DNA of 64,000 nucleotides from Gemmatimonadaceae bacterium (GTDB lineage: Bacteria; Gemmatimonadota; Gemmatimonadetes; Gemmatimonadales; Gemmatimonadaceae): assembly GCA_035606695.1 (NCBI GenBank), contig DATNEW010000017.1:1-64000 (forward strand), given 5' to 3'. A program made the position numbers and the translations under genes. The notes beneath the pieces were generated by a model, which was given only the letters and a program-made list of their open reading frames with translations, had not been told where the DNA came from and did no database searches. This document shows positions 1-64,000 of this stretch, one piece after another (positions within the stretch are counted from its first letter, which is position 1; each line of letters starts with the position of its first letter).

Positions 1-1015
1 ACCACTTGTGCGACAACCCGTGCTCGCCCAGGAGGAATCCATTGTCGCTGGCGAAGATGATCACCGTGTTACGGTCGAGTCCGTCACGCTTGAGCTCCGC
101 CCGAATCTCGCTCACCGCCCGGTCCATGCCGGTCACGAGGCGATAGTAGTTCTTCACCGACGTCTGATACATGTCGGGCGTCGCGAAGAGATTCAGCCAC
201 CGCCCGCGCGCTTCGTTGTTCTGTCGAAAGAAGTCCGGCAGCGCGTTCCAGTACGCATTCGAGCCCGTCGCCGGCGTCGGCATGGTGATGCCTGCGTAGA
301 GGCCCATGTCCGCGGGATCGGGAATGAACTGGCGCGCGTCCTCGTCCTGCGGATGCGGCGACTTGAAGCTCACGGAGAGCATGAACGGCTTGCTGCGCGG
401 CTGGCTGCGCAGGAACGAGATCGCCTGCTCGCTCATCAGCTTGGTCAGGTGGATCGGATTGCCGGCGCTGTCGGTCGTCTCGTAGACGCCCTGGCCGGCG
501 AAACCCTTCCAATAGTCGAACGCGGACGCCGGCGGATTGTCGCCGACCCCGAACTTACCGATGAACCCGGTACGAAATCCGGCGCGATGCAACAGCACGG
601 GGTAGGTCTGCGCAAGCTGCGTCGGCGAGAAATCGGTGTCGAAATCGAGGATGCCGTGGCGGCTCGCCCACTGCCCGGTGAAGATCGACGCGCGGCTGAT
701 GTTGCAGATCGGCGACGTGACGTATGAGTTCTTGAATAGCACGCCCTGCTGCGCCAGCGCGTCGAGCGTGGGCGTCTGGATCACCTTGTTGCCGGCGGCG
801 CCGACGGCGTCGAAGCGCATGTCGTCCGCGAGCAGAAACAGGATGTTGGGAGGAGCGTCGACGCCGAGCATTCGAGGCGGCGGCGGACGTCGGTCGGGAC
901 TGACGGGCGCATCCGGCGAATTCGGTGCGCCGCACGAGGCGACGCTGAGCCCGGTCGCCACGACAGCGACAATGGAACGGCGAAGCAGTGCCCGACGTCG
1001 GACAAGCAATTCCAT
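1..1015 (-). CDS. Sulfatase (arylsulfatase-type) lipoprotein, C-terminus cut by window edge
   Basis: Exported sulfatase-family hydrolase expected to remove sulfate from an ester substrate in the periplasm or at the cell surface. I start it at the ATG ending at 1015. The N-terminus is basic, then hydrophobic, then a lipobox-like VASC with Cys28. The alkaline-phosphatase-fold metal motif ILFLLADDMRFDAVG follows at about residue 58, and the sulfatase signature SPICNISRAS places the formylglycine-precursor Cys at residue 104. That core reads C-N-I-S-R, so Ile replaces the usual Pro or Ala at +2. A later IIFASDNGFLLGEHG segment is the second metal-binding motif typical of the family. About 338 codons are visible and the gene runs off the left edge. 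The next genes upstream are two arylsulfotransferase homologues on the same strand. The family call is firm; the substrate is unknown. Confidence 0.88.
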   Translation of the reverse strand, partial: MELLVRRRALLRRSIVAVVATGLSVASCGAPNSPDAPVSPDRRPPPPRMLGVDAPPNILFLLADDMRFDAVGAAGNKVIQTPTLDALAQQGVLFKNSYVTSPICNISRASIFTGQWASRHGILDFDTDFSPTQLAQTYPVLLHRAGFRTGFIGKFGVGDNPPASAFDYWKGFAGQGVYETTDSAGNPIHLTKLMSEQAISFLRSQPRSKPFMLSVSFKSPHPQDEDARQFIPDPADMGLYAGITMPTPATGSNAYWNALPDFFRQNNEARGRWLNLFATPDMYQTSVKNYYRLVTGMDRAVSEIRAELKRDGLDRNTVIIFASDNGFLLGEHGLSHKW

Positions 1016-1140
1016 CGCGACCTACGACTGAATGCGTCAGGAGAGTGGCTCGCGGGGATCGCGGAGCCCTCGGCCAATATACGATGGGGGCCACCCTCCG
1101 TAACGTGCTGAAACGTTTCTTTATGCCGCTCCCACAAGGC

Positions 1141-2631
1141 TCAAGTTTTCACGTATCGGTACAGCGAAACGATTGGAACCATTCGGTATGCCGTTGGATT
1201 CGCGCCATTCACGACGAGCTGACCCTCCCAGACAACGTTCGAGCTCGCATCCACTTCAACGGCGCGCCCGAAGTACGAGTAGGCAACCCACGTGTTGCCA
1301 TTCATGAAACGGTCGACCCACCCGACGAACACCGCGAAGAGCGGCGGGTTGTGCCTCGACTCCCACACCATCGTCGCCGTCTTCGCCGTCATGTCCAGCC
1401 GATACTCCACGGCTCGACTCTGCGCCGGAACGTGACCGGCGCCGTTGTCGAAGAGCAGGATGTCGCCGTTCGCGAGCACCTTCACCGAATGCTGCTTGTA
1501 GAATCCGTTCAGCGGATCGTTCACGAACGTGAAATCAGATTTCGTTCCGCCGAGCCGCCACAGCACGTTCCCGTTGTTGGGATCGATCGCCATGATCTGG
1601 TCGAGATTGCGCCACGAGACGACGTAGTTCCCGGCAGTGTCGAACGTCATCGCGTTCGGATGATCGAAGTCGGTACTATTGCCGCGCGTCGTCTTCGCGG
1701 TCGTGTCGCCCACCCACTCATCGATCGAGATGTGATCCCACGCGTCCCAGGTGAATTCCTCCGCGCCCGACGCATTGAACCGTCGAATCTGATGGCCTGC
1801 CGTCGTGGTGTTGGGGCTCAAGCCGAGCGCCGACAGGTCGAGTTGCCGCGTGGTGAAGGTGAAGTACTGCACCGTCTGACTCGCGCCGCTGCCAGTGATC
1901 AGAAATTCGTGATCGTCCATGAACGAGCCGGCCGGCGGGCGGTACGTGTTCACGATGTCACCCGCTGGATTCATCTCGACGTAGTAGCCTTCCAGCGGCT
2001 GCCAGCCGGAGGTGTTGCCGAGGAACGCGGTGATGTTGCCGTTCGGCTGCATGACGACGTTCGACACCGTCAGCTTGGTTGCCGTGAAGTCATGATACCA
2101 CACGATGGTGCCGGTGCTGTCGAAGATTACCGCATAACCGCCGTCGCCCGTGAGCACGCCGGTCGCGACGTAGTGATGTTGCGCGCCGCTGATCTGCTGG
2201 ATCTGTACGTTGTCGAGTTGCCCGGGCACCTGGGCAGTCGTGAACGCGGCGTCGGTCGACGATGCGGAGACGCCGCCCGTCATCGCTTCGACGTGATACG
2301 TGTACCGCGATTTCGGACGCAGTCCGAGCACGAGAATGGTGTCGCCGTTCTGACCGACGGCGTGGAACGGTGTGAACTGCACCGGCCCGTTCGGCGCCTG
2401 ATACGCGACGCGGACCGAGTCCGCACCCGCGGCGGTGAAGGACACGCGAGCCTGCAAGACCATCGTCGCCGAACCGACGACGACGGTGACCGACGCGGGA
2501 ACGATCGGCGCGGCCGGCGTGAGCAAGTCCGTTCCGCTCGACGATCTCGATCCATCAGAGCACGCGGCGAGCGCGCCCGCGGCGAAAGCGGTGAGCGCAG
2601 TCCAGCGAATTCGACGACTCAGCGACCACAT
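1141..2631 (-). CDS. Arylsulfotransferase (ASST) family lipoprotein, copy 1
   Basis: A 496-residue exported protein of the bacterial arylsulfotransferase family, which moves sulfate between aryl esters and phenols without PAPS, usually on a six-bladed propeller with a sulfohistidine intermediate. I choose the ATG ending at 2631 rather than the longer reading because it is followed by a lipoprotein signal with lipobox LAAC and preceded by TGGAGC about ten bases upstream. After a Ser-rich linker comes an Ig/FN3-like domain (about residues 45-140), then the propeller with WRNLDQIMAIDPNNGNVLWR and KQHSVKVLANGDILLFDNG, hallmarks of ASST proteins. The gene upstream at 2914 is a close paralogue. With the sulfatase downstream it suggests sulfate-ester chemistry outside the cytoplasm. 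The donor and acceptor cannot be read from the sequence. Confidence 0.85.
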   Translation of the reverse strand: MWSLSRRIRWTALTAFAAGALAACSDGSRSSSGTDLLTPAAPIVPASVTVVVGSATMVLQARVSFTAAGADSVRVAYQAPNGPVQFTPFHAVGQNGDTILVLGLRPKSRYTYHVEAMTGGVSASSTDAAFTTAQVPGQLDNVQIQQISGAQHHYVATGVLTGDGGYAVIFDSTGTIVWYHDFTATKLTVSNVVMQPNGNITAFLGNTSGWQPLEGYYVEMNPAGDIVNTYRPPAGSFMDDHEFLITGSGASQTVQYFTFTTRQLDLSALGLSPNTTTAGHQIRRFNASGAEEFTWDAWDHISIDEWVGDTTAKTTRGNSTDFDHPNAMTFDTAGNYVVSWRNLDQIMAIDPNNGNVLWRLGGTKSDFTFVNDPLNGFYKQHSVKVLANGDILLFDNGAGHVPAQSRAVEYRLDMTAKTATMVWESRHNPPLFAVFVGWVDRFMNGNTWVAYSYFGRAVEVDASSNVVWEGQLVVNGANPTAYRMVPIVSLYRYVKT

Positions 2632-2860
2632 GCGTTGAAGCTCCAGATTGGTCCGTGAAGTGACACCGTGCGCGGGCGGTCCACTGACGACCGGCGCACC
2701 GGTGGTGCGCGATAAGGCAAGGCCGGAGCCAACCAAAGCACCCGCATGCGGATATCGCGCGCGATGGCGGCGCGGCGTGACGCGTATCACGCCGATGCGA
2801 ACGCGGCCGCTCGTAAACAGGTTATTACAGTTCTTACATGTGTCCCTCGCACACGCACCG

Positions 2861-2896
2861 CGGCGGCACGAGCTGTCACGCTCGTGCCGCCGTTTT
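2861..2896. terminator. Perfect 12-bp hairpin between the two ASST genes
   Basis: The arms CGGCGGCACGAG (2861-2872) and CTCGTGCCGCCG (2881-2892) are exact inverse complements around an 8-base loop, followed on the plus strand by TTTT. The hairpin lies just past the stop of the upstream ASST gene at 2914. On the minus strand, the direction of transcription, no T-run follows, so it may attenuate or stabilise the 3' end rather than act as a classic intrinsic terminator. Confidence 0.55.
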
Positions 2897-2913
2897 CCAC
2901 CCGCACATCAAGG

Positions 2914-4398
2914 CTATGGTTTCACATACCTATAGAGCGATGTGACCGGCACCATGCGATACGCCACCGGGGTGTTGCCGTTCACCACCAGCTGCCCCTC
3001 CCAGACCACGTTCGACGCGGCGTCCACCTCGACCGCGCGGCCGAAGAATGAATACGCCACCCACGTGTTGCCATTGGTGAAGCGATCCACCCAACCCACG
3101 TACGTCGCGACCAACGTCGGCGTGTGCCGCGACTCCCACACCATCGTTGCCGTCATGGTCGCAAAGTCGAGCTTGTACTCCACCGCCCGGCTCTGCGCCG
3201 GCGTGTGATCCGTTCCATTGTCGAACAGCAGGATGTCGCCGTTCGCGAGCACCTTCACCGAGTGCTGCTTGGTAAATCCGTTCAACGGATCATTCACGAA
3301 CGTGAAATCGCTGTTCTTGCCGCCAAGACGCCACAGCACATTGCCGTTGTTCGGGTCGATAGCGGTGACTTGATCGAGGTTGCGCCACGAGACGACGTAG
3401 TTGCCGCTGTTGTCGAACGTGAGCGCATTGGGATGGTCGTAATCCGTACTGTTCCCGCGCGTCGCCTTCGCCGCGGCGTCGCCGATCCAATCGGTGATCG
3501 TGAAATGATCCCAGGCGTCCCAGGTGAAATCGAGCCCCGCGGCGCTCTCGCGGCGAACCTGATGGCCGGCCGTCGCGACGTTCGTCCCGAGGCCGATCGG
3601 CGAGAGGTCCATCTGGCGAATGGTGTACGTGAAGTAGTGCAGCTGCCGCGTGTCCCCGCCGCCGGTAATCAGAAAATCGTGATCGTCCATGTACGAGCCG
3701 GGCGGCGCGCGATACGTCTGCAGAATCTCACCCGCTGGGCTCATCTCGACGTAATAGCCGTCCGCCGGCTGCCAGCCCGACGTGTTGCCGATGAACGCCG
3801 TGATGTTGCCGTTCGGCTGCATGAGTACGTTCGATACCGTCATCTTCGTGTCCGTGAAGTCACGATACCATACGAGCGCGCCGGTGCTGTCGAAGATCAC
3901 CGCATAGCCGCCGTCGCCGGTCGTCACGCCGGTCGCGACGTCGTGATGCTGCACGCCGCTGATCTGCTGCAACCGCACGTTGTCGAGCTGACCCGGCAGC
4001 GCCGCCGTGGTGAACGTGCCCGCCGGCGAGCGTTGCGACACGCCGGCCGTCAGTGCTTCGACGTAGTAGGTGTACAGCGTCTTTGCATGCAACCCGAGCA
4101 CGAGGATCGTATCCGACGACGTACGGGGCGTGCGAAATGGGGTGGCCTGCGCGACACCATTGCCGGCCTGGTACACCACGCGGACGGAGTCGGCGCCCAC
4201 GGCGTCGACCGTCACACGCGCCTGAAGAACGCTCAGCGCAGAGCCAACCGTCGCGTTGACGGTCGCCGGAACGACTGGCATCGTCTGAATACCGGTCGGG
4301 CCTCCGGTCATGTCGCGCGACTCGGCGGAGCACGCGGCAAGCGCGAACACACACGCGGCGGTGACCGGGATCCGGATACAACGGTGAGCGTCATGCAT
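2914..4398 (-). CDS. Arylsulfotransferase (ASST) family lipoprotein, copy 2
   Basis: A 494-residue paralogue of the neighbouring ASST protein with the same architecture: lipoprotein signal (FALAACSAES, lipobox LAAC), Ig/FN3-like domain, then the propeller containing HDFLITGGGD, DHPNALTFDNSGNYVVSW and KQHSVKVLANGDILLFDNG. Long stretches are identical or nearly so between the copies, for example WRNLDQ..AIDPNNGNVLWRLGG, so this looks like a tandem duplication. The start ATG has GGGGA about 12 bases upstream. It is the first gene of the minus-strand ASST-ASST-sulfatase array, with 282 bases to the next start, so the second copy may have its own promoter. Divergence in the N-terminal third and around the putative active face could mean different acceptors. 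Substrate unknown. Confidence 0.85.
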   Translation of the reverse strand: MHDAHRCIRIPVTAACVFALAACSAESRDMTGGPTGIQTMPVVPATVNATVGSALSVLQARVTVDAVGADSVRVVYQAGNGVAQATPFRTPRTSSDTILVLGLHAKTLYTYYVEALTAGVSQRSPAGTFTTAALPGQLDNVRLQQISGVQHHDVATGVTTGDGGYAVIFDSTGALVWYRDFTDTKMTVSNVLMQPNGNITAFIGNTSGWQPADGYYVEMSPAGEILQTYRAPPGSYMDDHDFLITGGGDTRQLHYFTYTIRQMDLSPIGLGTNVATAGHQVRRESAAGLDFTWDAWDHFTITDWIGDAAAKATRGNSTDYDHPNALTFDNSGNYVVSWRNLDQVTAIDPNNGNVLWRLGGKNSDFTFVNDPLNGFTKQHSVKVLANGDILLFDNGTDHTPAQSRAVEYKLDFATMTATMVWESRHTPTLVATYVGWVDRFTNGNTWVAYSFFGRAVEVDAASNVVWEGQLVVNGNTPVAYRMVPVTSLYRYVKP

Positions 4399-4677
4399 GG
4401 TCGAATTCCCCGAGTGTTGCGTTCTCTGCGCCGTGCGACGCCGGCATGAGATTTCTGTTAACGCGCCGGCGCCCTCAGACCGTCTTTGTGCGCCACGTCA
4501 CACACCACCTGCGCGAGTGACACACTCGAGCTGCACCACCATGATACGAGGGGCGCGTTGCACGAGCGTTCCCCAACCGTCCCGCGCGCGTTCCTACTCC
4601 TCTCATTTGTGGGATTGGCCCCCGACAGCGCGCGGTGCCAAATTCCTCGTCGCTTCGCGCCCTGCCACTGCTTCGCC

Positions 4678-6630
4678 ATGCCCACGCCTTCACCGACCAC
4701 TCGCCGGGTTGCACTCGCGGCGCTCACGGCTCTCGTGGCGCTGGGCGCGGCGTGCCGCCGATCTGGCGAACCGCAATTCGTCGGGTCCGCCCGATGCGCG
4801 AGCTGTCACACGGCAGAATTCTCGAGCTGGCGCTCGTCGCAGCACTCCATGGCCATGCAGAACGCCACGCCAAAGACGGTCCTTGGCCGCTTCGATGGCA
4901 CGCGCCTCACGACGGGCGGCGTGACCTACGCATTTCTGCGGCACGGCGACACCGCGGTCGTGAACACCATCGGCGCCGACGGCGCGGCGCACGACTACGC
5001 CATTCGCTACACGTTCGGCGTCTGGCCGCTCCAGCAGTATCTCGTCGAGTTGCCGAACGGCCACATTCAGGCGTTGCTCGCGGCGTGGGACGCCCGGCCG
5101 GCGTCGACCGGCGGCCAGCGCTGGTTCGCCCTCAGCGCGGACGCCGAAGCGTCGCACACCGATCCATTCCACTGGACCGGACGCGCATATAACTGGAATT
5201 ACATGTGCGCCGACTGCCATTCGACGGCCGTGCGCAAGCAGTACGAGCCGGACAGCGACGCATTCCACACGACGTTCTCGGAGATCAACGTCGCGTGCGA
5301 AGCCTGTCATGGACCCGCAAGCGACCACGTGTCCTGGGCGAAGTATCCCGCCTTTGCTCGGCGGCTCCTGTGGCACGACGACGGGATACGGAATCCGCTG
5401 CACGATCGGGCCGGCGTCCATTGGAGCATCGACTCCGCCACGGGCAACGCAACGCGCAACGTTCCGCGGCCGAGCGATCGCGAGATCGAGACGTGCGCGC
5501 AATGCCACGCGCGGCGCAATCACATCGCCGACGGCTACGTCGCCGGCGCGCCGCTGCTCGACTACTACACGCCGCTGCCGATTCTCGCCGGACTCTATCA
5601 ACCCGACGGCCAGCAGCACGATGAGGTCTACACGTACGCGTCGTTCCTTCAGAGCCGGATGTATCACGCCGGCGTGACGTGCTCCGACTGCCACGATCCG
5701 CATTCGGGCAAGCTGCGCCGTCCGGGCAACCAGACGTGCGCGCAGTGTCACCGCCCCGCGAAATACGACGTGCCGGCGCACCACTTTCACACGCCGGGCA
5801 GCGCGGGCGCGCAGTGTGCGGCATGTCATCTTCCCGACACGACGTACATGGTGATCGACCATCGGCACGATCACAGTATTCGAATACCGCGGCCGGATCT
5901 CAGCGTCTCGCTCGGCGTGCCCAACGCGTGCACTCGCTGCCACACCGAGAAGCCGGCCGCGTGGGCGGCGAAGGCGATCGCGACGTGGTATCCGAAACCG
6001 AACCCCGGATTTCAGCGCTTCGCGCAGGCCTTCTCCCTCGACGACCATGGATCGGCGGGCGCCGCGGACTCACTCGGCGTCGTCGCGAACGATCCAACCG
6101 AACCGTGGATCGTGCGAGCGTCGGCGCTCGCGCGGCTGGGCGCGCGGCCGGGCCCGATCGCGCTCGAGGCGGCTCGCCGGTGGACGCGCGACAGCAATGC
6201 CGTCGTGCGGTTGTACGCCCTTCAGATTCTCGACGCGTTCGCCGAGAACGATCGCATCGCGATCGCGACGCCGTTGCTGCGCGATCCACGTCGCGCGCTG
6301 CGGCAGCAGGCCGCGTGGATCCTTGCGCCGTTCGCGGGCGCCCTGAGCGCCGACGATCGCCACGCATTCGACGCGGCGGCTGAGGAGTTCGTCGACAGCC
6401 AGCACTACAACGCCGATCGTGCGCCGAATCGGCTGCGGCTCGCGACGTTCTACGGCGAACTACGGCACTACGACTCGGCGGCCAAGGAATTTCATGCGGC
6501 CGCACGCCTGGACAGTACGGAGGCGGCGACGTTCGAGAATGCGCTGCGTGCGTCCGCGGCGAATCCACAAGCCGCGGCGTTGCTGCGCGCGATCGCTACG
6601 CCGCCACCGCCCTCGCAATCGCCGCGGTGA
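4678..6630 (+). CDS. Exported octahaem c-type cytochrome with HEAT/TPR-like C-terminal half
   Basis: A 650-residue periplasmic or lipid-anchored electron-transfer protein. I count eight CXXCH haem sites: CASCH, CADCH, CEACH, CAQCH, CSDCH, CAQCH, CAACH and CTRCH, spread over about residues 35-425. The region after about residue 440 lacks haem sites and reads as helical repeats (ALARLGARPGPIALEAARRW, AVVRLYALQIL, HYDSAAKEFHAAARLD), like the HEAT/TPR tails of multihaem cytochromes in soil bacteria. The ATG at 4678 gives a signal ending in the lipobox LGAAC; the frame stays open upstream, so an earlier start is possible. The partner oxidoreductase is not in the window. It may serve in nitrogen-oxide or other respiration, but no catalytic haem ligand set is recognisable. 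Confidence 0.85.
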   Translation: MPTPSPTTRRVALAALTALVALGAACRRSGEPQFVGSARCASCHTAEFSSWRSSQHSMAMQNATPKTVLGRFDGTRLTTGGVTYAFLRHGDTAVVNTIGADGAAHDYAIRYTFGVWPLQQYLVELPNGHIQALLAAWDARPASTGGQRWFALSADAEASHTDPFHWTGRAYNWNYMCADCHSTAVRKQYEPDSDAFHTTFSEINVACEACHGPASDHVSWAKYPAFARRLLWHDDGIRNPLHDRAGVHWSIDSATGNATRNVPRPSDREIETCAQCHARRNHIADGYVAGAPLLDYYTPLPILAGLYQPDGQQHDEVYTYASFLQSRMYHAGVTCSDCHDPHSGKLRRPGNQTCAQCHRPAKYDVPAHHFHTPGSAGAQCAACHLPDTTYMVIDHRHDHSIRIPRPDLSVSLGVPNACTRCHTEKPAAWAAKAIATWYPKPNPGFQRFAQAFSLDDHGSAGAADSLGVVANDPTEPWIVRASALARLGARPGPIALEAARRWTRDSNAVVRLYALQILDAFAENDRIAIATPLLRDPRRALRQQAAWILAPFAGALSADDRHAFDAAAEEFVDSQHYNADRAPNRLRLATFYGELRHYDSAAKEFHAAARLDSTEAATFENALRASAANPQAAALLRAIATPPPPSQSPR

Positions 6631-6982
6631 GCTGGGCGACTGTAAAGGGCTTGGGTACGACAGCGGCGCGGGCCGGCACGAGACGACGAATGTGAACGTC
6701 GTCGTTGGCGGCGGTGGACATGCACACGATGGGAAGGTGCGGCCGATGACGGAGCGCGTCCGCGATGAGGCCCGCACCGGCGCACTCGGGCCCCTCGAGC
6801 TCCGTCAGCAGCACGTCGATCAACTCGCCGTGCGACTTGACGAGCGTCAGCGCCTCGGCGCAGCTCTTCGCGATCACCGTCTCGATGTTCGCGTCATTCA
6901 GCATGCGCCGGAGCACGGCGCAGACTCCATCGTGGGGATCGACGATCAGGACGAACCGGCGGGTGTCGCCATTCTGCTTCAT
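6596..6982 (-). CDS. Stand-alone receiver-domain protein with Glu in place of the phospho-acceptor Asp
   Basis: A 128-residue CheY-like receiver with no output domain. The start of the fold, FVLIVDPHDGV, has the first acidic residue (D of VD) but lacks the usual Asp pair. The strand that normally ends in the phosphorylated Asp reads DVLLTELEGP, so that Asp is Glu. The conserved Lys is present in VVPKPF near the C-terminus, and a Ser/Thr position is seen in CMSTAA. Glu at this site can mimic phospho-Asp in some response regulators, so this may be a constitutive or phosphorylation-independent adaptor; that is an inference. It converges on the cytochrome gene and the two reading frames overlap by 35 bases at their 3' ends. 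No histidine kinase is adjacent. Confidence 0.8.
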   Translation of the reverse strand: MKQNGDTRRFVLIVDPHDGVCAVLRRMLNDANIETVIAKSCAEALTLVKSHGELIDVLLTELEGPECAGAGLIADALRHRPHLPIVCMSTAANDDVHIRRLVPARAAVVPKPFTVAQLTAAIARAVAA

Positions 6983-7104
6983 AAAACCGCATGCGGGTGG
7001 GATTTATGACAGGAAGGCCGAGGTACCACGGATCGTTCCCAAACCGATACAGGTTGTATCGATTCGAGACAGGACAAGGTCTGAGGGGATGGCGCTCGGA
7101 CTAC

Positions 7105-7206
7105 AAAAGAGAAAAAACGACCGGGTCTGACAAGATCCGACACGATCTGAGAACTGCTTTTCAGATGCGGTCAGATCTGGTCGGACGTGGTCGTTGTTCT
7201 TTTTTG
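7105..7206. repeat. Long imperfect inverted repeat with 10-bp internal periodicity (copy 1)
   Basis: An A-rich start (AAAAGAGAAAAAACGACC) and a T-rich end (GGTCGTTGTTCTTTTTT) enclose two arms of about 45 bases that pair imperfectly. Inside the arms a roughly 10-base unit recurs (TCTGACAAGA, TCCGACACGA and, in inverse, TCAGATCTGG, TCGGACGTGG). It sits between two minus-strand genes, just beyond the dienelactone hydrolase stop. The flanking A and T runs would make it usable as a terminator in both directions. A related element lies at 16898-17004. Confidence 0.7.
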
Positions 7207-7226
7207 ATGAACTCCGTTCGAGCCTT

Positions 7227-7973
7227 CTAGGCGCGAGGCAACTCGGACCTCAAGAGCCCAAAGAGCGTCTGATCATGTCGCGCCGCGGCGGCGGCGTCAT
7301 ACGCCGGTGTATCCGGCGGGACGAAGCCGTGCCGCGCCTGATACGTCTCGATCGTATGCGCGACGCCGGCATCGGTCAGGGCTTGGTCGAACCGTTCCTT
7401 CTGCGCGGCGTCGAAGCTCTGATCTTCCATCGCCGCGCCCACGTAGACCTGGGCGCGCATGTTCGGCGCCAGCGTGTGCGGGCTATCCGGCGCGTCCGTG
7501 GCCAAACCGCCGGGGTGATACGCCGCCGCGGCGGCGACGCGGTCGCCGTAGTAGCCGGCGGCGTACATCGCGAGACGGCCGCCCATACAGTATCCTGTAA
7601 TACCAATCTTCTCATGACGCACGTTCGGCTGCTGCGCGGCGTGCGCCAGCAGCGCGTCCGTGTCCCGCATGACGTTCGACGCGCTCGCCGACGGCATGAT
7701 GCGCGTCATCAGGTCCGCGCGCTGCTCCGCGTTCGTGAAGACGTTGACGCCGTACTCCGCCTTGTAGCCGACGCGATAGAAGAGGTCCGGCAGCATGACC
7801 CAATAGCCCTGCGCCGCGATGCGGTCCGCCACCTCCCACAGCGCCGGCCGCATGCCGATGCCGTCCATGTACATCAACACCGCGGGCCACGGCCCCGGAC
7901 CATCCGGCTGAAAAAGGTACGTGTCACACACGCCATCCTGCGTCTTCAACTTCAATTCCGTGCGCGTCGGCAT
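7227..7973 (-). CDS. Dienelactone hydrolase family protein
   Basis: A 248-residue cytoplasmic alpha/beta hydrolase of the dienelactone hydrolase group. I set the start at the ATG ending at 7973 because AAGGAG lies eight bases before it; the longer reading is Arg-rich and lies over the neighbouring gene. The nucleophile motif is GYCMGG with Cys, as in true dienelactone hydrolases, and the catalytic His is in ARHGFVPPDTPAYD. The family hydrolyses lactones or esters during breakdown of aromatic compounds, but many members are broad esterases. It starts 25 bases after the Tricorn-like protease gene on the same strand, so the two are probably co-transcribed. No companion aromatic-degradation gene is visible. 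Confidence 0.88.
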   Translation of the reverse strand: MPTRTELKLKTQDGVCDTYLFQPDGPGPWPAVLMYMDGIGMRPALWEVADRIAAQGYWVMLPDLFYRVGYKAEYGVNVFTNAEQRADLMTRIMPSASASNVMRDTDALLAHAAQQPNVRHEKIGITGYCMGGRLAMYAAGYYGDRVAAAAAYHPGGLATDAPDSPHTLAPNMRAQVYVGAAMEDQSFDAAQKERFDQALTDAGVAHTIETYQARHGFVPPDTPAYDAAAAARHDQTLFGLLRSELPRA

Positions 7974-7998
7974 TCGTCTCGTCTCCTTACGGCCTTTG

Positions 7999-10900
7999 TT
8001 ACGGCTTTTTCGCGTCGCCCGCCTGAATGACGGCCTTGAGCGACTTGTTCGGATACGCCGGCGGCGGGGGAACCGGCACCGGATGCAATTTGATCTCCTG
8101 CTGCAAGTAGGCGATCGCCGCGTCGAGCTGCGCATCCTTCCCCTCGAACGTCGCGTGCGGCTCGTTGTCGACGACCATGTCCGGATCGACACCGTGGCCC
8201 TCGATCAGCCACTTCCCTTCCGGTCCGTACACGCCCGTCTCCGCCGCCGTAGCAATCCCGCGATCGACCAGAACGTTGCTCGACGACAGCCAGATCTCGC
8301 CGCCCCACGTTCGCGTACCGATCAGCTTGCCAAGGCCCAGTCTCCGAAATCCTTCGGAGAACGCTTCGCCGTCCGACGCGGTGTTCTCGTCGGTCAACAC
8401 CACCACGTGCCCGCGAAACGCATACTGCATGTTCCACGTCGGGTCGCCGACGCGCGACTGGAAATAGAACCACGCCTTGCGCATCAGCTTCTCGAGCACC
8501 CATGAGTCGATGTTGCCGCCGTTGTTGTGGCGTACGTCGACGATCAGGCCCTGGCGATCGAACGCCGGATAGAAGTCGCGCGCCCACTGCGCGATGTCGC
8601 CGCCGCTCATCGCACGCAGGTGCACGTACCCGATATCACCCTTCCCCTTCTGCTCCACCGCTTCACGGCGCGTGTACTCCCACTCGGCGTATCGCAGATT
8701 GTTTTCGGCACCCTGCGACATCGGCGTCACGACGACTTCGCGCTCGGCGCCCGTCGCCGGGCGCACGCGGAGGAGCACTTCATGATCGGCCTGGTCGCGC
8801 AGCAACGCGCCGATGTCGGGCACCGAGAGCGTCGGCACGCCGTTCACCGCGGCGATGACGTCGCCTTCATGCACGTCGACGCCGTAGCGCGCCAGCGGCG
8901 AGAGATTGCGCGGCTCGTCCGGATCCGTCTGGTAGATGTGCTCGACGCGGTAGCCGCCGCGCTGATCGTCTCGCGCGAGCCGCGCACCGAGCGACGCCGG
9001 AAGGACGGCGTCCGTTCCTCGCCGAATGTCGCCGCCGTAGACGAAGATGTGCAGCGCCGAGAGCTCGCCGACCATCTGTGCCAGGAGATCGCTCAGCTCC
9101 GCGCGATCGGTCACGCGCTCGACGAGCGGCGCGTAATGATCGCGCATCGCGCGCCAATCGACGCCGTTCATGCCGCGATCGTAGAAGTAGTCGCGCTCGA
9201 GCCGCCACGCGTCCGCGAACATCTGCCGCCACTCCTCACGCGGATCGAAGTGCAGCACCCAGCTCTTGAGATCCACCTGCGACTTCGAGAGATCCGTCGG
9301 CGCCTTGGCGCCGGCGTCCACCACGTAGATGTCGTTCGAGTTCGTCTTGCGAACGAGCATCTTCTTGCGATCGGCCGAGATCTCGTAGGCGCGCACGCCG
9401 GCGAGGAACGTCTCGAGCTCGGGCTTCTTGTTGTCGATCGCGAGCGTCTTGAGATCGGGTGCGCCGTCGACGCCCGCGTTGCGCGAGACGAGGTACAGCC
9501 GTTTGCCGTCGGTTGTTAGACTATTGTAATTGCCCGGCGGCACCGGCAGCTCGATCAACCGGCGCTCGATGCCGTCCAGAACGATGCGCTGCGCCGCGGT
9601 CGCCGGCACGTCCTGCCGCGCCGGACTCGGCGATGGACGATTCAACTGCGCGCTGTCGGCCGGCACCTTGGCACTATCCGGCTTCGGATTCTTCGCCATG
9701 CTCAGCTCATCGTCCGGCTGAAATGGATTCCGTTCACCCGGCACCAAGGCGAGCGCGTAGATCTTCGTTTGCTTGTCGAAGAACGGCTCCGGTTCGCGCG
9801 CGCCCCATGGCGATTGCACCGACGACTGCAAGTTGCGATTCGACAGGAAGTACAACCACTTGCCGTCCGGCGTCCACGCGGGACTGTAGCTGTCGTATCG
9901 ATCGGTCGTCACCGCGGTGCTGCTTCCCGACTCGACATTGTACAGATACAACTGCCCGAAGAGATTCCTGGCCGGCGCCGCGTACGCGAACCATTTCCCG
10001 TCCGGCGACCACTTCATGTCGTCGAAGTCGCCTTCCTTGTTCGTCCCGAGCAGCTTCGTCACGCCCGTCGCGACGTCCGTCAGCCAGAGTTGCTGATTCT
10101 TGTCGGTGTGCGCGAGCCACTTGCCGTCGGGGGACGGAATACCTTCCCATCGCACGACCTTGCCGTCGCGCGTGACTTGTTTCTCCTGTCCGATCCCGTT
10201 CGCCGGCAGCGTCCAGAACTCCTGCTCGCCGCTCTTGTCGCCGATCGCCAGCACGGTCTTGCCGTCGGTCATGAACCGCGCGTCGTTCCACCGCGCCGAC
10301 TTGCCCGGAGTCGCTTCGACGAGCCGTCCCTGCTGCGTCGGTACGACGAACACCTGACCGCGCGCCGTGACCGCGACGCGGTCGCCCGTCGGCGAGAGAT
10401 GCACGGCGTTGATCCAATCCGACGGATTGCGCACCCACCGTTCGCGCGTCTGTTCGAAATCCGAGACGAGCTTGATCGGCACGGCGGCATCCTGATTCGT
10501 CGCGACATCATACACGCGGAGGTCGGCGCCCAGCTGATACACGATCTTGCCGTCGGCGAGCGAAGGACTCTGCACGTCGAAGCCCGCGTGATGCGTCAGC
10601 TGCTTCAGATCCTTTCCGTTCTCGTCCATCGACCAGAGGTTCATCGTGCCGTCACGATCGCTGTCGAAGTAGATGCGACCATGCCACACCATGGCGGACC
10701 GGCTCGTGCCCTTCCAGTCCGGCGTGAGCGGCTGCGCCGCGGCGCCGTTGCGCGCGTACTTCCAGATGTTCTGCGCGGTCCCGCCCTGATAGCGCTTCGT
10801 GTTGCTTCCCTGAAACGCGTAGCGCGTGAAATAGAGCGTACCGTTCGCGTCGAACGATCCATCCGCTGCCTGCGCGAGCGGCACGAGCGCGATCGCGTTG

Positions 10901-11325
10901 TTCTTCGGATCGACCGTGGCGAGCTCGGTGTTCGGAAGCGTCGAGTACTTGCGCGTGCTGTAGATGACTTTCGCGTCGGGCGTCCACCCGATCACGGTCG
11001 CCGCCGCGCCGTCGAACGTGCGACGCACGGGCAATCCGCCGTCGATCGGCATCGTGTACACCTCGGTCGGCCCCTCATAGCTCGCCGAGAATGCGATCGT
11101 GCGCCCGTCGGGCGAGATCGCCGCGTGCGATTCCTCGGCAGGGTGCGTCGTCAATCGCTGCGCGACACCGCCCGCCACAGGCACGCGCCACAAGTCACCC
11201 TCGGCGGTGAAGACGATCGTGCCGTTCGAGATCGTGGGGAAACGATAGTAGCCGGCGGTCGGAGTCTGTGCCGCGAGCGGGGCCACCGAAGCGAGTCCGA
11301 TGGCGAGCGAAAGAAAAACGCGCAT
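7999..11325 (-). CDS. Tricorn-type S41 protease, exported
   Basis: A 1108-residue Tricorn-protease homologue. The N-terminus is a signal peptide ending in PLAAQ. The first two thirds hold WD40-like propeller repeats (GRTIAFSASYEGPTEVYTM, DGKWLAHTDKNQQLWLTDV, DGKWLYFLSNRN). A PDZ-like domain follows around DVHEGDVIAAVNGVPTLSV, then the C-terminal S41 fold with the catalytic-Ser region TASDGEAFSEGF and the closing GKLIGTRTWGGEIW. In the archaeal enzyme the complex trims peptides from the proteasome; exported bacterial versions are assumed to degrade peptides in the periplasm. The start is the ATG ending at 11325, chosen because the signal peptide begins there. It leads a two-gene unit with the dienelactone hydrolase. 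Confidence 0.9.
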   Translation of the reverse strand: MRVFLSLAIGLASVAPLAAQTPTAGYYRFPTISNGTIVFTAEGDLWRVPVAGGVAQRLTTHPAEESHAAISPDGRTIAFSASYEGPTEVYTMPIDGGLPVRRTFDGAAATVIGWTPDAKVIYSTRKYSTLPNTELATVDPKNNAIALVPLAQAADGSFDANGTLYFTRYAFQGSNTKRYQGGTAQNIWKYARNGAAAQPLTPDWKGTSRSAMVWHGRIYFDSDRDGTMNLWSMDENGKDLKQLTHHAGFDVQSPSLADGKIVYQLGADLRVYDVATNQDAAVPIKLVSDFEQTRERWVRNPSDWINAVHLSPTGDRVAVTARGQVFVVPTQQGRLVEATPGKSARWNDARFMTDGKTVLAIGDKSGEQEFWTLPANGIGQEKQVTRDGKVVRWEGIPSPDGKWLAHTDKNQQLWLTDVATGVTKLLGTNKEGDFDDMKWSPDGKWFAYAAPARNLFGQLYLYNVESGSSTAVTTDRYDSYSPAWTPDGKWLYFLSNRNLQSSVQSPWGAREPEPFFDKQTKIYALALVPGERNPFQPDDELSMAKNPKPDSAKVPADSAQLNRPSPSPARQDVPATAAQRIVLDGIERRLIELPVPPGNYNSLTTDGKRLYLVSRNAGVDGAPDLKTLAIDNKKPELETFLAGVRAYEISADRKKMLVRKTNSNDIYVVDAGAKAPTDLSKSQVDLKSWVLHFDPREEWRQMFADAWRLERDYFYDRGMNGVDWRAMRDHYAPLVERVTDRAELSDLLAQMVGELSALHIFVYGGDIRRGTDAVLPASLGARLARDDQRGGYRVEHIYQTDPDEPRNLSPLARYGVDVHEGDVIAAVNGVPTLSVPDIGALLRDQADHEVLLRVRPATGAEREVVVTPMSQGAENNLRYAEWEYTRREAVEQKGKGDIGYVHLRAMSGGDIAQWARDFYPAFDRQGLIVDVRHNNGGNIDSWVLEKLMRKAWFYFQSRVGDPTWNMQYAFRGHVVVLTDENTASDGEAFSEGFRRLGLGKLIGTRTWGGEIWLSSSNVLVDRGIATAAETGVYGPEGKWLIEGHGVDPDMVVDNEPHATFEGKDAQLDAAIAYLQQEIKLHPVPVPPPPAYPNKSLKAVIQAGDAKKP

Positions 11326-11400
11326 GACGAGTGGGGTCGGAGGTTGTCCGACGATACGCGCCGTGCACCTCTCAAACAAGATCCAACCACCGACCCAATC

Positions 11401-11484
11401 GGACATACACAGAACGGCACGGAGACCGCGTCGACGGCCGTTAACAGCAGTTCACGTAGTCTCCGTGCCGTTCCGTGTACGTCC
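11401..11484. terminator. Long 26-bp-arm hairpin between MFS and Tricorn genes
   Basis: Arms at 11401-11426 and 11459-11484 are inverse complements at 24 of 26 positions (core AACGGCACGGAGAC against GTCTCCGTGCCGTT), with a 32-base loop. It lies between the stop of the minus-strand efflux gene at 11499 and the Tricorn start at 11325, so it is well placed to end transcription of the efflux operon. There is no clear T-run, so a protein-assisted or repeat role is possible. Confidence 0.6.
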
Positions 11485-11498
11485 GCCTCAGTCCGTGG

Positions 11499-13058
11499 TC
11501 AATCGACCGCCACCTCGATCTCTGCCGAGGGCGTCCCTCTCCTGAGCAGGAACACCAACGGAAACCCAATGAAGAACAACGACGCCACCAGCACGAAGAC
11601 ATGATTGTACGCAAGCACCGCGGCCTGGCGCTCGATCATTCCATTGATGATTTGTAGGGCTTGTGCCTTCGCGGTGAATGCGTCGGCGCCCTTGCTCATC
11701 ATGCCCGACGTCACCGCGTTCACCATCTGCCGCGCGCCGCCCGACGCGCCGGCATCCTCCGAGAGAATCGCGTGATAGCGCACGGTGCTCGACGTGAGCT
11801 GTGTCGCCGCCAGCGCGATGCCGACGCTTCCCATCACCTGTCGCACGACGTTGTACAAGCCGGTCGCCGCCGTCATTCGTGGTTTCGGAATCGTCGATAG
11901 TGCCGCCGTGCTCAGCGCGACGAAGATCAGGCTGAACCCCACGCCTTGCCACAGCTGCGGCCAGAACAGATCCCAATAGCCGATGTCCGTGGTCAGTTTC
12001 GCCATCGTGTAGAAGCCGTAGCCGCAGATCAACAATCCACTGCCGACGAGAACGCGCGGCCCGAGCCGATTGTAGAATCGTCCGCCGATCGGCATCAACA
12101 CCGCCATCGCCAGACTGCGCGGCATCATCGTGATGCCCGATTTCATCGCGTCGAAGCGCAGCAGGTTTTGTAAAAACACAGGAAGCAAGAACAAACTTCC
12201 ATTGAGCGCGAGCCCGAGCACGCCGCCAAGCGCCGTTGCCGAGCTGAATGAGATGTTGCGCAGAATGCGAAGATTGACCGCCGGCTTCTCGGCGACGAGC
12301 TCGCGCCACACGAACGCGATCAACCCAATCGTCGCGACGATCCCGAGCCGCACGATGTACGTCGACTGAAACCAGTCGTTGCGCTCACCCTCCTCGAGCA
12401 TCAGCTGCAGCGCGCCGAGGCCGAGCACGAGCAGTCCGAGCCCCGGCCAATCGATGTAGCCCTTCTCGCGAATGAGATACGGCGGATCCTCGATGAAGCG
12501 CGTGACGAGCATGATGTTCAGCACGCCTACCGGCACGTTGATGTAGAAGATCCACGGCCACGAGTATTGATCGGTGATCCATCCACCAAGCGTGGGGCCG
12601 AATGCCGGCGCGAGCACGGCGCCGAGGCCGTACAGGCCCATCGCGATGCCCTGTTCCTCTGCCGGAAAACTCTCGCGCAGAATGGCCTGCGACACGGTGA
12701 GCAGCACGCCGCCGCCAAATCCCTGGATGACGCGGAACACCACCATGGACGCAAGGCTGTGCGCCAGCCCGCAGGCCATCGACGCCGCGGTGAACAACAC
12801 CACGCTCGTCATATAGAAACGCTTACGGCCGAACCGCGCCGAGAGCAGTCCGGTGATCGGCATGACGATCACCTGCGCGAGGATGTATGACGTGACGACC
12901 CACGTGATCTCCTCGATCGTTACGCCGAGCGTGCCGGACATGTCCGGCAGCGCGACGTTGACGATGCTCGAGTCCAGCACGGCCATGATGGTGCCCGTGA
13001 GGACCGTGCCCGCGATGATCCACTTGTGATTCGCGGAGCGGCCGGCTTCGTCGCTCAT
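11499..13058 (-). CDS. DHA2-family drug:proton antiporter (EmrB/QacA type)
   Basis: A 519-residue inner-membrane major facilitator with the length and pattern of the 14-helix DHA2 family. Helix 1 carries IMAVLDSSIVNVALPDM, with the membrane Asp typical of the family; motif A reads LSARFGRKRF; and the motif-C-like region is GLGAVLAPAFGPTLGGWITD. Such pumps export hydrophobic or cationic drugs in exchange for protons. I take the ATG ending at 13058: AGGAGG lies about 13 bases upstream, overlapping the stop of the TetR gene, while the alternative GTG at 13073 abuts the ribosome site. The gene follows the TetR regulator with almost no gap, the standard arrangement for locally repressed efflux. 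No EmrA-type membrane-fusion partner is present. Confidence 0.9.
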   Translation of the reverse strand: MSDEAGRSANHKWIIAGTVLTGTIMAVLDSSIVNVALPDMSGTLGVTIEEITWVVTSYILAQVIVMPITGLLSARFGRKRFYMTSVVLFTAASMACGLAHSLASMVVFRVIQGFGGGVLLTVSQAILRESFPAEEQGIAMGLYGLGAVLAPAFGPTLGGWITDQYSWPWIFYINVPVGVLNIMLVTRFIEDPPYLIREKGYIDWPGLGLLVLGLGALQLMLEEGERNDWFQSTYIVRLGIVATIGLIAFVWRELVAEKPAVNLRILRNISFSSATALGGVLGLALNGSLFLLPVFLQNLLRFDAMKSGITMMPRSLAMAVLMPIGGRFYNRLGPRVLVGSGLLICGYGFYTMAKLTTDIGYWDLFWPQLWQGVGFSLIFVALSTAALSTIPKPRMTAATGLYNVVRQVMGSVGIALAATQLTSSTVRYHAILSEDAGASGGARQMVNAVTSGMMSKGADAFTAKAQALQIINGMIERQAAVLAYNHVFVLVASLFFIGFPLVFLLRRGTPSAEIEVAVD

Positions 13059-13076
13059 CGACTCTGTTCGCACCTC

Positions 13077-13721
13077 CTAGCGAACCGTGCGGGTCGGAGC
13101 CTTGAGCCCGTGCAGCAACTGTTCGGTGGCGGCGTCGATCAAACGACCCGCATCGGCGACGACGCTCGGCGCCGACTCGCCGTAGCGTTGCCACGCGAAC
13201 TGAAGCACGAGCCCGGACATCGTGATGCGCGCCGCGACCTCGGCATCCGCATCGCGCCGAAATTCGCCGTTCGCCTGACCTTCCTCGATCAGTTCCGCGA
13301 GAATGCGCCAGCCGCGCACCGGACCGGACTCGAGCCAACGCGCGAACGCTTTCGGCACGTCTGGCGATACACCCTGCACCAGCAGCGTCAGCACACTCAG
13401 CCGCGCGGCGTCGAGGTTGCCAAACGCGCGGCGAAGAAAGAGGCGGATGGTTGCGGCGACGGAATCGCGGTGTTGTGCGCGAATTTCCTCGAGCGGCGCG
13501 AACACTCGCTCGTGGTACTGCTCGATCGCGCGAAGGAGCAGGTCCTCCTTCGTGGCGAAGTAGTGGTAGATCGTGCCTTTCGTCACGCCAACGGTGGCCG
13601 CGACGTCCTCGAGCCGCGTGTTCGCATAGCCGCGCTCGGCAAACGTGTAGAGCGCGGCCTCGAGGAGCTCGCTTGGCCGTTCGTCAGGCCGACGTTCCCA
13701 GCGAAGAACCTTGCCAGTCAT
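13077..13721 (-). CDS. TetR-family repressor of the efflux genes
   Basis: A 214-residue TetR regulator. The DNA-binding domain is at the N-terminus: ALYTFAERGYANTRLEDVA followed by the recognition helix VTKGTIYHYFATKEDLL, which closely matches the family consensus. The rest is a helical ligand domain of normal length. I start at the ATG ending at 13721; upstream codons lie in the promoter. It shares a transcript with the downstream DHA2 pump, and a second DHA2 pump is transcribed away from it 154 bases further on. A good sigma-70 promoter and an overlapping AGTATT-N14-AATACT inverted repeat precede it, so autorepression is likely. The ligand is probably a pump substrate, not identifiable here. 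Confidence 0.9.
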   Translation of the reverse strand: MTGKVLRWERRPDERPSELLEAALYTFAERGYANTRLEDVAATVGVTKGTIYHYFATKEDLLLRAIEQYHERVFAPLEEIRAQHRDSVAATIRLFLRRAFGNLDAARLSVLTLLVQGVSPDVPKAFARWLESGPVRGWRILAELIEEGQANGEFRRDADAEVAARITMSGLVLQFAWQRYGESAPSVVADAGRLIDAATEQLLHGLKAPTRTVR

Positions 13722-13730
13722 AGGGGACCA

Positions 13731-13756
13731 AGTATTTGACCTGTGAGTATAATACT
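13731..13756. promoter_or_regulatory. Candidate TetR operator, AGTATT-N14-AATACT
   Basis: Perfect 6-base inverted arms at 13731-13736 and 13751-13756. The right arm overlaps the -10 box of the TetR promoter, where a bound repressor would block transcription. It lies in the gap between the TetR gene and the divergent efflux gene, so it could serve both. Confidence 0.5.
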
Positions 13757-13777
13757 GAGCCGCGGTCTCGCGGGCAA
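13749..13777 (-). promoter_or_regulatory. Sigma-70-like promoter of the TetR-efflux operon
   Basis: On the minus strand TTGCCC (13777-13772) and TATTAT (13754-13749) are separated by exactly 17 bases, leaving a leader of about 20 bases before the TetR start codon. Confidence 0.6.
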
Positions 13778-13875
13778 CGAGGCATGCATCCTGTACTTGG
13801 TCGTACGGCGGGGCGGATCTCGACTCGCTAACGACACTCGTCAACGACACTCTCAACGACTCTCTCGAACGACAC

Positions 13876-15522
13876 GTGGCAAATCGCAGCAAGACAAGCG
13901 CGACCGTCGGTCACATCCCGCGCGCCTCCTCGGCACCGCCGGCGGCAGCGGAGCACAAGACGACCGACGTCGAGAAATACCGCTGGCTCATTCTGCTGGG
14001 TCTGATCACCGCGGCGATGATGGAAATTCTCGACACGACCATCATCAACGTCTCACTGCCGCAGATGGCGGGTAATCTCGGCGCGACCCAGGAAGAGATC
14101 GCGTGGGTGGCCACGTCGTACATCCTGTCGAACGTCGTCGTGCTGCCGATGACTGCATTCTTCGCCGCCACGTTCGGACGCAAGCGGTATCTCACGTTCT
14201 CCATTCTGTTGTTCGTGTTCGCGTCGTTCATGTGCGGCACCTCACACAGCCTCGGCGAGCTCGTGGCGTGGCGGCTGCTGCAAGGCGCGGGCGGTGCGGC
14301 GCTGCTGTCGACGGCGCAAGCGACGTTGCGCCAAATCTTCCCGCGCGAAGAACAAGGAATGGTGCAGGCCATCTTCATGCTCGGCGTCATCGTCGCGCCG
14401 ACGGTGGGCCCGACGCTCGGTGGATGGATCACCGACAACTACCAGTGGAACTGGTGCTTCTTCATCAACATTCCAATCGGCTTCGTCTCGGCATTTCTGG
14501 TGACGAGCTTTTTGCATGATCCGCCGGGCGATCGGCGGACGGGTCCGGTGGATTGGCTCGGCATTGCGTTGCTGATCGCCGGCGTTGGGCCGCTGCAGTA
14601 CGTGCTCGAGGAAGGCAATCGCAAGGACTGGTTTCAGGACGCGACGATTACACGCCTCGCGATTCTCGCCGTCACTTCGCTCGTCGCGATGGTGTGGTGG
14701 GAGCTGTCGAAGCGCAACAAGCATCCGATCATTCAGTTCCGTGTGTTACACAATCGCGATCTCGCCGCGTCGATCTTCCTGTTCGTGGTGCTCGGCTTCG
14801 GATTGTTCGGCGGCACGTTCCTGTTTCCGCTGTTCACGCAGAGCATTCTCGGCTTCACGCCGACGATGACCGGATTGACGATGCTTCCCGGCGGTCTCGC
14901 GTCGGCCGCGCTCGCGCTGGTGTGCGGCAAGGCGCTGAACGGACGCCGGCCGCTCGTCGATCCACGCATTCTGATCTTCTGCGGCATCTTTCTCTTCCTC
15001 GTCTCGATGTGGAAGCTGGGTCATCTCAGCTCGGCCGCCGGCGAGCCCGATGCGCGGTTGCCGCTGATCATTCGCGGTGCGGCGATGGGTCTCCTGTTCA
15101 CGCCCATCAACAACGTGGCGTTCGGCAGTCTGGAGCCGAGCGAGGCGCAGCAGGCGTCGGGGTTGATCAACTTGTCGCGCCAACTCGGCGGGTCGTTCGG
15201 CATCGCGGTGTTGACGACGTATCTGTCGCGGCACATTCAGTATCATCGCGCCGATCTCGTCAGTAATATTTATTCAGGGAATCCCGCGTTCGACGCGCGA
15301 TTTCAAGCGACTGTCGCGGGCATGATCTCGAAGGGCGCGTCGCTCGCCACGGCGCAGGCGCAGGCGATGAAAGCCGTGGAAGGAACGTTGATGCGCCAGG
15401 CGAGTATGCTCGGTTACAACGACGCGTGGATGTTGATTTTGTTGTCGTTCGTGTGTGTGGCGCCGGCAGTGTTGATGTTGCGGAAGCCGAAGAACCGGGC
15501 GGCGCCGGCCGAGGTGCACTGA
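13876..15522 (+). CDS. DHA2-family drug:proton antiporter, second copy
   Basis: A 548-residue major facilitator related to the pump encoded on the other strand. It begins with GTG at 13876, followed by about 35 mostly polar residues before helix 1. Helix 1 contains MMEILDTTIINVSLPQM, motif A is FAATFGRKRY, and the family-specific segment is GVIVAPTVGPTLGGWITD. Length fits the 14-helix DHA2 family. The start lies 154 bases from the divergent TetR gene, so it may share that repressor. The next gene, a sensor kinase, begins 10 bases after the stop, which implies co-transcription. Two parallel DHA2 pumps flanking one regulator suggest different substrates or a backup system; the substrates are unknown. 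Confidence 0.9.
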   Translation: MANRSKTSATVGHIPRASSAPPAAAEHKTTDVEKYRWLILLGLITAAMMEILDTTIINVSLPQMAGNLGATQEEIAWVATSYILSNVVVLPMTAFFAATFGRKRYLTFSILLFVFASFMCGTSHSLGELVAWRLLQGAGGAALLSTAQATLRQIFPREEQGMVQAIFMLGVIVAPTVGPTLGGWITDNYQWNWCFFINIPIGFVSAFLVTSFLHDPPGDRRTGPVDWLGIALLIAGVGPLQYVLEEGNRKDWFQDATITRLAILAVTSLVAMVWWELSKRNKHPIIQFRVLHNRDLAASIFLFVVLGFGLFGGTFLFPLFTQSILGFTPTMTGLTMLPGGLASAALALVCGKALNGRRPLVDPRILIFCGIFLFLVSMWKLGHLSSAAGEPDARLPLIIRGAAMGLLFTPINNVAFGSLEPSEAQQASGLINLSRQLGGSFGIAVLTTYLSRHIQYHRADLVSNIYSGNPAFDARFQATVAGMISKGASLATAQAQAMKAVEGTLMRQASMLGYNDAWMLILLSFVCVAPAVLMLRKPKNRAAPAEVH

Positions 15523-15532
15523 TCGAGACCGC

Positions 15533-16882
15533 ATGACGCCAGATTCACCGTCGGTTGCACGTCATATCGGCTCGTCACGATGGGCGCCGACGGCGTTCGT
15601 CGTGGCGTCGCTCCTGCTGTTGTTCGCGATTCCGATCGCCGTGAGCTACCGCGTGCGCCATCTGCGCGAAAATCGGGGCGACGTGAGCGATCAGGCGCGC
15701 GTGCTCGTGAACGATCTCGAGGCGGCGCTCGCGACGGAGTTGTATCTGCGCGACGCGGCGAGCCGGATGCCGGCCCAGCGTGTCGACAGTATTCGCCGCG
15801 CGACGCGCGCCAGCGAGATCGACGATGAGCGCGGCCTCGATTCGCTCGTGCGGCGTATCAGCCCGGAGGCCGTCGAGCGATTCGTGGAGTTTCGCGCGCT
15901 CGCGCGCTCATGGCATCAGCGCGCCGACACGAGCGTCGCGCTGGAGAATTCATCGAACACCGCGAACACCGCGCTCGATGTCCTGCAAGCCGCCGAAGCG
16001 CTGGACGACTACCTGACGCGCGTCTTCGACGAGACGAGGATCGAGGTTCGGCGCTACGCACATTTCGAGGTCGTCACCATCGCGATCCTGGGGCCGATCG
16101 CGCTTGCGGCCATGGGCGTGGTGTTCTGGTCGGGGCGGCGCGTGCTGGCGCTGGCGCAAGCGATCGAGCAGGATCGCGCCGCGCTCGCGCGTTCGGTGGA
16201 AGCGCGCTCCTCGCTCATTCACGGCGTGACGCACGACGTGAAGAATCCGCTCGGCGCCGCGAAGGGATATGCGGAGCTGCTCGAGGAAGGGATTGGCGGG
16301 CCGCTGTCGTCGGAGCAGGTGGCGATGGTGCGGCGCGTCCGGCGGTTGGTCGACGTCGCGCTCGGGACGATCGCTGAATTGCTGGACGTCGCCGCCGCGG
16401 ACGCGGGCCGATTGTCGTTCGAGCGTGCGCCGGCGGAAATCGGAACGATCGTCGACGAGCTGGCCGACGACTATCGCGCGGCGTCGACCGAGAAGCAGAT
16501 CGAGATGGTCGTGACGCGCCCGACGCAGCCGATGGTGATCATGACCGACGCGGCGCGGGTTCGGCGCATCATCGCGAACATGGTGTCGAACGCGATCAAG
16601 TATACGCCGCCGGGCGGTCGCATCGTATTGTCGACGCGTGCGCCGGACGGCGATCCGCGCGTCGGCATTTGCGTCGTGGACAACGGCCCCGGCATTCCGC
16701 CCGATTTGCGCGACCGAATCTTCGATGAGTTCTACCGCGCGCCCGGCACGCAGGGTTCGACGACGGGCAGTGGTCTGGGACTGGCGATCAGCCGTCGCCT
16801 GGCGCGTGCACTCGGCGGGGACATCGAGGTTGGGGAGGCCGAGGGTGGTGGGGCGCAGTTCACGTTGTGGTTGCCCGCGTAG
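15533..16882 (+). CDS. Membrane sensor histidine kinase co-transcribed with an efflux pump
   Basis: A 449-residue kinase. A first membrane helix (about residues 20-40, FVVASLLLLFAIPIAVSY) and a second (about 178-200, TIAILGPIALAAMGVVFW) enclose a periplasmic region of about 135 residues with no family I recognise. The dimerisation domain has the phospho-acceptor His in THDVKNPLGAAKGYAELLEE. The ATPase domain shows the N box IANMVSNAIKYTPPGG, G1 DNGPGIP, the F box FDEFYRAPG and G2 GSGLGLAISRRLA. All catalytic motifs are intact. It begins ten bases after the DHA2 pump gene. No response regulator is adjacent, so its partner must be encoded elsewhere. A likely role is sensing envelope or drug stress, by context only. 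Confidence 0.88.
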   Translation: MTPDSPSVARHIGSSRWAPTAFVVASLLLLFAIPIAVSYRVRHLRENRGDVSDQARVLVNDLEAALATELYLRDAASRMPAQRVDSIRRATRASEIDDERGLDSLVRRISPEAVERFVEFRALARSWHQRADTSVALENSSNTANTALDVLQAAEALDDYLTRVFDETRIEVRRYAHFEVVTIAILGPIALAAMGVVFWSGRRVLALAQAIEQDRAALARSVEARSSLIHGVTHDVKNPLGAAKGYAELLEEGIGGPLSSEQVAMVRRVRRLVDVALGTIAELLDVAAADAGRLSFERAPAEIGTIVDELADDYRAASTEKQIEMVVTRPTQPMVIMTDAARVRRIIANMVSNAIKYTPPGGRIVLSTRAPDGDPRVGICVVDNGPGIPPDLRDRIFDEFYRAPGTQGSTTGSGLGLAISRRLARALGGDIEVGEAEGGGAQFTLWLPA

Positions 16883-16897
16883 CGGGCGACCGGGTCT

Positions 16898-17004
16898 GAA
16901 AAACGAAAAACAACCGAGAATTACGACCAGATCTAACAAAATCTGACAAGATCAGTTTCCCGATGTTGTCGGATTTTGTCGGACTTGATCGTTGTTATTT
17001 GTTG
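16898..17004. repeat. Long imperfect inverted repeat with 10-bp internal periodicity (copy 2)
   Basis: Same design as the element at 7105-7206: A-rich entry (GAAAAACGAAAAACAACC), repeated units TCTAACAAAA, TCTGACAAGA and, in inverse, GATGTTGTCG, GATTTTGTCG, GACTTGATCG, then a T-rich exit (GTTGTTATTTGTTG). It lies between the convergent sensor kinase and CocE-like genes, where a bidirectional terminator is expected. Confidence 0.7.
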
Positions 17005-17020
17005 TGCGCGCGGGACGCGT

Positions 17021-19096
17021 CTATCTCGGCACCACCGGCAACGTGACATGCGACGGATGCTGTGCATCATGCACGAGCCGCTGGTGCGCTACGACGAACG
17101 TACTATCCCGCTCGTTATTCCCGCCCGTATTCAGATTGCGGTCGTACTTCGGAAATAGAGCCGACGACACCGTCACGCGCAGCCGATGACCCGGCTCGAA
17201 CACGCGTGACGTGAACCACACGTCGATGTCGTAGCGCTCGACGCTACCGGGCGTGAGCGGGACTTCCTTTTCGAACCCGTGACGGAATCGCGCGCGGCCC
17301 ACGCCGTCCTGCACCCGCTGCGCGTGACCATCAGGGAATACGTCGAGCAGCATGACGTCCCAGTCCGTGTCCTTCGCGTCGGTCGCGGCCCAGAGCGTCG
17401 CCGACATCTGGCCGGTGACCTCCACCGGCTTCGCCAGCGGCTTGGAGGTGAACACGAGCTCGTCACGGCGCGTCGCGTTTAGAGAAGTGTAATCCTCGTT
17501 CAGCGAGGTCTCGAGCTCGCGGGAATCGATCAGAAAAGGCGTCGGATTGGCGGGATCGTACGTAAACGTGTCCGCCGGGGCGCCGGAGGGTGGAATCGTG
17601 TCGAGCAGGCCGTCGGCCGCGCTCGTGTTCGCGTGGCCGTTCGACGACACGTACCAGTTCGTCGGTACCGCGCGCGCAAGCGGCCACGCCTGCTCCTTTC
17701 GCCACACGTTGTCGCCGAACACGAAGATGTCCACCGGCGGCTCGCGATCGACGCCGTTGTCCTTGCCGAGCAGGTAGTGGTCGAACCAGCGAAGCTGGAG
17801 CATGCGCGTGTCGACGCGCGACTGCGGGCCGAACTCTCCCGCAACGTAGTCGACTCCCTTGTGCGCGCCAGGACCCATGACGAGCCGCATGAATGGATGG
17901 CCCGGCACCTTGTTCAGCGCATCCGTGTAGTCGATCGGCCCGCGCGAGTCGTCGTACCAGCCGGAGATCTGAAGCACCGGTGCCTTCACGTTCGCGATGT
18001 TCGTCGTCACCGCGTGCGCGCGCCAGTACGCGTCGAGCGTCGGATGCGCGATCCATCGATCCCACAGCGCCACGTCGCCGCAGCCGAGCCGCTGCGGAAG
18101 ATCGCTGAGCGGGAGATGCATGAGCGCGGAGCCGATGTCCAACTCGCTCGTATTCTGGAGCGTGCGCGCACGCATCAGGCACGCCCAGTCGACATTGATC
18201 GGCGAGAACACCATGTCTTCGTAGGGGACGATGCGCCATGGATCGCCAGTCGCCGCCGACGGCGCGATCGCCGCGAGATGCGGCGGCGCGCTCACCGCGG
18301 CGTACCACGCGAGACGCCCTTCGTCCGAGTGGCCGATCAATCCCACCTTGCCGTTCGCGCCCGGCAGCTTCGCGGCCCACTCGACCGCATCATATCCGTC
18401 GCGCACGTCGGTGTCGTAATCGCCGAAATCCTTTCCGTCGGAAACGTCGCGGCCACGCACGTGCTGCGCGACGAAGATGTAGCCATGGGACGCCCAGAAG
18501 CGTCCCGCGGGATGCAGAATGCGCGTATACGGAGTGCGTTGCAGCACGACGCCGAACGGTCCGTTGCCGGCGGGCCGCGCGATGTAGCTCGCGAGACGCG
18601 CCCCGTCGCGCGTCGTCATGAAGACGAGCGTGTCTTCGGTGACGGCGTACTGCGAATCCGACACCGCGCCGGGCCAAAGCGCATACGACCGCTCGGCAGT
18701 GAATGGCGTGGCTCGCCGCACGAGACGAATGCGGCGGCCGGATGGCTTACCGTTCGCGAGCAGGACGCCGGTGAGCGTGTCGCCGCGCCAAGCGCCCGCT
18801 ACGGATTGGCCGTTCGTTCCCGTCAGGGTGACGGAGTCGGCGTGGCTCGTGATGCCGCGGACGTCGAGCATCGTTTCGCCCGTACGCCGGCGAATGAGTC
18901 CCGGCGCGCCCGAGTCGCTCGTGAAATGCGCGAACCCCATGCGTCGCCAGCCCTCGAAGCCGGGGTTGGTCGTCGAGCCGTTCGCGAGGTACGCGTCCCA
19001 GTCGCCGGCGAGGGAGTGTGACGGCGCAGTAGCGCACGCCACGAGGACCGCCAGTGTCCCGGCGGCGGCGAGTGTCGGGCGTCCGAAGTATTTCAT
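17021..19096 (-). CDS. CocE/NonD-family hydrolase, exported lipoprotein
   Basis: A 691-residue enzyme of the CocE/X-Pro dipeptidyl-peptidase (S15-like) family. The start, an ATG ending at 19096, opens a lipoprotein signal with lipobox LVAC. A roughly 140-residue N-terminal domain of unknown role comes first. The alpha/beta-hydrolase core follows, with an oxyanion region GVVLQRTPYTRI, the strand FVAQHVRGRDVSDG and the nucleophile Ser in GLIGHSDEGRLAW. A catalytic-His candidate is in MGPGAHKGVDY. A C-terminal jelly-roll region ends with RLRVTVSSALFPKYDRNLNT, as in CocE. The family cleaves acyl esters or proline-containing peptides. It converges with the sensor kinase and diverges from the creatininase operon. 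Substrate unknown. Confidence 0.87.
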   Translation of the reverse strand: MKYFGRPTLAAAGTLAVLVACATAPSHSLAGDWDAYLANGSTTNPGFEGWRRMGFAHFTSDSGAPGLIRRRTGETMLDVRGITSHADSVTLTGTNGQSVAGAWRGDTLTGVLLANGKPSGRRIRLVRRATPFTAERSYALWPGAVSDSQYAVTEDTLVFMTTRDGARLASYIARPAGNGPFGVVLQRTPYTRILHPAGRFWASHGYIFVAQHVRGRDVSDGKDFGDYDTDVRDGYDAVEWAAKLPGANGKVGLIGHSDEGRLAWYAAVSAPPHLAAIAPSAATGDPWRIVPYEDMVFSPINVDWACLMRARTLQNTSELDIGSALMHLPLSDLPQRLGCGDVALWDRWIAHPTLDAYWRAHAVTTNIANVKAPVLQISGWYDDSRGPIDYTDALNKVPGHPFMRLVMGPGAHKGVDYVAGEFGPQSRVDTRMLQLRWFDHYLLGKDNGVDREPPVDIFVFGDNVWRKEQAWPLARAVPTNWYVSSNGHANTSAADGLLDTIPPSGAPADTFTYDPANPTPFLIDSRELETSLNEDYTSLNATRRDELVFTSKPLAKPVEVTGQMSATLWAATDAKDTDWDVMLLDVFPDGHAQRVQDGVGRARFRHGFEKEVPLTPGSVERYDIDVWFTSRVFEPGHRLRVTVSSALFPKYDRNLNTGGNNERDSTFVVAHQRLVHDAQHPSHVTLPVVPR

Positions 19097-19218
19097 GGGC
19101 GACACAATGCGCGGCGTCGGGCTTCGGCGCCAGACTGTGCTCGGCGACGATGAATCGTCTCGCTCTTGATGCGCCCGCACCGTATGTTGTCGCGTCCGCA
19201 ACGGAGCACGAATCGCGA

Positions 19219-19923
19219 GTGCGTATCAGCGACATGAATTGGATGCAGGTCGAGTCGTATCTGAAGCACGACGACCGCGCCATCCTTCCACTGGGCAGCA
19301 CCGAGCAGCATAGCCATCTCAGGCTCACCGTAGATTGCATTCTTCCCGAGCGCGTGGGCGCGGAAGCCGCGGAACCGCTCGGCATACCGGTCTTCCCGGT
19401 CGTCGCGTATGGCGTGACGCCGTACTTCCGGAATTTCCCGGGGTCGATCTCGCTGCGCGTCGAGACCCATTTGCGAGTCGTGCGCGACATTCTCGACAGC
19501 ATGGCGAACAGCGGATTTCGGCGCATCCTGATCGTGAACGGACACGGCGGCAACAGCGCCGTGCAACAGTACGTGCCGGAGTGGACGGCGGATCATCCCC
19601 AGTGCCGAGTGATGTTTCATAACTGGTGGAACGCGCCGCGCACGTGGGAGAAGGTGATGGCGATCGACCCGGTCGCATCGCACGGATCGTGGATGGAAAA
19701 CTTTCCGTGGACCCGGCTGCCCGACGTCGATATGCCGTCGCATCAACGTGAGATGATCGACATCGCCAAGGTCCGGCTGCTCGATCCCGAGTCGCTGCGC
19801 GACTACATCGGCGACGGCAACTATGGCGGCGTGTATCAGCGCTCCGACGCCGACATGAATGCGATCTGGCAGGTCGCCGTCGAGGAGACGCGCGCGCTGC
19901 TCACCGGCTCGTGGGGGGAATGA
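19219..19923 (+). CDS. Creatininase-family amidohydrolase
   Basis: A 234-residue metal-dependent hydrolase of the creatininase family, whose members open cyclic amides such as creatinine or act on formamide-type substrates. Metal and catalytic motifs are visible: LPLGSTEQHSHLRLTVDC (Glu, His, Asp ligands), VNGHGGNSAVQQ and the SHGSWMENF region that supplies a Glu. I choose the GTG at 19219, with GGAG about 12 bases upstream and the normal family length; ATG 19234 or ATG 19150 are alternatives. It is the first gene of a five-gene plus-strand operon, and its stop overlaps the next start as ATGA. The true substrate of the operon is unknown; creatinine itself is only a guess from the family name. 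Confidence 0.85.
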   Translation: MRISDMNWMQVESYLKHDDRAILPLGSTEQHSHLRLTVDCILPERVGAEAAEPLGIPVFPVVAYGVTPYFRNFPGSISLRVETHLRVVRDILDSMANSGFRRILIVNGHGGNSAVQQYVPEWTADHPQCRVMFHNWWNAPRTWEKVMAIDPVASHGSWMENFPWTRLPDVDMPSHQREMIDIAKVRLLDPESLRDYIGDGNYGGVYQRSDADMNAIWQVAVEETRALLTGSWGE

Positions 19924-20933
19924 AGTTTCTGGTCTGGGGTGCCGGCGCCATCGGCGGAACGATGGGCGCGTATCTCGCGCGCGCCGGTCACGACGTGACG
20001 GTCGTCGACGTCGTTGAGGATCACGTCGAGGCGATCGAGCGCGGCGGACTTCGCATCGCCGGACCGATCGATGAGTTCGACGTGAAGCTCCCTGCGTTCA
20101 CACCGTCGACGCTGCGCGGCGAATGGCCGGCGATAATTCTCGCCACCAAAGCCCATCACACCACCTCGGCTGTCCGCGCACTGTGCCCGCATCTCTCCGC
20201 CGGCGGCTGCGTCATCTCGGCGCAGAATGGATTGAACGAGCTCGAGATCGCCGACGTCGTCGGCCGCGAACGTACTGTCGGCGCCTTCGTGAATTTCGGC
20301 GCCGACTATCTCGAACCGGGCGTCATCCATTTTGGTGGCCGCGGGGCGGTCGTCGTCGGTGAGATCGACGGACGCATGTCGCCGCGCGCGCTGGCGATTC
20401 GCGATGCATGGCGTGATTTCGACGAACGGGCGATAGCGACCGGGAATATCTGGGGCTATTTGTGGGGGAAGGCAGCGTACGGCGCCGTGCTCTTCGCGAC
20501 GGCGCTCACCGACGACTCGATCGCCGACGCGCTCGCCATGCCGCACCATCGCGATCTTTACATCGACCTTGCACGCGAGATTCTCGCCGTCGCAAGCGCG
20601 CGCGGTGTGACGCCCGAGTCGTTCGACGGGTTTGATCCGGCGGCGTATCTCCCCGATGCGCCGAGCGGCGCGGCCGAGCAGTCGCTCGATGCGCTCGTGG
20701 CGTTCAATCGGCGATCGGCGAAATCACACTCCGGCATCTGGCGCGATCTCGCGGTCCGCAAGCGACCGACCGAAGTGGACGCGCAGCTCGGCATCGTCGT
20801 TGCTCTCGGGCGAGAGGCCGGCGTACCGACGCCGCTCACCGCACGGATCGTCGAGATGATTCACGAGATCGAGCAAGGCCGACGCTCACTTTCGATCGAC
20901 AATCTTCAGTCCATTCGAGCCAACGCGATCTGA
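19920..20933 (+). CDS. Ketopantoate-reductase-like (ApbA/PanE family) dehydrogenase
   Basis: A 337-residue NAD(P)-dependent reductase. The N-terminal Rossmann motif is WGAGAIGGTMGAYLARAGHDV, and ILATKAHHT carries the conserved nucleotide-side Lys region. The substrate-binding C-terminal domain has the helix WGKAAYGAVLFATALTD. The catalytic Lys is kept, but the Asn residues that hold ketopantoate in classical PanE (K..xNxxxN) appear as Tyr and Phe. That, and its position inside a catabolic operon, suggests it reduces or oxidises another 2-keto or 2-hydroxy acid. It is translationally coupled to the creatininase gene by an ATGA overlap, and the next gene starts immediately after its stop. Confidence 0.83.
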   Translation: MKFLVWGAGAIGGTMGAYLARAGHDVTVVDVVEDHVEAIERGGLRIAGPIDEFDVKLPAFTPSTLRGEWPAIILATKAHHTTSAVRALCPHLSAGGCVISAQNGLNELEIADVVGRERTVGAFVNFGADYLEPGVIHFGGRGAVVVGEIDGRMSPRALAIRDAWRDFDERAIATGNIWGYLWGKAAYGAVLFATALTDDSIADALAMPHHRDLYIDLAREILAVASARGVTPESFDGFDPAAYLPDAPSGAAEQSLDALVAFNRRSAKSHSGIWRDLAVRKRPTEVDAQLGIVVALGREAGVPTPLTARIVEMIHEIEQGRRSLSIDNLQSIRANAI

Positions 20934-21701
20934 ATGCATATCGAATTCACCGGCAAGACCGTCATCGTCACCGGCGCGGCGCATGGCTTCGGCCGAGCGA
21001 TCGCGCTGGCGTTCGCGCAGCGCGGAGCGAGTGTGTGGGCATGCGACGTCATCGAGCCCGAGCTGCTCGAGACGCGGCGCATCTGCGGCGGATGTACGGG
21101 CCGATGCGTCACGCGCGTCGTCGACGTACGTGACAAGAGCGCGGTCGACGCATTCGTCGCGGAAGCCTCGGCGGCAACGGGCCGCGTGGACGTGCTCGTG
21201 AACAACGCGGGTGGCGTGCTCGGACAGGTCGGTCGCCCGCTCGAGGACGTGCCGCCCGAGGAATGGCAGAGCATCTTCGACGTGAACGTGAGCGGCGCGT
21301 TCTTCTGCTCGCAGGCGGTATCGCCGGGAATGAAGACGGCGCATGCGGGGCGCATCGTCAACATCTCGAGCGGCGCGGGACTTGGCATCAGCCTCACGGG
21401 CATTCAAGCGTACGCGTCGGCGAAAGCCGCGCAGATCGGATTGACGCGGCAACTCGCGCACGAGCTGGGGCCGTGGGGGATCACGGTCAACAACATTGCG
21501 CCGGGATTCGTGCGGTCGAATCCCGCGACGGAACGACAGTGGGAATCGTACGGCGACGACGGCCAGCGCGCGCTCGTCGAGCGGATCGCGCTCAAGCGGC
21601 TCGGCACGGCCGATGACATTGCGCACGGCGTGTTGTTCTTCGCGTCCGACTTCGCGAACTGGATTACGGGCCAGGTCATCTGCATCGACGGAGGCAAATG
21701 A
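20934..21701 (+). CDS. Short-chain dehydrogenase/reductase (SDR)
   Basis: A 255-residue classical SDR. The cofactor loop is TGAAHGFGRA, the structural motif NNAGG appears as VLVNNAGGVLGQ, the catalytic Ser is in VNISSGAGL and the active-site pair is YASAKAA. The C-terminal segment ASDFANWITGQVICIDGG is typical of FabG-like members that oxidise or reduce secondary alcohols. Start and stop are fixed by its neighbours: ATG directly follows the TGA of the dehydrogenase gene, and its own stop overlaps the next ATG. It presumably handles a hydroxy/keto intermediate of the same pathway. Confidence 0.88.
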   Translation: MHIEFTGKTVIVTGAAHGFGRAIALAFAQRGASVWACDVIEPELLETRRICGGCTGRCVTRVVDVRDKSAVDAFVAEASAATGRVDVLVNNAGGVLGQVGRPLEDVPPEEWQSIFDVNVSGAFFCSQAVSPGMKTAHAGRIVNISSGAGLGISLTGIQAYASAKAAQIGLTRQLAHELGPWGITVNNIAPGFVRSNPATERQWESYGDDGQRALVERIALKRLGTADDIAHGVLFFASDFANWITGQVICIDGGK

Positions 21702-23107
21702 CCGACGACGGAGCGACCGCCGGCATTCAATCGGTGCTCGATCATCTCGCGGCGAATCGACAGAAGATTCTGCGCGAGCTGGTCGCGTTCGCGTCGATCC
21801 CCAGCGTCAGCACCAATCCGGCCTATGCGGGCGACGTGCAGAACGCGGCCGAGTGGGTAGCGGCCAAGCTCAGAGAAGCGGGACCGTTCGACGTTCGCAC
21901 GATTGCGACCGCGGGAAATCCCGTGGTGTACGGCGAGTGGCTTGGCGCCCCCGGCAAGCTCACGGTGTTGGTGTATGGGCATTACGACGTGCAGCCCGAG
22001 GATCCCGTCGACAAGTGGCAGAGCCCGCCGTTCGATCCGCGCGTTCGCGATGGACGTCTCTATGCGCGCGGCGTGTCGGACGACAAAGGGCCGATGCTGA
22101 TTCCGATCGCGGTCGCGCGCTCATTCTTTGAAACAGTTGGACAGCTACCCATCAACGTCAAATGTATGTTCGAGGGCGAGGAGGAGATCGGATCTCCGAG
22201 CCTCGACGTGTTCATTCGCGATCACACGGAATTGCTCGCCGCCGACGTGGTGCTGTCGGCTGACGGCGCGATGTGGCGCATCGACGAGCCGTCGCTCACG
22301 GTGTCGAGCCGCGGGTTGGCGTCGCTCGATCTCACGCTGACCGGCGCGGCGAAGGATCTTCACTCGGGGCGTCACGGCGGCGGTGTCGCCAATCCGCTGC
22401 ACGCGCTCGCGCGGCTCGTCGCTTCGCTGCACGATGATGAGGGGCGCGTCGCCGTCCCTGGATTCTACGATCGCGTGCGTGACCTGAGCGCTTCCGAACG
22501 CGAGGCGATCGCGGCGCTGCCATTCAATGAAGCGGTGTATCTGGAGCAAGTCGGCGCACCGGCCACGTTCGGCGAGGCGGGCTACCGCACGCTCGAGCGT
22601 TTGTGGACGCGCCCAACGCTCGAGGTGAACGGGATGTGGGGCGGATATCTCGGACCTGGCCGCAAGACGGTGATTCCGAGTGAGGCACATGCGAAGATCA
22701 CGTGTCGCCTGGTGCCCGATCAGGATCCCGACGAGATCGTGGCGCTCGTGTCGCGCCATCTCGAGTCGTGCGTGCCGCCGGGGACGACGCTCGCGATTCG
22801 CCCCGGCAGACACGGCGCCCGGGCCGCGCACATCGAGGCCAATCATTACGCGCTCGAGGCAGCGGGTGCGGCGCTGCGCGCCGTATATGGTGTACCGCCG
22901 CTGATCGTGCGCATGGGCGGCACCGTTCCGATCTCGGAATTATTTCAACGGCACATGGGATTGGACACGGTGTTCTTTTCGTTTTCGACGGCGGACGAAG
23001 ACTATCACGCGCCGAACGAGTTTTTCCGCATCCATCGCCTGCACGAAGGGCTCGAGGCATGGGCGCGGCTCTGGACCATACTCGGCGAACAACCGAATCG
23101 CGGGTGA
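21698..23107 (+). CDS. M20-family dipeptidase/deacylase
   Basis: A 469-residue zinc hydrolase of the M20 peptidase family (carnosinase/DapE-like). The metal site is complete: His and Asp in VYGHYDVQP, bridging Asp in GVSDDKGP, general base and ligand in FEGEEEIGS, Asp in LSADGAMW and the final His in DYHAPNEF. The lid/dimerisation domain includes LTGAAKDLHSGRHGG, a sequence typical of the M20 dipeptidases. It overlaps the SDR gene by ATGA and is followed after 18 bases by the permease. In this operon it probably cleaves an amide or N-acyl/N-carbamoyl intermediate, or the dipeptide taken up by the permease. Confidence 0.9.
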   Translation: MTDDGATAGIQSVLDHLAANRQKILRELVAFASIPSVSTNPAYAGDVQNAAEWVAAKLREAGPFDVRTIATAGNPVVYGEWLGAPGKLTVLVYGHYDVQPEDPVDKWQSPPFDPRVRDGRLYARGVSDDKGPMLIPIAVARSFFETVGQLPINVKCMFEGEEEIGSPSLDVFIRDHTELLAADVVLSADGAMWRIDEPSLTVSSRGLASLDLTLTGAAKDLHSGRHGGGVANPLHALARLVASLHDDEGRVAVPGFYDRVRDLSASEREAIAALPFNEAVYLEQVGAPATFGEAGYRTLERLWTRPTLEVNGMWGGYLGPGRKTVIPSEAHAKITCRLVPDQDPDEIVALVSRHLESCVPPGTTLAIRPGRHGARAAHIEANHYALEAAGAALRAVYGVPPLIVRMGGTVPISELFQRHMGLDTVFFSFSTADEDYHAPNEFFRIHRLHEGLEAWARLWTILGEQPNRG

Positions 23108-23125
23108 GTTGCTGATGATCGAACG

Positions 23126-24568
23126 ATGACGGCATCGACGGAGCTGGCGCGCGGCGAAGCGCAGGTCGAAGAGCACAGTGCGTCGCTGCGCAAGGAGCTG
23201 GGCGTGCGCGATCTGGCGCTCACGCAGATCCTGTTCATCGTTGGGCTGACGTGGATTGGCGTCGCGGGGAAGCTTGGGGCCTCGCACGTCGTGATGTGGT
23301 CGTTGGCGCTCGTGCTGTTCTATCTGCCGTCGGCCGCCGTGGTGATCTACCTGAACAAGCTCATGCCGCTCGAGGGCGGACTGTATCAGTGGGCGAAGTT
23401 CGGCTTCAATGAAGCGGTCGGGTTCATGCTGGCGTGGAATCTCTGGCTGTACGTCATCATGAACACGTCGGAGATCGGGCTCCAGTGCGCGACGTACATC
23501 GGCTATGCGATCGGGCCGAGTGCGGATGCGATCACCAAGAGTACGTGGTTCGTGGGGTTGTCGTCGGCAATTGTGTTGTCGCTGATGGTCGTGGCATCGA
23601 CGATCGGCTTATCGGTGGGCAAGTGGGTGCACAACGCCGGCGGCGTGATCATGCTGGTGATCTTCGGCTCGCTGATCGTGATGCCGCTGATCGGGCTGGC
23701 GACGGGGCACTTGCCGGCGTATCATCCCTTCAAGACGGCTGTACCAGATTTCTCATTATATAATCTTAACATACTCGGCAAGCTGGCCTTTGGTGCGCTG
23801 GGCGGCTTCGAGTACGTGGCGATTCTGGCCGGCGAAACCCGCTCGCCGTCGAAGGCCGTGGGGCGGTCGGTGATGATCGCCGCGCCGATCATCGCGTTGA
23901 TGTTCGTGCTGGGCACGAGCACCGTCATCGCGTACATCCCGACCAAGGACATCGACCTGATCGGACCGGTGGCGCAGGTACTGCGAGCCGGGTTTGGGCC
24001 ATTCGGCATCGCCACGCAGCTCGTGACGATCGCCATCCTGCTGACGCTGTTCATGCGCATCGCGCAGACGAGCGTCGCGTTCACGGCGGTGACGCGCCTG
24101 CCGATGGTCGCGGGTTGGGATCGATTGCTGCCGGCGTGGTTCAGCCGGCTCCACTCGCGCTATCGCACGCCGGTGAATTCGATCGCGCTCGTCGGCGCCA
24201 TCGCGTTTGGCATGGCGTTGCTCAGTCTCATCGGTGTCGGGCAGGCCGAGGCGTTTCAGCTGCTGTTCAACGCGAGTGGGATGTTCTATGCACTGACATA
24301 CATCGTGATGTTCGCCATTCCGATCTTCGGATTGCGCAACGTGACGCCGCGGCCGCCGGTCTGGCTGCGCGTTGTCTCGTTCTCCGGGCTGATGATGACC
24401 GTGCTGTACGTCGTGCTGTCGGCGTTCCCGATCATCGCGGTGACGAGCGTATTGTCGTTCGCCGGGAAGATCGCGATGGTGATCGTCGGCGCGAATATCG
24501 TCGGCGTGGCGATCTATGCCTCGGCGCGGCGGCGGGCGGCGGCGGACCCGGTAGCTGTGTCATCCTGA
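23126..24568 (+). CDS. APC-superfamily amino acid/amine permease
   Basis: A 480-residue inner-membrane transporter of the amino acid-polyamine-organocation superfamily, with about twelve hydrophobic segments. The start (ATG at 23126) is followed by a polar tail of about 30 residues, then helix 1 ALTQILFIVGLTWIGVAGK, corresponding to the broken substrate-binding helix. The conserved FGALGGFEYVAILAGETRSP matches helix 6 of the family, where substrate is coordinated. It ends the operon and presumably imports the compound that the preceding four enzymes degrade. A repeat-rich non-coding stretch follows the stop, consistent with the end of the transcript. Confidence 0.87.
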   Translation: MTASTELARGEAQVEEHSASLRKELGVRDLALTQILFIVGLTWIGVAGKLGASHVVMWSLALVLFYLPSAAVVIYLNKLMPLEGGLYQWAKFGFNEAVGFMLAWNLWLYVIMNTSEIGLQCATYIGYAIGPSADAITKSTWFVGLSSAIVLSLMVVASTIGLSVGKWVHNAGGVIMLVIFGSLIVMPLIGLATGHLPAYHPFKTAVPDFSLYNLNILGKLAFGALGGFEYVAILAGETRSPSKAVGRSVMIAAPIIALMFVLGTSTVIAYIPTKDIDLIGPVAQVLRAGFGPFGIATQLVTIAILLTLFMRIAQTSVAFTAVTRLPMVAGWDRLLPAWFSRLHSRYRTPVNSIALVGAIAFGMALLSLIGVGQAEAFQLLFNASGMFYALTYIVMFAIPIFGLRNVTPRPPVWLRVVSFSGLMMTVLYVVLSAFPIIAVTSVLSFAGKIAMVIVGANIVGVAIYASARRRAAADPVAVSS

Positions 24569-24580
24569 GGCGCGCGCGTC

Positions 24581-24739
24581 GCCGCCTCCTGTCATCCCGA
24601 GCGGAGGCGCGTAGCGTGCCGCCTCCTGTCATCCCGAGCGGAGGCGCGTAGCGCCGGAGTCGAGGGACCCCCGTCCCGGCGGAGGAGTTCTCCTCGGCGC
24701 ACGGGGGTCCCTCGACTCGCTCCGCTCGCTCGGGATGAC
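24581..24739. repeat. GTCATCC...GGATGAC dispersed element with a duplicated left arm
   Basis: A 36-base unit (24581-24616) is repeated exactly at 24618-24653; each contains TCATCCCGAGCGGAGGCGCG. The second copy starts an inverted structure: GTCGAGGGACCCCCGT (24659-24674) pairs with ACGGGGGTCCCTCGAC (24701-24716), and the outer GTCATCCCGAGCGGA faces TCGCTCGGGATGAC ending at 24739. An inner GGAGGAGTTCTCCTC hairpin caps it. The element lies between the convergent permease and KimA-like genes. Related copies are at 61381-61421, 62688-62779 and 49897-49924. Confidence 0.75.
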
Positions 24740-24753
24740 GACGAGTGCGGCGC

Positions 24754-26682
24754 TCAGGACGACACGAGATCCAGATCCAGCGAATCATCATGCACCGCGC
24801 GCTGCCGCAGCCGCGCCGCCCGGCCAATCCGATACGGCACCGCCGTCACCACCACATTCGGCCGGAAGAGAAACGCCGTGCGAATGAACAGCGACGTCTT
24901 GTTGTGCAGCAGATGCCCCAACCAGCTGCGCGGCACGATCTCCGGTACGACGACGGTCACCAAATCCGCCTCGCCGCGCGCGGCAAGTCCGTCCACGTAT
25001 TCCACGAGCGGACGCAGGATCGAACGATAGGGCGACGGCAGCACCACCAGGTCGACGCCGATGTCCCACGCATCCCACTGACGACGCAGATCGGCGGTCG
25101 CGGCCGCATCGACTTCGATGTATGCGGCACGAACGTCCTCCGAGATCGTCGTCGCATACACGAGCGCGCCGGCGGCCGGCTTCGTGATGCCATTCACCGG
25201 CACGACCACCGTGTGATGCAGGAACATGAGCGGAGACTGTCCAGTGTACCGGACTTCCTCCGCGAAATGCTCGTAGTGGCTGTGAATGCGCTTCAGCACG
25301 TAGATGATGACCGGAATGATCACGACGACGATCCAGCCGCCCGCGGTGAACTTGGTCACCACCTGCACGATCGCGACGAGCGCGGTCGCCGCGGCACCCA
25401 GGCCGTTGAGTCCCGCACGCCAACGCCAGCCAGGATCGTGCGAGCGCATCCAGTGCATCACCATGCCGGCCTGTGACAGCGTGAAGCAGACGAACACGCC
25501 GAGCGCGTAGAGCGGTACCAGGCGAGCAGTATCACCGCGAAACATCACCACGAGCAGCAGCGCGACCGCGCCAAGGGTGACGATGCCGTTAGAGAACGCT
25601 AATCGATCGCCGCGCGCCTGAAACTGTCGCGGCATGTAGCGATCGTGCGCGAGAATGCTCGACAACCGCGGGAAGTCGGCGAACGCGGTGTTCGCGGCAA
25701 GCACGAGGACGGCGAACGTCGAGTATTGCAACGCGTAGTACGCAATGCCGCTGCCGAAGATGCGGTGGCCGAGGATCGACAGCACCGTTTGATCCGCCGT
25801 CGGCATGGCGCCGTAATGCTGCGCGAGATAGCTGACGCCCAAAAAGAACGCGGCGAGGATGGTCACCATCCACCCGAGCGTTCGACGCGCATTGGAGCGC
25901 GCCGGCTCCTTGAACGCCTGCACGCCGTTCGAGATCGCCTCGGTTCCCGTCATCGCCGCGCATCCTTCAGCGAAGCCGCGCAGCAGCAGGTAGAAGAACG
26001 CGAACCCCGTTGCCACACCCGTCGGATGCGCCGCGGCCGTATGCGGATCGAGCTTGGGCGACGTGATCACGACGCCCGAGAGATCGCCGAGGAGCACGTG
26101 ATAGATCCCGAAGCCGATGAGCGCGAGCATCATCGCGATGAACGCATAGGTCGGTACGCTGAACACGACACCCGATTCGCGAACGCCGCGCAAGTTCACG
26201 ATCGTGAGAAGCACGATCGACGCAACGCCAAGCACCACGGTATGCGGAATGAGCGATGGATAGGCCGACGTCATCGCGGCGACGCCCGAGGAGATCGACA
26301 CCGCCACCGTCAGCACGTAATCCGTGAGCAACGCCGCCGCGGCCACGAGTCCCGACGACGTTCCCAGGTTTTCCTTCGCGACCGTGTACGATCCGCCGCC
26401 GCCCGGATAGGCACGAATCGTCTGGCTGTACGAGATGCCGACGAGCACCAGGAGCCCGACGATGACGGCCGAGATCGGCAGAACATAGCTGAGCGACGCG
26501 AGGCCGAGCGCGCCGCCGACGACGAACAGAATCTGATCGGTGGCGTATGCGACCGATGAGATCGCGTCGGAGGACAGGACCGCGAGCGCGGTCTTCTTGT
26601 TCAATCGTTCATGCTCCAGCCGATCGGACGCGAGCGGCTGGCCGAAAACGAGTCGTTTGAGTTGGGAGTACGCGGTGGTCAT
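24754..26682 (-). CDS. kimA: KimA-type APC potassium importer
   Basis: A 642-residue permease closely resembling Bacillus KimA (YdaO), a high-affinity proton-coupled potassium importer. About twelve membrane helices lie in residues 25-450 (LSSDAISSVAYATDQILF, YPGGGGSYTVAKENLG, TGTEAISNGVQAFKEPA, VLAANTAFADFPRLSSILA), followed by a cytosolic domain of about 180 residues including VVVPVNGITKPAAGALVYA, the part that binds c-di-AMP in KimA. Substrate is inferred from this similarity and from the upstream KdpD/KdpE-like genes. I start at the ATG ending at 26682, preceded by GAGAG; an in-frame ATG eight codons earlier lacks a ribosome site. It is the last gene of the minus-strand potassium cluster. 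Confidence 0.85.
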   Translation of the reverse strand: MTTAYSQLKRLVFGQPLASDRLEHERLNKKTALAVLSSDAISSVAYATDQILFVVGGALGLASLSYVLPISAVIVGLLVLVGISYSQTIRAYPGGGGSYTVAKENLGTSSGLVAAAALLTDYVLTVAVSISSGVAAMTSAYPSLIPHTVVLGVASIVLLTIVNLRGVRESGVVFSVPTYAFIAMMLALIGFGIYHVLLGDLSGVVITSPKLDPHTAAAHPTGVATGFAFFYLLLRGFAEGCAAMTGTEAISNGVQAFKEPARSNARRTLGWMVTILAAFFLGVSYLAQHYGAMPTADQTVLSILGHRIFGSGIAYYALQYSTFAVLVLAANTAFADFPRLSSILAHDRYMPRQFQARGDRLAFSNGIVTLGAVALLLVVMFRGDTARLVPLYALGVFVCFTLSQAGMVMHWMRSHDPGWRWRAGLNGLGAAATALVAIVQVVTKFTAGGWIVVVIIPVIIYVLKRIHSHYEHFAEEVRYTGQSPLMFLHHTVVVPVNGITKPAAGALVYATTISEDVRAAYIEVDAAATADLRRQWDAWDIGVDLVVLPSPYRSILRPLVEYVDGLAARGEADLVTVVVPEIVPRSWLGHLLHNKTSLFIRTAFLFRPNVVVTAVPYRIGRAARLRQRAVHDDSLDLDLVSS

Positions 26683-26764
26683 TACGGCTCTCTCGAGGCT
26701 ACTCATCGAAATAGAGCGCGAGCCGCGTAAAGATTCCGTGAAATTTGGGGGTTGTCGGCGGGAA

Positions 26765-27046
26765 TTACCCCGCGACTCGAATCACGACATAGCCCGACAC
26801 GACTTGACTGCCGCGCGGAATTCGGCGGCGCCGAGACGCCACCTCGGTTGACGTGTCGTTGACGATGGTTGCCGTTCCTTCGACGATGTCTCCCGTCGCC
26901 GGAATGACGTCGCCAGCCGCGCACAACACCAGGTCGCCCGCCTTGAGCCGCGCCGCCAGCGCGACCTCGAATTCGAGCTTGTCGATCGGTCCGCCATGCT
27001 CGGGGTCCGACGCGTCGAGGAGGCGAACGTGAGTTGGAAGGCGCAT
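26765..27046 (-). CDS. Isolated KdpB actuator-domain fragment
   Basis: A 93-residue protein matching only the central part of the KdpB actuator domain of the potassium P-type ATPase. AGDLVLCAAGDVIPATGDI corresponds to the 'K.GD.V.V.AGD.IP.DG.V' segment, and GSQVVSGYVVIRVA to the domain's closing strand. Where KdpB has the catalytic TGES loop, this protein reads NDTSTEVASRRRRIPRG, so dephosphorylation chemistry is impossible; there are no membrane helices, P-loop or DKTGT site. It has its own ATG with GGA about ten bases upstream and an intact frame, so it may be expressed. It is either a remnant of a lost kdpFABC operon or a repurposed domain, between the KdpD-like kinase and KimA. Confidence 0.7.
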   Translation of the reverse strand: MRLPTHVRLLDASDPEHGGPIDKLEFEVALAARLKAGDLVLCAAGDVIPATGDIVEGTATIVNDTSTEVASRRRRIPRGSQVVSGYVVIRVAG

Positions 27047-27151
27047 GATAGAGTCCGGTAATACTCTCCGAACGCTGGATCGCGGCGCATATGCGCGGCG
27101 TGAAGGATGTGCCGCGTTGCGTGAAGCTTTCGTAAATGAAAGTCGACGCGA

Positions 27152-28237
27152 CTACGACTCGTCCCCGCTGCTCGTCGCATCCAGATCGATCGCCGGCACC
27201 GTCAGTGTAAACACGCTCCCTCCCCCCTCGCGCGCCGCGAGCGTCACAGTCCCACGCTGCGCCTCGGCGATCCCGCGGGCGATCGATAGCCCGAGCCCCG
27301 CGCCCGCCACGTTCAACGCCTCGCCGGGACGCCGATAAAACGGCTCGAAGATGCGCTGGCGTTCGCTCTCCGCGATGCCCGATCCGCGGTCCGCGACCCA
27401 GAACTCGAGCGACGAGTCGCGACGCCGCGCGCCGACCTCGATCGGCGCGCCGGCAGGCGAGTACTTCGACGCATTGTCGATGAGATTGACCAGCACGCGC
27501 AGCGTTTGCACGAAGTCGAACCCGCCGAACAGCATGCCGTCCGACGGTTCGACATGCAGCACCAGCGGATGTCCGTCGAGCCGCCCCTGTACCTGCTGCG
27601 CAGCGGCGCCGAGCAAGTCTTCCGCTTCGTTGGGCTGCACATCGAGTGCGGCGGTGCCCATCGTGACGCGCGAGAAGTCGAGCAGCTTGCCGACGAAGGC
27701 GTTGAGCCGATCGGCCTCTTCCTCGATGATCTCCGCGCGTTCGTCGCCCGCGTCGGCGATCTCGTGCGCGAGGCCTTTGATCGTCGTCAGCGGCGTGCGG
27801 AGGTCGTGCGACACCGCGGCCAGCACCGCATCCTTCGACCGATTCGTTTCCTCGAGCGAACGCGCTCGGCGCGTCGTCGCTTCCAGGCGCTCGCGCTCCG
27901 CGCCGAGTGCCTGCGCGCGGTAGAGCAATTCGGCGGCGATGATGCTCGTCATCAAGAACGCGACGAGCACGAACCAGTCGATCGGGTTCGCGATCGCGAA
28001 CGTGCCGTACGGCGGCAGGAAGAACCAATTGAAGGCGAGAAACGACGTCACCGCGAGCGACAGGCCGAGCGCTCGTCCGCCGCGCACGCTGGCGAGTTGT
28101 ACGACGATCAGGTATGCGAGCGCGACATGCGCCGCGTTCAGCCGGTCGCGCACGGCGACCATCGCCGCGGTCACGCCGGTCAGCGCCGCGAACGAGACCG
28201 TCCAGACGAACCACCGCGATGATGAGCGAATCCTCAT
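27152..28237 (-). CDS. KdpD-like sensor kinase lacking the N-terminal KdpD/USP half
   Basis: A 361-residue histidine kinase corresponding to the C-terminal half of KdpD. Residues 5-105 hold four closely spaced membrane helices of the DUF4118 type, including FNWFFLPPYGTFAIANPIDW. The phospho-acceptor His is in AAVSHDLRTPLTTIKGLAHE. The ATPase domain has LVNLIDNASKYSPAGAPI, ADRGSGIAESERQRIFEPF and AGAGLGLSIARGIAEAQRG. The N-terminal P-loop and universal-stress domains of full-length KdpD (about 400 residues) are absent. The start is fixed by the ATGA overlap with the kdpE stop. It should phosphorylate the KdpE-like protein in response to potassium or turgor, here presumably controlling the KimA-type importer. 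Confidence 0.88.
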   Translation of the reverse strand: MRIRSSSRWFVWTVSFAALTGVTAAMVAVRDRLNAAHVALAYLIVVQLASVRGGRALGLSLAVTSFLAFNWFFLPPYGTFAIANPIDWFVLVAFLMTSIIAAELLYRAQALGAERERLEATTRRARSLEETNRSKDAVLAAVSHDLRTPLTTIKGLAHEIADAGDERAEIIEEEADRLNAFVGKLLDFSRVTMGTAALDVQPNEAEDLLGAAAQQVQGRLDGHPLVLHVEPSDGMLFGGFDFVQTLRVLVNLIDNASKYSPAGAPIEVGARRRDSSLEFWVADRGSGIAESERQRIFEPFYRRPGEALNVAGAGLGLSIARGIAEAQRGTVTLAAREGGGSVFTLTVPAIDLDATSSGDES

Positions 28238-28935
28238 GGCGGCAGCTCGTTCTCGAAGCGATACCCGACGCCGGGCTCCGTCACGATGATGCGCGGACGC
28301 ACCGGATCGCGCTCGATCTTGCGGCGAATGCTGCGAATGTGCACGCGCAAGTACTGTTGCATGTCGCCGTGCGAGTTCCCCCAGACCGCATGAAACAGCT
28401 GGCGATGCGTCATCGTGCGCCCGGCGTTTTGAATCAAGGTTCGCAGCAGCTGCCATTCGGTCTTCGTGAGATGCGCCGCGACGCCGTCGCGCTTCACCGA
28501 CGGCTTCGCGAGATCGATCGACGCGCCGTCGATCTCGAGCACGTGCGCCGGGACCGCCGCGGGCGCGAGCCGTGCGCGCCGTAATTGGGCGCGCACGCGC
28601 GCCTGCAGCTCGATCGTGCTGAATGGTTTCGCGATGTAGTCGTCGGCGCCGGCATCGAGGAGCGCCGCTTTCTCGTTGACGGAGCCACGCGCCGACAAGA
28701 CGACGATCGGCGCCGCCGACCACGCGCGAATCGACCGGCACACGTCCGCGCCGTCGACGTCGGGCAGCCCAAGATCGAGAATGATCAGCGACGGACGCTC
28801 GGCCGCGGCGAGGTCGATGCCCGCGCGGCCGGTCGACGCCTCGATGACCTTGCCGATGCCGGCTTCGACGGCGTTGCGAACCACGCGCCGGATTTGCGGT
28901 TCGTCGTCAATGACGAGAACGAGATCGTGCTCCAC
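28234..28935 (-). CDS. kdpE: KdpE-like OmpR-family response regulator
   Basis: A 233-residue two-domain regulator. The receiver has VLVIDDEPQIRR, phospho-acceptor Asp in LIILDLGLPDVDG, switch residue in IVVLSARGS and conserved Lys in YIAKPFST. The C-terminal winged helix (about residues 130-228) has LTKTEWQLLRTLIQNAGR, the recognition region QYLRVHIRSIRRKIE and the closing VGYRFE. Spacing and sequence match KdpE. It starts with GTG (28935-28933), since no in-frame ATG is near. The kinase follows by an ATGA overlap, so the pair is translationally coupled. No kdpFABC is present, so its target may be the KimA-like gene downstream. Confidence 0.9.
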   Translation of the reverse strand: MEHDLVLVIDDEPQIRRVVRNAVEAGIGKVIEASTGRAGIDLAAAERPSLIILDLGLPDVDGADVCRSIRAWSAAPIVVLSARGSVNEKAALLDAGADDYIAKPFSTIELQARVRAQLRRARLAPAAVPAHVLEIDGASIDLAKPSVKRDGVAAHLTKTEWQLLRTLIQNAGRTMTHRQLFHAVWGNSHGDMQQYLRVHIRSIRRKIERDPVRPRIIVTEPGVGYRFENELPP

Positions 28936-28979
28936 GCGAATAAGCTGCGGCGGTTCGCCTGCGTTGACCAGTCGGCGCG

Positions 28980-29780
28980 TCAGCCGACGGCATCAAGAAA
29001 CTCGAGCACCGCCGTGTTGTACAGCGGCGCGTTGTGTCGGTGCATGGCGTGCGACGCACCCGGCACGAGGAGGTACCGCGCGTTCGGCAAGTTCGATCGC
29101 AGGACGTCGATGACCCGGCCGAAGATTTCGGGGCTGCGTTCGCCGCGGACGAGGAGCGCGGGCGTTTGGATGCTGCGAAGATCGCTCGCGGTGAGCGGCC
29201 CAAAGAATTCCTCGGGCGTCGAACGCGCCTCGAGGCCGAACTCGGGTGCATTGTCCAGCGCGACCTGGCGCGCGCCGCGCGGAAAACGCGCGAAGGCGCC
29301 TGGCCCAACGATCGAGTTTAGAAAATGCTCAACACCGTCGATCGGGCGGCCGGCGTCGTAGGCTTCCTTCGCCGGAAGGATCTGGGTGCGATAGTTCGCC
29401 TCCAGCTCGGCGCGATCGAGAAAGTTGAACGCCGGCGGTTCGCCAAGGACGAGCGAGCGTACGAGCTCGGGGCGAGTCGCCGCCAAGAGCAGGGCGACCA
29501 CCGCCCCGTAACTGGCCCCGACGAGATGGGCCGGTCCGAGCTCGAGCTCCTCGATCAGCGCGGCGAGGTCGTCGCGGTGGTCCGTTGCCCGATACGCGGT
29601 CGCGCTATCGGCGCCGGTGTTCGGCCAATGGTAGCGCCGGCTGTACGTGATCAGACGGTGGTGCGCGGAGAATGGAGCGGTCTGGTAGCTCCAGGTGCGC
29701 ATGTCGTCGACGCTGCCGTGGATCAGGACAATTGGAGCGCCCGTCCCGGTGTCGGTATAGGTAAGATGGTCGAGTGTCAC
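28980..29780 (-). CDS. Alpha/beta hydrolase
   Basis: A 266-residue cytoplasmic alpha/beta-fold hydrolase. The oxyanion segment is VLIHGSVDDMRTW, the nucleophile elbow is HLVGASYGAVVALLLA (Ser in GASYGA), an acidic residue follows in LLVRGERSPEIF, and the catalytic His is in VPGASHAMHRHN near the C-terminus. It begins with GTG (29780-29778); there is no upstream in-frame ATG of use. Family members include esterases, lactonases and haloperoxidase-like enzymes; the substrate is unknown. It ends 44 bases before the kdpE-like start on the same strand and may be part of that transcript, though no functional link to potassium is evident. Confidence 0.82.
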   Translation of the reverse strand: MTLDHLTYTDTGTGAPIVLIHGSVDDMRTWSYQTAPFSAHHRLITYSRRYHWPNTGADSATAYRATDHRDDLAALIEELELGPAHLVGASYGAVVALLLAATRPELVRSLVLGEPPAFNFLDRAELEANYRTQILPAKEAYDAGRPIDGVEHFLNSIVGPGAFARFPRGARQVALDNAPEFGLEARSTPEEFFGPLTASDLRSIQTPALLVRGERSPEIFGRVIDVLRSNLPNARYLLVPGASHAMHRHNAPLYNTAVLEFLDAVG

Positions 29781-29864
29781 GAAGAATCGTAAACTGCTGG
29801 GCAGTTGTCGATTTTAACGCGCCTCATTCGTCGCCCTTTCAAACCCCAATCCCGAGGCTTCTGC

Positions 29865-30239
29865 ATGCGCTTCATGATGATCGTCAAAGGCGACGAATCG
29901 TTCGACCGCTCCGGCCCCCCTCCCGCCGCCCTCATGGCCGCCATCGACCAGTACGGCCAGGACGCCGCCCGCGAGGGCAAGCTCGTCTCCTTCGGCGGCC
30001 TGCGGCGTACCGCCGAGGGCGCTCGCGTTCGCATCACGAAGGGAAAGATCGTCACCACCGACGGCCCCTTCACCGAAACGAAGGAAGTCATCGGCGGCTT
30101 CTCGGTCATGAACCTGGCGTCGCGGGAGGAAGCAATTCAGGAGGCCATCAAGTTCATGGAGCTGCACCGCATTCACTGGCCCGAATGGGAGGGTGAAACG
30201 GAAGTGCGCCCGATGTACGAGGAGGGCGAGCCGCTCTGA
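29865..30239 (+). CDS. YciI-like (DGPF-motif) protein
   Basis: A 124-residue protein of the YCII family with the diagnostic TTDGPFTETKEVIGGF motif at about residues 66-81 and the N-terminal strand MRFMMIVKGDE. The fold is a ferredoxin-like dimer. Many members sit next to ECF sigma factors and their biochemical role is unsettled; none is adjacent here. Start: the ATG at 29865 gives a clean family N-terminus. The 3' end overlaps the convergent FMN reductase gene by 67 bases. Confidence 0.85.
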   Translation: MRFMMIVKGDESFDRSGPPPAALMAAIDQYGQDAAREGKLVSFGGLRRTAEGARVRITKGKIVTTDGPFTETKEVIGGFSVMNLASREEAIQEAIKFMELHRIHWPEWEGETEVRPMYEEGEPL

Positions 30240-30763
30240 GTTGCATCGCACAACGCCGCAAGCGCCGACCGAAGTAGCGCCACGAGCTCGGCGTCATCGA
30301 CGATCGCATCGGCATTTCCGGCGGCGGGGCGCGCTCGCAGCGTCACCGATGCGTCCATCACGACGTTTCCCGACATCGTCCGCAGCGTCTCGATGAGCTG
30401 CACGTGCGCGAACTTCGAGTGCGCCGACGGATTCACGACCGCGACGGGCTTGTCGACGAATTCCGGACCACCGACGAGCCAGTCCAACGCATTCTTGAGC
30501 GATCCCGGGACGCCGTGCGCGTACTCGGGGCTCGCGATCAGGAGCGCATCGGCCGCTGCGACGCGAGCGCGCCACTCGGCCGCTTCATGCGGCAACGCAA
30601 CTTCCTCGACGTCCGGATTGAAGTGCGGCAAGCTCGCCATGCCGCTGTACCGTTCGACGATCACATCGCTCGGCGCCAATCGCGCGATGGCGTCGAGCAC
30701 CGCACCGCTCGACGAGACGACGCGCAAACTACCGGAAACGGTGAGAATCCTGAGCTGTCTCAC
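30173..30763 (-). CDS. NADPH-dependent FMN reductase family protein
   Basis: A 196-residue flavodoxin-fold reductase. The N-terminal phosphate loop is ILTVSGSLRVVSSSGAVLD and the hallmark flavin motif is ASPEYAHGVPGSLKNALDW (about residues 77-95). The family reduces FMN, quinones, azo compounds or chromate with NADPH. The start is GTG (30763-30761). It begins six bases after the stop of the exported cupin-like gene on the same strand, so the two form an operon. The last 20 or so residues are read from DNA that also encodes the end of the YciI-like protein on the other strand, and they diverge from the family, so the tail is probably unstructured. Confidence 0.87.
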   Translation of the reverse strand: MRQLRILTVSGSLRVVSSSGAVLDAIARLAPSDVIVERYSGMASLPHFNPDVEEVALPHEAAEWRARVAAADALLIASPEYAHGVPGSLKNALDWLVGGPEFVDKPVAVVNPSAHSKFAHVQLIETLRTMSGNVVMDASVTLRARPAAGNADAIVDDAELVALLRSALAALCDATQSGSPSSYIGRTSVSPSHSGQ

Positions 30764-30769
30764 TGTGCG

Positions 30770-31408
30770 TTACCGAGACGATGGCAGTGCGGCGACGGTG
30801 ATCATCTTCGCGGAACCAGAGCCGCGATTCTCGATCGACCAATCCGTTCCGCGTGGGCGATACACCCCGCCGATCCATCGCCCACCGTGAACGACGAGGG
30901 AAGCACGGGTCTGCATGGTATCGAGTGCAATGATCCACACACTCGTCGCGGCCGGCGACCGCGGCTGAGCGGCCATCGCCGGCTCGCAGAGATTGCGCAC
31001 GTGTGACTGCGCACCAAGCAACTCGACGGTGATGTTGTCGAAGGGAACGTCGCCGGGATTACGCGCGACGTGCGCGAAGTGTCCGGGCGTGTGGTGAATG
31101 CTCAAATCCTTCGAGTCGATCGTCGCGTCCGGCACGCGGGGTCGTGCGTCGACCAACCGACTTGCCCCGAGCGAGATCCAGAAGTAGTCGGGATCGTGCT
31201 CGTGGAGGAGCGTGGTGTCGTGAGCCGCGACGCGGACGCGCAACACTCGCATCACCGAATCTTGATACGTCAGATGGTGATGCGGCTCGCGCACGGCGAG
31301 GACGGCGCCGGGAATCGACTGGGCGACGGCCGGCGCCGCGAACACCGTCGTCGCGAACAGCGTCGTCGCAAACACGACACGCGCCGTCAAGCGCTCGATG
31401 GTGGGCAT
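30770..31408 (-). CDS. Exported cupin-like protein of unknown function
   Basis: A 212-residue protein with a signal peptide ending in APAVAQ when started at the ATG ending at 31408; a longer in-frame ATG exists but adds an unlikely N-terminus. The mature part contains LAVREPHHHLTYQD, HDTTLLHEHDPDYFW, HHTPGHFAHVARNPGDVPF and WSIENRGSGSAKMITVAAL. The spaced His residues and beta-strand pattern suggest a double-stranded beta-helix (cupin) that could bind a metal. No enzymatic assignment is possible. It shares a transcript with the FMN reductase and is divergent from the RNA helicase gene 97 bases away. Confidence 0.65.
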   Translation of the reverse strand: MPTIERLTARVVFATTLFATTVFAAPAVAQSIPGAVLAVREPHHHLTYQDSVMRVLRVRVAAHDTTLLHEHDPDYFWISLGASRLVDARPRVPDATIDSKDLSIHHTPGHFAHVARNPGDVPFDNITVELLGAQSHVRNLCEPAMAAQPRSPAATSVWIIALDTMQTRASLVVHGGRWIGGVYRPRGTDWSIENRGSGSAKMITVAALPSSR

Positions 31409-31505
31409 GCCGTGAATGATACGAGTGAATGCAACCAACCACGCCAACCCGCCGCACGTCGCGGCCGGCCGATACAACGGCGTCATGTAGCGACTACCTT
31501 TCGTG

Positions 31506-32927
31506 ATGTCATTTGCATCATTCAAGCTCGAACCCAATCTGCTCAAAGGCGTGAAGGAGCTGGGCTTCGTCCGCCCCACGCCAATCCAGAACGACGCCAT
31601 TCCGCCGGCCATGGAAGGCCGCGATGTCCTCGCCTGCGCGATGACCGGCAGCGGCAAGACGGTCGCGTTCCTCCTGCCCGTGCTGCATCGCCTACTGGCG
31701 CATCCGCGCCGAGCCACGCGTGCGTTGATCGTGACGCCGACGCGTGAGTTGGCGGCACAAATTCTCGAGGAGCTGAACAGCATCGCGACGCACACGCCGA
31801 TCACCGCGGCGGCCATCTACGGCGGCGTCGGCATGGGCCCGCAGGAGCATGCGTTCCGCAGCAACGTCGACGTCCTCGTCGCGACGCCGGGCCGCTTGCT
31901 CGATCACCTCAAGCAGCCGTACGCCAAGCTCGATCACATTCAGCATCTGGTGCTCGACGAAGCCGATCGCATGCTCGACATGGGATTTCTGCCCGACATT
32001 CGGCGCGTGCTCAAGCATCTTCCGCCCAAGCGGCAGACGCTCTTCTTCAGCGCGACCATGCCGAAGCCGATTCTCGAGCTCACGCGCGAGATGCTCCACA
32101 ATCCCGCGACGATCAACCTCGAGCGGAAAGCGGCACCGGCGGTCGGCATCACGCAGGCGATCTATCCGGTGCAGCAGGAGCTCAAGTCCTCGCTGCTGCT
32201 CGCATTGCTACAACGCGACATCATGGCCGAAGCGCTCGTGTTCACGCGCACGAAGCATCGCGCCAATCGCCTGTGGGAATATCTCACGAAGCACGGTGTC
32301 GCCGCGGCGCGCATTCACGGCAATCGCTCGCAAGCGCAGCGTACCGATGCGCTCGCGGGTTTCAAGAGTGGCACGTATCGCGTGCTCGTTGCCACGGACA
32401 TCGCGGCGCGCGGCATCGACGTCGAGGAGCTGGGACACGTGGTGAACTTCGACGTGCCGCTCGCACCCGAGGATTACATCCATCGCGTTGGCCGTACGGC
32501 GCGCGCCGAGATGACGGGCGAGGCGTTCACGTTCGTGTCGCCCGAAGAAGCCGACGATCTGAAAGCGATCGAGCGCGCCGTGGGCAAGGCATTGCCGCGC
32601 GTGACGCTGCCGGACTTCGATTATAACGCGAGACCATCCGCGAGACTCGAGGTTCCGATCGCCGAGCGTCTGGCGAAGCATCGTGCGCAGCGCGCGGTGG
32701 AGCGGCAGCGGACGAAGGAAAAGGAGGCGCGTCGTTCGCCGCCGCAGCAGCCGTCGACTCAGCAACGATCGTCGGCGTCGTCGGCGTCATCCGCCTCGTC
32801 AGCCTCTCCGACCTCGCCGGCATCGCCATATCGCGACGAATCGGCAGCGTCGAGCGCGGCACGCAAGCGCCGTCGTCGCCGTCGCGGTGGGCACGGCCGA
32901 ACCGGCCCGAGCAGCGATGTGAAGTAG
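31506..32927 (+). CDS. DEAD-box ATP-dependent RNA helicase, RhlE-like
   Basis: A 473-residue helicase with every DEAD-box motif: Q motif FVRPTPIQNDAIP, motif I AMTGSGKT, Ia PTRELAAQ, Ib ATPGRLLDHL, II DEAD, III SATMP, IV LVFTRTKHR, V ATDIAARGID and VI HRVGRTARAE. It unwinds short RNA duplexes in ribosome assembly or RNA decay in the cytoplasm. After about residue 385 comes a basic region, then a Ser/Ala/Pro low-complexity run and a C-terminal Arg cluster (ARKRRRRRRGG) that probably binds RNA, as in RhlE and SrmB types. The start is the ATG at 31506; GTG 31503 directly before it is equally possible. A metallophosphoesterase gene follows after 20 bases. Confidence 0.93.
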   Translation: MSFASFKLEPNLLKGVKELGFVRPTPIQNDAIPPAMEGRDVLACAMTGSGKTVAFLLPVLHRLLAHPRRATRALIVTPTRELAAQILEELNSIATHTPITAAAIYGGVGMGPQEHAFRSNVDVLVATPGRLLDHLKQPYAKLDHIQHLVLDEADRMLDMGFLPDIRRVLKHLPPKRQTLFFSATMPKPILELTREMLHNPATINLERKAAPAVGITQAIYPVQQELKSSLLLALLQRDIMAEALVFTRTKHRANRLWEYLTKHGVAAARIHGNRSQAQRTDALAGFKSGTYRVLVATDIAARGIDVEELGHVVNFDVPLAPEDYIHRVGRTARAEMTGEAFTFVSPEEADDLKAIERAVGKALPRVTLPDFDYNARPSARLEVPIAERLAKHRAQRAVERQRTKEKEARRSPPQQPSTQQRSSASSASSASSASPTSPASPYRDESAASSAARKRRRRRRGGHGRTGPSSDVK

Positions 32928-32947
32928 CGGACCCAATAGCTTTCGGA

Positions 32948-34150
32948 ATGGCCGACTCACGCCCTCGGCGCCGTTCGCGCGGCGTATTTGCGATCGCGCT
33001 CCGCGTCGTCACGTACTTCGTGCTTGCGTGGGGCGTTGTCGCCGTCTTGGCATCGAGCGCATTCGCCGGCGGCGCGTGGGTCACGGCGCTCGTCGCGACA
33101 TACTTCACAATTCCGTTAATCGTCTTCATTCGGTGGCGCGGCTGGCCGTTCTACCCGAACGCATGGTTTCGGCTGTTGGTGGTGCGTCCGTTCTGGTACG
33201 CGCAGCTCGTGCTCCCGCTCGTCGCGGCGGCGGGATTGCTCGGCCTCGTCGTGGGTTGGCCGTTTGGTCATGCGCTTCTGATCGGACGAACGCTGGCGAG
33301 CGTCGTCGCGATCGTCGTCGCCGCCATTCTTGTCGCCGGATATCTCGGCTCTCGGCGTCTCGTCGTGCGTCACGTGGACGTCGACGTCCCCGGACTTCCC
33401 GAGAGCTTCGATGGACTTCGCATCGCACAGCTGTCGGATCTGCACATCGGACCGCACACGTCGAAGCGATTCATCAACCGCGTCGTCGCGGCGACGCGCG
33501 CGCTCACGCCGGATCTCGTCGCGGTCACCGGCGACCTGATCGATGACCGCGCCGAGGACGTCGCCGTCTACGCCAGCACCATCGGCGCGCTCGACGCTCC
33601 ACTCGGCGTCTACATGATACCCGGCAATCACGACGTCTACGCCGGATGGGACGACGTCGAACACGCGTTGCGTGTGGCGGGAATTGGCACCGTGCTCGTC
33701 AACGAAGCGCGCTCGATTCACCGCGGCGGCGACGCCATCACGCTCGTTGGCACCGGGGATCCCGCGGGCGGCCGGCGCGGCACGGCGCGCGTTGCGCCGG
33801 ACATCGATCGCGCGATGTCACATGTGGCGTCCGACGCGATCGTCATCGCGTTCGCGCACAATCCGGCGCTGTGGCCTCCGTTGGTCGAACGCGGCGTTGC
33901 GTTGACGCTGAGCGGACACACGCATTGGGGCCAGTTCGCCATGCCGCGACTCGGCTGGAGTCTCGCCTCGCCGTTTCTCGAGCACGCGATGGGCGCGCAC
34001 CACGACGATACATCGGTGCTCTACATCAGCCCCGGCACCGGCTACTGGGGAATTCCCTTCCGCCTCGGCGCCCTTCCCGAGGTCACGCTCGTCACGCTGC
34101 GCCGTGCCGATCGCGCGGCGGCGCGCGTCCACAAGCCGCGCGCGGCGTAG
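32948..34150 (+). CDS. Membrane-anchored metallophosphoesterase (YkuE-like)
   Basis: A 400-residue protein. The first 140 residues contain four or five membrane helices (ALRVVTYFVLAWGVVAVLAS, WVTALVATYFTIPLIVFI, LVLPLVAAAGLLGLVVGWPF, TLASVVAIVVAAILVAGYLG). The calcineurin-type phosphoesterase domain follows with all metal motifs: QLSDLHIGPH, VTGDLIDD, PGNHDVY, FAHNP and SGHTHWGQF. This matches the YkuE-like family, some of which act on UDP-diacylglucosamine or phosphodiesters near the membrane. Substrate unassigned. It follows the helicase by 20 bases and may be co-transcribed with it. Confidence 0.88.
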   Translation: MADSRPRRRSRGVFAIALRVVTYFVLAWGVVAVLASSAFAGGAWVTALVATYFTIPLIVFIRWRGWPFYPNAWFRLLVVRPFWYAQLVLPLVAAAGLLGLVVGWPFGHALLIGRTLASVVAIVVAAILVAGYLGSRRLVVRHVDVDVPGLPESFDGLRIAQLSDLHIGPHTSKRFINRVVAATRALTPDLVAVTGDLIDDRAEDVAVYASTIGALDAPLGVYMIPGNHDVYAGWDDVEHALRVAGIGTVLVNEARSIHRGGDAITLVGTGDPAGGRRGTARVAPDIDRAMSHVASDAIVIAFAHNPALWPPLVERGVALTLSGHTHWGQFAMPRLGWSLASPFLEHAMGAHHDDTSVLYISPGTGYWGIPFRLGALPEVTLVTLRRADRAAARVHKPRAA

Positions 34151-34165
34151 TCTCGCGGGTCTTGC

Positions 34166-34194
34166 TTGACAGCCGCGGCGTTCAATTGTAGATA
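34166..34194 (+). promoter_or_regulatory. Sigma-70-like promoter of the first PadR-ADOP module
   Basis: TTGACA (34166-34171) is a perfect -35 box, with 17 bases to TAGATA (34189-34194). Transcription would start close to 34200, giving a short leader before the GTG at 34245. Confidence 0.6.
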
Positions 34195-34217
34195 ATCGAG
34201 GTGTCATTGTAGATGAT
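34185..34217. promoter_or_regulatory. Direct repeat ATTGTAGATRAT with a 21-bp period
   Basis: ATTGTAGATAAT (34185-34196) and ATTGTAGATGAT (34206-34217) match at 11 of 12 bases and start 21 bases apart, about two helical turns. They cover the -10 box and the probable start of transcription, a natural operator for autorepression by the PadR protein that follows. Confidence 0.5.
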
Positions 34218-34244
34218 CTTGGTATCACGCCAGCGACGAGCCCC

Positions 34245-34571
34245 GTGCGACCATCCGACCTCATTCAGGGAACGCTCGACGTTCTCATCCTGAAGTCGCT
34301 CGCCACCGAGCCGCGGCACGGCTGGGCCATCGCCAAGCGAATCGAAACCGTCTCGCGCGACGTACTGCAGATCAAGCAAGGCTCGCTATATCCCGCGCTG
34401 CACCGCCTGGAGAGTCAGGGCATGATCCGGGCGGAGTGGCGCGAGAGCGAGACGGGGCGCGAAGCCAAGTTCTACTCGCTGACGCGGGCCGGCCGCGCGC
34501 AACTCGAGGTCGAGCTCACGCAGTGGGAGCGCCTGTCGGCCGCGATCCGCCTCACGCTTCGCGACGCATGA
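34245..34571 (+). CDS. PadR-family regulator, type A, partner of ADOP permease
   Basis: A 108-residue winged-helix regulator starting with GTG. The signature is DLIQGTLDVLILKSLA, then HGWAIAKRIETV, the wing region QGSLYPALHRLESQGMIR and KFYSLTRAGRAQL. PadR proteins repress their own operon until released by a ligand or partner. The permease gene begins 10 bases after the stop with AAGGAG between them, so both are on one transcript. This PadR belongs with the one at 46046 (QGTLxVLILKxL type) and not with those at 40896 and 41361. Confidence 0.92.
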   Translation: MRPSDLIQGTLDVLILKSLATEPRHGWAIAKRIETVSRDVLQIKQGSLYPALHRLESQGMIRAEWRESETGREAKFYSLTRAGRAQLEVELTQWERLSAAIRLTLRDA

Positions 34572-34581
34572 AGGAGATGCA

Positions 34582-37224
34582 ATGCCGCGCGTGATCGACG
34601 TCCTCCGCCTTCGCATCCGCGCGCTCGTGTTTCGCCGCCGAGCCGACAACGAGCTCGATCGCGAGCTGCAATCGCACATCGAGCGGCAGATCGAAGAGCA
34701 TGTCGCCGCCGGCATGACCGCCGATGAAGCGCGACGCGCGGCATTGAGCACCTTCGGCGGCGTCCAGTCCGTTCGCGAAGAGGCGCGCGATGCACGCGGC
34801 GTGGCCATCGTCGAAAATCTGATGCGCGACCTTCGCCGCACGCTGCGCGCACTCTTCCGCGAACCCATGCTCGTTATCGCCGCGACGTTGTCTATCGCGC
34901 TCGGCGCCGCCGGCAACATCGCGGTCTTCAGCCTTGTCCGCGCGATCGTCTTCGCGCCACCCGGCGTCCGTGACCCTTCGACGCTCATCAACATCCAGGT
35001 AAGCCATGGCAGTCACGTCAGCTTTGAGCGCTGGCGCGACATCGCCGCGAGCGGGGCGCTGGCCGGCGTCGCGGGCTATTCGATCGAGAAACAGATCAAT
35101 TGGATGAACGGCGATGCCGCCGTGTCGATCGTACCGCTGGTCGTCACCGTGAACTTCTTCGACGTCACCGGAACGCCGCTCGCCTTGGGCCGAGGATTTT
35201 CAGAAGCTGAGGCGCGCGCCGAGCTCGATCCGCGCGTCGCGGTGGTGAGCCATGAGTTCTGGCGGCGCGAGCTTCGCGCGGACACCTCGGCGCTTGGCCG
35301 CACGCTGATGCTCAACGGTGAGTCGTACGTCGTCATCGGCGTGTTGCCGCCGCGAATGCGAAGTGTCGTCGGTTTCGGCATCGCGCCGGGGATATACGTA
35401 CCGCTGAATCGCGCGCTCGCGCCCGAGCTCGCCGAACCCGACGCGCCTGTCGTACAGCTGCTCGGACGCCTGCGGTCGGGACAGTCCCTCGCCGAGGGAC
35501 GCGCGGGGCTGGATGCGGTCGATCGACGACTCGAGCGACTCCGCGGCGACACACTCTACGGTGGCGTGCAGGAGTTCGCGCCCGTCGGTTCGCTGGCCAC
35601 GGGCAAGTCGGTGGCGATCGTCGGCGCATTCTTCGCGCTGCTCGGTCTCGTATCGCTGTTCGTACTGCTCATCGCGTGCGCGAACGTCGCGGGGCTGTTG
35701 ATCGCGCGCGGCACGCGACGGCGGCAGGAAATCGCTATTCGTCTTGCCATTGGCGGAAGCCGGGCGCGCGTCGTTCAGCAACTTCTCATTGAAGGATTCT
35801 GGCTGGCGCTGATCGGAACCGTCGCGGGCCTGGCGCTGAGTCTCGCTTGTATGCGCGCGATCAACAGTGCGACGCTGCCTATCCCGATGCCGATCGCGTT
35901 GCACTTGTCGCTCGACGGCCCGATCCTGTTGGGCGCGCTCGGCGTCGTCGTGTTGACGATGTTGGTATCCGCGCTTCTCCCGGCGTTGCAGGCGACCCGC
36001 CTTGCCCTCGTGCCCGCGCTCAAGCGTGATGAACCATTCCTGAGAGCTCGGCGATTCTCCGCTCGCGGAATACTGCTCGTGTGTCAGGTGACGGTGTCGA
36101 CCGTGCTTCTGGTCACGGCTTTTCTCTTCGTGAGAAATCTCTCGAGCGCCCGGCTCACCAGCATCGGGTTCGACGTCGAGCACACGCTCGTGTCGCAGCT
36201 GGGATTCACGCAGGCGCGCTCGCCCGACAGTCGCTTCGATCTGCTCGATGCCGCGGTCGCGCGAGTGCGTTCGCTCCCCGGCGTCGTGAGCGCGGCATAC
36301 GCCGACGGCATTCCGCTCACGCTCCGTGCCGGCTCGACGAACGGCACCTCAGCGCGGATCGGCAACAACGCCAATCCCGAGCACATCGAGTTCGCGCGCA
36401 ACTACGCGGGCCCCGGCTATTTCGCGACGATGGGCATTCGTCTCATCGGCGGCCGTGAGTTCGACGCGACGGACACGCCCACGAGCGTGAACGCCGGCAT
36501 CATCAATGAAACGTTCGCCCGCCGCTACTTTCGCGCGGTGAATCCGCTCGGCCAGCGTGTGCATTTCCTGGACAAGACCGAATTTCAGGTCGTCGGCGTC
36601 GTCAGTGACAGCAAATACCGCACGCTCGGAGAGTCTCAGCGCGCCGCGATCTATCTGGCGTTGCGCCAACATCCAAAGGACCTCGACGTCGCGTTCGTCG
36701 TCGCGCGTACCACCGGCGCCCCTGCGACGCTCGTCTCGACGACGCGTCGCGCGCTCGGCGACCTCGATCACTCGGTTGCCGTGACGGTCGAACCAATGTC
36801 GTCCGCCCTTCAATTCGCTCTGTTGCCGAGTCGAATCGGCGCCGCGCTGCTTGGCACGTTGGGCTTGCTCGGGTTGGTGCTCGCGGCGTTCGGACTCTAC
36901 GCGATCGTCTCGTACAATGTGAGCCGCCGCATCTCGGAGATTGCGATTCGTTCCGCGCTGGGCGCGTCGCGTGGCGCGCTGTTGCGTCTCGTCGTGCGCG
37001 ACGCGTCACTGCAGGTTGGACTCGGACTCGCGCTGGGACTTGGCATCGCGGCGCTCGTGACCGCGCCGCTGAGCGCCTTTCTCATCGCCGGATTGAGCGC
37101 CACCGATCCCGCCAGCTTCGGCGGGACGGCGATCGTGTTTCTCGCCGTGAGCGCGCTCGCGAGCCTGCTGCCGGCGCGTCAGGCGACGCGCATCAGCCCC
37201 GTAGTGGCGATGCGGTTGGAGTAG
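34582..37224 (+). CDS. ADOP-type MacB-like permease with type-1 prefix domain
   Basis: An 880-residue permease of the duplicated orphan MacB/FtsX type described from Acidobacteria. Residues 1-85 are a soluble helical prefix (LDRELQSHIERQIEEHVAAG, EARRAALSTFGGVQSVREEA). Then come two MacB-like units, each a helix, a large extracytoplasmic domain and an FtsX-type helix set: first FALLGLVSLFVLLIACANVAGLLIARG, second LGLVLAAFGLYAIVSYNVSRR, ending in PARQATRISPVVAMRLE. No ABC ATPase gene is near it or anywhere in the window, as usual for the family. It is co-transcribed with the preceding PadR. The role may be export, envelope stress sensing or signalling; the cargo is unknown. Confidence 0.88.
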   Translation: MPRVIDVLRLRIRALVFRRRADNELDRELQSHIERQIEEHVAAGMTADEARRAALSTFGGVQSVREEARDARGVAIVENLMRDLRRTLRALFREPMLVIAATLSIALGAAGNIAVFSLVRAIVFAPPGVRDPSTLINIQVSHGSHVSFERWRDIAASGALAGVAGYSIEKQINWMNGDAAVSIVPLVVTVNFFDVTGTPLALGRGFSEAEARAELDPRVAVVSHEFWRRELRADTSALGRTLMLNGESYVVIGVLPPRMRSVVGFGIAPGIYVPLNRALAPELAEPDAPVVQLLGRLRSGQSLAEGRAGLDAVDRRLERLRGDTLYGGVQEFAPVGSLATGKSVAIVGAFFALLGLVSLFVLLIACANVAGLLIARGTRRRQEIAIRLAIGGSRARVVQQLLIEGFWLALIGTVAGLALSLACMRAINSATLPIPMPIALHLSLDGPILLGALGVVVLTMLVSALLPALQATRLALVPALKRDEPFLRARRFSARGILLVCQVTVSTVLLVTAFLFVRNLSSARLTSIGFDVEHTLVSQLGFTQARSPDSRFDLLDAAVARVRSLPGVVSAAYADGIPLTLRAGSTNGTSARIGNNANPEHIEFARNYAGPGYFATMGIRLIGGREFDATDTPTSVNAGIINETFARRYFRAVNPLGQRVHFLDKTEFQVVGVVSDSKYRTLGESQRAAIYLALRQHPKDLDVAFVVARTTGAPATLVSTTRRALGDLDHSVAVTVEPMSSALQFALLPSRIGAALLGTLGLLGLVLAAFGLYAIVSYNVSRRISEIAIRSALGASRGALLRLVVRDASLQVGLGLALGLGIAALVTAPLSAFLIAGLSATDPASFGGTAIVFLAVSALASLLPARQATRISPVVAMRLE

Positions 37225-37335
37225 TCGGCCGACAAATTCTTCGCGTTACAAGACCGGCAGCGACCCTCACGGCATAGGCGGTGCGACACCTGGGGAGGAA
37301 GAGTCAGCCAATTACCCTCCAGAGGTCCGTTCTCG

Positions 37336-38061
37336 ATGAGACATAATCAGTTTGTCGCTGCCGTGGCGCTGTCGCTGTTGGCGATCACAGCCGCTGGTGC
37401 ACAGGATGACCATGGCCGTGGCCGCGGTCGCGGGCGCGGTGACGATCAGAATCATGGAAACCAAGTGTCGCAGCAGGAGCAGCAGCGGCGAATCGCGGAG
37501 GAACAGCAACGGCAGCGCGACTATCAGAACCACTTGAACGCTCAGCTTCGCACCGCGCAGGCGCAGCAGGCCCAACTGCAGGCGCAACGTCACGCGGCGG
37601 CACTCGCGCAGCAGCAACGGTACGTCGACGCCCTTCGTCAGCAACAGCAGCGACTGCAAGCGCAGCGGGATATCGCCCATGATCCCTACATCACCGCTCC
37701 GCTCACGTACCGCTACCGGCTCAACGGTGCATCCCGCCAAACGACGCAATACGGCGCCGACGTCCTTCGCCAATCGGTAAACAACGGATACTCTCAGGGC
37801 TATCAGCAGGGTCAAGCGGACCGCGCGGATGGTCTGCGGTCTGACTATCGCCGCTCGTTCGCCTATCAAGACGCGAACTACGGCTACAATGGCGCGTACG
37901 TGCCGCAGTCCGATTACAACTATTATTTCCGGCAGGGCTTTCAGCGCGGCTATGCGGACGGCTACGCGAACCAGAGCCGCTACGGCTCGTTCTCGAATGG
38001 CTCCGGGAACATTCTATCGAATATTCTCAACAGCATTCTTGGATTGACGACCATCCATTGA
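37336..38061 (+). CDS. Secreted Gln-rich, Tyr/Gly-repeat protein of unknown function
   Basis: A 241-residue exported protein I do not recognise. A signal peptide ends in ITAAGAQ. Then follow a short Arg-Gly run (HGRGRGRGRGDD), a Gln-rich helical stretch of about 90 residues that could form a coiled coil, and a C-terminal region with repeated Tyr/Gly motifs (GYSQGYQQGQADRADG, YYFRQGFQRGYADGYANQSR). The two G(Y/F)..GY blocks resemble an internal duplication. The end is GNILSNILNSILGL, a weakly hydrophobic tail. The ribosome site is poor (GAGG, about 20 bases upstream). It could be a surface or RNA/polysaccharide-binding protein; this is speculation. The neighbouring ADOP genes give no functional clue. 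Confidence 0.7.
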   Translation: MRHNQFVAAVALSLLAITAAGAQDDHGRGRGRGRGDDQNHGNQVSQQEQQRRIAEEQQRQRDYQNHLNAQLRTAQAQQAQLQAQRHAAALAQQQRYVDALRQQQQRLQAQRDIAHDPYITAPLTYRYRLNGASRQTTQYGADVLRQSVNNGYSQGYQQGQADRADGLRSDYRRSFAYQDANYGYNGAYVPQSDYNYYFRQGFQRGYADGYANQSRYGSFSNGSGNILSNILNSILGLTTIH

Positions 38062-38072
38062 GCGAGGCTTCC

Positions 38073-38106
38073 GGGACGCGAGACCAGAGGTTCGATCTCG
38101 CATCCC
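38073..38106. terminator. Hairpin between convergent genes
   Basis: GGGACGCGAGA (38073-38083) pairs with TCTCGCATCCC (38096-38106) with one mismatch and a 12-base loop. It lies in the 63-base gap between the Gln-rich protein gene and the oppositely directed ADOP gene, where a shared terminator is expected. There is no strong T-run. Confidence 0.45.
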
Positions 38107-38124
38107 GAGCTCGCACGCCTTTCG

Positions 38125-40899
38125 CTATTCTGATCGCAGCGCGATCGTCGGGTCGACGCGCGTCGCGCGCATCGCCGGAACGAACGCCGCGACCACCGCG
38201 CAGACCAGCATGACCGCGCTTGCGATGCCCAACGTGATCGGATCGCGCGCCGATACCTGGAACACCAGCGATTCGACGAACCGCGCCGCCACAAGCGTCA
38301 GCGCGATTCCCACGACGATCCCCGCCGCGGCCGGCGCGATGCCGCGCGCGAGGGTCAGACGAAGAATGTCCGCGCCACTCGCACCGAGGGCCGCACGAAC
38401 GCCGAATTCGTGCATGCGCTGGCCGATCGTGAATGCGACAATGCTGAAGATCCCGATTCCCGCGAGCAGCAACGCGAGCGCGCCGAACGCCGTGAATACC
38501 CGCGCGCCGAGCACCCAGCTTCGTGTGTGCCGGCCGAGCAAATCGTTCATCGTTTGCACGTTCGCGTACGGCACGGCGCCACTCGTTCCCTGCACCGCAC
38601 GCCGCAGCGGTTCGACGATCGTCGACGCGTCGCCGGCCGAGCGGACGACGAGCGTGTAACCGAAGAAGTCGACCGTGTGTTCCGACTGTTCCGGCGTGAG
38701 CTGATCGAGCGGGCGATAGAGTTGCGGCACCAGCCCCTCCACGAGATCCTGGCGCCGCGTGTTGGTAACGACGCCAACGACGGTCGTGCAGGGCATGCTG
38801 TCGGCGCCGATCTTGATGCAGGCACCCACCGGGCTCTGATTCGGCCAGTACAGCCGCGCCATTGTTTCATTGACGATGGCGACCGGCGCGCCGCCCATGC
38901 GATCACTACTCGTGAATGAGCGTCCAAGCAAAGAGTGAATCCCAAGGACGTCGAAGTACGCCGGGGTGACACCGTATTGCACCGTTGGGTTGCGTAGCCG
39001 CGGCACGTCACGACCCGGCGTGTACACTCGTGTGTTCCAGGAGAGACTGAATGGAAGTCCGATCGTCACCGCGGTCGACGCGACACCAGGAATCGTTCGC
39101 GCCCGCTCCGCGAATCGATCGAAGAGCGCGCGGGTTTCGTCGAGGGACATCGACAGCACGGCCGGCGTGAAACTCACGAGCGCCACGTGATCGCGATCGA
39201 TGCCCAGATCCAGACCGGCAACGTTGCGCAGGCTGCGAATGAATGTGCCCGCGCCGGACAGGAGGAGAATCGCGAGTGACGCCTGTGCGACGAGCAGCAC
39301 GGTACGCGTTCGCGACCGTTGAATCGACCCTTCGCGCGCGCCGGCCTTGAGCGACGATGAGACGTCGAGCCGGCTTGCCTCGAGCGCCGGTACGAGCGAG
39401 GTGGCGACGCCGGTGAGGACACCGAGCGTGCCCGTGAAGGTCAGCGTGCGCACGCCGAGCACGCCGTCGGACCATGCGCCGTCGCCAATGAGCCACGTGC
39501 GCAAAAACGGCGACGCCAGCGCCGCGATCCCGAACGCGACAATGGTTCCAATTGACGAAAGCAGCACACCCTCGACGACGAGCTGCGCAACCAATCGGCG
39601 CCGGCTAACGCCAAGGGCCAGCCGAACCGCGATCTCGCGTCGCCGGCCGAGTGCGCGGACCAGCAGCAGATTCGCCACGTTCGCGCACGCGATGAGCAGC
39701 ACCATCAACGCGACGCCGCCGAGCATTGTGCTGACGGCGGCGCCGCCCGACGAGCCGGATAAGCCCCAGTTCCCCCGTGATTTTCCCGGAATGATCGAGC
39801 CGACCGATACACCGGTCGAGTCGTAGTACGCCAGGAGCGCCGGAGTCGGACGCTTGAGCGACGTTCGCATCAGCGCGCGATACGCGGCACCCGCCTGCGC
39901 GGCGGCGTGCTGTTCGGTCACACCAGGCTTCAATCGCGCGAGCACGAGCAGCCATTGCGAGTTGGTGCTCGTCGCCCAATCGGGGCTGCTGTCGAATCGC
40001 AGTCCTTCCGCGCCGGCGATCGGCAGCCACACATCGACGTCGCGCATTTCCGTTCCCGTGAATCCGCGCGGCGCGACACCGACGACGGTGTACGTGTTCG
40101 GCCCAATCGGAATGGTCTCACCGATAACGTCACGGCTGCCGGCATAGCGGCGCTTCCAATAGCCGTAGCCGAGTACGACGCTGCGCGGCGCGTTCGACTC
40201 GACTTCCTCCTCGGGCATGAAGAATCGACCGAGCAGCGGCTTGACGCCGAGTAGCGAGAAATAGTTCGCGCTGACGAGTCCTCCCGCAACGCGCGTCGCC
40301 ACCGCGCCACGGCCGACCGGGAAATACTGTCGGTGTCCGACACTCATCGTGGCGACGGCAACGCCGTCGAAGTCGGAGACCTCTCGCTCGAGGGCGGTCT
40401 TGACGACGTACGGCTGCGCCGTCTGTGAATAATTGTCGACGGCGGTGCCAAAGCTCAGGAGCGCCACGCGATCGGGATTCGCGATGTGCGGCGGCGCCTC
40501 GAAATACACGCGATCGATGATGCCGAACATCGTCGCGTTCGCGCCGACACCCAAGGCGAGCGTCGTCACGATCATCGCGGTGAACAACGGCCGGCGGCGG
40601 AAGCCGCGCAACGCAAGGCGGCCGTCGTATCGCAGGATCTCGAGGATCGACGTCGGTTCGGGCATGACCATTCTCTCTTCCGATGAGCGTTCTTGGGCGT
40701 AGAGCGCCAGCAACGTCGGCGGCCAGCACGCCCTCGCGGCCTGGCCCCAGTACCAGGCCACGCGTTGGCGGCGACCCGGCCTCGCGTACGCTTCGGCAAG
40801 ATCGGCCAGCAGCACCTCACGTATCGTTCGCGGCAGCAGGATGCGCAGCAGCAGCTCGGCGGCTCGTGGCGGCGCGTGCGACGACGGTGTGCGTGTCAT
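38125..40899 (-). CDS. ADOP-type MacB-like permease with type-2 prefix domain
   Basis: A 924-residue permease. The prefix at residues 1-75 differs from that of the neighbour at 34582: ELLLRILLPRTIREVLLADLAE then RVAWYWGQAARACW, the type-2 prefix. Two MacB/FtsX units follow, with ALMVLLIACANVANLLLVRALGRR in the first half and ALALLLAGIGIFSIVAFTIGQR in the second, ending in VPAMRATRVDPTIALRSE. The start is the ATG ending at 40899, which overlaps the PadR stop as ATGA, so translation is coupled. No ATPase gene is present. Part of a head-to-head pair with the module on the other strand. Confidence 0.88.
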   Translation of the reverse strand: MTRTPSSHAPPRAAELLLRILLPRTIREVLLADLAEAYARPGRRQRVAWYWGQAARACWPPTLLALYAQERSSEERMVMPEPTSILEILRYDGRLALRGFRRRPLFTAMIVTTLALGVGANATMFGIIDRVYFEAPPHIANPDRVALLSFGTAVDNYSQTAQPYVVKTALEREVSDFDGVAVATMSVGHRQYFPVGRGAVATRVAGGLVSANYFSLLGVKPLLGRFFMPEEEVESNAPRSVVLGYGYWKRRYAGSRDVIGETIPIGPNTYTVVGVAPRGFTGTEMRDVDVWLPIAGAEGLRFDSSPDWATSTNSQWLLVLARLKPGVTEQHAAAQAGAAYRALMRTSLKRPTPALLAYYDSTGVSVGSIIPGKSRGNWGLSGSSGGAAVSTMLGGVALMVLLIACANVANLLLVRALGRRREIAVRLALGVSRRRLVAQLVVEGVLLSSIGTIVAFGIAALASPFLRTWLIGDGAWSDGVLGVRTLTFTGTLGVLTGVATSLVPALEASRLDVSSSLKAGAREGSIQRSRTRTVLLVAQASLAILLLSGAGTFIRSLRNVAGLDLGIDRDHVALVSFTPAVLSMSLDETRALFDRFAERARTIPGVASTAVTIGLPFSLSWNTRVYTPGRDVPRLRNPTVQYGVTPAYFDVLGIHSLLGRSFTSSDRMGGAPVAIVNETMARLYWPNQSPVGACIKIGADSMPCTTVVGVVTNTRRQDLVEGLVPQLYRPLDQLTPEQSEHTVDFFGYTLVVRSAGDASTIVEPLRRAVQGTSGAVPYANVQTMNDLLGRHTRSWVLGARVFTAFGALALLLAGIGIFSIVAFTIGQRMHEFGVRAALGASGADILRLTLARGIAPAAAGIVVGIALTLVAARFVESLVFQVSARDPITLGIASAVMLVCAVVAAFVPAMRATRVDPTIALRSE

Positions 40900-41231
40900 C
40901 GGCGTGGACGCGCGACCGCCGGTGCATCGAGCCACATGCGCTCGAGAACTTGCCGGGTGGCGCGCATCGCCGTCGTTCCCGCGCGCGTGACCTCGAACAA
41001 GCGTCGCGGTCGTCCGCCGCCCTCTTCCTGCGGGACGACGTCGGCCGTTCGAACGAAGCCTTTTTGCTCGAGACGTCCGAGCGTGACGTAGACCGCGGGC
41101 AGCGACGCGCCGCGCCGCGACGCCCGTTCGATCTCGCCGTGAATGTCCGCACCGCCGGCCTGTCCACCAGCACGGACGATCGCAAGGAGCACGAGGTGCT
41201 CGAACTCGCCCAGATAGTCGCCTTTCGCCAT
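40896..41231 (-). CDS. PadR-family regulator, type B, partner of ADOP permease
   Basis: A 111-residue PadR protein of the second subtype: N-terminal LGEFEHLVLLAIVRAGGQ, then ADIHGEIERASRRGASLPAVYVTLGRLEQKGFV with the wing and RRLFEVTRAGTTAM. Its stop overlaps the start of the type-2 permease gene. It is divergent from another type-B PadR gene with 129 bases between the two start codons, and a TAAAC-TTT-GTTTA palindrome lies just before its own start. Confidence 0.92.
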   Translation of the reverse strand: MAKGDYLGEFEHLVLLAIVRAGGQAGGADIHGEIERASRRGASLPAVYVTLGRLEQKGFVRTADVVPQEEGGGRPRRLFEVTRAGTTAMRATRQVLERMWLDAPAVARPRR

Positions 41232-41239
41232 GCGTGAAC

Positions 41240-41252
41240 TAAACTTTGTTTA
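41240..41252. promoter_or_regulatory. Palindrome TAAACTTTGTTTA upstream of the divergent PadR gene
   Basis: Perfect 5-base arms with a 3-base spacer, located 9-21 bases before the PadR start codon at 41231 in an AT-rich pocket of otherwise GC-rich DNA. It is a candidate PadR operator; the position would block translation initiation or elongation on the minus strand. Confidence 0.45.
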
Positions 41253-41360
41253 ATTTGAGTCGCAAGGACCGTCCTCCCACGTTCATGGGACAGCCGTCAG
41301 GCTGAAAGGGTTGGGTCGCTCCCTCTTGTCTATTTCTTCGCGTTTGTATATCATCTCGCC

Positions 41361-41690
41361 ATGCCCAAAGGCCAATTCCTCGGAGAGTTCGAGCTCCTCG
41401 TGCTTGCGGCACTCCTCCGGCTCGGCGCCGAGGCGTACGCGGTCACCATCAAGAAAGACATCGAGCAGCGCGCGAAACGCCCGGCATCGCTCGGCGCAAT
41501 TCACGCCGCCGCAGGCCGACTCGCCGACAAGGGATTCGTCGTCTTTCACGTGTCCGACCCACTCCCCATCCCCGGCGGCAGGGCGCGGAAGTACGTACGC
41601 ATCACACCGGCCGGCACGCGCGCGTTGCGTCAGTCTACCGTCGCCGTCGCGCGCATGATCGAAGGCCTCGAGCTCGGAGCGAAGACATGA
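41361..41690 (+). CDS. PadR-family regulator, type B, second copy
   Basis: A 109-residue PadR protein of the same subtype as the divergent neighbour: MPKGQFLGEFELLVLAALLR at the N-terminus, then VTIKKDIEQRAKRPASLGAIHAAAGRLADKGFV and a wing with RKYVRITPAGTRAL. The conserved start (KGxxLGEFExLVL) is shared with the divergent protein. Its stop overlaps the next gene's start as ATGA. The upstream region has TTTGTATATC at about -20. Confidence 0.92.
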   Translation: MPKGQFLGEFELLVLAALLRLGAEAYAVTIKKDIEQRAKRPASLGAIHAAAGRLADKGFVVFHVSDPLPIPGGRARKYVRITPAGTRALRQSTVAVARMIEGLELGAKT

Positions 41691-44341
41691 CACGCGCCGA
41701 CACGGCGGCTCCGCCGCGGATCGCCGAATGGCTGGTGGCGATCGCATCGCCGGCGAACGATCGCCGCTTCGTGCTCTCGGATTTCCGTGACGCGTTCGAC
41801 GAACGAGTGCACCGCGACGGTATCCGCGCGGCGCGCGCGTGGTATTGGGGCGAAGCCGTCCGCTCGATTGTGCCGCTCGTTGCACGTCGTCTGAGCCGGC
41901 GCGATGCGTCTGACGCTCCGACCTCACGAGCGCGCTGGTCCGACGCCATGGTCGACGTCCGCTACGCGCTTCGTCTGAGCCGGCGCAGCCCACTTGCATC
42001 AATCGCAATCGTTTCGACGATGACGTTGGGCATCGCGGCGACGGTCGCCGTGTTCAGTGCGACCGAGGGTGTGCTTCTGCGCCCGCTTCCCTTTCCTGAG
42101 TCGGATCGCGTCGTTCAGCTGGAGACGGTCGTTCGCGGCCAGCAGGTCGCGCCGACGGTCGCGTATCCCGACGCAATGGATTTTCGGCGGCTGGTGCCGG
42201 ACTTCTCCGACATCACGCTGTTCGCGCGCGGTGACGTGACTCTGCAGCACGGCGTAGACCCGCAGAACCCGCGCGCCCTCGAGGTCGATGACGCGTACGC
42301 GCGCGTGTTCGCGCTGCGACCGGCGCTTGGCCGGCTGCTCACCGCGACGGATTCCTCGTCGAGCGCGCCGAAGGTAGCGGTGTTGTCGTACGACTTCTGG
42401 ATGCGCGAGTTCGGCGGCGATCGAGCGCTCGTCGGGCGCACCATCCGCATCGACAACGAGCCGGTGACCGTCGTCGGTGTACTGGCCGAAGACAGCTATG
42501 TCTTCCCGCGCGAGTCGGTGGACTTGCTGCTGCCGCTCGGCATCCTGTCGACCTCGTTTCGTAAGAATCGCGGCGCGCTGTGGGCGACCGCGGCCGCGAA
42601 GCTCAAGCCGCACGCGTCATTCCAGCAGGCGCAGCGAGATCTCGCATCGGTCGCGGCGTTGCTGGCCGTGCAATTCGCGAACTCTAATCATGATTTGTCG
42701 GCGCGCATCGTCCCCCTTCGTGAAGCGGTGGTCGGCTCGGTGCGGCCAATGCTCGAGCTGCTCGCCGCGGCGATCGCGGCGGTGCTGCTCATCGCGTGCA
42801 TCAACATCGCGAACCTCGTCCTCGGGCGCGCTCAAGCCCGCACTCGCGAATTCGCGCTGCGCTCGGCACTGGGTGGTACGCCGTCGCGCGTGCGCCGGCA
42901 GGTCTTCACGGAGAGCCTCGTACTCGCGGCCATTGGCGGCGTCCTTGGACTCCTGATCGCTCCGGTGCTGACGCACTTCCTGGTCGCGATCTATCCCGAC
43001 GCACTGCCCCGCGCCGACGAGATTGGAATCGGCATGCCCGTCGTGTTCGTGGCCGTCATCGTCACGGTCGCGGCGGCAGTCTGTTCGGCGATCCCCACCG
43101 CGCGTCGCATCGTGCGGCCGAATTTGACGGACGATCTGCGCGGCGGCAGCCGATCGAGCGGGCACCGCGGCGAACGGCGGACCGGTCGCGTCTTGATCGT
43201 GATGCAAGTCGCGGGTTCGCTCGCGCTGCTCTTTTCCGCCGGATTGCTCGGCCAGACGTTCTGGCGCCTCGAGCGCGTCGATCCTGGATTCGATTCACGG
43301 CACACGCTCACGTTTCACACCTACCCGTCGAGAGAACGCCACTTTTCCGGCGCCGCCATCGAGCACTACTACAGCGAGGTAACGACGGCGCTGCGCGCGC
43401 TTCCTGGTGTGACGTCGGTCTCGACGACGACGCTGCTGCCGTTCGGCGGGTGCTGCTTCCTCGATACGTTCATTCAGGAGGATCGGGGCGATCAAGGCGC
43501 GAAGAACCCGCAGGCCTTCATCTCCGTCGATGCCCCCGGCTTCGAGCGCGCATTGGGAATTCCGCTGCTGCGCGGTCGATCGTTCACCGCCCAGGATGAT
43601 TCGAGCGCTGAACATGTAGTGATGTTGAACGCGGAGGCGGCGCGACGCATGTACCCGGGGCGCGATCCCATCGGCCAACGGATCAACTGGAACGGGCAAC
43701 CACATTGGCGCGTGGTCGGCGTCCTTGCGTCGACTCATCTCGAGTCGCTCTCTGACGAGATGGGGCCCGTGTTGTACGTGCCGGCGACGCAGGCACCTCG
43801 GCGGTGGCGTTACGTGGTGATACGTACCACCGCCTCGGAGAAGGTGATCATCGCCGGGGCGCGCACGGCGCTTCGCGCCATCGACCCGACGGTCGCGCTC
43901 ACCGACATCGCGACCATGGATCAGCGCGTCGCGCGATCGCTCGGTGCGCAGCGCTTTCGCGCCGCGCTGATGGCGACGCTCGGTGCGCTGGCACTCGCGC
44001 TCGCGGTGATCGGGATTTATGGCGTCGTGGCGTACTCGGTCAGTCGTCGCACGATCGAAATTGGCATTCGCATGGCGCTGGGCGAAGCCGCGCACGACGT
44101 GCGCCGGCGCGTCGTGGTCGACGCGCTTCGTGTCGCGGCGATCGGTATCGCGATCGGCGCCGCGCTCGCGTTGCTCAGCGGCAAGTGGCTCGCCGTGTTC
44201 CTGGTGGGTGTCAACCCGTACGACGGCAGACTGCTCTTCGCCGCATCCGCGCTGCTTACCGCGCTCGTGATTGCAACGGCGTACGGACCCGCGCGGAGGG
44301 CAGCCAGAGTTGATCCAATGACCGCCCTTCGCGCGGATTAG
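41687..44341 (+). CDS. ADOP-type MacB-like permease with type-2 prefix domain, second copy
   Basis: An 884-residue permease translationally coupled to the type-B PadR before it. The prefix carries DRRFVLSDFRDAFDERVHRD and ARAWYWGEAVRSI, matching the type-2 prefix of the divergent permease (LADLAEAY, WYWGQA). Two MacB/FtsX units follow: AAAIAAVLLIACINIANLVLGRAQ in the first and LALAVIGIYGVVAYSVSRR in the second, ending in GPARRAARVDPMTALRAD. The last four bases overlap the stop of the convergent amidohydrolase gene. Function as for the other ADOP permeases: no ATPase partner, cargo unknown. Confidence 0.88.
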   Translation: MTRADTAAPPRIAEWLVAIASPANDRRFVLSDFRDAFDERVHRDGIRAARAWYWGEAVRSIVPLVARRLSRRDASDAPTSRARWSDAMVDVRYALRLSRRSPLASIAIVSTMTLGIAATVAVFSATEGVLLRPLPFPESDRVVQLETVVRGQQVAPTVAYPDAMDFRRLVPDFSDITLFARGDVTLQHGVDPQNPRALEVDDAYARVFALRPALGRLLTATDSSSSAPKVAVLSYDFWMREFGGDRALVGRTIRIDNEPVTVVGVLAEDSYVFPRESVDLLLPLGILSTSFRKNRGALWATAAAKLKPHASFQQAQRDLASVAALLAVQFANSNHDLSARIVPLREAVVGSVRPMLELLAAAIAAVLLIACINIANLVLGRAQARTREFALRSALGGTPSRVRRQVFTESLVLAAIGGVLGLLIAPVLTHFLVAIYPDALPRADEIGIGMPVVFVAVIVTVAAAVCSAIPTARRIVRPNLTDDLRGGSRSSGHRGERRTGRVLIVMQVAGSLALLFSAGLLGQTFWRLERVDPGFDSRHTLTFHTYPSRERHFSGAAIEHYYSEVTTALRALPGVTSVSTTTLLPFGGCCFLDTFIQEDRGDQGAKNPQAFISVDAPGFERALGIPLLRGRSFTAQDDSSAEHVVMLNAEAARRMYPGRDPIGQRINWNGQPHWRVVGVLASTHLESLSDEMGPVLYVPATQAPRRWRYVVIRTTASEKVIIAGARTALRAIDPTVALTDIATMDQRVARSLGAQRFRAALMATLGALALALAVIGIYGVVAYSVSRRTIEIGIRMALGEAAHDVRRRVVVDALRVAAIGIAIGAALALLSGKWLAVFLVGVNPYDGRLLFAASALLTALVIATAYGPARRAARVDPMTALRAD

Positions 44342-45687
44342 CGCGCGAAGCCGTACAGCTTCGCGGCGTTGTCGTGCAGCACGTCGTGCGCGATGACGAG
44401 CGCTTGCGTCCGCGTGACCTCACCGTCGCGCATCATACCGGTGAGCGCAATGGCCAATGCGCGGCGCGCCGTGTCATTCGCCTGCCACCCGACCTCCTCC
44501 CAGTCGATCTCAGGCGTGTTCGGGTAGAGATCGGTGCCGAATAGAATTTTCTCGGGATACCATTCCAGCCAATTGCGCAGCGACGCCGCGAGATGTTCCG
44601 GCGACTCCATCCACGTGAGCTGTGAGAGGTCGGCGTAGACGTTCGGCTTCATCGTGAGATAGCCGATCGACTGCGTGTACGCGACCGCGCCGGCGTGGAG
44701 CAGCACGAACGTCGTGCCGCGAAGGCTCGCATCGTTGAGCGCCGGCTCGAGCAGCAACGGGTTCGCGCCACCAAGATAGAAATAGCCGCCACACCCCGCG
44801 CCGGTGTGGATGTGCACCGGAAGTCCGAGCCGCCCCGCTTCGCGTGCGACGTATCGAAAGAGATAGTCCTGTAAATGGCGGTACTCGACGGTGTCGGGCG
44901 CGCCGCCGCGCGCGTATCGCTCGTACACGGCGGCCGCATCACGCTCGCCGGCCGCGGCGAAATCGAGTGAACGCAAATACGCGACCTCGAACTTGATCGC
45001 GACGGCGCCCTGCTGCTTCTGTCGTTCGAGCACGGGCGTCACGACGCGATGCACGTAATCGGCGAGCGTCGCGGGGAGCGCGCCGGCGCCGATGTCACGC
45101 ATGTACCGGCCGCGCAGCATGTCCTCGCGCGAGAAAAAGAACTTGCGATCGGGCGTCTGCGCGGCCAGCGGGCTGTTGTCGAGCGGAAAGAGCAACGCGT
45201 CGTCGAACGGCACCCAGCGATGATGCGCATCGTTCAATCCGCGGCCCATCGCCACGCGGTTGGACAATTCCATGTCGATCCCGATGCGGCCGAGTATCCA
45301 TGCGGGATAGTCGTCGCCATGCGCGGCGTGCGCGCGCGCTTTGGCGGCGATGACTTCACGTACGTGCTGCGGTGTGCGATCGTCGTAGCGGTAGCCCCAC
45401 AGATCTTTCCAGGCCGCGAGATACTGCGGGTTTTCCGGTCGTGTCATCAGCCCGGGCGCGGTGGGCTCGAGCGGATCGCACGGCAAGGCGTCGAACTCAT
45501 CATCCTTCTCGCCCGCCGCCACGAGCTTCGGCGGGTGCGAGTGATTGTCGATCGCGCGAATGCGACGGATCTCGGTAAGGAGCGCGCGGTCGGCAGCCGG
45601 CGCCTGTGCCAGCAACGGCATTCCCGTGCTGGCGAACAATGGCGCCAGCACGGTGAGCCGGAATAGACGAACAGTTCGGTGGAGCAT
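44338..45687 (-). CDS. Exported amidohydrolase-superfamily (TIM-barrel) metalloenzyme
   Basis: A 449-residue enzyme with a signal peptide ending in PLLAQ. Metal-binding motifs of the amidohydrolase superfamily are present: AIDNHSHPPK (HxH on strand 1), LPVHIHTGAGCGG (strand-5 His), TFVLLHAGAVAY (strand-6 His) and ILFGTDLYPNTPEI (strand-8 Asp). The layout resembles the Amidohydro_2 group (decarboxylases and hydrolases) and metal-dependent hydrolases related to uronate isomerase. The C-terminal helices (LTGMMRDGEVTRTQALVIA, DVLHDNAAKLYGF) are characteristic. Export of such an enzyme fits the other exported hydrolases of this genome. Substrate unknown. It converges on the ADOP gene with a four-base overlap. 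Confidence 0.85.
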   Translation of the reverse strand: MLHRTVRLFRLTVLAPLFASTGMPLLAQAPAADRALLTEIRRIRAIDNHSHPPKLVAAGEKDDEFDALPCDPLEPTAPGLMTRPENPQYLAAWKDLWGYRYDDRTPQHVREVIAAKARAHAAHGDDYPAWILGRIGIDMELSNRVAMGRGLNDAHHRWVPFDDALLFPLDNSPLAAQTPDRKFFFSREDMLRGRYMRDIGAGALPATLADYVHRVVTPVLERQKQQGAVAIKFEVAYLRSLDFAAAGERDAAAVYERYARGGAPDTVEYRHLQDYLFRYVAREAGRLGLPVHIHTGAGCGGYFYLGGANPLLLEPALNDASLRGTTFVLLHAGAVAYTQSIGYLTMKPNVYADLSQLTWMESPEHLAASLRNWLEWYPEKILFGTDLYPNTPEIDWEEVGWQANDTARRALAIALTGMMRDGEVTRTQALVIAHDVLHDNAAKLYGFAR

Positions 45688-46045
45688 CGCGAGCGACTCG
45701 GTTGGGTTCGAGCCGGAAGATGGCGCTTGGCGAAGCGTACCGCCACGAGCGCTACGCCGAGCGACAACCGCTCATCCTCAGGTGTCCAGCGAGATCGTCC
45801 CGAACCCTTCCTTGCGCTAGAACTTGGCCGCTGAGGACCGGGCCGCTGCTGTCGTCCGAGCACGTGACGGTTCTCGTCAGGCTCACCGTGACCTTTTGCC
45901 CGTAGTATGCGCCGTCCTGGATGACAACGTTCCCGTTGCCCGGTGCCTTACCCGAGATGAAGATGCTCACATTGTCGTGCCGGTCTCTTGCGGCATGCGC
46001 GGCCTCATATTAGCTCTCCCATAGACGTGACAGGGAGAGGGTAAA
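45688..46045. other. Gene-poor gap with one doubtful ORF
   Basis: This 358-base stretch separates the divergent amidohydrolase and PadR genes. A 72-residue minus-strand frame (45970 to 45752) begins at GTG and its first half (VSIFISGKAPGNGNVVIQDG, then YYGQKVTVSLTRTVTC) reads like beta-strand protein rather than random high-GC frame, but the second half does not. It has no clear ribosome site and no recognised relatives. It may be a remnant of an exported protein. Near the right end CTCTCCC (46014-46020) can pair with GGGAGAG (46033-46039), part of the ribosome site of the PadR gene. Confidence 0.4.
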
Positions 46046-46390
46046 TTGCCGATCGAGTCTAGCGATCTACTGCAAGGCACGCTGCAGGTACTGATTCTGA
46101 AGGCTCTCCTCGCTGAATCGGCCCACGGCTATGGCATCGCTCGCTGGATCGAGAAAACGACGGACGACGCACTGCGCGTTGAAGAAGGGTCGCTCTATCC
46201 CGCCCTCCGCCGCCTCGAGGACAAGCGATATGTCAGCTCGGATTGGGGGTTGTCGGAGAACAACCGACGCGCCCGTTACTACCGGTTGACGACTGCAGGG
46301 CGCGCGTATCTGCGCAATGAAGCCGCGGCGTGGCACCGGTTCTCGCGCGCGATGACGCGCGTCATGCGCGCGGCACCAGCGCTCAGCTGA
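46046..46390 (+). CDS. PadR-family regulator, type A, second copy
   Basis: A 114-residue PadR protein starting with TTG at 46046 behind a GGGAGAGGG ribosome site. The signature SDLLQGTLQVLILKALLAE and EGSLYPALRRLEDKRYV place it with the PadR at 34245. It is followed after 10 bases by an ADOP permease with the type-1 prefix. The ribosome site can be masked by a 7-bp stem with CTCTCCC at 46014-46020, which could tune translation. Confidence 0.9.
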   Translation: MPIESSDLLQGTLQVLILKALLAESAHGYGIARWIEKTTDDALRVEEGSLYPALRRLEDKRYVSSDWGLSENNRRARYYRLTTAGRAYLRNEAAAWHRFSRAMTRVMRAAPALS

Positions 46391-46400
46391 GAGGCAAGCA

Positions 46401-49061
46401 ATGAGCGCATCGCGACGTTATGCGCGCTTTTGGGGCCGCGACATCGACGGCGACATCGATGATGAGCTGCGTTTTCATCTCGAATCGCTCATCTCTCAGT
46501 ACGAGTGCCGCGGTGCAACACGCGCCGCGGCGGAACAGCTGGCCCGCGAACGATTCGGCGACCTGGTCGCCGTTGAGCGCGCGCTCTACGCGCACGATCG
46601 TGCCGTTCATCGGTACAACACCTGGAGGGATGCGGTGCAATCACTGGCTGAGGATCTGCGCATCATTCTGCGGGCGCTTCGCCGCGCACCTGCGTTCAGC
46701 GTGACGACTATCGCGACGCTCGGCCTCGGGATCGCCGCCACCTCCGCCGTCTTTTCCGTTGCGGACACCGTTTTGATTCGGCCACTGCCGATCCGCGCGC
46801 AGGATCGGGTGGTTGCGCTGTGGGCAACCGCACCCGGTGCCGCGACGGAAGTTCCAACGATCCTCGATCGATACGAACGCTTTCGGCGTTCGACCACGAC
46901 ACTGGCGGACGTCGCCGGCTTCGCCCACTACGGCACCAGTTTGGTGCCCCTACAGGATCGCGACGTGACGCGTCACGCACGCGAGGCCGTCGTCACCGGA
47001 AACTTCTTCGCGGTGCTCGGCGCCATTCCGGTTCGCGGCCGACTGCTGCGCCGCGAGGACGATGTGATCGGTGCGGAGCCGGTCATCGTGATCAGCGAGC
47101 GATATTGGCGATCTGAATTTGGCGGCGACCGAACAGCAGTTGGACGCCGTGTGACAATTCTGAATCGCGAGATGACGGCGACCATCGTCGGGGTCGCGCC
47201 TGCCGGCCTCGAGTACCCGAATGGCGCCGACTACTGGCTGCCGATCGTCCCGACGAAGTACCCGGCCGTCGATCTCGTCGGTCGACTGCGCGATCGCACG
47301 ACGCCGAACGCGGCCCGCGCCGAGCTCGCGGTGTTCATTCGCAACGACGCGCGAGCGTTTCCCACGAGCCTCGGCGCGCGCTCGCTCGTGGCAAGCGATG
47401 CCGTCGTGCAACCGTTGTCGGAAGTCATCATTGGATCGGCGCGGCGGGGGCTCACGGTGCTCGTTGCTGCCGTCGTGGGACTGCTGCTCATTGCGTGTGT
47501 CAACGTGAGCAACCTCATGCTGGTTCGCTCGACTGCGCGGGCACGCGAGATGGCCGTTCGTCGCGCGCTCGGCGCGAGCTCGCGGCGCCTCGCACTCCAG
47601 CTCACCGTTGAGGTCAGCGTCCTCGCACTCGCCGGTGCCGTCCTCGGAGCATGCGTTGCGGAGCTGCTGCTCCGGATTCTCATAGCCGTGGCGCCGGCCG
47701 GGGTTCCGCGCATCGACGAGGTTGCGTTGTCGCCCGCGGCGCTGGCTGTGGCAACGGTCGCGACGACGATGGCGCTCCTTCTCTCTGGTGTATTGCCGGC
47801 TGTGTCGTCGGCCAGCCCGGCGATCGAAGCGTTGCGTTCCGACAGCCGTGCGGGGACCGATTCCCGTCATGCGCGCTCCGTTCGCTCCGCACTCGTCGCG
47901 GCGCAGCTGGCGCTCGCGCTGGTGCTGCTCGCGGGCGCGGGACTGCTGCTGCGAAGCTTAGTGCACCTCGAAGACGCGAACCTCGGATACGATCCCACGC
48001 ATCTTTCGATCGTACAGATTACGGCACCCTTTCACAAGTATGGCACGCCGCAACAGTTCAACGACGCCTTCGACGCGGCGCAACGTCAAATGAGGTCGGT
48101 GCCTGGCGTCGTCGCGATCACACCAGTGCTCGCGTGGCCGTTCACGGGATCGAACGTATTCGCCGCACGCTTCGACGTGCGCGATCGGCCGGCGCTCAGC
48201 AGCGCCGACGCGCCGTACGTGTCTTGGGACGCCGTCGGCCCGGAGTTCTCGAAAGCATTTGATGCCTCGGTCGTCCGCGGACGCGGCATCAGCGCGGCCG
48301 ATCGTCTGGGGACACCCGACGTCGCGGTAGTGACTTCGGACCTGGCAAACCAGTACTGGCCGGGAGAGAACGCGCTGGGTAAGCAGCTGCGATTCGCGGG
48401 CACCACCAGCGCGGGCGACACCGCATGGCGTACCGTGGTGGGTGTTATCAAGCCACTCAACTATCGCTCGCTGCGTACCCCAACGCCGACCGTGCTGTTG
48501 TCATATCCACAAGCCTTCCAGCAGGGAATTTTCGCAGTGCGGTCGCGCGGCGAGCTTGCGACTCTGCTTCCCGATCTGCGTCGCGCGGCGGCGGCGAGCG
48601 ACCACGACATTGTGCTCTGGCGCGCACAAACAATGGACGACGTGCTCGCCGGACCGCTCAGTCGCCCGAGGGTCGAGGCGTTCGTGCTCGCCGTCTTCGC
48701 GGCGCTCGCGCTCTTTCTCGCGAGTGTCGGAGTGTACGGCGTCGTTGCATTTGTCGTCCGGGCGCAGACTCGCGAGCTTGGCATTCGCATCGCGCTCGGC
48801 GCAACGCGCGCCGACGTCGTCCGATTTGCTCTGGCGAACTCGGTCCGGGTCGCGCTCGTTGGGGTCGCACTCGGAGGCGTGTTGACGCTTGTTGGGACTG
48901 GATTCCTCACCTCGGAGCTGTTCGAGGTTCGGCGCGGTGACCCTGCGGCGCTCGCCGGCGCGGCCGCTGCTTTGCTCCTGGGCGTCGCTATCGGGGGCTA
49001 CATCCCGGCGCGGCGTGCGGCGCACATCGACCCGGTACGTGCGCTCGCGAGTGAGGGCTGA
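46401..49061 (+). CDS. ADOP-type MacB-like permease with type-1 prefix domain, second copy
   Basis: An 886-residue permease co-transcribed with the type-A PadR before it. The prefix (DGDIDDELRFHLESLISQYE, EQLARERFGDLVAVERAL) matches the prefix of the permease at 34582, not those of the type-B partners. Two MacB/FtsX units follow: VVGLLLIACVNVSNLMLVRST in the first and LALFLASVGVYGVVAFVVRAQ in the second, ending in IPARRAAHIDPVRALASE. No ATPase. This is the fourth PadR/ADOP pair of the cluster. Confidence 0.88.
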   Translation: MSASRRYARFWGRDIDGDIDDELRFHLESLISQYECRGATRAAAEQLARERFGDLVAVERALYAHDRAVHRYNTWRDAVQSLAEDLRIILRALRRAPAFSVTTIATLGLGIAATSAVFSVADTVLIRPLPIRAQDRVVALWATAPGAATEVPTILDRYERFRRSTTTLADVAGFAHYGTSLVPLQDRDVTRHAREAVVTGNFFAVLGAIPVRGRLLRREDDVIGAEPVIVISERYWRSEFGGDRTAVGRRVTILNREMTATIVGVAPAGLEYPNGADYWLPIVPTKYPAVDLVGRLRDRTTPNAARAELAVFIRNDARAFPTSLGARSLVASDAVVQPLSEVIIGSARRGLTVLVAAVVGLLLIACVNVSNLMLVRSTARAREMAVRRALGASSRRLALQLTVEVSVLALAGAVLGACVAELLLRILIAVAPAGVPRIDEVALSPAALAVATVATTMALLLSGVLPAVSSASPAIEALRSDSRAGTDSRHARSVRSALVAAQLALALVLLAGAGLLLRSLVHLEDANLGYDPTHLSIVQITAPFHKYGTPQQFNDAFDAAQRQMRSVPGVVAITPVLAWPFTGSNVFAARFDVRDRPALSSADAPYVSWDAVGPEFSKAFDASVVRGRGISAADRLGTPDVAVVTSDLANQYWPGENALGKQLRFAGTTSAGDTAWRTVVGVIKPLNYRSLRTPTPTVLLSYPQAFQQGIFAVRSRGELATLLPDLRRAAAASDHDIVLWRAQTMDDVLAGPLSRPRVEAFVLAVFAALALFLASVGVYGVVAFVVRAQTRELGIRIALGATRADVVRFALANSVRVALVGVALGGVLTLVGTGFLTSELFEVRRGDPAALAGAAAALLLGVAIGGYIPARRAAHIDPVRALASEG

Positions 49062-49120
49062 TAGATGCGCGGCCGTTGAAGAGCGCATCGCGGTTGTATC
49101 TACGTGCGCGCGTCCTTTCC

Positions 49121-49651
49121 TCAACTCCCGATCTTCGAGCCCTGAAACTTTCCGTTCTCGTATCGAAACAGCGTCGACGAATCGGGATAGCTGACCACCT
49201 CGAACGCGCCGGTCGCTCCGCCGGTCACACCGGTGAGATAAATGCCGACCGCATCGGCGTCATAGCTCGCGAACCTCGCCACCTCAATCGCCCTCGGCGT
49301 TGCCCCGTTGAGAATTACGAATACACGAAGGGCCGAGTCGCCCGGCGCGGCTCCTTCGACGGCCGCGTCAACCGTCCCGTCGTGATCGAAGTCGCCAACG
49401 GTGGCCGAGAGTGCGGGAGGGCCTCCGCCGCCAGCGACCGCGGCTTGGCTCACATCGGACCGAAAGTTCGTCGCACGCACCGGCTGAAAGCCCGGTGCCG
49501 TGGCGTCGAGCGCCTGCTGCATCGCCGGGGGCAAGTGCAGGACGAAACCGACGTCGGTCAGTTGAATCGCCGGCGCGTCAGGCTTGCCGACGCACGCCGT
49601 GACGACGAGTAGCACCGCGGCACGATTGAAGATCTGTTTCATCTGTTTCAT
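49121..49651 (-). CDS. Small lipoprotein with an FG-GAP/VCBS-like calcium loop
   Basis: A 176-residue lipoprotein when started at the ATG ending at 49651: the signal has the lipobox VTAC and the mature protein begins CVGKPDAPAIQ. A VGDFDHDGTVDAAVEG segment is a DxDxDG calcium-binding loop of the FG-GAP/VCBS type, followed by beta-strands (LRVFVILNGATPRAIEVARF, GAFEVVSYPDSSTLFRYENG). The role is unknown; such repeats occur in surface binding proteins. It lies between an ADOP gene and pilC, is read on the minus strand like pilC, but is separated from it by a terminator, so it is probably an independent unit. Confidence 0.65.
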   Translation of the reverse strand: MKQMKQIFNRAAVLLVVTACVGKPDAPAIQLTDVGFVLHLPPAMQQALDATAPGFQPVRATNFRSDVSQAAVAGGGGPPALSATVGDFDHDGTVDAAVEGAAPGDSALRVFVILNGATPRAIEVARFASYDADAVGIYLTGVTGGATGAFEVVSYPDSSTLFRYENGKFQGSKIGS

Positions 49652-49852
49652 GTGAACCGAGCCTTGCAGAGGACCATCGTTGGGACATCGGTTTCCGGAA
49701 ACCACGACGCGCATTTCGTACGCCGTGGCGCGCGGTGCGCCCTGCATATCCGCATCAGCGAGCGTCGATTCGAGTTTGCTCATACGTAGCGACCTTCATC
49801 GACGAGGATTGGTGCCGGGCCATTGTGACGACGTAACCGCGGCTCATTCGGC

Positions 49853-49884
49853 AAAAAGGGCATTCGGCGTAACGCCGAATGCCC
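49853..49884 (-). terminator. Intrinsic terminator of pilC
   Basis: On the minus strand GGGCATTCGGCG and CGCCGAATGCCC form a perfect 12-bp stem with a 3-base loop (stem 49884-49858), followed directly by TTTTT (49857-49853). It lies 44 bases past the pilC stop: a textbook intrinsic terminator. Confidence 0.9.
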
Positions 49885-49896
49885 CTCTCTCGTGAC

Positions 49897-49924
49897 GTTA
49901 GATCCCTCGCTTCGCTCGGGATGA
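49897..49924. repeat. Half copy of the GTCATCC..GGATGAC dispersed element
   Basis: GATCCCTCGCTTCGCTCGGGATGAC has the right-hand end of the elements at 24581-24739 and 62688-62779 (ending TCGCT..GGATGAC). No left arm is nearby; it lies between the pilC stop and its terminator. Confidence 0.55.
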
Positions 49925-49927
49925 CGC

Positions 49928-51124
49928 TTACCCCGCCGCGTTCACCATGTCGAAGATCGGCAGATACATCGCCACCACCATGCCACCGACCACGACGCCG
50001 AGGAACACGATCATCAGCGGCTCCATCATCGCGAGCAACCCGCCCACGGCCGCATCGACCTCTTCATCATAGAAGTCCGCGATCTTCGTGAGCATTTCAT
50101 CAAGGCCGCCCGTCTGCTCGCCGACCGAGATCATCGAGATGACCATCGGCGGGAACACTTGAGACTTCTTTAACGGCGCCGCGATCGTCTCGCCGCCCGC
50201 GATCGACGCGCGCGATTCCATGATCGCATCCTGAATCACCCGGTTGCCCGACGTCTTGGCCGTGATCTCGAGGCCGTCGAGAATGCTGACGCCCGAGGAG
50301 ATCAGCGTGCCGAGCGTGCGCGTGAAGCGCGACACGGCGGACTTGCGGAGCACGTCGCCCAGGATCGGCGCCTTGAGCAACAGGCGATCGATCGTCAGCT
50401 TGCCGTTCGGCGTCGCGTAGAAGCGCTTGAGGCTCACCACGCCGGCCACGATCGCGCCAACGAGCAGGTACCAGTAGCTCTTGAGGCCCCGCGACAGGTT
50501 GATCACGATGCGCGTCGGCATCGGCAGCGGAATGTTCGCGCTCGAGAACATCGTCTCGAACGTCGGGATCACGAACACGAGCAGCACGGTGATCGCGATC
50601 GCCGCCACACTCATGATGACGCCCGGGTAAATCATCGCACCCTTCACCTTGCGAACGAGCGCGTCGTTCTTTTCCATGAACACGGCCAGACGCATGAGGA
50701 TGGTGTCGAGAATACCGCCCGCCTCGCCCGCCGCGACCATGTTCACGTACAGCTCGCTGAACGCCTTGGGATGCTTGCGCAGCGCGTCGGCGACCGTGTT
50801 GCCCGACTCGACGTCGAACACCACCTGGCGCGTCACGGCTTTCAGCGCCGGGTTCTCGCTCTGCTGCGCGAGAATGTCCAGCGCCTGCACCAGCGGCAGT
50901 CCCGAGTTGATCATCGTCGAGAACTGGCGGGTGAAGATCACGATGTCGCGCATCTTGATCGACCCCAACCGCTTCTTCGGCGTCGACGAGCCTTCGTCGA
51001 TCTTGATGACGTTCAACTTTTGCTGGCGAAGCTGCTTGATGACCTCGTCGCGATTCGGCGCGTCCATGGTCGCTTGCTTCAGGTCGCCATTGACGGCGCG
51101 CGCGGTATACGTGAATTGCGGCAT
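49928..51124 (-). CDS. pilC: Type IV pilus inner-membrane platform protein PilC
   Basis: A 398-residue GspF/PilC-family protein on which the PilB and PilT motors act. It contains the duplicated GspF domain: IVIFTRQFSTMINSGLPLVQALDIL in the first half and RFTRTLGTLISSGVSILDGLEI in the second, plus AAGEAGGILDTIL and SVGEQTGGLDEML, the matching segments. Three membrane helices are visible (GVIMSVAAIAITVLLVFVIP, SYWYLLVGAIVAGVV, PLMIVFLGVVVGGMVVAMYLP). The N-terminal MPQFTYTARAVNGD is typical of the start. In many bacteria it directly follows pilB and pilT; here pilT is separated from it by a plus-strand antiporter gene. A perfect intrinsic terminator ends the transcript. Confidence 0.94.
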   Translation of the reverse strand: MPQFTYTARAVNGDLKQATMDAPNRDEVIKQLRQQKLNVIKIDEGSSTPKKRLGSIKMRDIVIFTRQFSTMINSGLPLVQALDILAQQSENPALKAVTRQVVFDVESGNTVADALRKHPKAFSELYVNMVAAGEAGGILDTILMRLAVFMEKNDALVRKVKGAMIYPGVIMSVAAIAITVLLVFVIPTFETMFSSANIPLPMPTRIVINLSRGLKSYWYLLVGAIVAGVVSLKRFYATPNGKLTIDRLLLKAPILGDVLRKSAVSRFTRTLGTLISSGVSILDGLEITAKTSGNRVIQDAIMESRASIAGGETIAAPLKKSQVFPPMVISMISVGEQTGGLDEMLTKIADFYDEEVDAAVGGLLAMMEPLMIVFLGVVVGGMVVAMYLPIFDMVNAAG

Positions 51125-51168
51125 GCGTGACAGCTCGTTCGTCGGATGAATGGTCCGCGGGCGGCGTT

Positions 51169-51216
51169 GCCCCTCTTTGCCCCTCTGCCCCTCTTCGCCC
51201 CTCTTTGCTCCCTCTG
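51169..51216. repeat. GCCCCTCTTT-type tandem tract upstream of pilC
   Basis: Four to five units of GCCCCTCTTT or shortened forms in a row (10, 8, 10 and 10 bases, then a degenerate unit), giving a strand-asymmetric C/T run 45-92 bases before the pilC start. The tract is in the shared upstream region of pilC and the divergent antiporter gene. It could affect transcription or vary in length by slippage. Confidence 0.5.
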
Positions 51217-51352
51217 AAGACGATCCGACCGGGCCAAAGATTACGAAGAATTACGAAGCCGGAACCCGCCGAAACCGCGTTTGGCGCCTTTCGCGGCCGC
51301 CCAAGCTGCCGGTGATGTGGATCACGCTTCCCCACCACGCGTAATTCCCTGC

Positions 51353-53101
51353 ATGCATCAGGAAACGGCGCTCATCGCGACCATCACCGCCGGGCTCGGT
51401 TTGGCCTTCGTCTTCGGCTTCATCGCGACCCGGATCCGCGTTCCCGCGATCGTCGGCTACCTCACCGCGGGGATCCTCGTCGGGCCGTTCTCGCCGGGTT
51501 TCGTTGCCGACGCCAGTCTCGCCTCGCAGCTCGCGGAAGTCGGCGTCATCCTGCTCATGTTCGGCGTCGGAATGCATTTCTCCATCCGCGACCTGCTCGC
51601 GGTCTGGCACGTCGCGGTGCCCGGAGCGCTCCTACGCATCGCGCTCGTCACCGCACTCTCGATGCTCGTGGCCCACGCATGGGGCTGGAGTCTCGGCGCG
51701 AGCGCCGTGTTCGGTCTCGCCTTATCCGTTGCCAGCACGATCGTGCTTCTTCGCGCACTCGAAGAACGCGGACTGCTCACCTCGACCGAAGGACGCATCG
51801 CCGTCGGTTGGCTCGTCGTCGAGGATTTGACGATGGTAGTCGTCCTGGTGCTCCTCCCTGCGCTCGCCGGCGCAGGACACGGCGCCGGGGGATCGGGCGC
51901 GATCGCGAAATCGCTGGCGATCACGCTCGCGAAGGTCGCGGTCTTCGTCGTGATCATGCTGTTCGCTGGAACGCGCTTCATCCCGCGGCTTCTCGCCTCC
52001 GTTGCGCGCACCGGATCGCGAGAGCTCTTCACCTTGTCGGTGCTCGCCACCGCGTTCTGCATCGCGTTCGGCGCCGCATCGCTGTTCGGCGTGTCCTTCG
52101 CGCTCGGCGCATTCCTGGCCGGCGTCGTGATCGCCGAATCGGATCTCAGCCACCAGGCCGCGGCCGAAGCGCTTCCGCTTCAAGATGCGTTCGCGGTGCT
52201 GTTCTTCGTCTCGGTCGGCATGGTGTTCGACCCACGCGTCGTCGTCGAGCGGCCGCTCGCTCTGCTCGTCGCCACCCTGATCGCCGTCGTTGCGAAAGCG
52301 ATCATCTCATTCGCACTCGTCCTTCGCTTCCGCTATCCCGTCGCGACCGCGCTCAAGGTTTCCGCGGGCATCTCGCAGATCGGCGAATTTTCATTCATTC
52401 TCGCGACGCTCGGACTCGCGACCGGACTGCTGCCCGCCGAGGGGCAGAGTCTCATCCTCGGCGCGGCGATCGTGTCGATCATCGTGAACCCGCTCCTGTT
52501 CGCGGCGGCCAAGCCAACCGTCACGTGGCTGAACGCGCACCCTCGCGCCGCTCGCCTGCTCGAGCATCGCGAGTTGCGCGACGCAAACCCGGTCGCCGAC
52601 GAGGCCGATGTCACCGGACACGTCGTGCTCGTCGGTTATGGCCGCGTCGGCGCGACGATCGGCGAAGCGCTGCGCGCCGAGTCGATTCCGTTCGTCGTCA
52701 TCGAGAGCGACCGGTTGGCGGTCGAGGATCTTCGCCGCCGCGGCATCGACGCGATCTTCGGGGACGCGAGCCGGCGGACGGTGCTCGAGCACGCGGGCAT
52801 CGCGACCGCGCGCATCCTCGTCATCGCGGCGCCCGGCGCGTATCAAACGCGAGCGATGGTCGATCTCGCGCGATCGTTCAACCCATCGATGGACATCGTC
52901 GTGCGCACGCACAGCGCCGCCGAGCAGCAGTGGCTCGAGGAGCGGCGCGTCGGCACCGCGGTGATGGGCGAGCGAGAGCTCGCGCTCGGCATGGCTCGCT
53001 ACGCGCTCGGACGCAGCGGCATCGACCCGGTGGAAACCGACCGCCTGCTGGATCGACTACGACGAGAGCGGCGTTCCGAAACGCGGAACGACGGCGACTA
53101 G
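51353..53101 (+). CDS. Kef-type cation:proton antiporter with TrkA-N domain (CPA2, YbaL-like)
   Basis: A 582-residue inner-membrane antiporter. Residues 1-385 carry about twelve helices of the Na+/H+ exchanger fold (VPAIVGYLTAGILVGPF, LSVASTIVLLRALEERG, SFALGAFLAGVVIAESDL). The C-terminal cytosolic part is an RCK/TrkA-N nucleotide-binding domain starting GHVVLVGYGRVGATIGEAL and including VIESDRLAVEDLRRRGIDAIFG. It resembles YbaL/KefB, which exchange potassium or sodium for protons under control of the RCK domain. I start at the ATG at 51353, since upstream residues are not family-like. It is on the plus strand between minus-strand pilC and pilT, overlapping the pilT stop by four bases. Confidence 0.9.
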   Translation: MHQETALIATITAGLGLAFVFGFIATRIRVPAIVGYLTAGILVGPFSPGFVADASLASQLAEVGVILLMFGVGMHFSIRDLLAVWHVAVPGALLRIALVTALSMLVAHAWGWSLGASAVFGLALSVASTIVLLRALEERGLLTSTEGRIAVGWLVVEDLTMVVVLVLLPALAGAGHGAGGSGAIAKSLAITLAKVAVFVVIMLFAGTRFIPRLLASVARTGSRELFTLSVLATAFCIAFGAASLFGVSFALGAFLAGVVIAESDLSHQAAAEALPLQDAFAVLFFVSVGMVFDPRVVVERPLALLVATLIAVVAKAIISFALVLRFRYPVATALKVSAGISQIGEFSFILATLGLATGLLPAEGQSLILGAAIVSIIVNPLLFAAAKPTVTWLNAHPRAARLLEHRELRDANPVADEADVTGHVVLVGYGRVGATIGEALRAESIPFVVIESDRLAVEDLRRRGIDAIFGDASRRTVLEHAGIATARILVIAAPGAYQTRAMVDLARSFNPSMDIVVRTHSAAEQQWLEERRVGTAVMGERELALGMARYALGRSGIDPVETDRLLDRLRRERRSETRNDGD

Positions 53102-54234
53102 CGCTTCGCCGGCGCGCCCTTCTCTTCCGGCGTCATGCCGCACATGCGCATGAGCTCCGCTCCGTCGTGGCTGGCGCGCATGCAGTCCTCGAACGCCACC
53201 GTCTTGCTCATGTAGAGCTGATACAGCGCGTCGTTCATCGTCTGCATGCCGTACTTCTTGCCGGACTGCATCATCGAGTAGATCTGGTGGATCTTGTCGT
53301 CGCGAATGAGGGCGCGAATCGCCGGCGTCACGACGAGGATCTCCGCCGCCATCGCGCGGCCCTTGCCGCCGACCTTCGGCAGCAGCGTCTGCGTCACCAC
53401 GCCCTCGAGACAGAAGGCGAGCTGCGCGCGCACCTGCGACTGCTGGTGGCTCGGGAACACGTCGATGATGCGGTTGATTGCCTCGGCCGCGCTGTTCGTG
53501 TGGAGCGTCGCGAAGGCCAAGTGGCCCGTCTCGGCGATGGTGAGACCGGCGGAGATCGTTTCGAGATCTCTCATTTCGCCGATCAGCACGATGTCCGGGT
53601 CCTGCCGCAGCGCGTACTTGAGGGCCGCGTTGAAGCTCTTGGTGTCGCTGCCGACCTCGCGCTGGTTGACGATGCAGCTCTGGTGCTTGTGAATGAACTC
53701 GATCGGATCCTCGATCGTGATCATGTGCCCCTTCACTTCCTTGTTGATCTTGTCGAGCATCGCGGCGAGCGTCGTCGACTTGCCCGAGCCCGTCGGGCCC
53801 GTGACGAGAATCAACCCGCGCGGACGATCGGCGAGATCGCTCAACACCTTCGGGAGGTTGAGCTGCTCGAACGTCTTGATGTTGAAGGGGATCTGACGAA
53901 TGACCATCGCGACGCAGCCGCGCTGCTTGAAGCAGTTGCCGCGGAAGCGCGCCAGGTTCTGAATGCCGAACGAGAAATCGAGCTCATCCTCCATCTCGAA
54001 GCGCTTTTTCTGATTCTCGGTCAACACCGAATACGCGAGCTGCAGCGTGTCCTTGGGCTGCATCACGTAATCGATGGACGACCGGGTCATGTCGCCGTCC
54101 ACGCGAAGCATGGGGCGCTCGCCGGCAGTGACGTGCAGATCGGACGCGCCACGCTCGATCATCTCCTCCAGGAGCACCCGGAGGTTGAGCGACTGCGGCG
54201 CGACGGAGGGAGGTGTTGCGGTAGGAGCGGTCAT
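53098..54234 (-). CDS. pilT: Twitching-motility retraction ATPase PilT
   Basis: A 378-residue secretion-type ATPase that powers pilus retraction. The N-terminal PAS-like domain has GASDLHVTAGERPMLRVDG. The ATPase core shows the Walker A GPTGSGKST, Asp box (TIEDPIEFIH), Walker B (DIVLIGEMRDLETI), His box (GHLAFATLHTNSAAEAINR) and the PilT-specific end AIRALIRDDKIHQIYSMMQSG. Length and the AIRNLIRE-like motif separate it from PilB. It is read on the minus strand and interrupted from pilC by the antiporter gene and from pilB by the plus-strand VapBC/oxidoreductase block. Confidence 0.95.
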   Translation of the reverse strand: MTAPTATPPSVAPQSLNLRVLLEEMIERGASDLHVTAGERPMLRVDGDMTRSSIDYVMQPKDTLQLAYSVLTENQKKRFEMEDELDFSFGIQNLARFRGNCFKQRGCVAMVIRQIPFNIKTFEQLNLPKVLSDLADRPRGLILVTGPTGSGKSTTLAAMLDKINKEVKGHMITIEDPIEFIHKHQSCIVNQREVGSDTKSFNAALKYALRQDPDIVLIGEMRDLETISAGLTIAETGHLAFATLHTNSAAEAINRIIDVFPSHQQSQVRAQLAFCLEGVVTQTLLPKVGGKGRAMAAEILVVTPAIRALIRDDKIHQIYSMMQSGKKYGMQTMNDALYQLYMSKTVAFEDCMRASHDGAELMRMCGMTPEEKGAPAKR

Positions 54235-54379
54235 CGAAGTCGGTGCTGACCTGAGCGAGATGGGATAACTGACTTATACAGACGATCTACGAGCCCATCG
54301 GTCAACGAATGGCGAACCCAGCCAAGGGGAAGCTGACCGTCGGCGCGCCCCGAAGGCCTGCGGGGAATGGCGACCGACA

Positions 54380-54421
54380 AAGTTGACATTCCTGGACGAT
54401 TCGTACATATTTTGTCAACTT
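54380..54421. promoter_or_regulatory. 9-bp inverted repeat at the VapBC promoter
   Basis: AAGTTGACA (54380-54388) and TGTCAACTT (54413-54421) are exact inverse complements, 24 bases apart. The left arm covers the -35 box and the right arm lies just downstream of the -10 box, fitting an operator for antitoxin or toxin-antitoxin complex autorepression. Confidence 0.55.
54383..54411 (+). promoter_or_regulatory. Promoter of the VapBC-like pair
   Basis: A perfect TTGACA -35 box (54383-54388), 17 bases, then CATATT (54406-54411). The AT-rich leader runs about 25 bases to the antitoxin ATG at 54437. Confidence 0.6.
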
Positions 54422-54436
54422 ATTTTCTGTACTGAC

Positions 54437-54691
54437 ATGACTGAGAATCCCGCCACCTACAAAGCCGGCCGCGTCCGCAAGAACATGGATATGGACGCGG
54501 CCAAGCTCGACGCCGCCAAGCGCGTGCTCGGTGCGCGCAACGATACGGAAACCGTCGACCTCGCGCTCGACTACATCGTCGCGCTCGGCGATGAGTTCGC
54601 CGCGCTCGACCGTTTGGCCTCGCTCGGCGGCCTCGACGACGTGTTCGCCGGCAACGCCGCGGCGCGCCGTCGCCGCGTCGCCGAGCGGTGA
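54437..54691 (+). CDS. VapB-like antitoxin
   Basis: An 84-residue protein with the length and layout of a type II antitoxin: KNMDMDAAKLDAAKRVLGAR followed by DTETVDLALDYIVALGDEF resembles the ribbon-helix-helix DNA-binding part of VapB ('lD..ll..A...lG...k...v..AL'). The C-terminus, basic and Ala/Arg-rich, would wrap the toxin. The ATG at 54437 is chosen as the first start after the promoter; an ATG at 54383 would include the promoter. The PIN-domain toxin gene follows after 28 bases. Small size and weak family conservation limit certainty, but the neighbour supports the call. Confidence 0.72.
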   Translation: MTENPATYKAGRVRKNMDMDAAKLDAAKRVLGARNDTETVDLALDYIVALGDEFAALDRLASLGGLDDVFAGNAAARRRRVAER

Positions 54692-54719
54692 CACCGGCAT
54701 TTCCCGAAATTAACCGGAC

Positions 54720-55169
54720 GTGAGCGGGCTTTACGCGCTCGACACCAACGTCTACATCACGGCGCTCCGAGACCCTGAGCGGCTCGGGGCGCTCAAGCGC
54801 TTCCGCGTGCGCGCCGGCAACGGACTGCGTCTGCACGCGGTCGTCGCGCTGGAGTTGCGCGCCGGCGCGAATGACCCGAGACAACGGGCCGCGCTCGAGG
54901 CGTTCATTGCGCCGTATCAATCGCGCGATCGCCTCATCGTGCCGTCGTTCGACGCATACACGCAGGCGGGCCGAGTGTTGTCGGATCTCGCCACGCGCGA
55001 ACGACGACGCCTGGCGGACGGGCCGCCCTCGCTCGTCAACGATGCGCTGCTTGCCGCATCGTGCCGCGAAGCCGAGGCGATCCTCGTGACGGAGAACGTG
55101 CGCGACTTCGCGGCGATTCAACGCCATCTGCGCGGCTTTCAATTTCGAGAGACAGCCGCCGTCCTTTGA
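54720..55169 (+). CDS. PIN-domain ribonuclease toxin (VapC-like)
   Basis: A 149-residue PIN-domain protein starting with GTG at 54720. The four acidic metal ligands of the fold are seen: ALDTNVYI (Asp), VALELRAGA (Glu), NDALLAASCREA (Asp) and TENVRDF (Asp). VapC toxins cleave RNA, commonly tRNA or rRNA, and are neutralised by the linked antitoxin, here encoded 28 bases upstream. The pair sits as an insertion between pilT and a molybdenum-enzyme operon. Confidence 0.85.
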   Translation: MSGLYALDTNVYITALRDPERLGALKRFRVRAGNGLRLHAVVALELRAGANDPRQRAALEAFIAPYQSRDRLIVPSFDAYTQAGRVLSDLATRERRRLADGPPSLVNDALLAASCREAEAILVTENVRDFAAIQRHLRGFQFRETAAVL

Positions 55170-55232
55170 TGGGCGAAGCACGCCTTTTGCGGCGCCAGGT
55201 CGCGTTTCGTCAACCACGCGAACTGACTGCCG

Positions 55233-56258
55233 ATGCCCGTTCTCTCCATGGGACAGCAGCCGCCCGATTTCACGCTCGTCACGGCGGCCGGCGAATCCCG
55301 ACGACTCTCTGAATTTCGCGGCTCGCCGCTGCTGCTCGTTTTCCATCCGCCGGGCTGGGATCCCGCTCGCCAGGCGCACGTGGACGCGTACAACCGCCTC
55401 ATTGCCCATCTGCCCGGTGTCGCGGCCGCGCGACTGGTGAGCGTCGGCGGCGATGGACCGTGGCGCTCGCTCGCGTTCGGCGATGACGACGTCTCGATTC
55501 CCGTGCTCGACGGCGAAGCGTCGGCAGCGCGCGCATTCGGCGTCGAGGGCGAAGCGGCCGTGTTCGTGATCGATGCGGACGGCCTCGTTCGCTGGCGACA
55601 TGTCGGCGACCCGCTCGACGACGTCACGCTCGGCCGCTCGATCAGCGCGGCGATCGCGCCGGTTTCGGCGCGCGGCCAATGGTCGCGTCGCGAGTTCGTG
55701 GCCACGGTGCTCGGCGCCGCGATCACGCTGACGCTCGAGCCCAAGTTCGCACGCGCCGAACGCGCCGCCGCGGTGATGACGTCGACCGCGCGCGACGTGA
55801 CGCTCAACGTCAACGGACGCGACGTCGCGCTCACGCTCGAGCCACGTGTGACGCTGCTCGATGCATTGCGCGAGTACGCCGCGCTCACCGGGACGAAGAA
55901 GGGGTGCGATCACGGCCAGTGCGGCGCGTGCACCGTGCACGTGGACGGCCGCCGCACGCTCTCCTGTCTCACGCTCGCGATGATGCAGCAGGGCAAGCGC
56001 ATCACGACGATCGAAGGTCTCGCCGAGGGCGACGAGCTGCATCCCATGCAGCAAGCGTTCATCACGCACGACGGCTTTCAGTGCGGCTACTGCACATCGG
56101 GACAGATCATGTCGGCGACGGCGATGCTCGCCGAGCCGTGGGGACCGAACGACGACGACGTGCGCGAAGCGATGAGCGGGAACATCTGCCGTTGCGGCGC
56201 CTATGTCGGCATCGTCGCCGCCATTCAGGACGTGCGGCAGCGGAGGGCGTCGCAATGA
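55233..56258 (+). CDS. Fusion of a Cys-less peroxiredoxin-like domain with a PaoA-type 2Fe-2S subunit
   Basis: A 341-residue protein with three parts. Residues 1-148 are thioredoxin/AhpC-like (PPDFTLVTAAGES, LLLVFHPPGWDPARQAHVDA, AVFVIDADGLVRW), but contain no Cys; the peroxidatic position reads W-D-P-A-R. Residues 150-178 form a twin-arginine-like segment, SRREFVATVLGAAITLTL. The rest is the small subunit of a molybdenum hydroxylase with both 2Fe-2S sites: CDHGQCGACTVHV plus C of LSC, and CGYCTSGQIM plus GNICRCGAY. The subunit normally starts with a Tat signal, so the upstream domain is an extra module. Its stop overlaps the next gene as ATGA. A start after residue 148 would give a plain PaoA, but there is no suitable ribosome site. 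Confidence 0.85.
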   Translation: MPVLSMGQQPPDFTLVTAAGESRRLSEFRGSPLLLVFHPPGWDPARQAHVDAYNRLIAHLPGVAAARLVSVGGDGPWRSLAFGDDDVSIPVLDGEASAARAFGVEGEAAVFVIDADGLVRWRHVGDPLDDVTLGRSISAAIAPVSARGQWSRREFVATVLGAAITLTLEPKFARAERAAAVMTSTARDVTLNVNGRDVALTLEPRVTLLDALREYAALTGTKKGCDHGQCGACTVHVDGRRTLSCLTLAMMQQGKRITTIEGLAEGDELHPMQQAFITHDGFQCGYCTSGQIMSATAMLAEPWGPNDDDVREAMSGNICRCGAYVGIVAAIQDVRQRRASQ

Positions 56259-57247
56259 TCGATTTCGAATACGTCACCGCCGCCGATCTTGATTCCGCCG
56301 TCCGCGCGGGCTCGACAACCGCGGCACGGTTCGTTGCCGGCGGAACGACGCTCATCGATCTCATGAAGCTCGACGTCGAGCGGCCGGCGCGCGTCGTCGA
56401 TCTCAATCCGCTCGTGCGGCGCGATGCATCGCTCGCGTCGGTGAGCGATCTGCCGAACGGCGGACTGCGACTCGGCGGACTCGCGCACATGAGCGACGTC
56501 GCGTGGGACACGCGCGTGCGGGAGCGGTACCCGCTCGTGAGTCAGTCGCTGCTGCTCGCCGCGTCGGGACAGGTGCGCAACATGGCGACGATGGGCGGCA
56601 ATGTGCTTCAGCGCACCCGTTGCGTGTACTTCCGCGATACCGCGAGCGCATGCAACAAGCGCGCGCCTGGCAGCGGCTGCTCCGGGATTCGCGGCTTCAA
56701 CCGCCAACATGCCATTCTCGGGACGAGCGAGCATTGCATCGCGACGCACCCGTCGGATTTCGCGGTGGCGCTCGCCGCGCTCGACGCCACGGTGCGCGTG
56801 CGCGGTGTCCATGGCGACCGCACGCTTCCCTTCTCGACGCTGCACGTGTTGCCCGGCGCGCATCCCGAGCGCGAAACGGTGCTCGCGCCTGGCGACGTGA
56901 TCACGGGTTTCGATCTGCCGGCGATATCGTTCGCGCGGCGGTCGATGTATTTGAAGGTGCGCGATCGCGCGAGCTTCGCGTTCGCGCTGGCCGCGGCTGC
57001 CGTCGCGCTCGACGTGCAGAATGGCACGGTGCGCGATGCACGCGTCGCGCTTGGCGGCATCGCAACGAAGCCGTGGCGCTCGCGCGAAGCAGAGCATGCG
57101 CTCATCGGCAAGCCCGCATCCGCCGCGACATTCCGCGCGGCAGCGAACGCCGCCCTCGCCGGTGCGAAGCCGCACAAGGACAACGCGTTCAAAGTGGAAT
57201 TAGCCAAACGCACGCTCGTGCGCGCACTGACGGAGGTGTCGGCATGA
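56255..57247 (+). CDS. FAD subunit of PaoABC-like aldehyde oxidoreductase, with 4Fe-4S site
   Basis: A 330-residue CoxM/PaoB-like subunit that passes electrons between the iron-sulfur subunit and FAD. FAD-binding motifs FVAGGTTLIDLMK and RNMATMGGNVLQRTRC are present. After them comes an insertion with Cys residues in RCVYFRDTASACNKRAPGSGC and SEHCIATHPSDF, matching the extra 4Fe-4S cluster of E. coli PaoB and distinguishing it from ordinary xanthine dehydrogenase FAD subunits. The C-terminal domain closes with RVALGGIATKPWRSREAE. Start and stop overlap the adjacent subunit genes as ATGA, so the three are coupled. Confidence 0.9.
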   Translation: MIDFEYVTAADLDSAVRAGSTTAARFVAGGTTLIDLMKLDVERPARVVDLNPLVRRDASLASVSDLPNGGLRLGGLAHMSDVAWDTRVRERYPLVSQSLLLAASGQVRNMATMGGNVLQRTRCVYFRDTASACNKRAPGSGCSGIRGFNRQHAILGTSEHCIATHPSDFAVALAALDATVRVRGVHGDRTLPFSTLHVLPGAHPERETVLAPGDVITGFDLPAISFARRSMYLKVRDRASFAFALAAAAVALDVQNGTVRDARVALGGIATKPWRSREAEHALIGKPASAATFRAAANAALAGAKPHKDNAFKVELAKRTLVRALTEVSA

Positions 57248-59364
57248 GTCTCGGCCAGCCATTGGACAGAGTTGACGGACGTCTCAAAGTCACCGGCGGC
57301 GCGAAGTACGCGGCCGAGTTTGCGATACCGAACCTCGTGCATGCGGTGATGATCACGAGCACCATCGCCAAAGGGCGCGTGGCGGCATTCGACACGTCGG
57401 CGGCGGAGCGCGCGCCCGGCGTGATCAAGATCATCACGCCGTTCAACGCGCCGAAGTTGCCCGGCGCCGGCGCGGCGACCATGCGTCGTCCGACGCTGCT
57501 GCAGGACCGCGACGTTCATTACAATGGCCAGCCGATTGGCCTGGCGATCGCCGACACGTTCGAACACGCGACGGCGGCCTCGCACATGGTGCGGGTGCGA
57601 TACGACGAAGAGCAGGCGGTGCTCGACATGGACACCGCGCCGAAGAATCCGCCCGATCAGGTCCATCCACTCGGCGGCGAGCGCACGTACGCTCGCGGAG
57701 ACTTCGACAAGAGTTGGACGGAAGCGGCGGTAAAGGTGGACAATACCTATACAACGCCGCTCGAGAATCACAACCCGATGGAAGTGCACAACGTCATCGC
57801 CGCCTGGAACGGCGACACGTTGACGTTGTACGAGTCCACGCAAGGCATCACCAGCGTGCGCAACTCGGTCGCGAAGACGTTCGGCATCACGCCCGAGAAC
57901 GTGCGGGTGATCGCCTACTTCACGGGCGGCGGATTCGGCAGCAAAGGTGGTTCGTGGTCGCACGAGCCACTCGCCGCGATGGCCGCGCGCGAAGTGCAGC
58001 GGCCCGTCAAGCTCGTGCTCACGCGGCGTCAGATGTTCGGCCCCGTCGGTGGGCGGCCCCGCACAGTGCAGCATGTTTCACTCGGCGCATCGCGTGACGG
58101 AACGTTGATCGCGACGCGCCACACGAGCACCTCGAACACGTCGACGCTCGAGGACTGGATCGAGCCCGCGCTGAACCAGACGCGCATGCTGTACGCCTGC
58201 CCGAACGTCCAGACGCAGTATGACGTGGTGCGCATCAACGTCGGTTCGCCGACGTTTCAACGCGCGCCCGGCGAATCGACGGGCACGTTTGCGCTCGAGA
58301 GTGCGATGGACGAGCTGGCGTACGCGCTGGAGATGGATCCGATCGAGCTGCGCCTGAAGAACTACGCCGAGCGCGATCCGGAGAGCGGAAAGCCGTGGTC
58401 GAGCAAGTCGTTGCGAGAATGCTATCGTGTGGCGGCTGACGCATTCGGCTGGTCGAAGCGCAACCCGGTGCCGCGTTCGATGCGCGACGGGCGGTGGCTC
58501 GTCGGCTACGGCATGGCGACGGCGACGTACCCCGCGCGACGTCAGCAGGCGGCGAGTACCGCGCGTCTATTGCCCGACGGCCGCGTGTGGGTGCGCGCCG
58601 GCACGCAGGAAATCGGGTGCGGCACGTACACCGCGATGTCGCAGATCGCGGCCGACGCGCTGGGCATTCCGGTCGATCGGGTACGCTTCGAGCTCGGCGA
58701 CACGACGATGCCGGAGAATCCCGCGTCGACTGGTTCGGTGACGGCGGCCTCCACGGGCAGCTCGGTGCACGACACGGCGATGGCGCTGCGCCAGAAGATC
58801 GAACAGCTCGCGCCGGGCGGATTGGCGTCGAACAGCGTCGCCGAGATCATCGCGAAGAACGGCGGCCAGCCGGTCGAGGTCACGCTCACGTCGCGGCCGG
58901 GTCAGGAGCAGCAGCAATACTCCATGCACTCGTTCGGCGGCGTGTTCACAGAGGTGCGCGTCGACCCCGACCTCGGGCTCATTCGGGTGCCGCGGATTGT
59001 CACGGCGCACGGTGTGGGGCGGATCCTCAACGAGAAGACCGCAAGCAGCCAGATTCGCGGCGGCGTGATCTGGGGCATCGGCATGGCGCTATTAGAGGAG
59101 ACTCATATCGACCCTCATACGGGCCGCTACCTCAACGCCGACCTGGCCGAGTATCAGGTGCCGGTGAATGCCGACGTTGGAACGATCGACGTGCATTTCG
59201 TCGACGAGAACGACCCGCATGTGAGCACGGTCGGCGCGAAGGGCGCCGGAGAGATCGGGATCACCGGCGTGGCGGCGTCGATCGCGAATGCGGTGTATCA
59301 CGCGACCGGAAGGCGCGTGCGGGAATTGCCGATTCGGTTGGACAAGCTCGTCATGTCGGCCTGA
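57244..59364 (+). CDS. Molybdopterin-binding subunit of PaoABC-like aldehyde oxidoreductase
   Basis: A 706-residue catalytic subunit of the xanthine oxidase family, nearest to PaoC (YagR). It starts MSLGQPLDRVDGRLKVTGGAKY, with the usual N-terminus. Cofactor and substrate segments visible include ITPENVRVIAYFTGGGFGSKG, RAPGESTGTFALESAMDELA, AGTQEIGCGTYTAMSQIAAD and, at the C-terminus, the catalytic Glu in VGAKGAGEIGITGVAASIAN. It oxidises aromatic or aliphatic aldehydes at the molybdenum site, presumably in the periplasm given the Tat-like segment of the small subunit. The maturation gene paoD and molybdenum uptake genes are not in the window. Confidence 0.9.
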   Translation: MSLGQPLDRVDGRLKVTGGAKYAAEFAIPNLVHAVMITSTIAKGRVAAFDTSAAERAPGVIKIITPFNAPKLPGAGAATMRRPTLLQDRDVHYNGQPIGLAIADTFEHATAASHMVRVRYDEEQAVLDMDTAPKNPPDQVHPLGGERTYARGDFDKSWTEAAVKVDNTYTTPLENHNPMEVHNVIAAWNGDTLTLYESTQGITSVRNSVAKTFGITPENVRVIAYFTGGGFGSKGGSWSHEPLAAMAAREVQRPVKLVLTRRQMFGPVGGRPRTVQHVSLGASRDGTLIATRHTSTSNTSTLEDWIEPALNQTRMLYACPNVQTQYDVVRINVGSPTFQRAPGESTGTFALESAMDELAYALEMDPIELRLKNYAERDPESGKPWSSKSLRECYRVAADAFGWSKRNPVPRSMRDGRWLVGYGMATATYPARRQQAASTARLLPDGRVWVRAGTQEIGCGTYTAMSQIAADALGIPVDRVRFELGDTTMPENPASTGSVTAASTGSSVHDTAMALRQKIEQLAPGGLASNSVAEIIAKNGGQPVEVTLTSRPGQEQQQYSMHSFGGVFTEVRVDPDLGLIRVPRIVTAHGVGRILNEKTASSQIRGGVIWGIGMALLEETHIDPHTGRYLNADLAEYQVPVNADVGTIDVHFVDENDPHVSTVGAKGAGEIGITGVAASIANAVYHATGRRVRELPIRLDKLVMSA

Positions 59365-59386
59365 GCGAAGCGCCGCAGGACGACGA

Positions 59387-61231
59387 TTATGCAGACGTCT
59401 CGCGAATCATCTGCTCGGTGGTGGTGATCCCCTTCATCACCTTGAGCCACGCGTCCATGCGCAGCGTCAGCATGCCTTCCTCGATCGCGCCGTCGCGGAG
59501 CTCGGCGGCGCCCAGATTCTGCATGACCAGCTTTCGCAAATGCGGCGTCATCACCATGACCTCGTACACGCCCTGGCGGCCTTTCATGCCCGTGCCGTTG
59601 CACTGATCGCAGCCCTTGCCCTTGAAGAAGCCGAGCTCCTTGACCTTGGTGTCGAGGCTCAGCGTCTCGAGGAACGGCGCCGCTTCCTTGGTGGCTTTCG
59701 CTTTCGCGTTGACGAGCGCCTCCTCGGTGAAGCGGAGATCGCGCATCGAGGTCTCGGGCGTCACCTTGGCCGCGTCCAGCTCGAGCTTGTCGGGTACGTA
59801 CTGCACCTTGCAGTTGGAGCAGATGCGCCGCACCAGCCGCTGCGCGAGAATCAGGTTGAGCGCCGACGCCACGTTGAACGGCTCGAGGCCCATGTCCAGC
59901 AGACGCGTCACCGTTTCCGGTGCCGAGTTGGTGTGTAGCGTCGACAGCACCATGTGGCCCGTGAGCGCCGCCTTGATCGCGATGCCGCCGGTTTCGAGAT
60001 CTCGAATCTCGCCGACCATGATGATGTTCGGATCCTGCCGCAGGAACGCTTTCAGCGCCGCGGCGAACGTCATGCCGATCTCGTTGCGCACCAGTACCTG
60101 GTTGATGCCGTAGAGGTTGTACTCCACGGGATCTTCCGCGGTCATGATGTTCACGTCGATCGTGTTCACCTTCGACAGCGACGAGTAGAGCGTCGTCGTC
60201 TTGCCCGAGCCCGTCGGACCGGTGACGAGCACCATGCCGTACGGATTCGACACCGCTTCCATCAGATCGTGCTCGGCACGCGGCTCAATGCCGAATTTCT
60301 CGAGGTCGAAGGTGAGGTTGCCCTTGTCGAGAATACGGAGCACGATCTTCTCGCCGAACAGCGTGGGCAGCGTCGACACGCGGAAGTCGATCACCTTGTT
60401 GCCCATCTTGAGCTTGATACGGCCGTCCTGCGGCACGCGGCGTTCGGCGATGTTGAGCGACGACATGATCTTAAAGCGTGAGATCAACGCCGCCTTGAGC
60501 TTCATGGGCGGCTTCATGATCTCCTGCAACGCACCGTCGATGCGGTAGCGCACGCGGATGTCGTGCTCGAAGCACTCGAAGTGAATGTCCGAGGCGCCGC
60601 GCTTGACGGCATCGGTGAGGATGGCGTTGATCAGCTTGACGACCGGCGCGTCTTCCATCTGCGCCTGGAGCGCCGCCTGCGAAACTTCTTCTTCCGTCTC
60701 CTCGACGACTTCGACGTCGCCGCCCATGTCGCCGAGCTCGTCGATGGTATCCATCAACGACGCCATCTGTTGTTCGTCCGAGGCGCCGTAGATCTTCTCG
60801 ATGAGATTGCGCAGCGTGAACTCGCCCGCGATCACCGGGAAGATGTCGTACCGCGTGATGAACTTGAGATCCTCGAGCACACCCAGGTTCGCCGGGTCGG
60901 CCATCGCCACGGTGAGCGTGCGTCCGTCGCGCTTGAGCGGAATGACCAGGTTCTTCTGCGCGAGGTCGTTCGGGATCATCTTCGCGATTTTTGGGTCGAC
61001 CTCGAATCGCGAAAGGTCCACGGCCGGCATCTTGTGCTGCTTGGCGAGCATCTTCGTCAATTCGACTTCCTGAATGAAGCCGAGCTTGACGAGGTTGTAG
61101 CCGACGCGGGTGTTCGTCTGCTTCGCTTCCAGCAACGCCTTGGCAAGCTGTTCGCCGGTGATCAGCCCCTCTTTGTGGAGGAGATCACCGATGCGTTCGA
61201 CGGACGTGGGGGTCGGGTGTGGCGCAGCCAT
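59387..61231 (-). CDS. pilB: Type IV pilus extension ATPase PilB
   Basis: A 614-residue PilB/GspE-family ATPase that powers pilus assembly. The N-terminal GSPII_E domain covers about residues 1-160 (IGDLLHKEGLITGEQLAKAL). The ATPase half has GASDIHFECFEHDIRVRYRI, Walker A GPTGSGKTT, Asp box (TAEDPVEYNLYGINQVLV), Walker B (NIIMVGEIRDLETG) and His box (GHMVLSTLHTNSAPETVTR). A tetracysteine zinc site is seen in RICSNCKVQY and GCDQCNGTG, typical of PilB. An acidic stretch (EVVEETEEEVSQ) sits between the domains. It is followed on the opposite strand by the oxidoreductase operon, so it is not contiguous with pilT. Confidence 0.95.
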   Translation of the reverse strand: MAAPHPTPTSVERIGDLLHKEGLITGEQLAKALLEAKQTNTRVGYNLVKLGFIQEVELTKMLAKQHKMPAVDLSRFEVDPKIAKMIPNDLAQKNLVIPLKRDGRTLTVAMADPANLGVLEDLKFITRYDIFPVIAGEFTLRNLIEKIYGASDEQQMASLMDTIDELGDMGGDVEVVEETEEEVSQAALQAQMEDAPVVKLINAILTDAVKRGASDIHFECFEHDIRVRYRIDGALQEIMKPPMKLKAALISRFKIMSSLNIAERRVPQDGRIKLKMGNKVIDFRVSTLPTLFGEKIVLRILDKGNLTFDLEKFGIEPRAEHDLMEAVSNPYGMVLVTGPTGSGKTTTLYSSLSKVNTIDVNIMTAEDPVEYNLYGINQVLVRNEIGMTFAAALKAFLRQDPNIIMVGEIRDLETGGIAIKAALTGHMVLSTLHTNSAPETVTRLLDMGLEPFNVASALNLILAQRLVRRICSNCKVQYVPDKLELDAAKVTPETSMRDLRFTEEALVNAKAKATKEAAPFLETLSLDTKVKELGFFKGKGCDQCNGTGMKGRQGVYEVMVMTPHLRKLVMQNLGAAELRDGAIEEGMLTLRMDAWLKVMKGITTTEQMIRETSA

Positions 61232-61380
61232 GCGGAGCGGAGGAAGCTGGGGACGGGCCTGACTCTATAGTATCGGTAGGACGACCGGGGGCCCGAAGTC
61301 GTAAGGTCGGGAAGGCCCGGGGGGGTGTCAAGCAAAACGGCCCGGGCCGCTTGGGCCGGCACTTGTGGGACGCACTCGTT

Positions 61381-61421
61381 GTCATCCCGAGCGAAGGCGC
61401 GCAGCGCGGCAGTCGAGCCCC
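61381..61421. repeat. Partial copy of the GTCATCC..GGATGAC dispersed element
   Basis: GTCATCCCGAGCGAAGGCGC followed by a GTCGAGCCCCCGCC-like inner arm matches the left half of the element at 24618-24674. No inverted right half follows. It lies in the 201-base gap between pilB and the aminotransferase gene, next to the aminotransferase stop. Confidence 0.55.
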
Positions 61422-61432
61422 CGCCCGTGGAG

Positions 61433-62650
61433 CTATATGACCAGCTCGCCCGTGAGCGCCGCGCGCAACAGCTCCGAACCCGACCGAACCATCTCGGTGC
61501 CGCAACTGTATGCAAAGCGAATGGCGCCGGCCGAGTGTTCGCCGAACGCATCGCCCGGCGCGCTGCCGATGCCGGCCCTGGCAAGCCGCGCCGACAGCTC
61601 GCCGGCATCGCGCACCTGCAACCGTTCGTACAGCGTCTCGTCGAGCTCGGCCCACACGTAGAATGCGCCGCGCGGCGTGAACGGGTCCACGCCGTCGATC
61701 CCGCGCAGCGCCGACAGCAACACGTCGCGCCGCAGGAGATACTCGGCACGCATCTTCGCCAGCTGGTCCTGCGGTCCCGTGACGGCGGCAAGCGCGCCCC
61801 ACTGCGCCAGGCTGTTCACGCCGTTGATCGTGCAGCGCAGGAGCTTCTGAATTCGTTCCTGCAAGAGGGGCGCGCGCGTCACGATGTAGCCGGTGCGCAG
61901 GCCGCTCATGGCATATGACTTCGAGAATGAGAAAATACTGATCACCCGTTCCGCCCAGTCGCCGGCCAGCGACGCAACCGAATGGTGCACCGCCGGTTCG
62001 TAGATCACGTCCTCGTACGCTTCGTCCGATACGACCCACAGCTCGTGCTCGCGGGCCAGCTCGACGATCGCCGCCAACGATTCACGCGGCAGCACCGCTC
62101 CGGTGGGATTGTGCGGCGAGTTGACGAATATGGCGCGCGTCGCCGGCGTGATCGCGCGCGCGATCGCCGCCGGATCGTACGCGTAGTCTCCATCCGCATC
62201 CACGACCACGCGCACCGGCGCACCACCGGCCAGCCGAATATTCTCGGCGACTTCGGTCCACATCGGGTCGGGGATGATCACTTCGTCGCCTTCGCTCAAC
62301 AGCGCGCCGAACGCGACGTACAGTGCGTGCATCGCGCCGTTCGTCAGGAACACGTCGCCTTGATCCGCGTCGATGGCATTCTTTCGCGCGAGTTTTTCGG
62401 CGAGCGCGGCGCGCAGCTCCGGAATGCCGTCGTTGGGGACGTAGTGCGTCTTGCCCGCGGCCGCCGCGGACGACATGGCGTCGAGAATGTGCGGCGCGAC
62501 GGCAAAGCTCGGATCGCCCGACTCGAATCGAACGACTCTCGCTCCCGCGGCCTGGGCCTTCAGCAGCTCTTCGCGTATTTGCACGATCTTGCCGAACGAA
62601 ACCGTGTCGAGTCGATGCGACGCCAGGCCTTCCGGAGCGAGTGAGGTCAT
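61433..62650 (-). CDS. Class I/II pyridoxal-phosphate aminotransferase (aspartate-aminotransferase-like)
   Basis: A 405-residue fold-type-I aminotransferase. The PLP-lysine is in SIFSFSKSYAMSGLRTGY. Other conserved elements: YVPNDGIPELRAALAEKL, FLTNGAMHALYVAF (phosphate-side), NSPHNPTGAVL (substrate Asn-Pro), VVSDEAYEDVIYE (Asp and Tyr around the ring) and the C-terminal IRFAYSCGTEMV. I start at the ATG ending at 62650; the longer frame reaches into the dispersed repeat at 62688-62779 and is unlikely. The likely role is transamination of aspartate or another amino acid; exact specificity is not readable. Confidence 0.9.
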   Translation of the reverse strand: MTSLAPEGLASHRLDTVSFGKIVQIREELLKAQAAGARVVRFESGDPSFAVAPHILDAMSSAAAAGKTHYVPNDGIPELRAALAEKLARKNAIDADQGDVFLTNGAMHALYVAFGALLSEGDEVIIPDPMWTEVAENIRLAGGAPVRVVVDADGDYAYDPAAIARAITPATRAIFVNSPHNPTGAVLPRESLAAIVELAREHELWVVSDEAYEDVIYEPAVHHSVASLAGDWAERVISIFSFSKSYAMSGLRTGYIVTRAPLLQERIQKLLRCTINGVNSLAQWGALAAVTGPQDQLAKMRAEYLLRRDVLLSALRGIDGVDPFTPRGAFYVWAELDETLYERLQVRDAGELSARLARAGIGSAPGDAFGEHSAGAIRFAYSCGTEMVRSGSELLRAALTGELVI

Positions 62651-62687
62651 GGACGAGGTGGTTCGGGTGAAAGAGCTTTGCAACACT

Positions 62688-62779
62688 GTCATCCTGAGGG
62701 CCGCAGGCCCGAAGGACCCCTCTCTAAGCGGAACGCTCTCCTCGGCGACTGAGGGGTCCTTCGCTTCGCTCAGGATGAC
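62688..62779. repeat. Complete copy of the GTCATCC..GGATGAC dispersed element
   Basis: The ends GTCATCCTGAG and CTCAGGATGAC are inverse complements. The inner arms GAAGGACCCCTC (62711-62722) and GAGGGGTCCTTC (62751-62762) also pair, with an AGCG...CGCT loop region. The element lies directly after the stop of the HAD-like gene at 62792. Confidence 0.75.
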
Positions 62780-62791
62780 AATTCGGTTTTG

Positions 62792-63394
62792 CTACGCGAG
62801 CGACGCCAACTGCGACAACGATTTCGGCACGAGCGGCGACGCGCCCAGATCGAGCTGCGCGAGGAGCGTGCCCTTGCCATCGATTTGTGCCAGGGGTGAC
62901 AGCGCATCGAACCCGGTGTAGGCGCCGAGTGCGTCGAATCGAACATCGACTCCGTGGATGTCCGCGAGATCGAGCTCGAGCCGCGCGCCGACGCGCAGCA
63001 GTGCGTAACGCAGTCCCGCACTCACGAGCACGACACGAACGCCCTTGTACTTGAGTCGTCGCACCGTGAAGGCCGTTTCAGGCGGCAGCTGCGCGACGTA
63101 CTCCGAGGCGAGCGTATCGAGATCGTCGCGTCGCGGCCGAATGAGTGCGAGCCGCTCGCGGTAGAGATTCGCGGACGTCATTCCTTCGCGCTCCGCCTTC
63201 GCTGCCAAGTCAGCTACTCGTCGCCGGACGATGTCGCCGCGCCGCTGCGCGAGCCATGCGAAACACTCGAGCGCGGGCATGGCGGCCTCGACGTCGATGA
63301 CGACGGCGGTGTAAGCCGGGACCGTCGGCGCGCTCGAGCCGATCGGAAGGCGTGGCTCCGGAGCTGCGTGGGGACGTACGGGCTCGATGCGCAT
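62792..63394 (-). CDS. Degenerate, truncated HAD (SerB-like) protein
   Basis: A 200-residue protein related to phosphoserine-phosphatase-type HAD enzymes. The nucleophile motif region reads AVVIDVEAAM, so the first Asp is kept but the second is Glu and the usual Gly-Thr is gone. Motif II is GVRVVLVSAGLRYALLRVG and a motif III Lys may lie in DGKGTLLAQL. The protein ends soon after, without the GDGxND motif IV that binds the metal, and the dispersed repeat element begins 12 bases beyond its stop. Activity is doubtful. I use the ATG ending at 63394; GTG at 63436 with GGAAG upstream is an alternative. Confidence 0.6.
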   Translation of the reverse strand: MRIEPVRPHAAPEPRLPIGSSAPTVPAYTAVVIDVEAAMPALECFAWLAQRRGDIVRRRVADLAAKAEREGMTSANLYRERLALIRPRRDDLDTLASEYVAQLPPETAFTVRRLKYKGVRVVLVSAGLRYALLRVGARLELDLADIHGVDVRFDALGAYTGFDALSPLAQIDGKGTLLAQLDLGASPLVPKSLSQLASLA

Positions 63395-63439
63395 ATCGTA
63401 CTCTAATTCGTGCAGAAACTGCACGACAGTGAGCACGAT

Positions 63440-63460
63440 ATTGTATCTTCCGTCTACAAT
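63440..63460. promoter_or_regulatory. Inverted repeat ATTGTA-N9-TACAAT upstream of the HAD-like gene
   Basis: Perfect 6-base arms (63440-63445, 63455-63460) in the AT-rich gap between the ROK and HAD-like genes. TACAAT, read on the minus strand, could also serve as a -10 box. The adjacent ROK protein is a candidate regulator, but only by position. The half-site ATTGTA also occurs in the PadR operator at 34185-34217. Confidence 0.45.
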
Positions 63461-63499
63461 TGGATAATTCGTACTAGACTTCGTGAAAATTGCTCATGC

Positions 63500-64000
63500 T
63501 CAAGCGACACGCGGTGCCGCGAACGTCGGCGCCGCGACCAGCGCCACCGCGCCGAGCAGCCGATACTCGCCGGGGTTCGCGTCCGCGTAGACCGGCGTTC
63601 GCTGCGTCGCTTCGGTGAGCGTACCCGCGACCAGCTGCTCGCGCATCGGCGCCTCGATCAGCTCCCACGCCGCGGTGATCTCACCGCCGACATAGATCCG
63701 CTTTGGATTGAACGCGTTGATCACCGCGGCGAGTCCGCGTCCGATCTGCCGGCCTGTCTCGATCAACGTCGCCACCGCGGATGCTTCGCCCTGTTTCGCG
63801 CGGCGCACGATCTCCTCGACAGACACGCGGCCACCGCCGCCGTAGCGCGCGACCGTCGCCGCGTTGCACGAGAACGCCTCCCAGCATCCATGGCGTCCGC
63901 ACGCGCACGCCGGACCGCTCGGATCGAGCGAGACGTGGCCCAACTCTCCCGCGGTGTTCGTTTCGCCGCGCATGACTTCCCCACGCGTCACGATGCCGAC
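63500..64000 (-). CDS. ROK-family protein, N-terminus beyond the window
   Basis: The C-terminal 166 residues of a ROK protein (sugar kinase or NagC/Mlc-type repressor). The ROK signature is present: GELGHVSLDPSGPACACGRH with the zinc-type CACGRHGCWE cysteines, then PKRIYVGGEI, the sugar-kinase adenosine motif. The Glu and His of ELGHV would bind a sugar. Whether a DNA-binding domain lies upstream cannot be seen, so kinase and regulator are equally possible. The frame is open to the right edge, and it is followed on the same strand by the HAD-like gene. Confidence 0.88.
   Translation of the reverse strand, partial: VGIVTRGEVMRGETNTAGELGHVSLDPSGPACACGRHGCWEAFSCNAATVARYGGGGRVSVEEIVRRAKQGEASAVATLIETGRQIGRGLAAVINAFNPKRIYVGGEITAAWELIEAPMREQLVAGTLTEATQRTPVYADANPGEYRLLGAVALVAAPTFAAPRVA

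Follow-up and report, generated by a model that had tools for sequence, protein, structure and literature searches.

Genes and features at the locus

The window, i.e. the whole 64-kb stretch of DNA from a soil bacterium of the Gemmatimonadaceae that was analysed (genome G000 below), carries a KdpE-like response regulator, a short histidine kinase, an open reading frame (ORF) for a KdpB actuator (A) domain and a KimA-like importer in this order, the regulator and the kinase being situated upstream of the ORF and the importer downstream (Table 1). The sequence-only reading of this DNA had placed the ORF between a KdpD-like kinase and a KimA-like importer, and both neighbours were confirmed by domain matches. 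The kinase consists of DUF4118 and the kinase core only and lacks the N-terminal/USP part of KdpD. The permease is classed as KimA-like through its APC-type domain and its similarity to K_trans, with K+ transport as the predicted function; its start may be an internal ATG about 8 codons in, and 33 of 148 relatives have homologues. A dispersed repeat, GTCATCCCGAGCG(A/G)AG, occurs in five copies in the window (0.03 expected), two of them in the intergenic region after 24568 and within a larger palindromic repeat.

Table 1. Position of genes, putative regulatory boxes and repeats in the window
Feature	Position	Strand	Basis or remark
Stand-alone KdpB A-domain gene	26765..27046	minus	Homologous to KdpB ~98-193; copy at the same place in G003; omega of 0.24; A-domain model matches 7lc6_B (Z 13.6)
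KimA-like potassium importer (predicted), APC superfamily, 650 aa	24754..26706	minus	AA_permease_2 3e-30, K_trans 5e-5
Short KdpD-like histidine kinase, DUF4118 + HisKA + HATPase_c	27152..28237	minus	Domain matches
KdpE-like OmpR-family response regulator	28234..28935	minus	PRK10529 KdpE is best model, E=1e-66, under its curated cut-off
Putative KdpE-type box TTTACG-AAAGC-TTCACG	27120..27136	minus	74 bp upstream of A-domain ATG
Putative KdpE-type box TTCACG-GAATC-TTTACG	26726..26742	minus	Upstream of KimA-like gene
Repeat GTCATCCCGAGCG(A/G)AG	24591-24606		
Repeat GTCATCCCGAGCG(A/G)AG	24628-24643		
Repeat GTCATCCCGAGCG(A/G)AG	49910-49925		
Repeat GTCATCCCGAGCG(A/G)AG	61381-61396		
Repeat GTCATCCCGAGCG(A/G)AG	62764-62779		

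A free-standing actuator domain of KdpB

The ORF comprises 93 codons from ATG to TAA, the ATG being the first start codon within a stop-free stretch of 128 codons. The best-fitting family is KdpB (TIGR01497, E=3e-6), with a score of 25.6 bits that does not reach the curated KdpB cut-off of 527.9 bits, while Pfam E1-E2_ATPase matches just under its curated cut-off (E=1e-5). Solved KdpB chains in the PDB match as well (E=7e-5), and the ORF is 46% identical to the KdpB of the congeneric genome G002. No membrane helices, P domain (with the DKTG phosphorylation site) or nucleotide-binding N domain were found in the 93-aa product, in agreement with the earlier description of an orphan that holds the actuator domain only; its coordinates were exact, and the strand, which had been left out, is minus. 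TGES is missing and the corresponding stretch, ATIVNDTSTEVASRRRRIPRGSQVVSGY, is Arg-rich, with STEVASRRRR occupying the position of TGES, just as had been read from the letters. It had also been claimed that the ORF keeps a start codon, a ribosome site and an intact frame; the start and the frame stand, but the putative ribosome site is weak, consisting of GGA alone 7 nt 5' of the ATG (ACCGGACTCTATCATG). The GC content by codon position is gene-like (0.73/0.49/0.76), that of the flanking spacers being 0.55-0.56.

Homology together with a syntenic copy in a congener (G003, see below) makes the ORF more than a chance frame, a possibility that was ruled out by homology, synteny and codon conservation. 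The N-terminal stretch ASDxxHxGxIDKL is common to the ORF and the KdpB of G002 and is absent from other KdpBs, and descent within the genus is therefore a simpler explanation than horizontal arrival, which was rejected. A loss of TGES by paired compensating frameshifts was also rejected for the window, as translations in the other frames gave a weak GVSAP match only and the local DNA alignment score fell inside the range of shuffled sequences (17 of 200 shuffles scored as high).

A structural model of the 93-aa product was made with AlphaFold from an alignment of 28 sequences including KdpB A domains (pLDDT 86, pTM 0.77), and the best structural match was KdpB 100-193 (7lc6_B; Z 13.6, rmsd 1.8 over 86 residues). 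Comparison of a predicted structure with the KdpB A domain had been proposed as a check, and its outcome agrees with the assignment, although the model relies on the KdpB sequences in the alignment and the two orphans of G000 and G003 alone gave an uninformative model (pLDDT 41). The sequence is thus compatible with the beta-core fold of the A domain, the model being no independent proof of it.

Loss of the Kdp pump

When searching the own genome of the ORF, an assembly that is 99% complete, neither KdpA nor the KdpD N-terminal domain (PF02702) was found. Nor does it contain any KdpB over the cut-off, and the idea that the ORF is a distant duplicate of some other KdpB in this genome was therefore dismissed.

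In G002 the gene order is KdpA-KdpB-KdpC-porin-KdpD(USP)-kinase-KimA. The same array is found in G035 and G065 with KdpE and a kinase of the short type in front of KdpA, and in G023 with a kinase in front of the same genes. Together these four relatives display a full locus of the form KdpE-kinase-KdpABC-porin-KdpD(USP)-kinase-KimA, and since relatives carry this array, the locus in the window is the remainder after a deletion of the pump. It corresponds to the array minus everything between the kinase and KimA, except the A domain. In G002 the KdpD is split (L075:4483-8050) into an N-terminal/USP protein of 398 aa and a small kinase-like protein of 313 aa. Many kdp loci of this family also contain the large porin-like gene that lies between KdpC and KdpD in G002.

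Distribution of the A-domain gene

A search of related genomes for the same short gene in the same place, as had been suggested, revealed it in G003, where it lies between the same kinase and KimA. The two copies are 44-47% identical depending on the method, the neighbouring proteins being 70-82% identical. In a MAFFT alignment the ATG falls at the same residue and all gaps comprise whole codons; both copies have lost TGES and the same 12 nt (four codons) in the GGDRSA stretch, and the ribosome site is weak in G003 too. The stop codon differs, as the frame in G003 extends to 133 aa, overlaps the start of KimA and terminates in the KimA start codon (ATGATCTCATATAA). The three remaining congeners, G001, G004 and G005, keep KdpE-kinase-KimA without the A-domain ORF. 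The earlier expectation for decaying debris, absence from all relatives with frameshifts in sister strains, is thus not what was found, yet three out of five congeners simply lack the gene. Since these harbour the same kinase and importer, and since the stop is not conserved in G003, the A-domain gene is dispensable.

A tree of KdpE, the kinase core and KimA gave the topology (G000,(G001,G003)) with G004 and G005 outside. The start residue, the lost segment and the whole-codon indels common to G000 and G003 argue for a single origin before the split of G000, G001 and G003, and in the simplest history the gene arose once and was then lost once, in G001; the alternative would be that truncation took place twice, independently, each time with an identical start and loss of an identical segment.

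Outside the genus, G075 harbours the order KdpE-kinase-[205-codon frame]-porin (frame at L039:1180-1794, minus strand). Its product (203-205 aa) matches KdpB residues 27-190 (E=8e-10) and does not extend beyond the A domain; two hydrophobic segments correspond to the M1-M2 region, and TGES is missing. In G049, of another genus, an A-domain core of 82 codons with an early stop is located between KdpE and the porin (L038:3221-3466, plus strand) and may be a relic. KdpA is absent from both assemblies, which are 85% (G075) and 79% (G049) complete. HMM searches covered the fetched loci, 179 genomes of the family and 395 of the phylum, with a limited number of candidates scored per genome so that misses are possible; among the candidates scored, orphan copies were found in G000, G003, G075 and G049 and no others, and 26 loci with the importer showed none. 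A 254-aa frame in G367 turned out to be the result of a contig end. In the open-access literature no account of a stand-alone KdpB A domain was found.

Selection on the coding sequence

The dN/dS test that had been proposed was performed as a pairwise codon maximum likelihood analysis of the ORFs of G000 and G003 and gave an omega of 0.24 (likelihood ratio test against 1, p=2e-5), a value that spans both the time inside an intact KdpB and the time as a free gene. For the kinase, KdpE and KimA omega is 0.05-0.07, the ORF being about fourfold higher. Over the first 58 codons the +1 frame gave an omega of 1.07 and the +2 frame one of over 7, and both shifted frames carry two stops in G003. The mismatches between the two copies are distributed as 42/29/54 over codon positions 1/2/3 (permutation p=0.0013), with about half of the third positions changed. 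In a neutral simulation run to a third-position identity near 0.5, both frames stayed open in 5% of the runs and the identity of the N-terminal half was 0.19, against 0.55 observed; as it leaves out indels and takes the G002 sequence as the starting point of decay, the simulation serves as a rough yardstick.

The residues that are invariant in the KdpB of relatives are not evenly retained. The copy in the window has retained 11 of the 14 that precede the TGES segment and 8 of the 35 within it (Fisher p=7e-4), that in G003 10 of 14 and 9 of 35 (p=0.008), and that in G075 9 of 14 and 11 of 35 (p=0.054). This pattern suggests that constraint has moved and not merely relaxed, the firmest part of KdpB having been released while the beta-core was held, and it is a stronger argument than an omega from two sequences. 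Selection on the coding sequence of the A domain is thus fairly well supported.

Of the two options that the sequence-only reading had left side by side, a fresh relic is disfavoured, as the copy in G003 has the same ATG and whole-codon indels at an omega of 0.24 with half of its third positions changed. The other, that the domain was retained for a new job, is favoured, since the most invariant segment of KdpB is lost, the beta-core is kept and a second genus (G075) likewise has this domain behind the same kinase.

KdpE-type boxes

When searching the 64-kb window with TTYAYG-N5-TTYAYG two strict matches appeared against 0.11 expected, a figure that is no independent test since the pattern was chosen after reading both sites. 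One precedes the A-domain ORF and the other the importer. The former, putative box shares its geometry with the KdpE site of E. coli, in which the 6-bp repeats TTTATA and TTTACA are separated by 5 bp (PMC3264566). A box was found at the matching place in G003, and in G075 one is located just after the kinase gene and before the A-domain frame. In G001-G005 and several relatives the pattern is found no more than 75 bp from the KimA match, and hardly elsewhere, and direct repeats of this type were identified upstream of KimA at eight loci of Gemmatimonadota relatives (L041, L073, L075, L076, L078, L079, L083 and L084), while G002 has a relaxed match, TTTACG-AGATC-TTTATA, ~300 bp before the start of KdpA. 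Recurrence before KimA in relatives together with the resemblance to the E. coli site gives independent support for the boxes, and suggests that KdpDE controls KimA in Gemmatimonadota relatives. Since such boxes precede KimA in many relatives, the data further suggest that in these bacteria the KdpDE circuit has been switched over from KdpABC to a KimA-type importer. No sigma-70-like promoter was found in the region.

Possible function of the A-domain gene

The explanation that we consider best, at a probability of roughly 40%, is that the A domain was left after the loss of the pump and is now an independent gene acting in K+ uptake. From a locus of the type KdpE-kinase-kdpABC-porin-KdpD-kinase-KimA, the genes kdpABC, the porin, the gene for the N-terminal (USP) part of KdpD and its kinase would have been lost, and the A domain of KdpB would have remained under a KdpE box as a small gene of its own. 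At low K+ KdpE would most likely induce this gene along with the KimA-like importer, and the gene product, presumably soluble and folded as a beta-core, would work by binding and not by catalysis, because TGES is missing. By its position the likeliest partner would be the short KdpD-like kinase or the importer, the two candidates that the sequence-only reading had named, and binding might then exert feedback on K+ uptake. The loss of both the KdpD kinase domain and the target serine would fit, because without a pump to inhibit a phospho-switch has no purpose.

A slow relic stays a serious rival, since the genus can do without the gene, the stop is unconserved in G003 and the ribosome site is weak, but it is the less probable reading and on balance rather unlikely. 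Here kdpB would have been cut down, possibly twice independently and recently in each line, the low omega would be carried over from a working KdpB and the intact frame would be due to luck and high GC. The absence from three of five congeners and the shorter, stop-terminated fragment in G049 fit such decay, as does an omega fourfold over that of the neighbours, which a partly neutral branch would give. However, the features common to G000 and G003 point to the one origin described above, and neutral decay that acts uniformly cannot degrade the most conserved half of the domain and yet spare the other.

It is improbable that the ORF acts in cis only, as a translated leader or spacer whose translation tunes the downstream importer, for instance by coupling. 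The ORF does lie between two boxes and its counterpart in G003 does end in the KimA start codon, but in the window 58 bp separate the stop of the ORF from the annotated KimA start, the conservation of amino acids tracks the beta-core and not the 3' end, G001 has a close KimA box without the ORF, and no Rfam match was found in the region. That the domain is a folding or docking partner of another P-type ATPase or an unrelated protein, and not of the Kdp regulators, is very unlikely, for although other P-type ATPases are present in the genome no specific link to them was seen, and position and boxes tie the ORF to KdpDE and KimA.

If the gene for the retained A domain is functional, this would be a rare instance of a single non-catalytic domain of a P-type ATPase outliving its pump, inside the circuit that once controlled the pump. 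As KdpD was only recently shown to act directly on the A domain of KdpB (PMC11018627), a free A domain adjoining a KdpD-like kinase would make feedback from pump to kinase testable without the pump. The more general proposal, that pump-less bacteria have repeatedly, in at least two genera, kept an actuator domain without the TGES loop as a KdpE-controlled regulatory protein linking a short KdpD kinase to a KimA-type importer, is speculative and for now doubtful.

Comparison with known systems

Among the other orphans, the gene in G003 resembles that of the window in place, size and loss of TGES but differs in its stop; that in G075 has the same kinase and box in front and lacks TGES as well but keeps M1-M2, and that in G049 is an A-domain core adjoining KdpE and the porin, but shorter. 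Compared with the actuator domain in KdpB of KdpFABC (E. coli 7lc6_B and 5mrw_B; TIGR01497), the ORF is homologous over residues ~98-193 and shares the beta-core GD-(V/I)-L-x-x-GD-(V/I)-P. In contrast to that KdpB it is a separate gene without membrane, P and N domains, it has lost TGES and the GGDRSAVTGG segment, and its genome lacks KdpA and KdpC.

In E. coli the N-terminal domain of KdpD phosphorylates Ser162 in TGES of KdpB, and the interaction has been modelled on the A domain (PMC11018627). Even in isolation this N-terminal domain directly recognises the A domain of KdpB (PMC11018627), and a free A domain could therefore in principle be a ligand of KdpD. Here neither the N-terminal kinase domain (PF02702) nor the target serine is present, and the absence of the former from the genome argues against docking of the E. 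coli type. A further parallel is KdpF, a small membrane peptide of the kdp operon which is reported to act on mycobacterial sensor kinases (PMC3618439). KdpF is likewise small, stems from a kdp locus under KdpE control and has been proposed to work through binding, the difference being that it is a membrane peptide of 30 residues while the product considered here is a KdpB fragment of soluble type.
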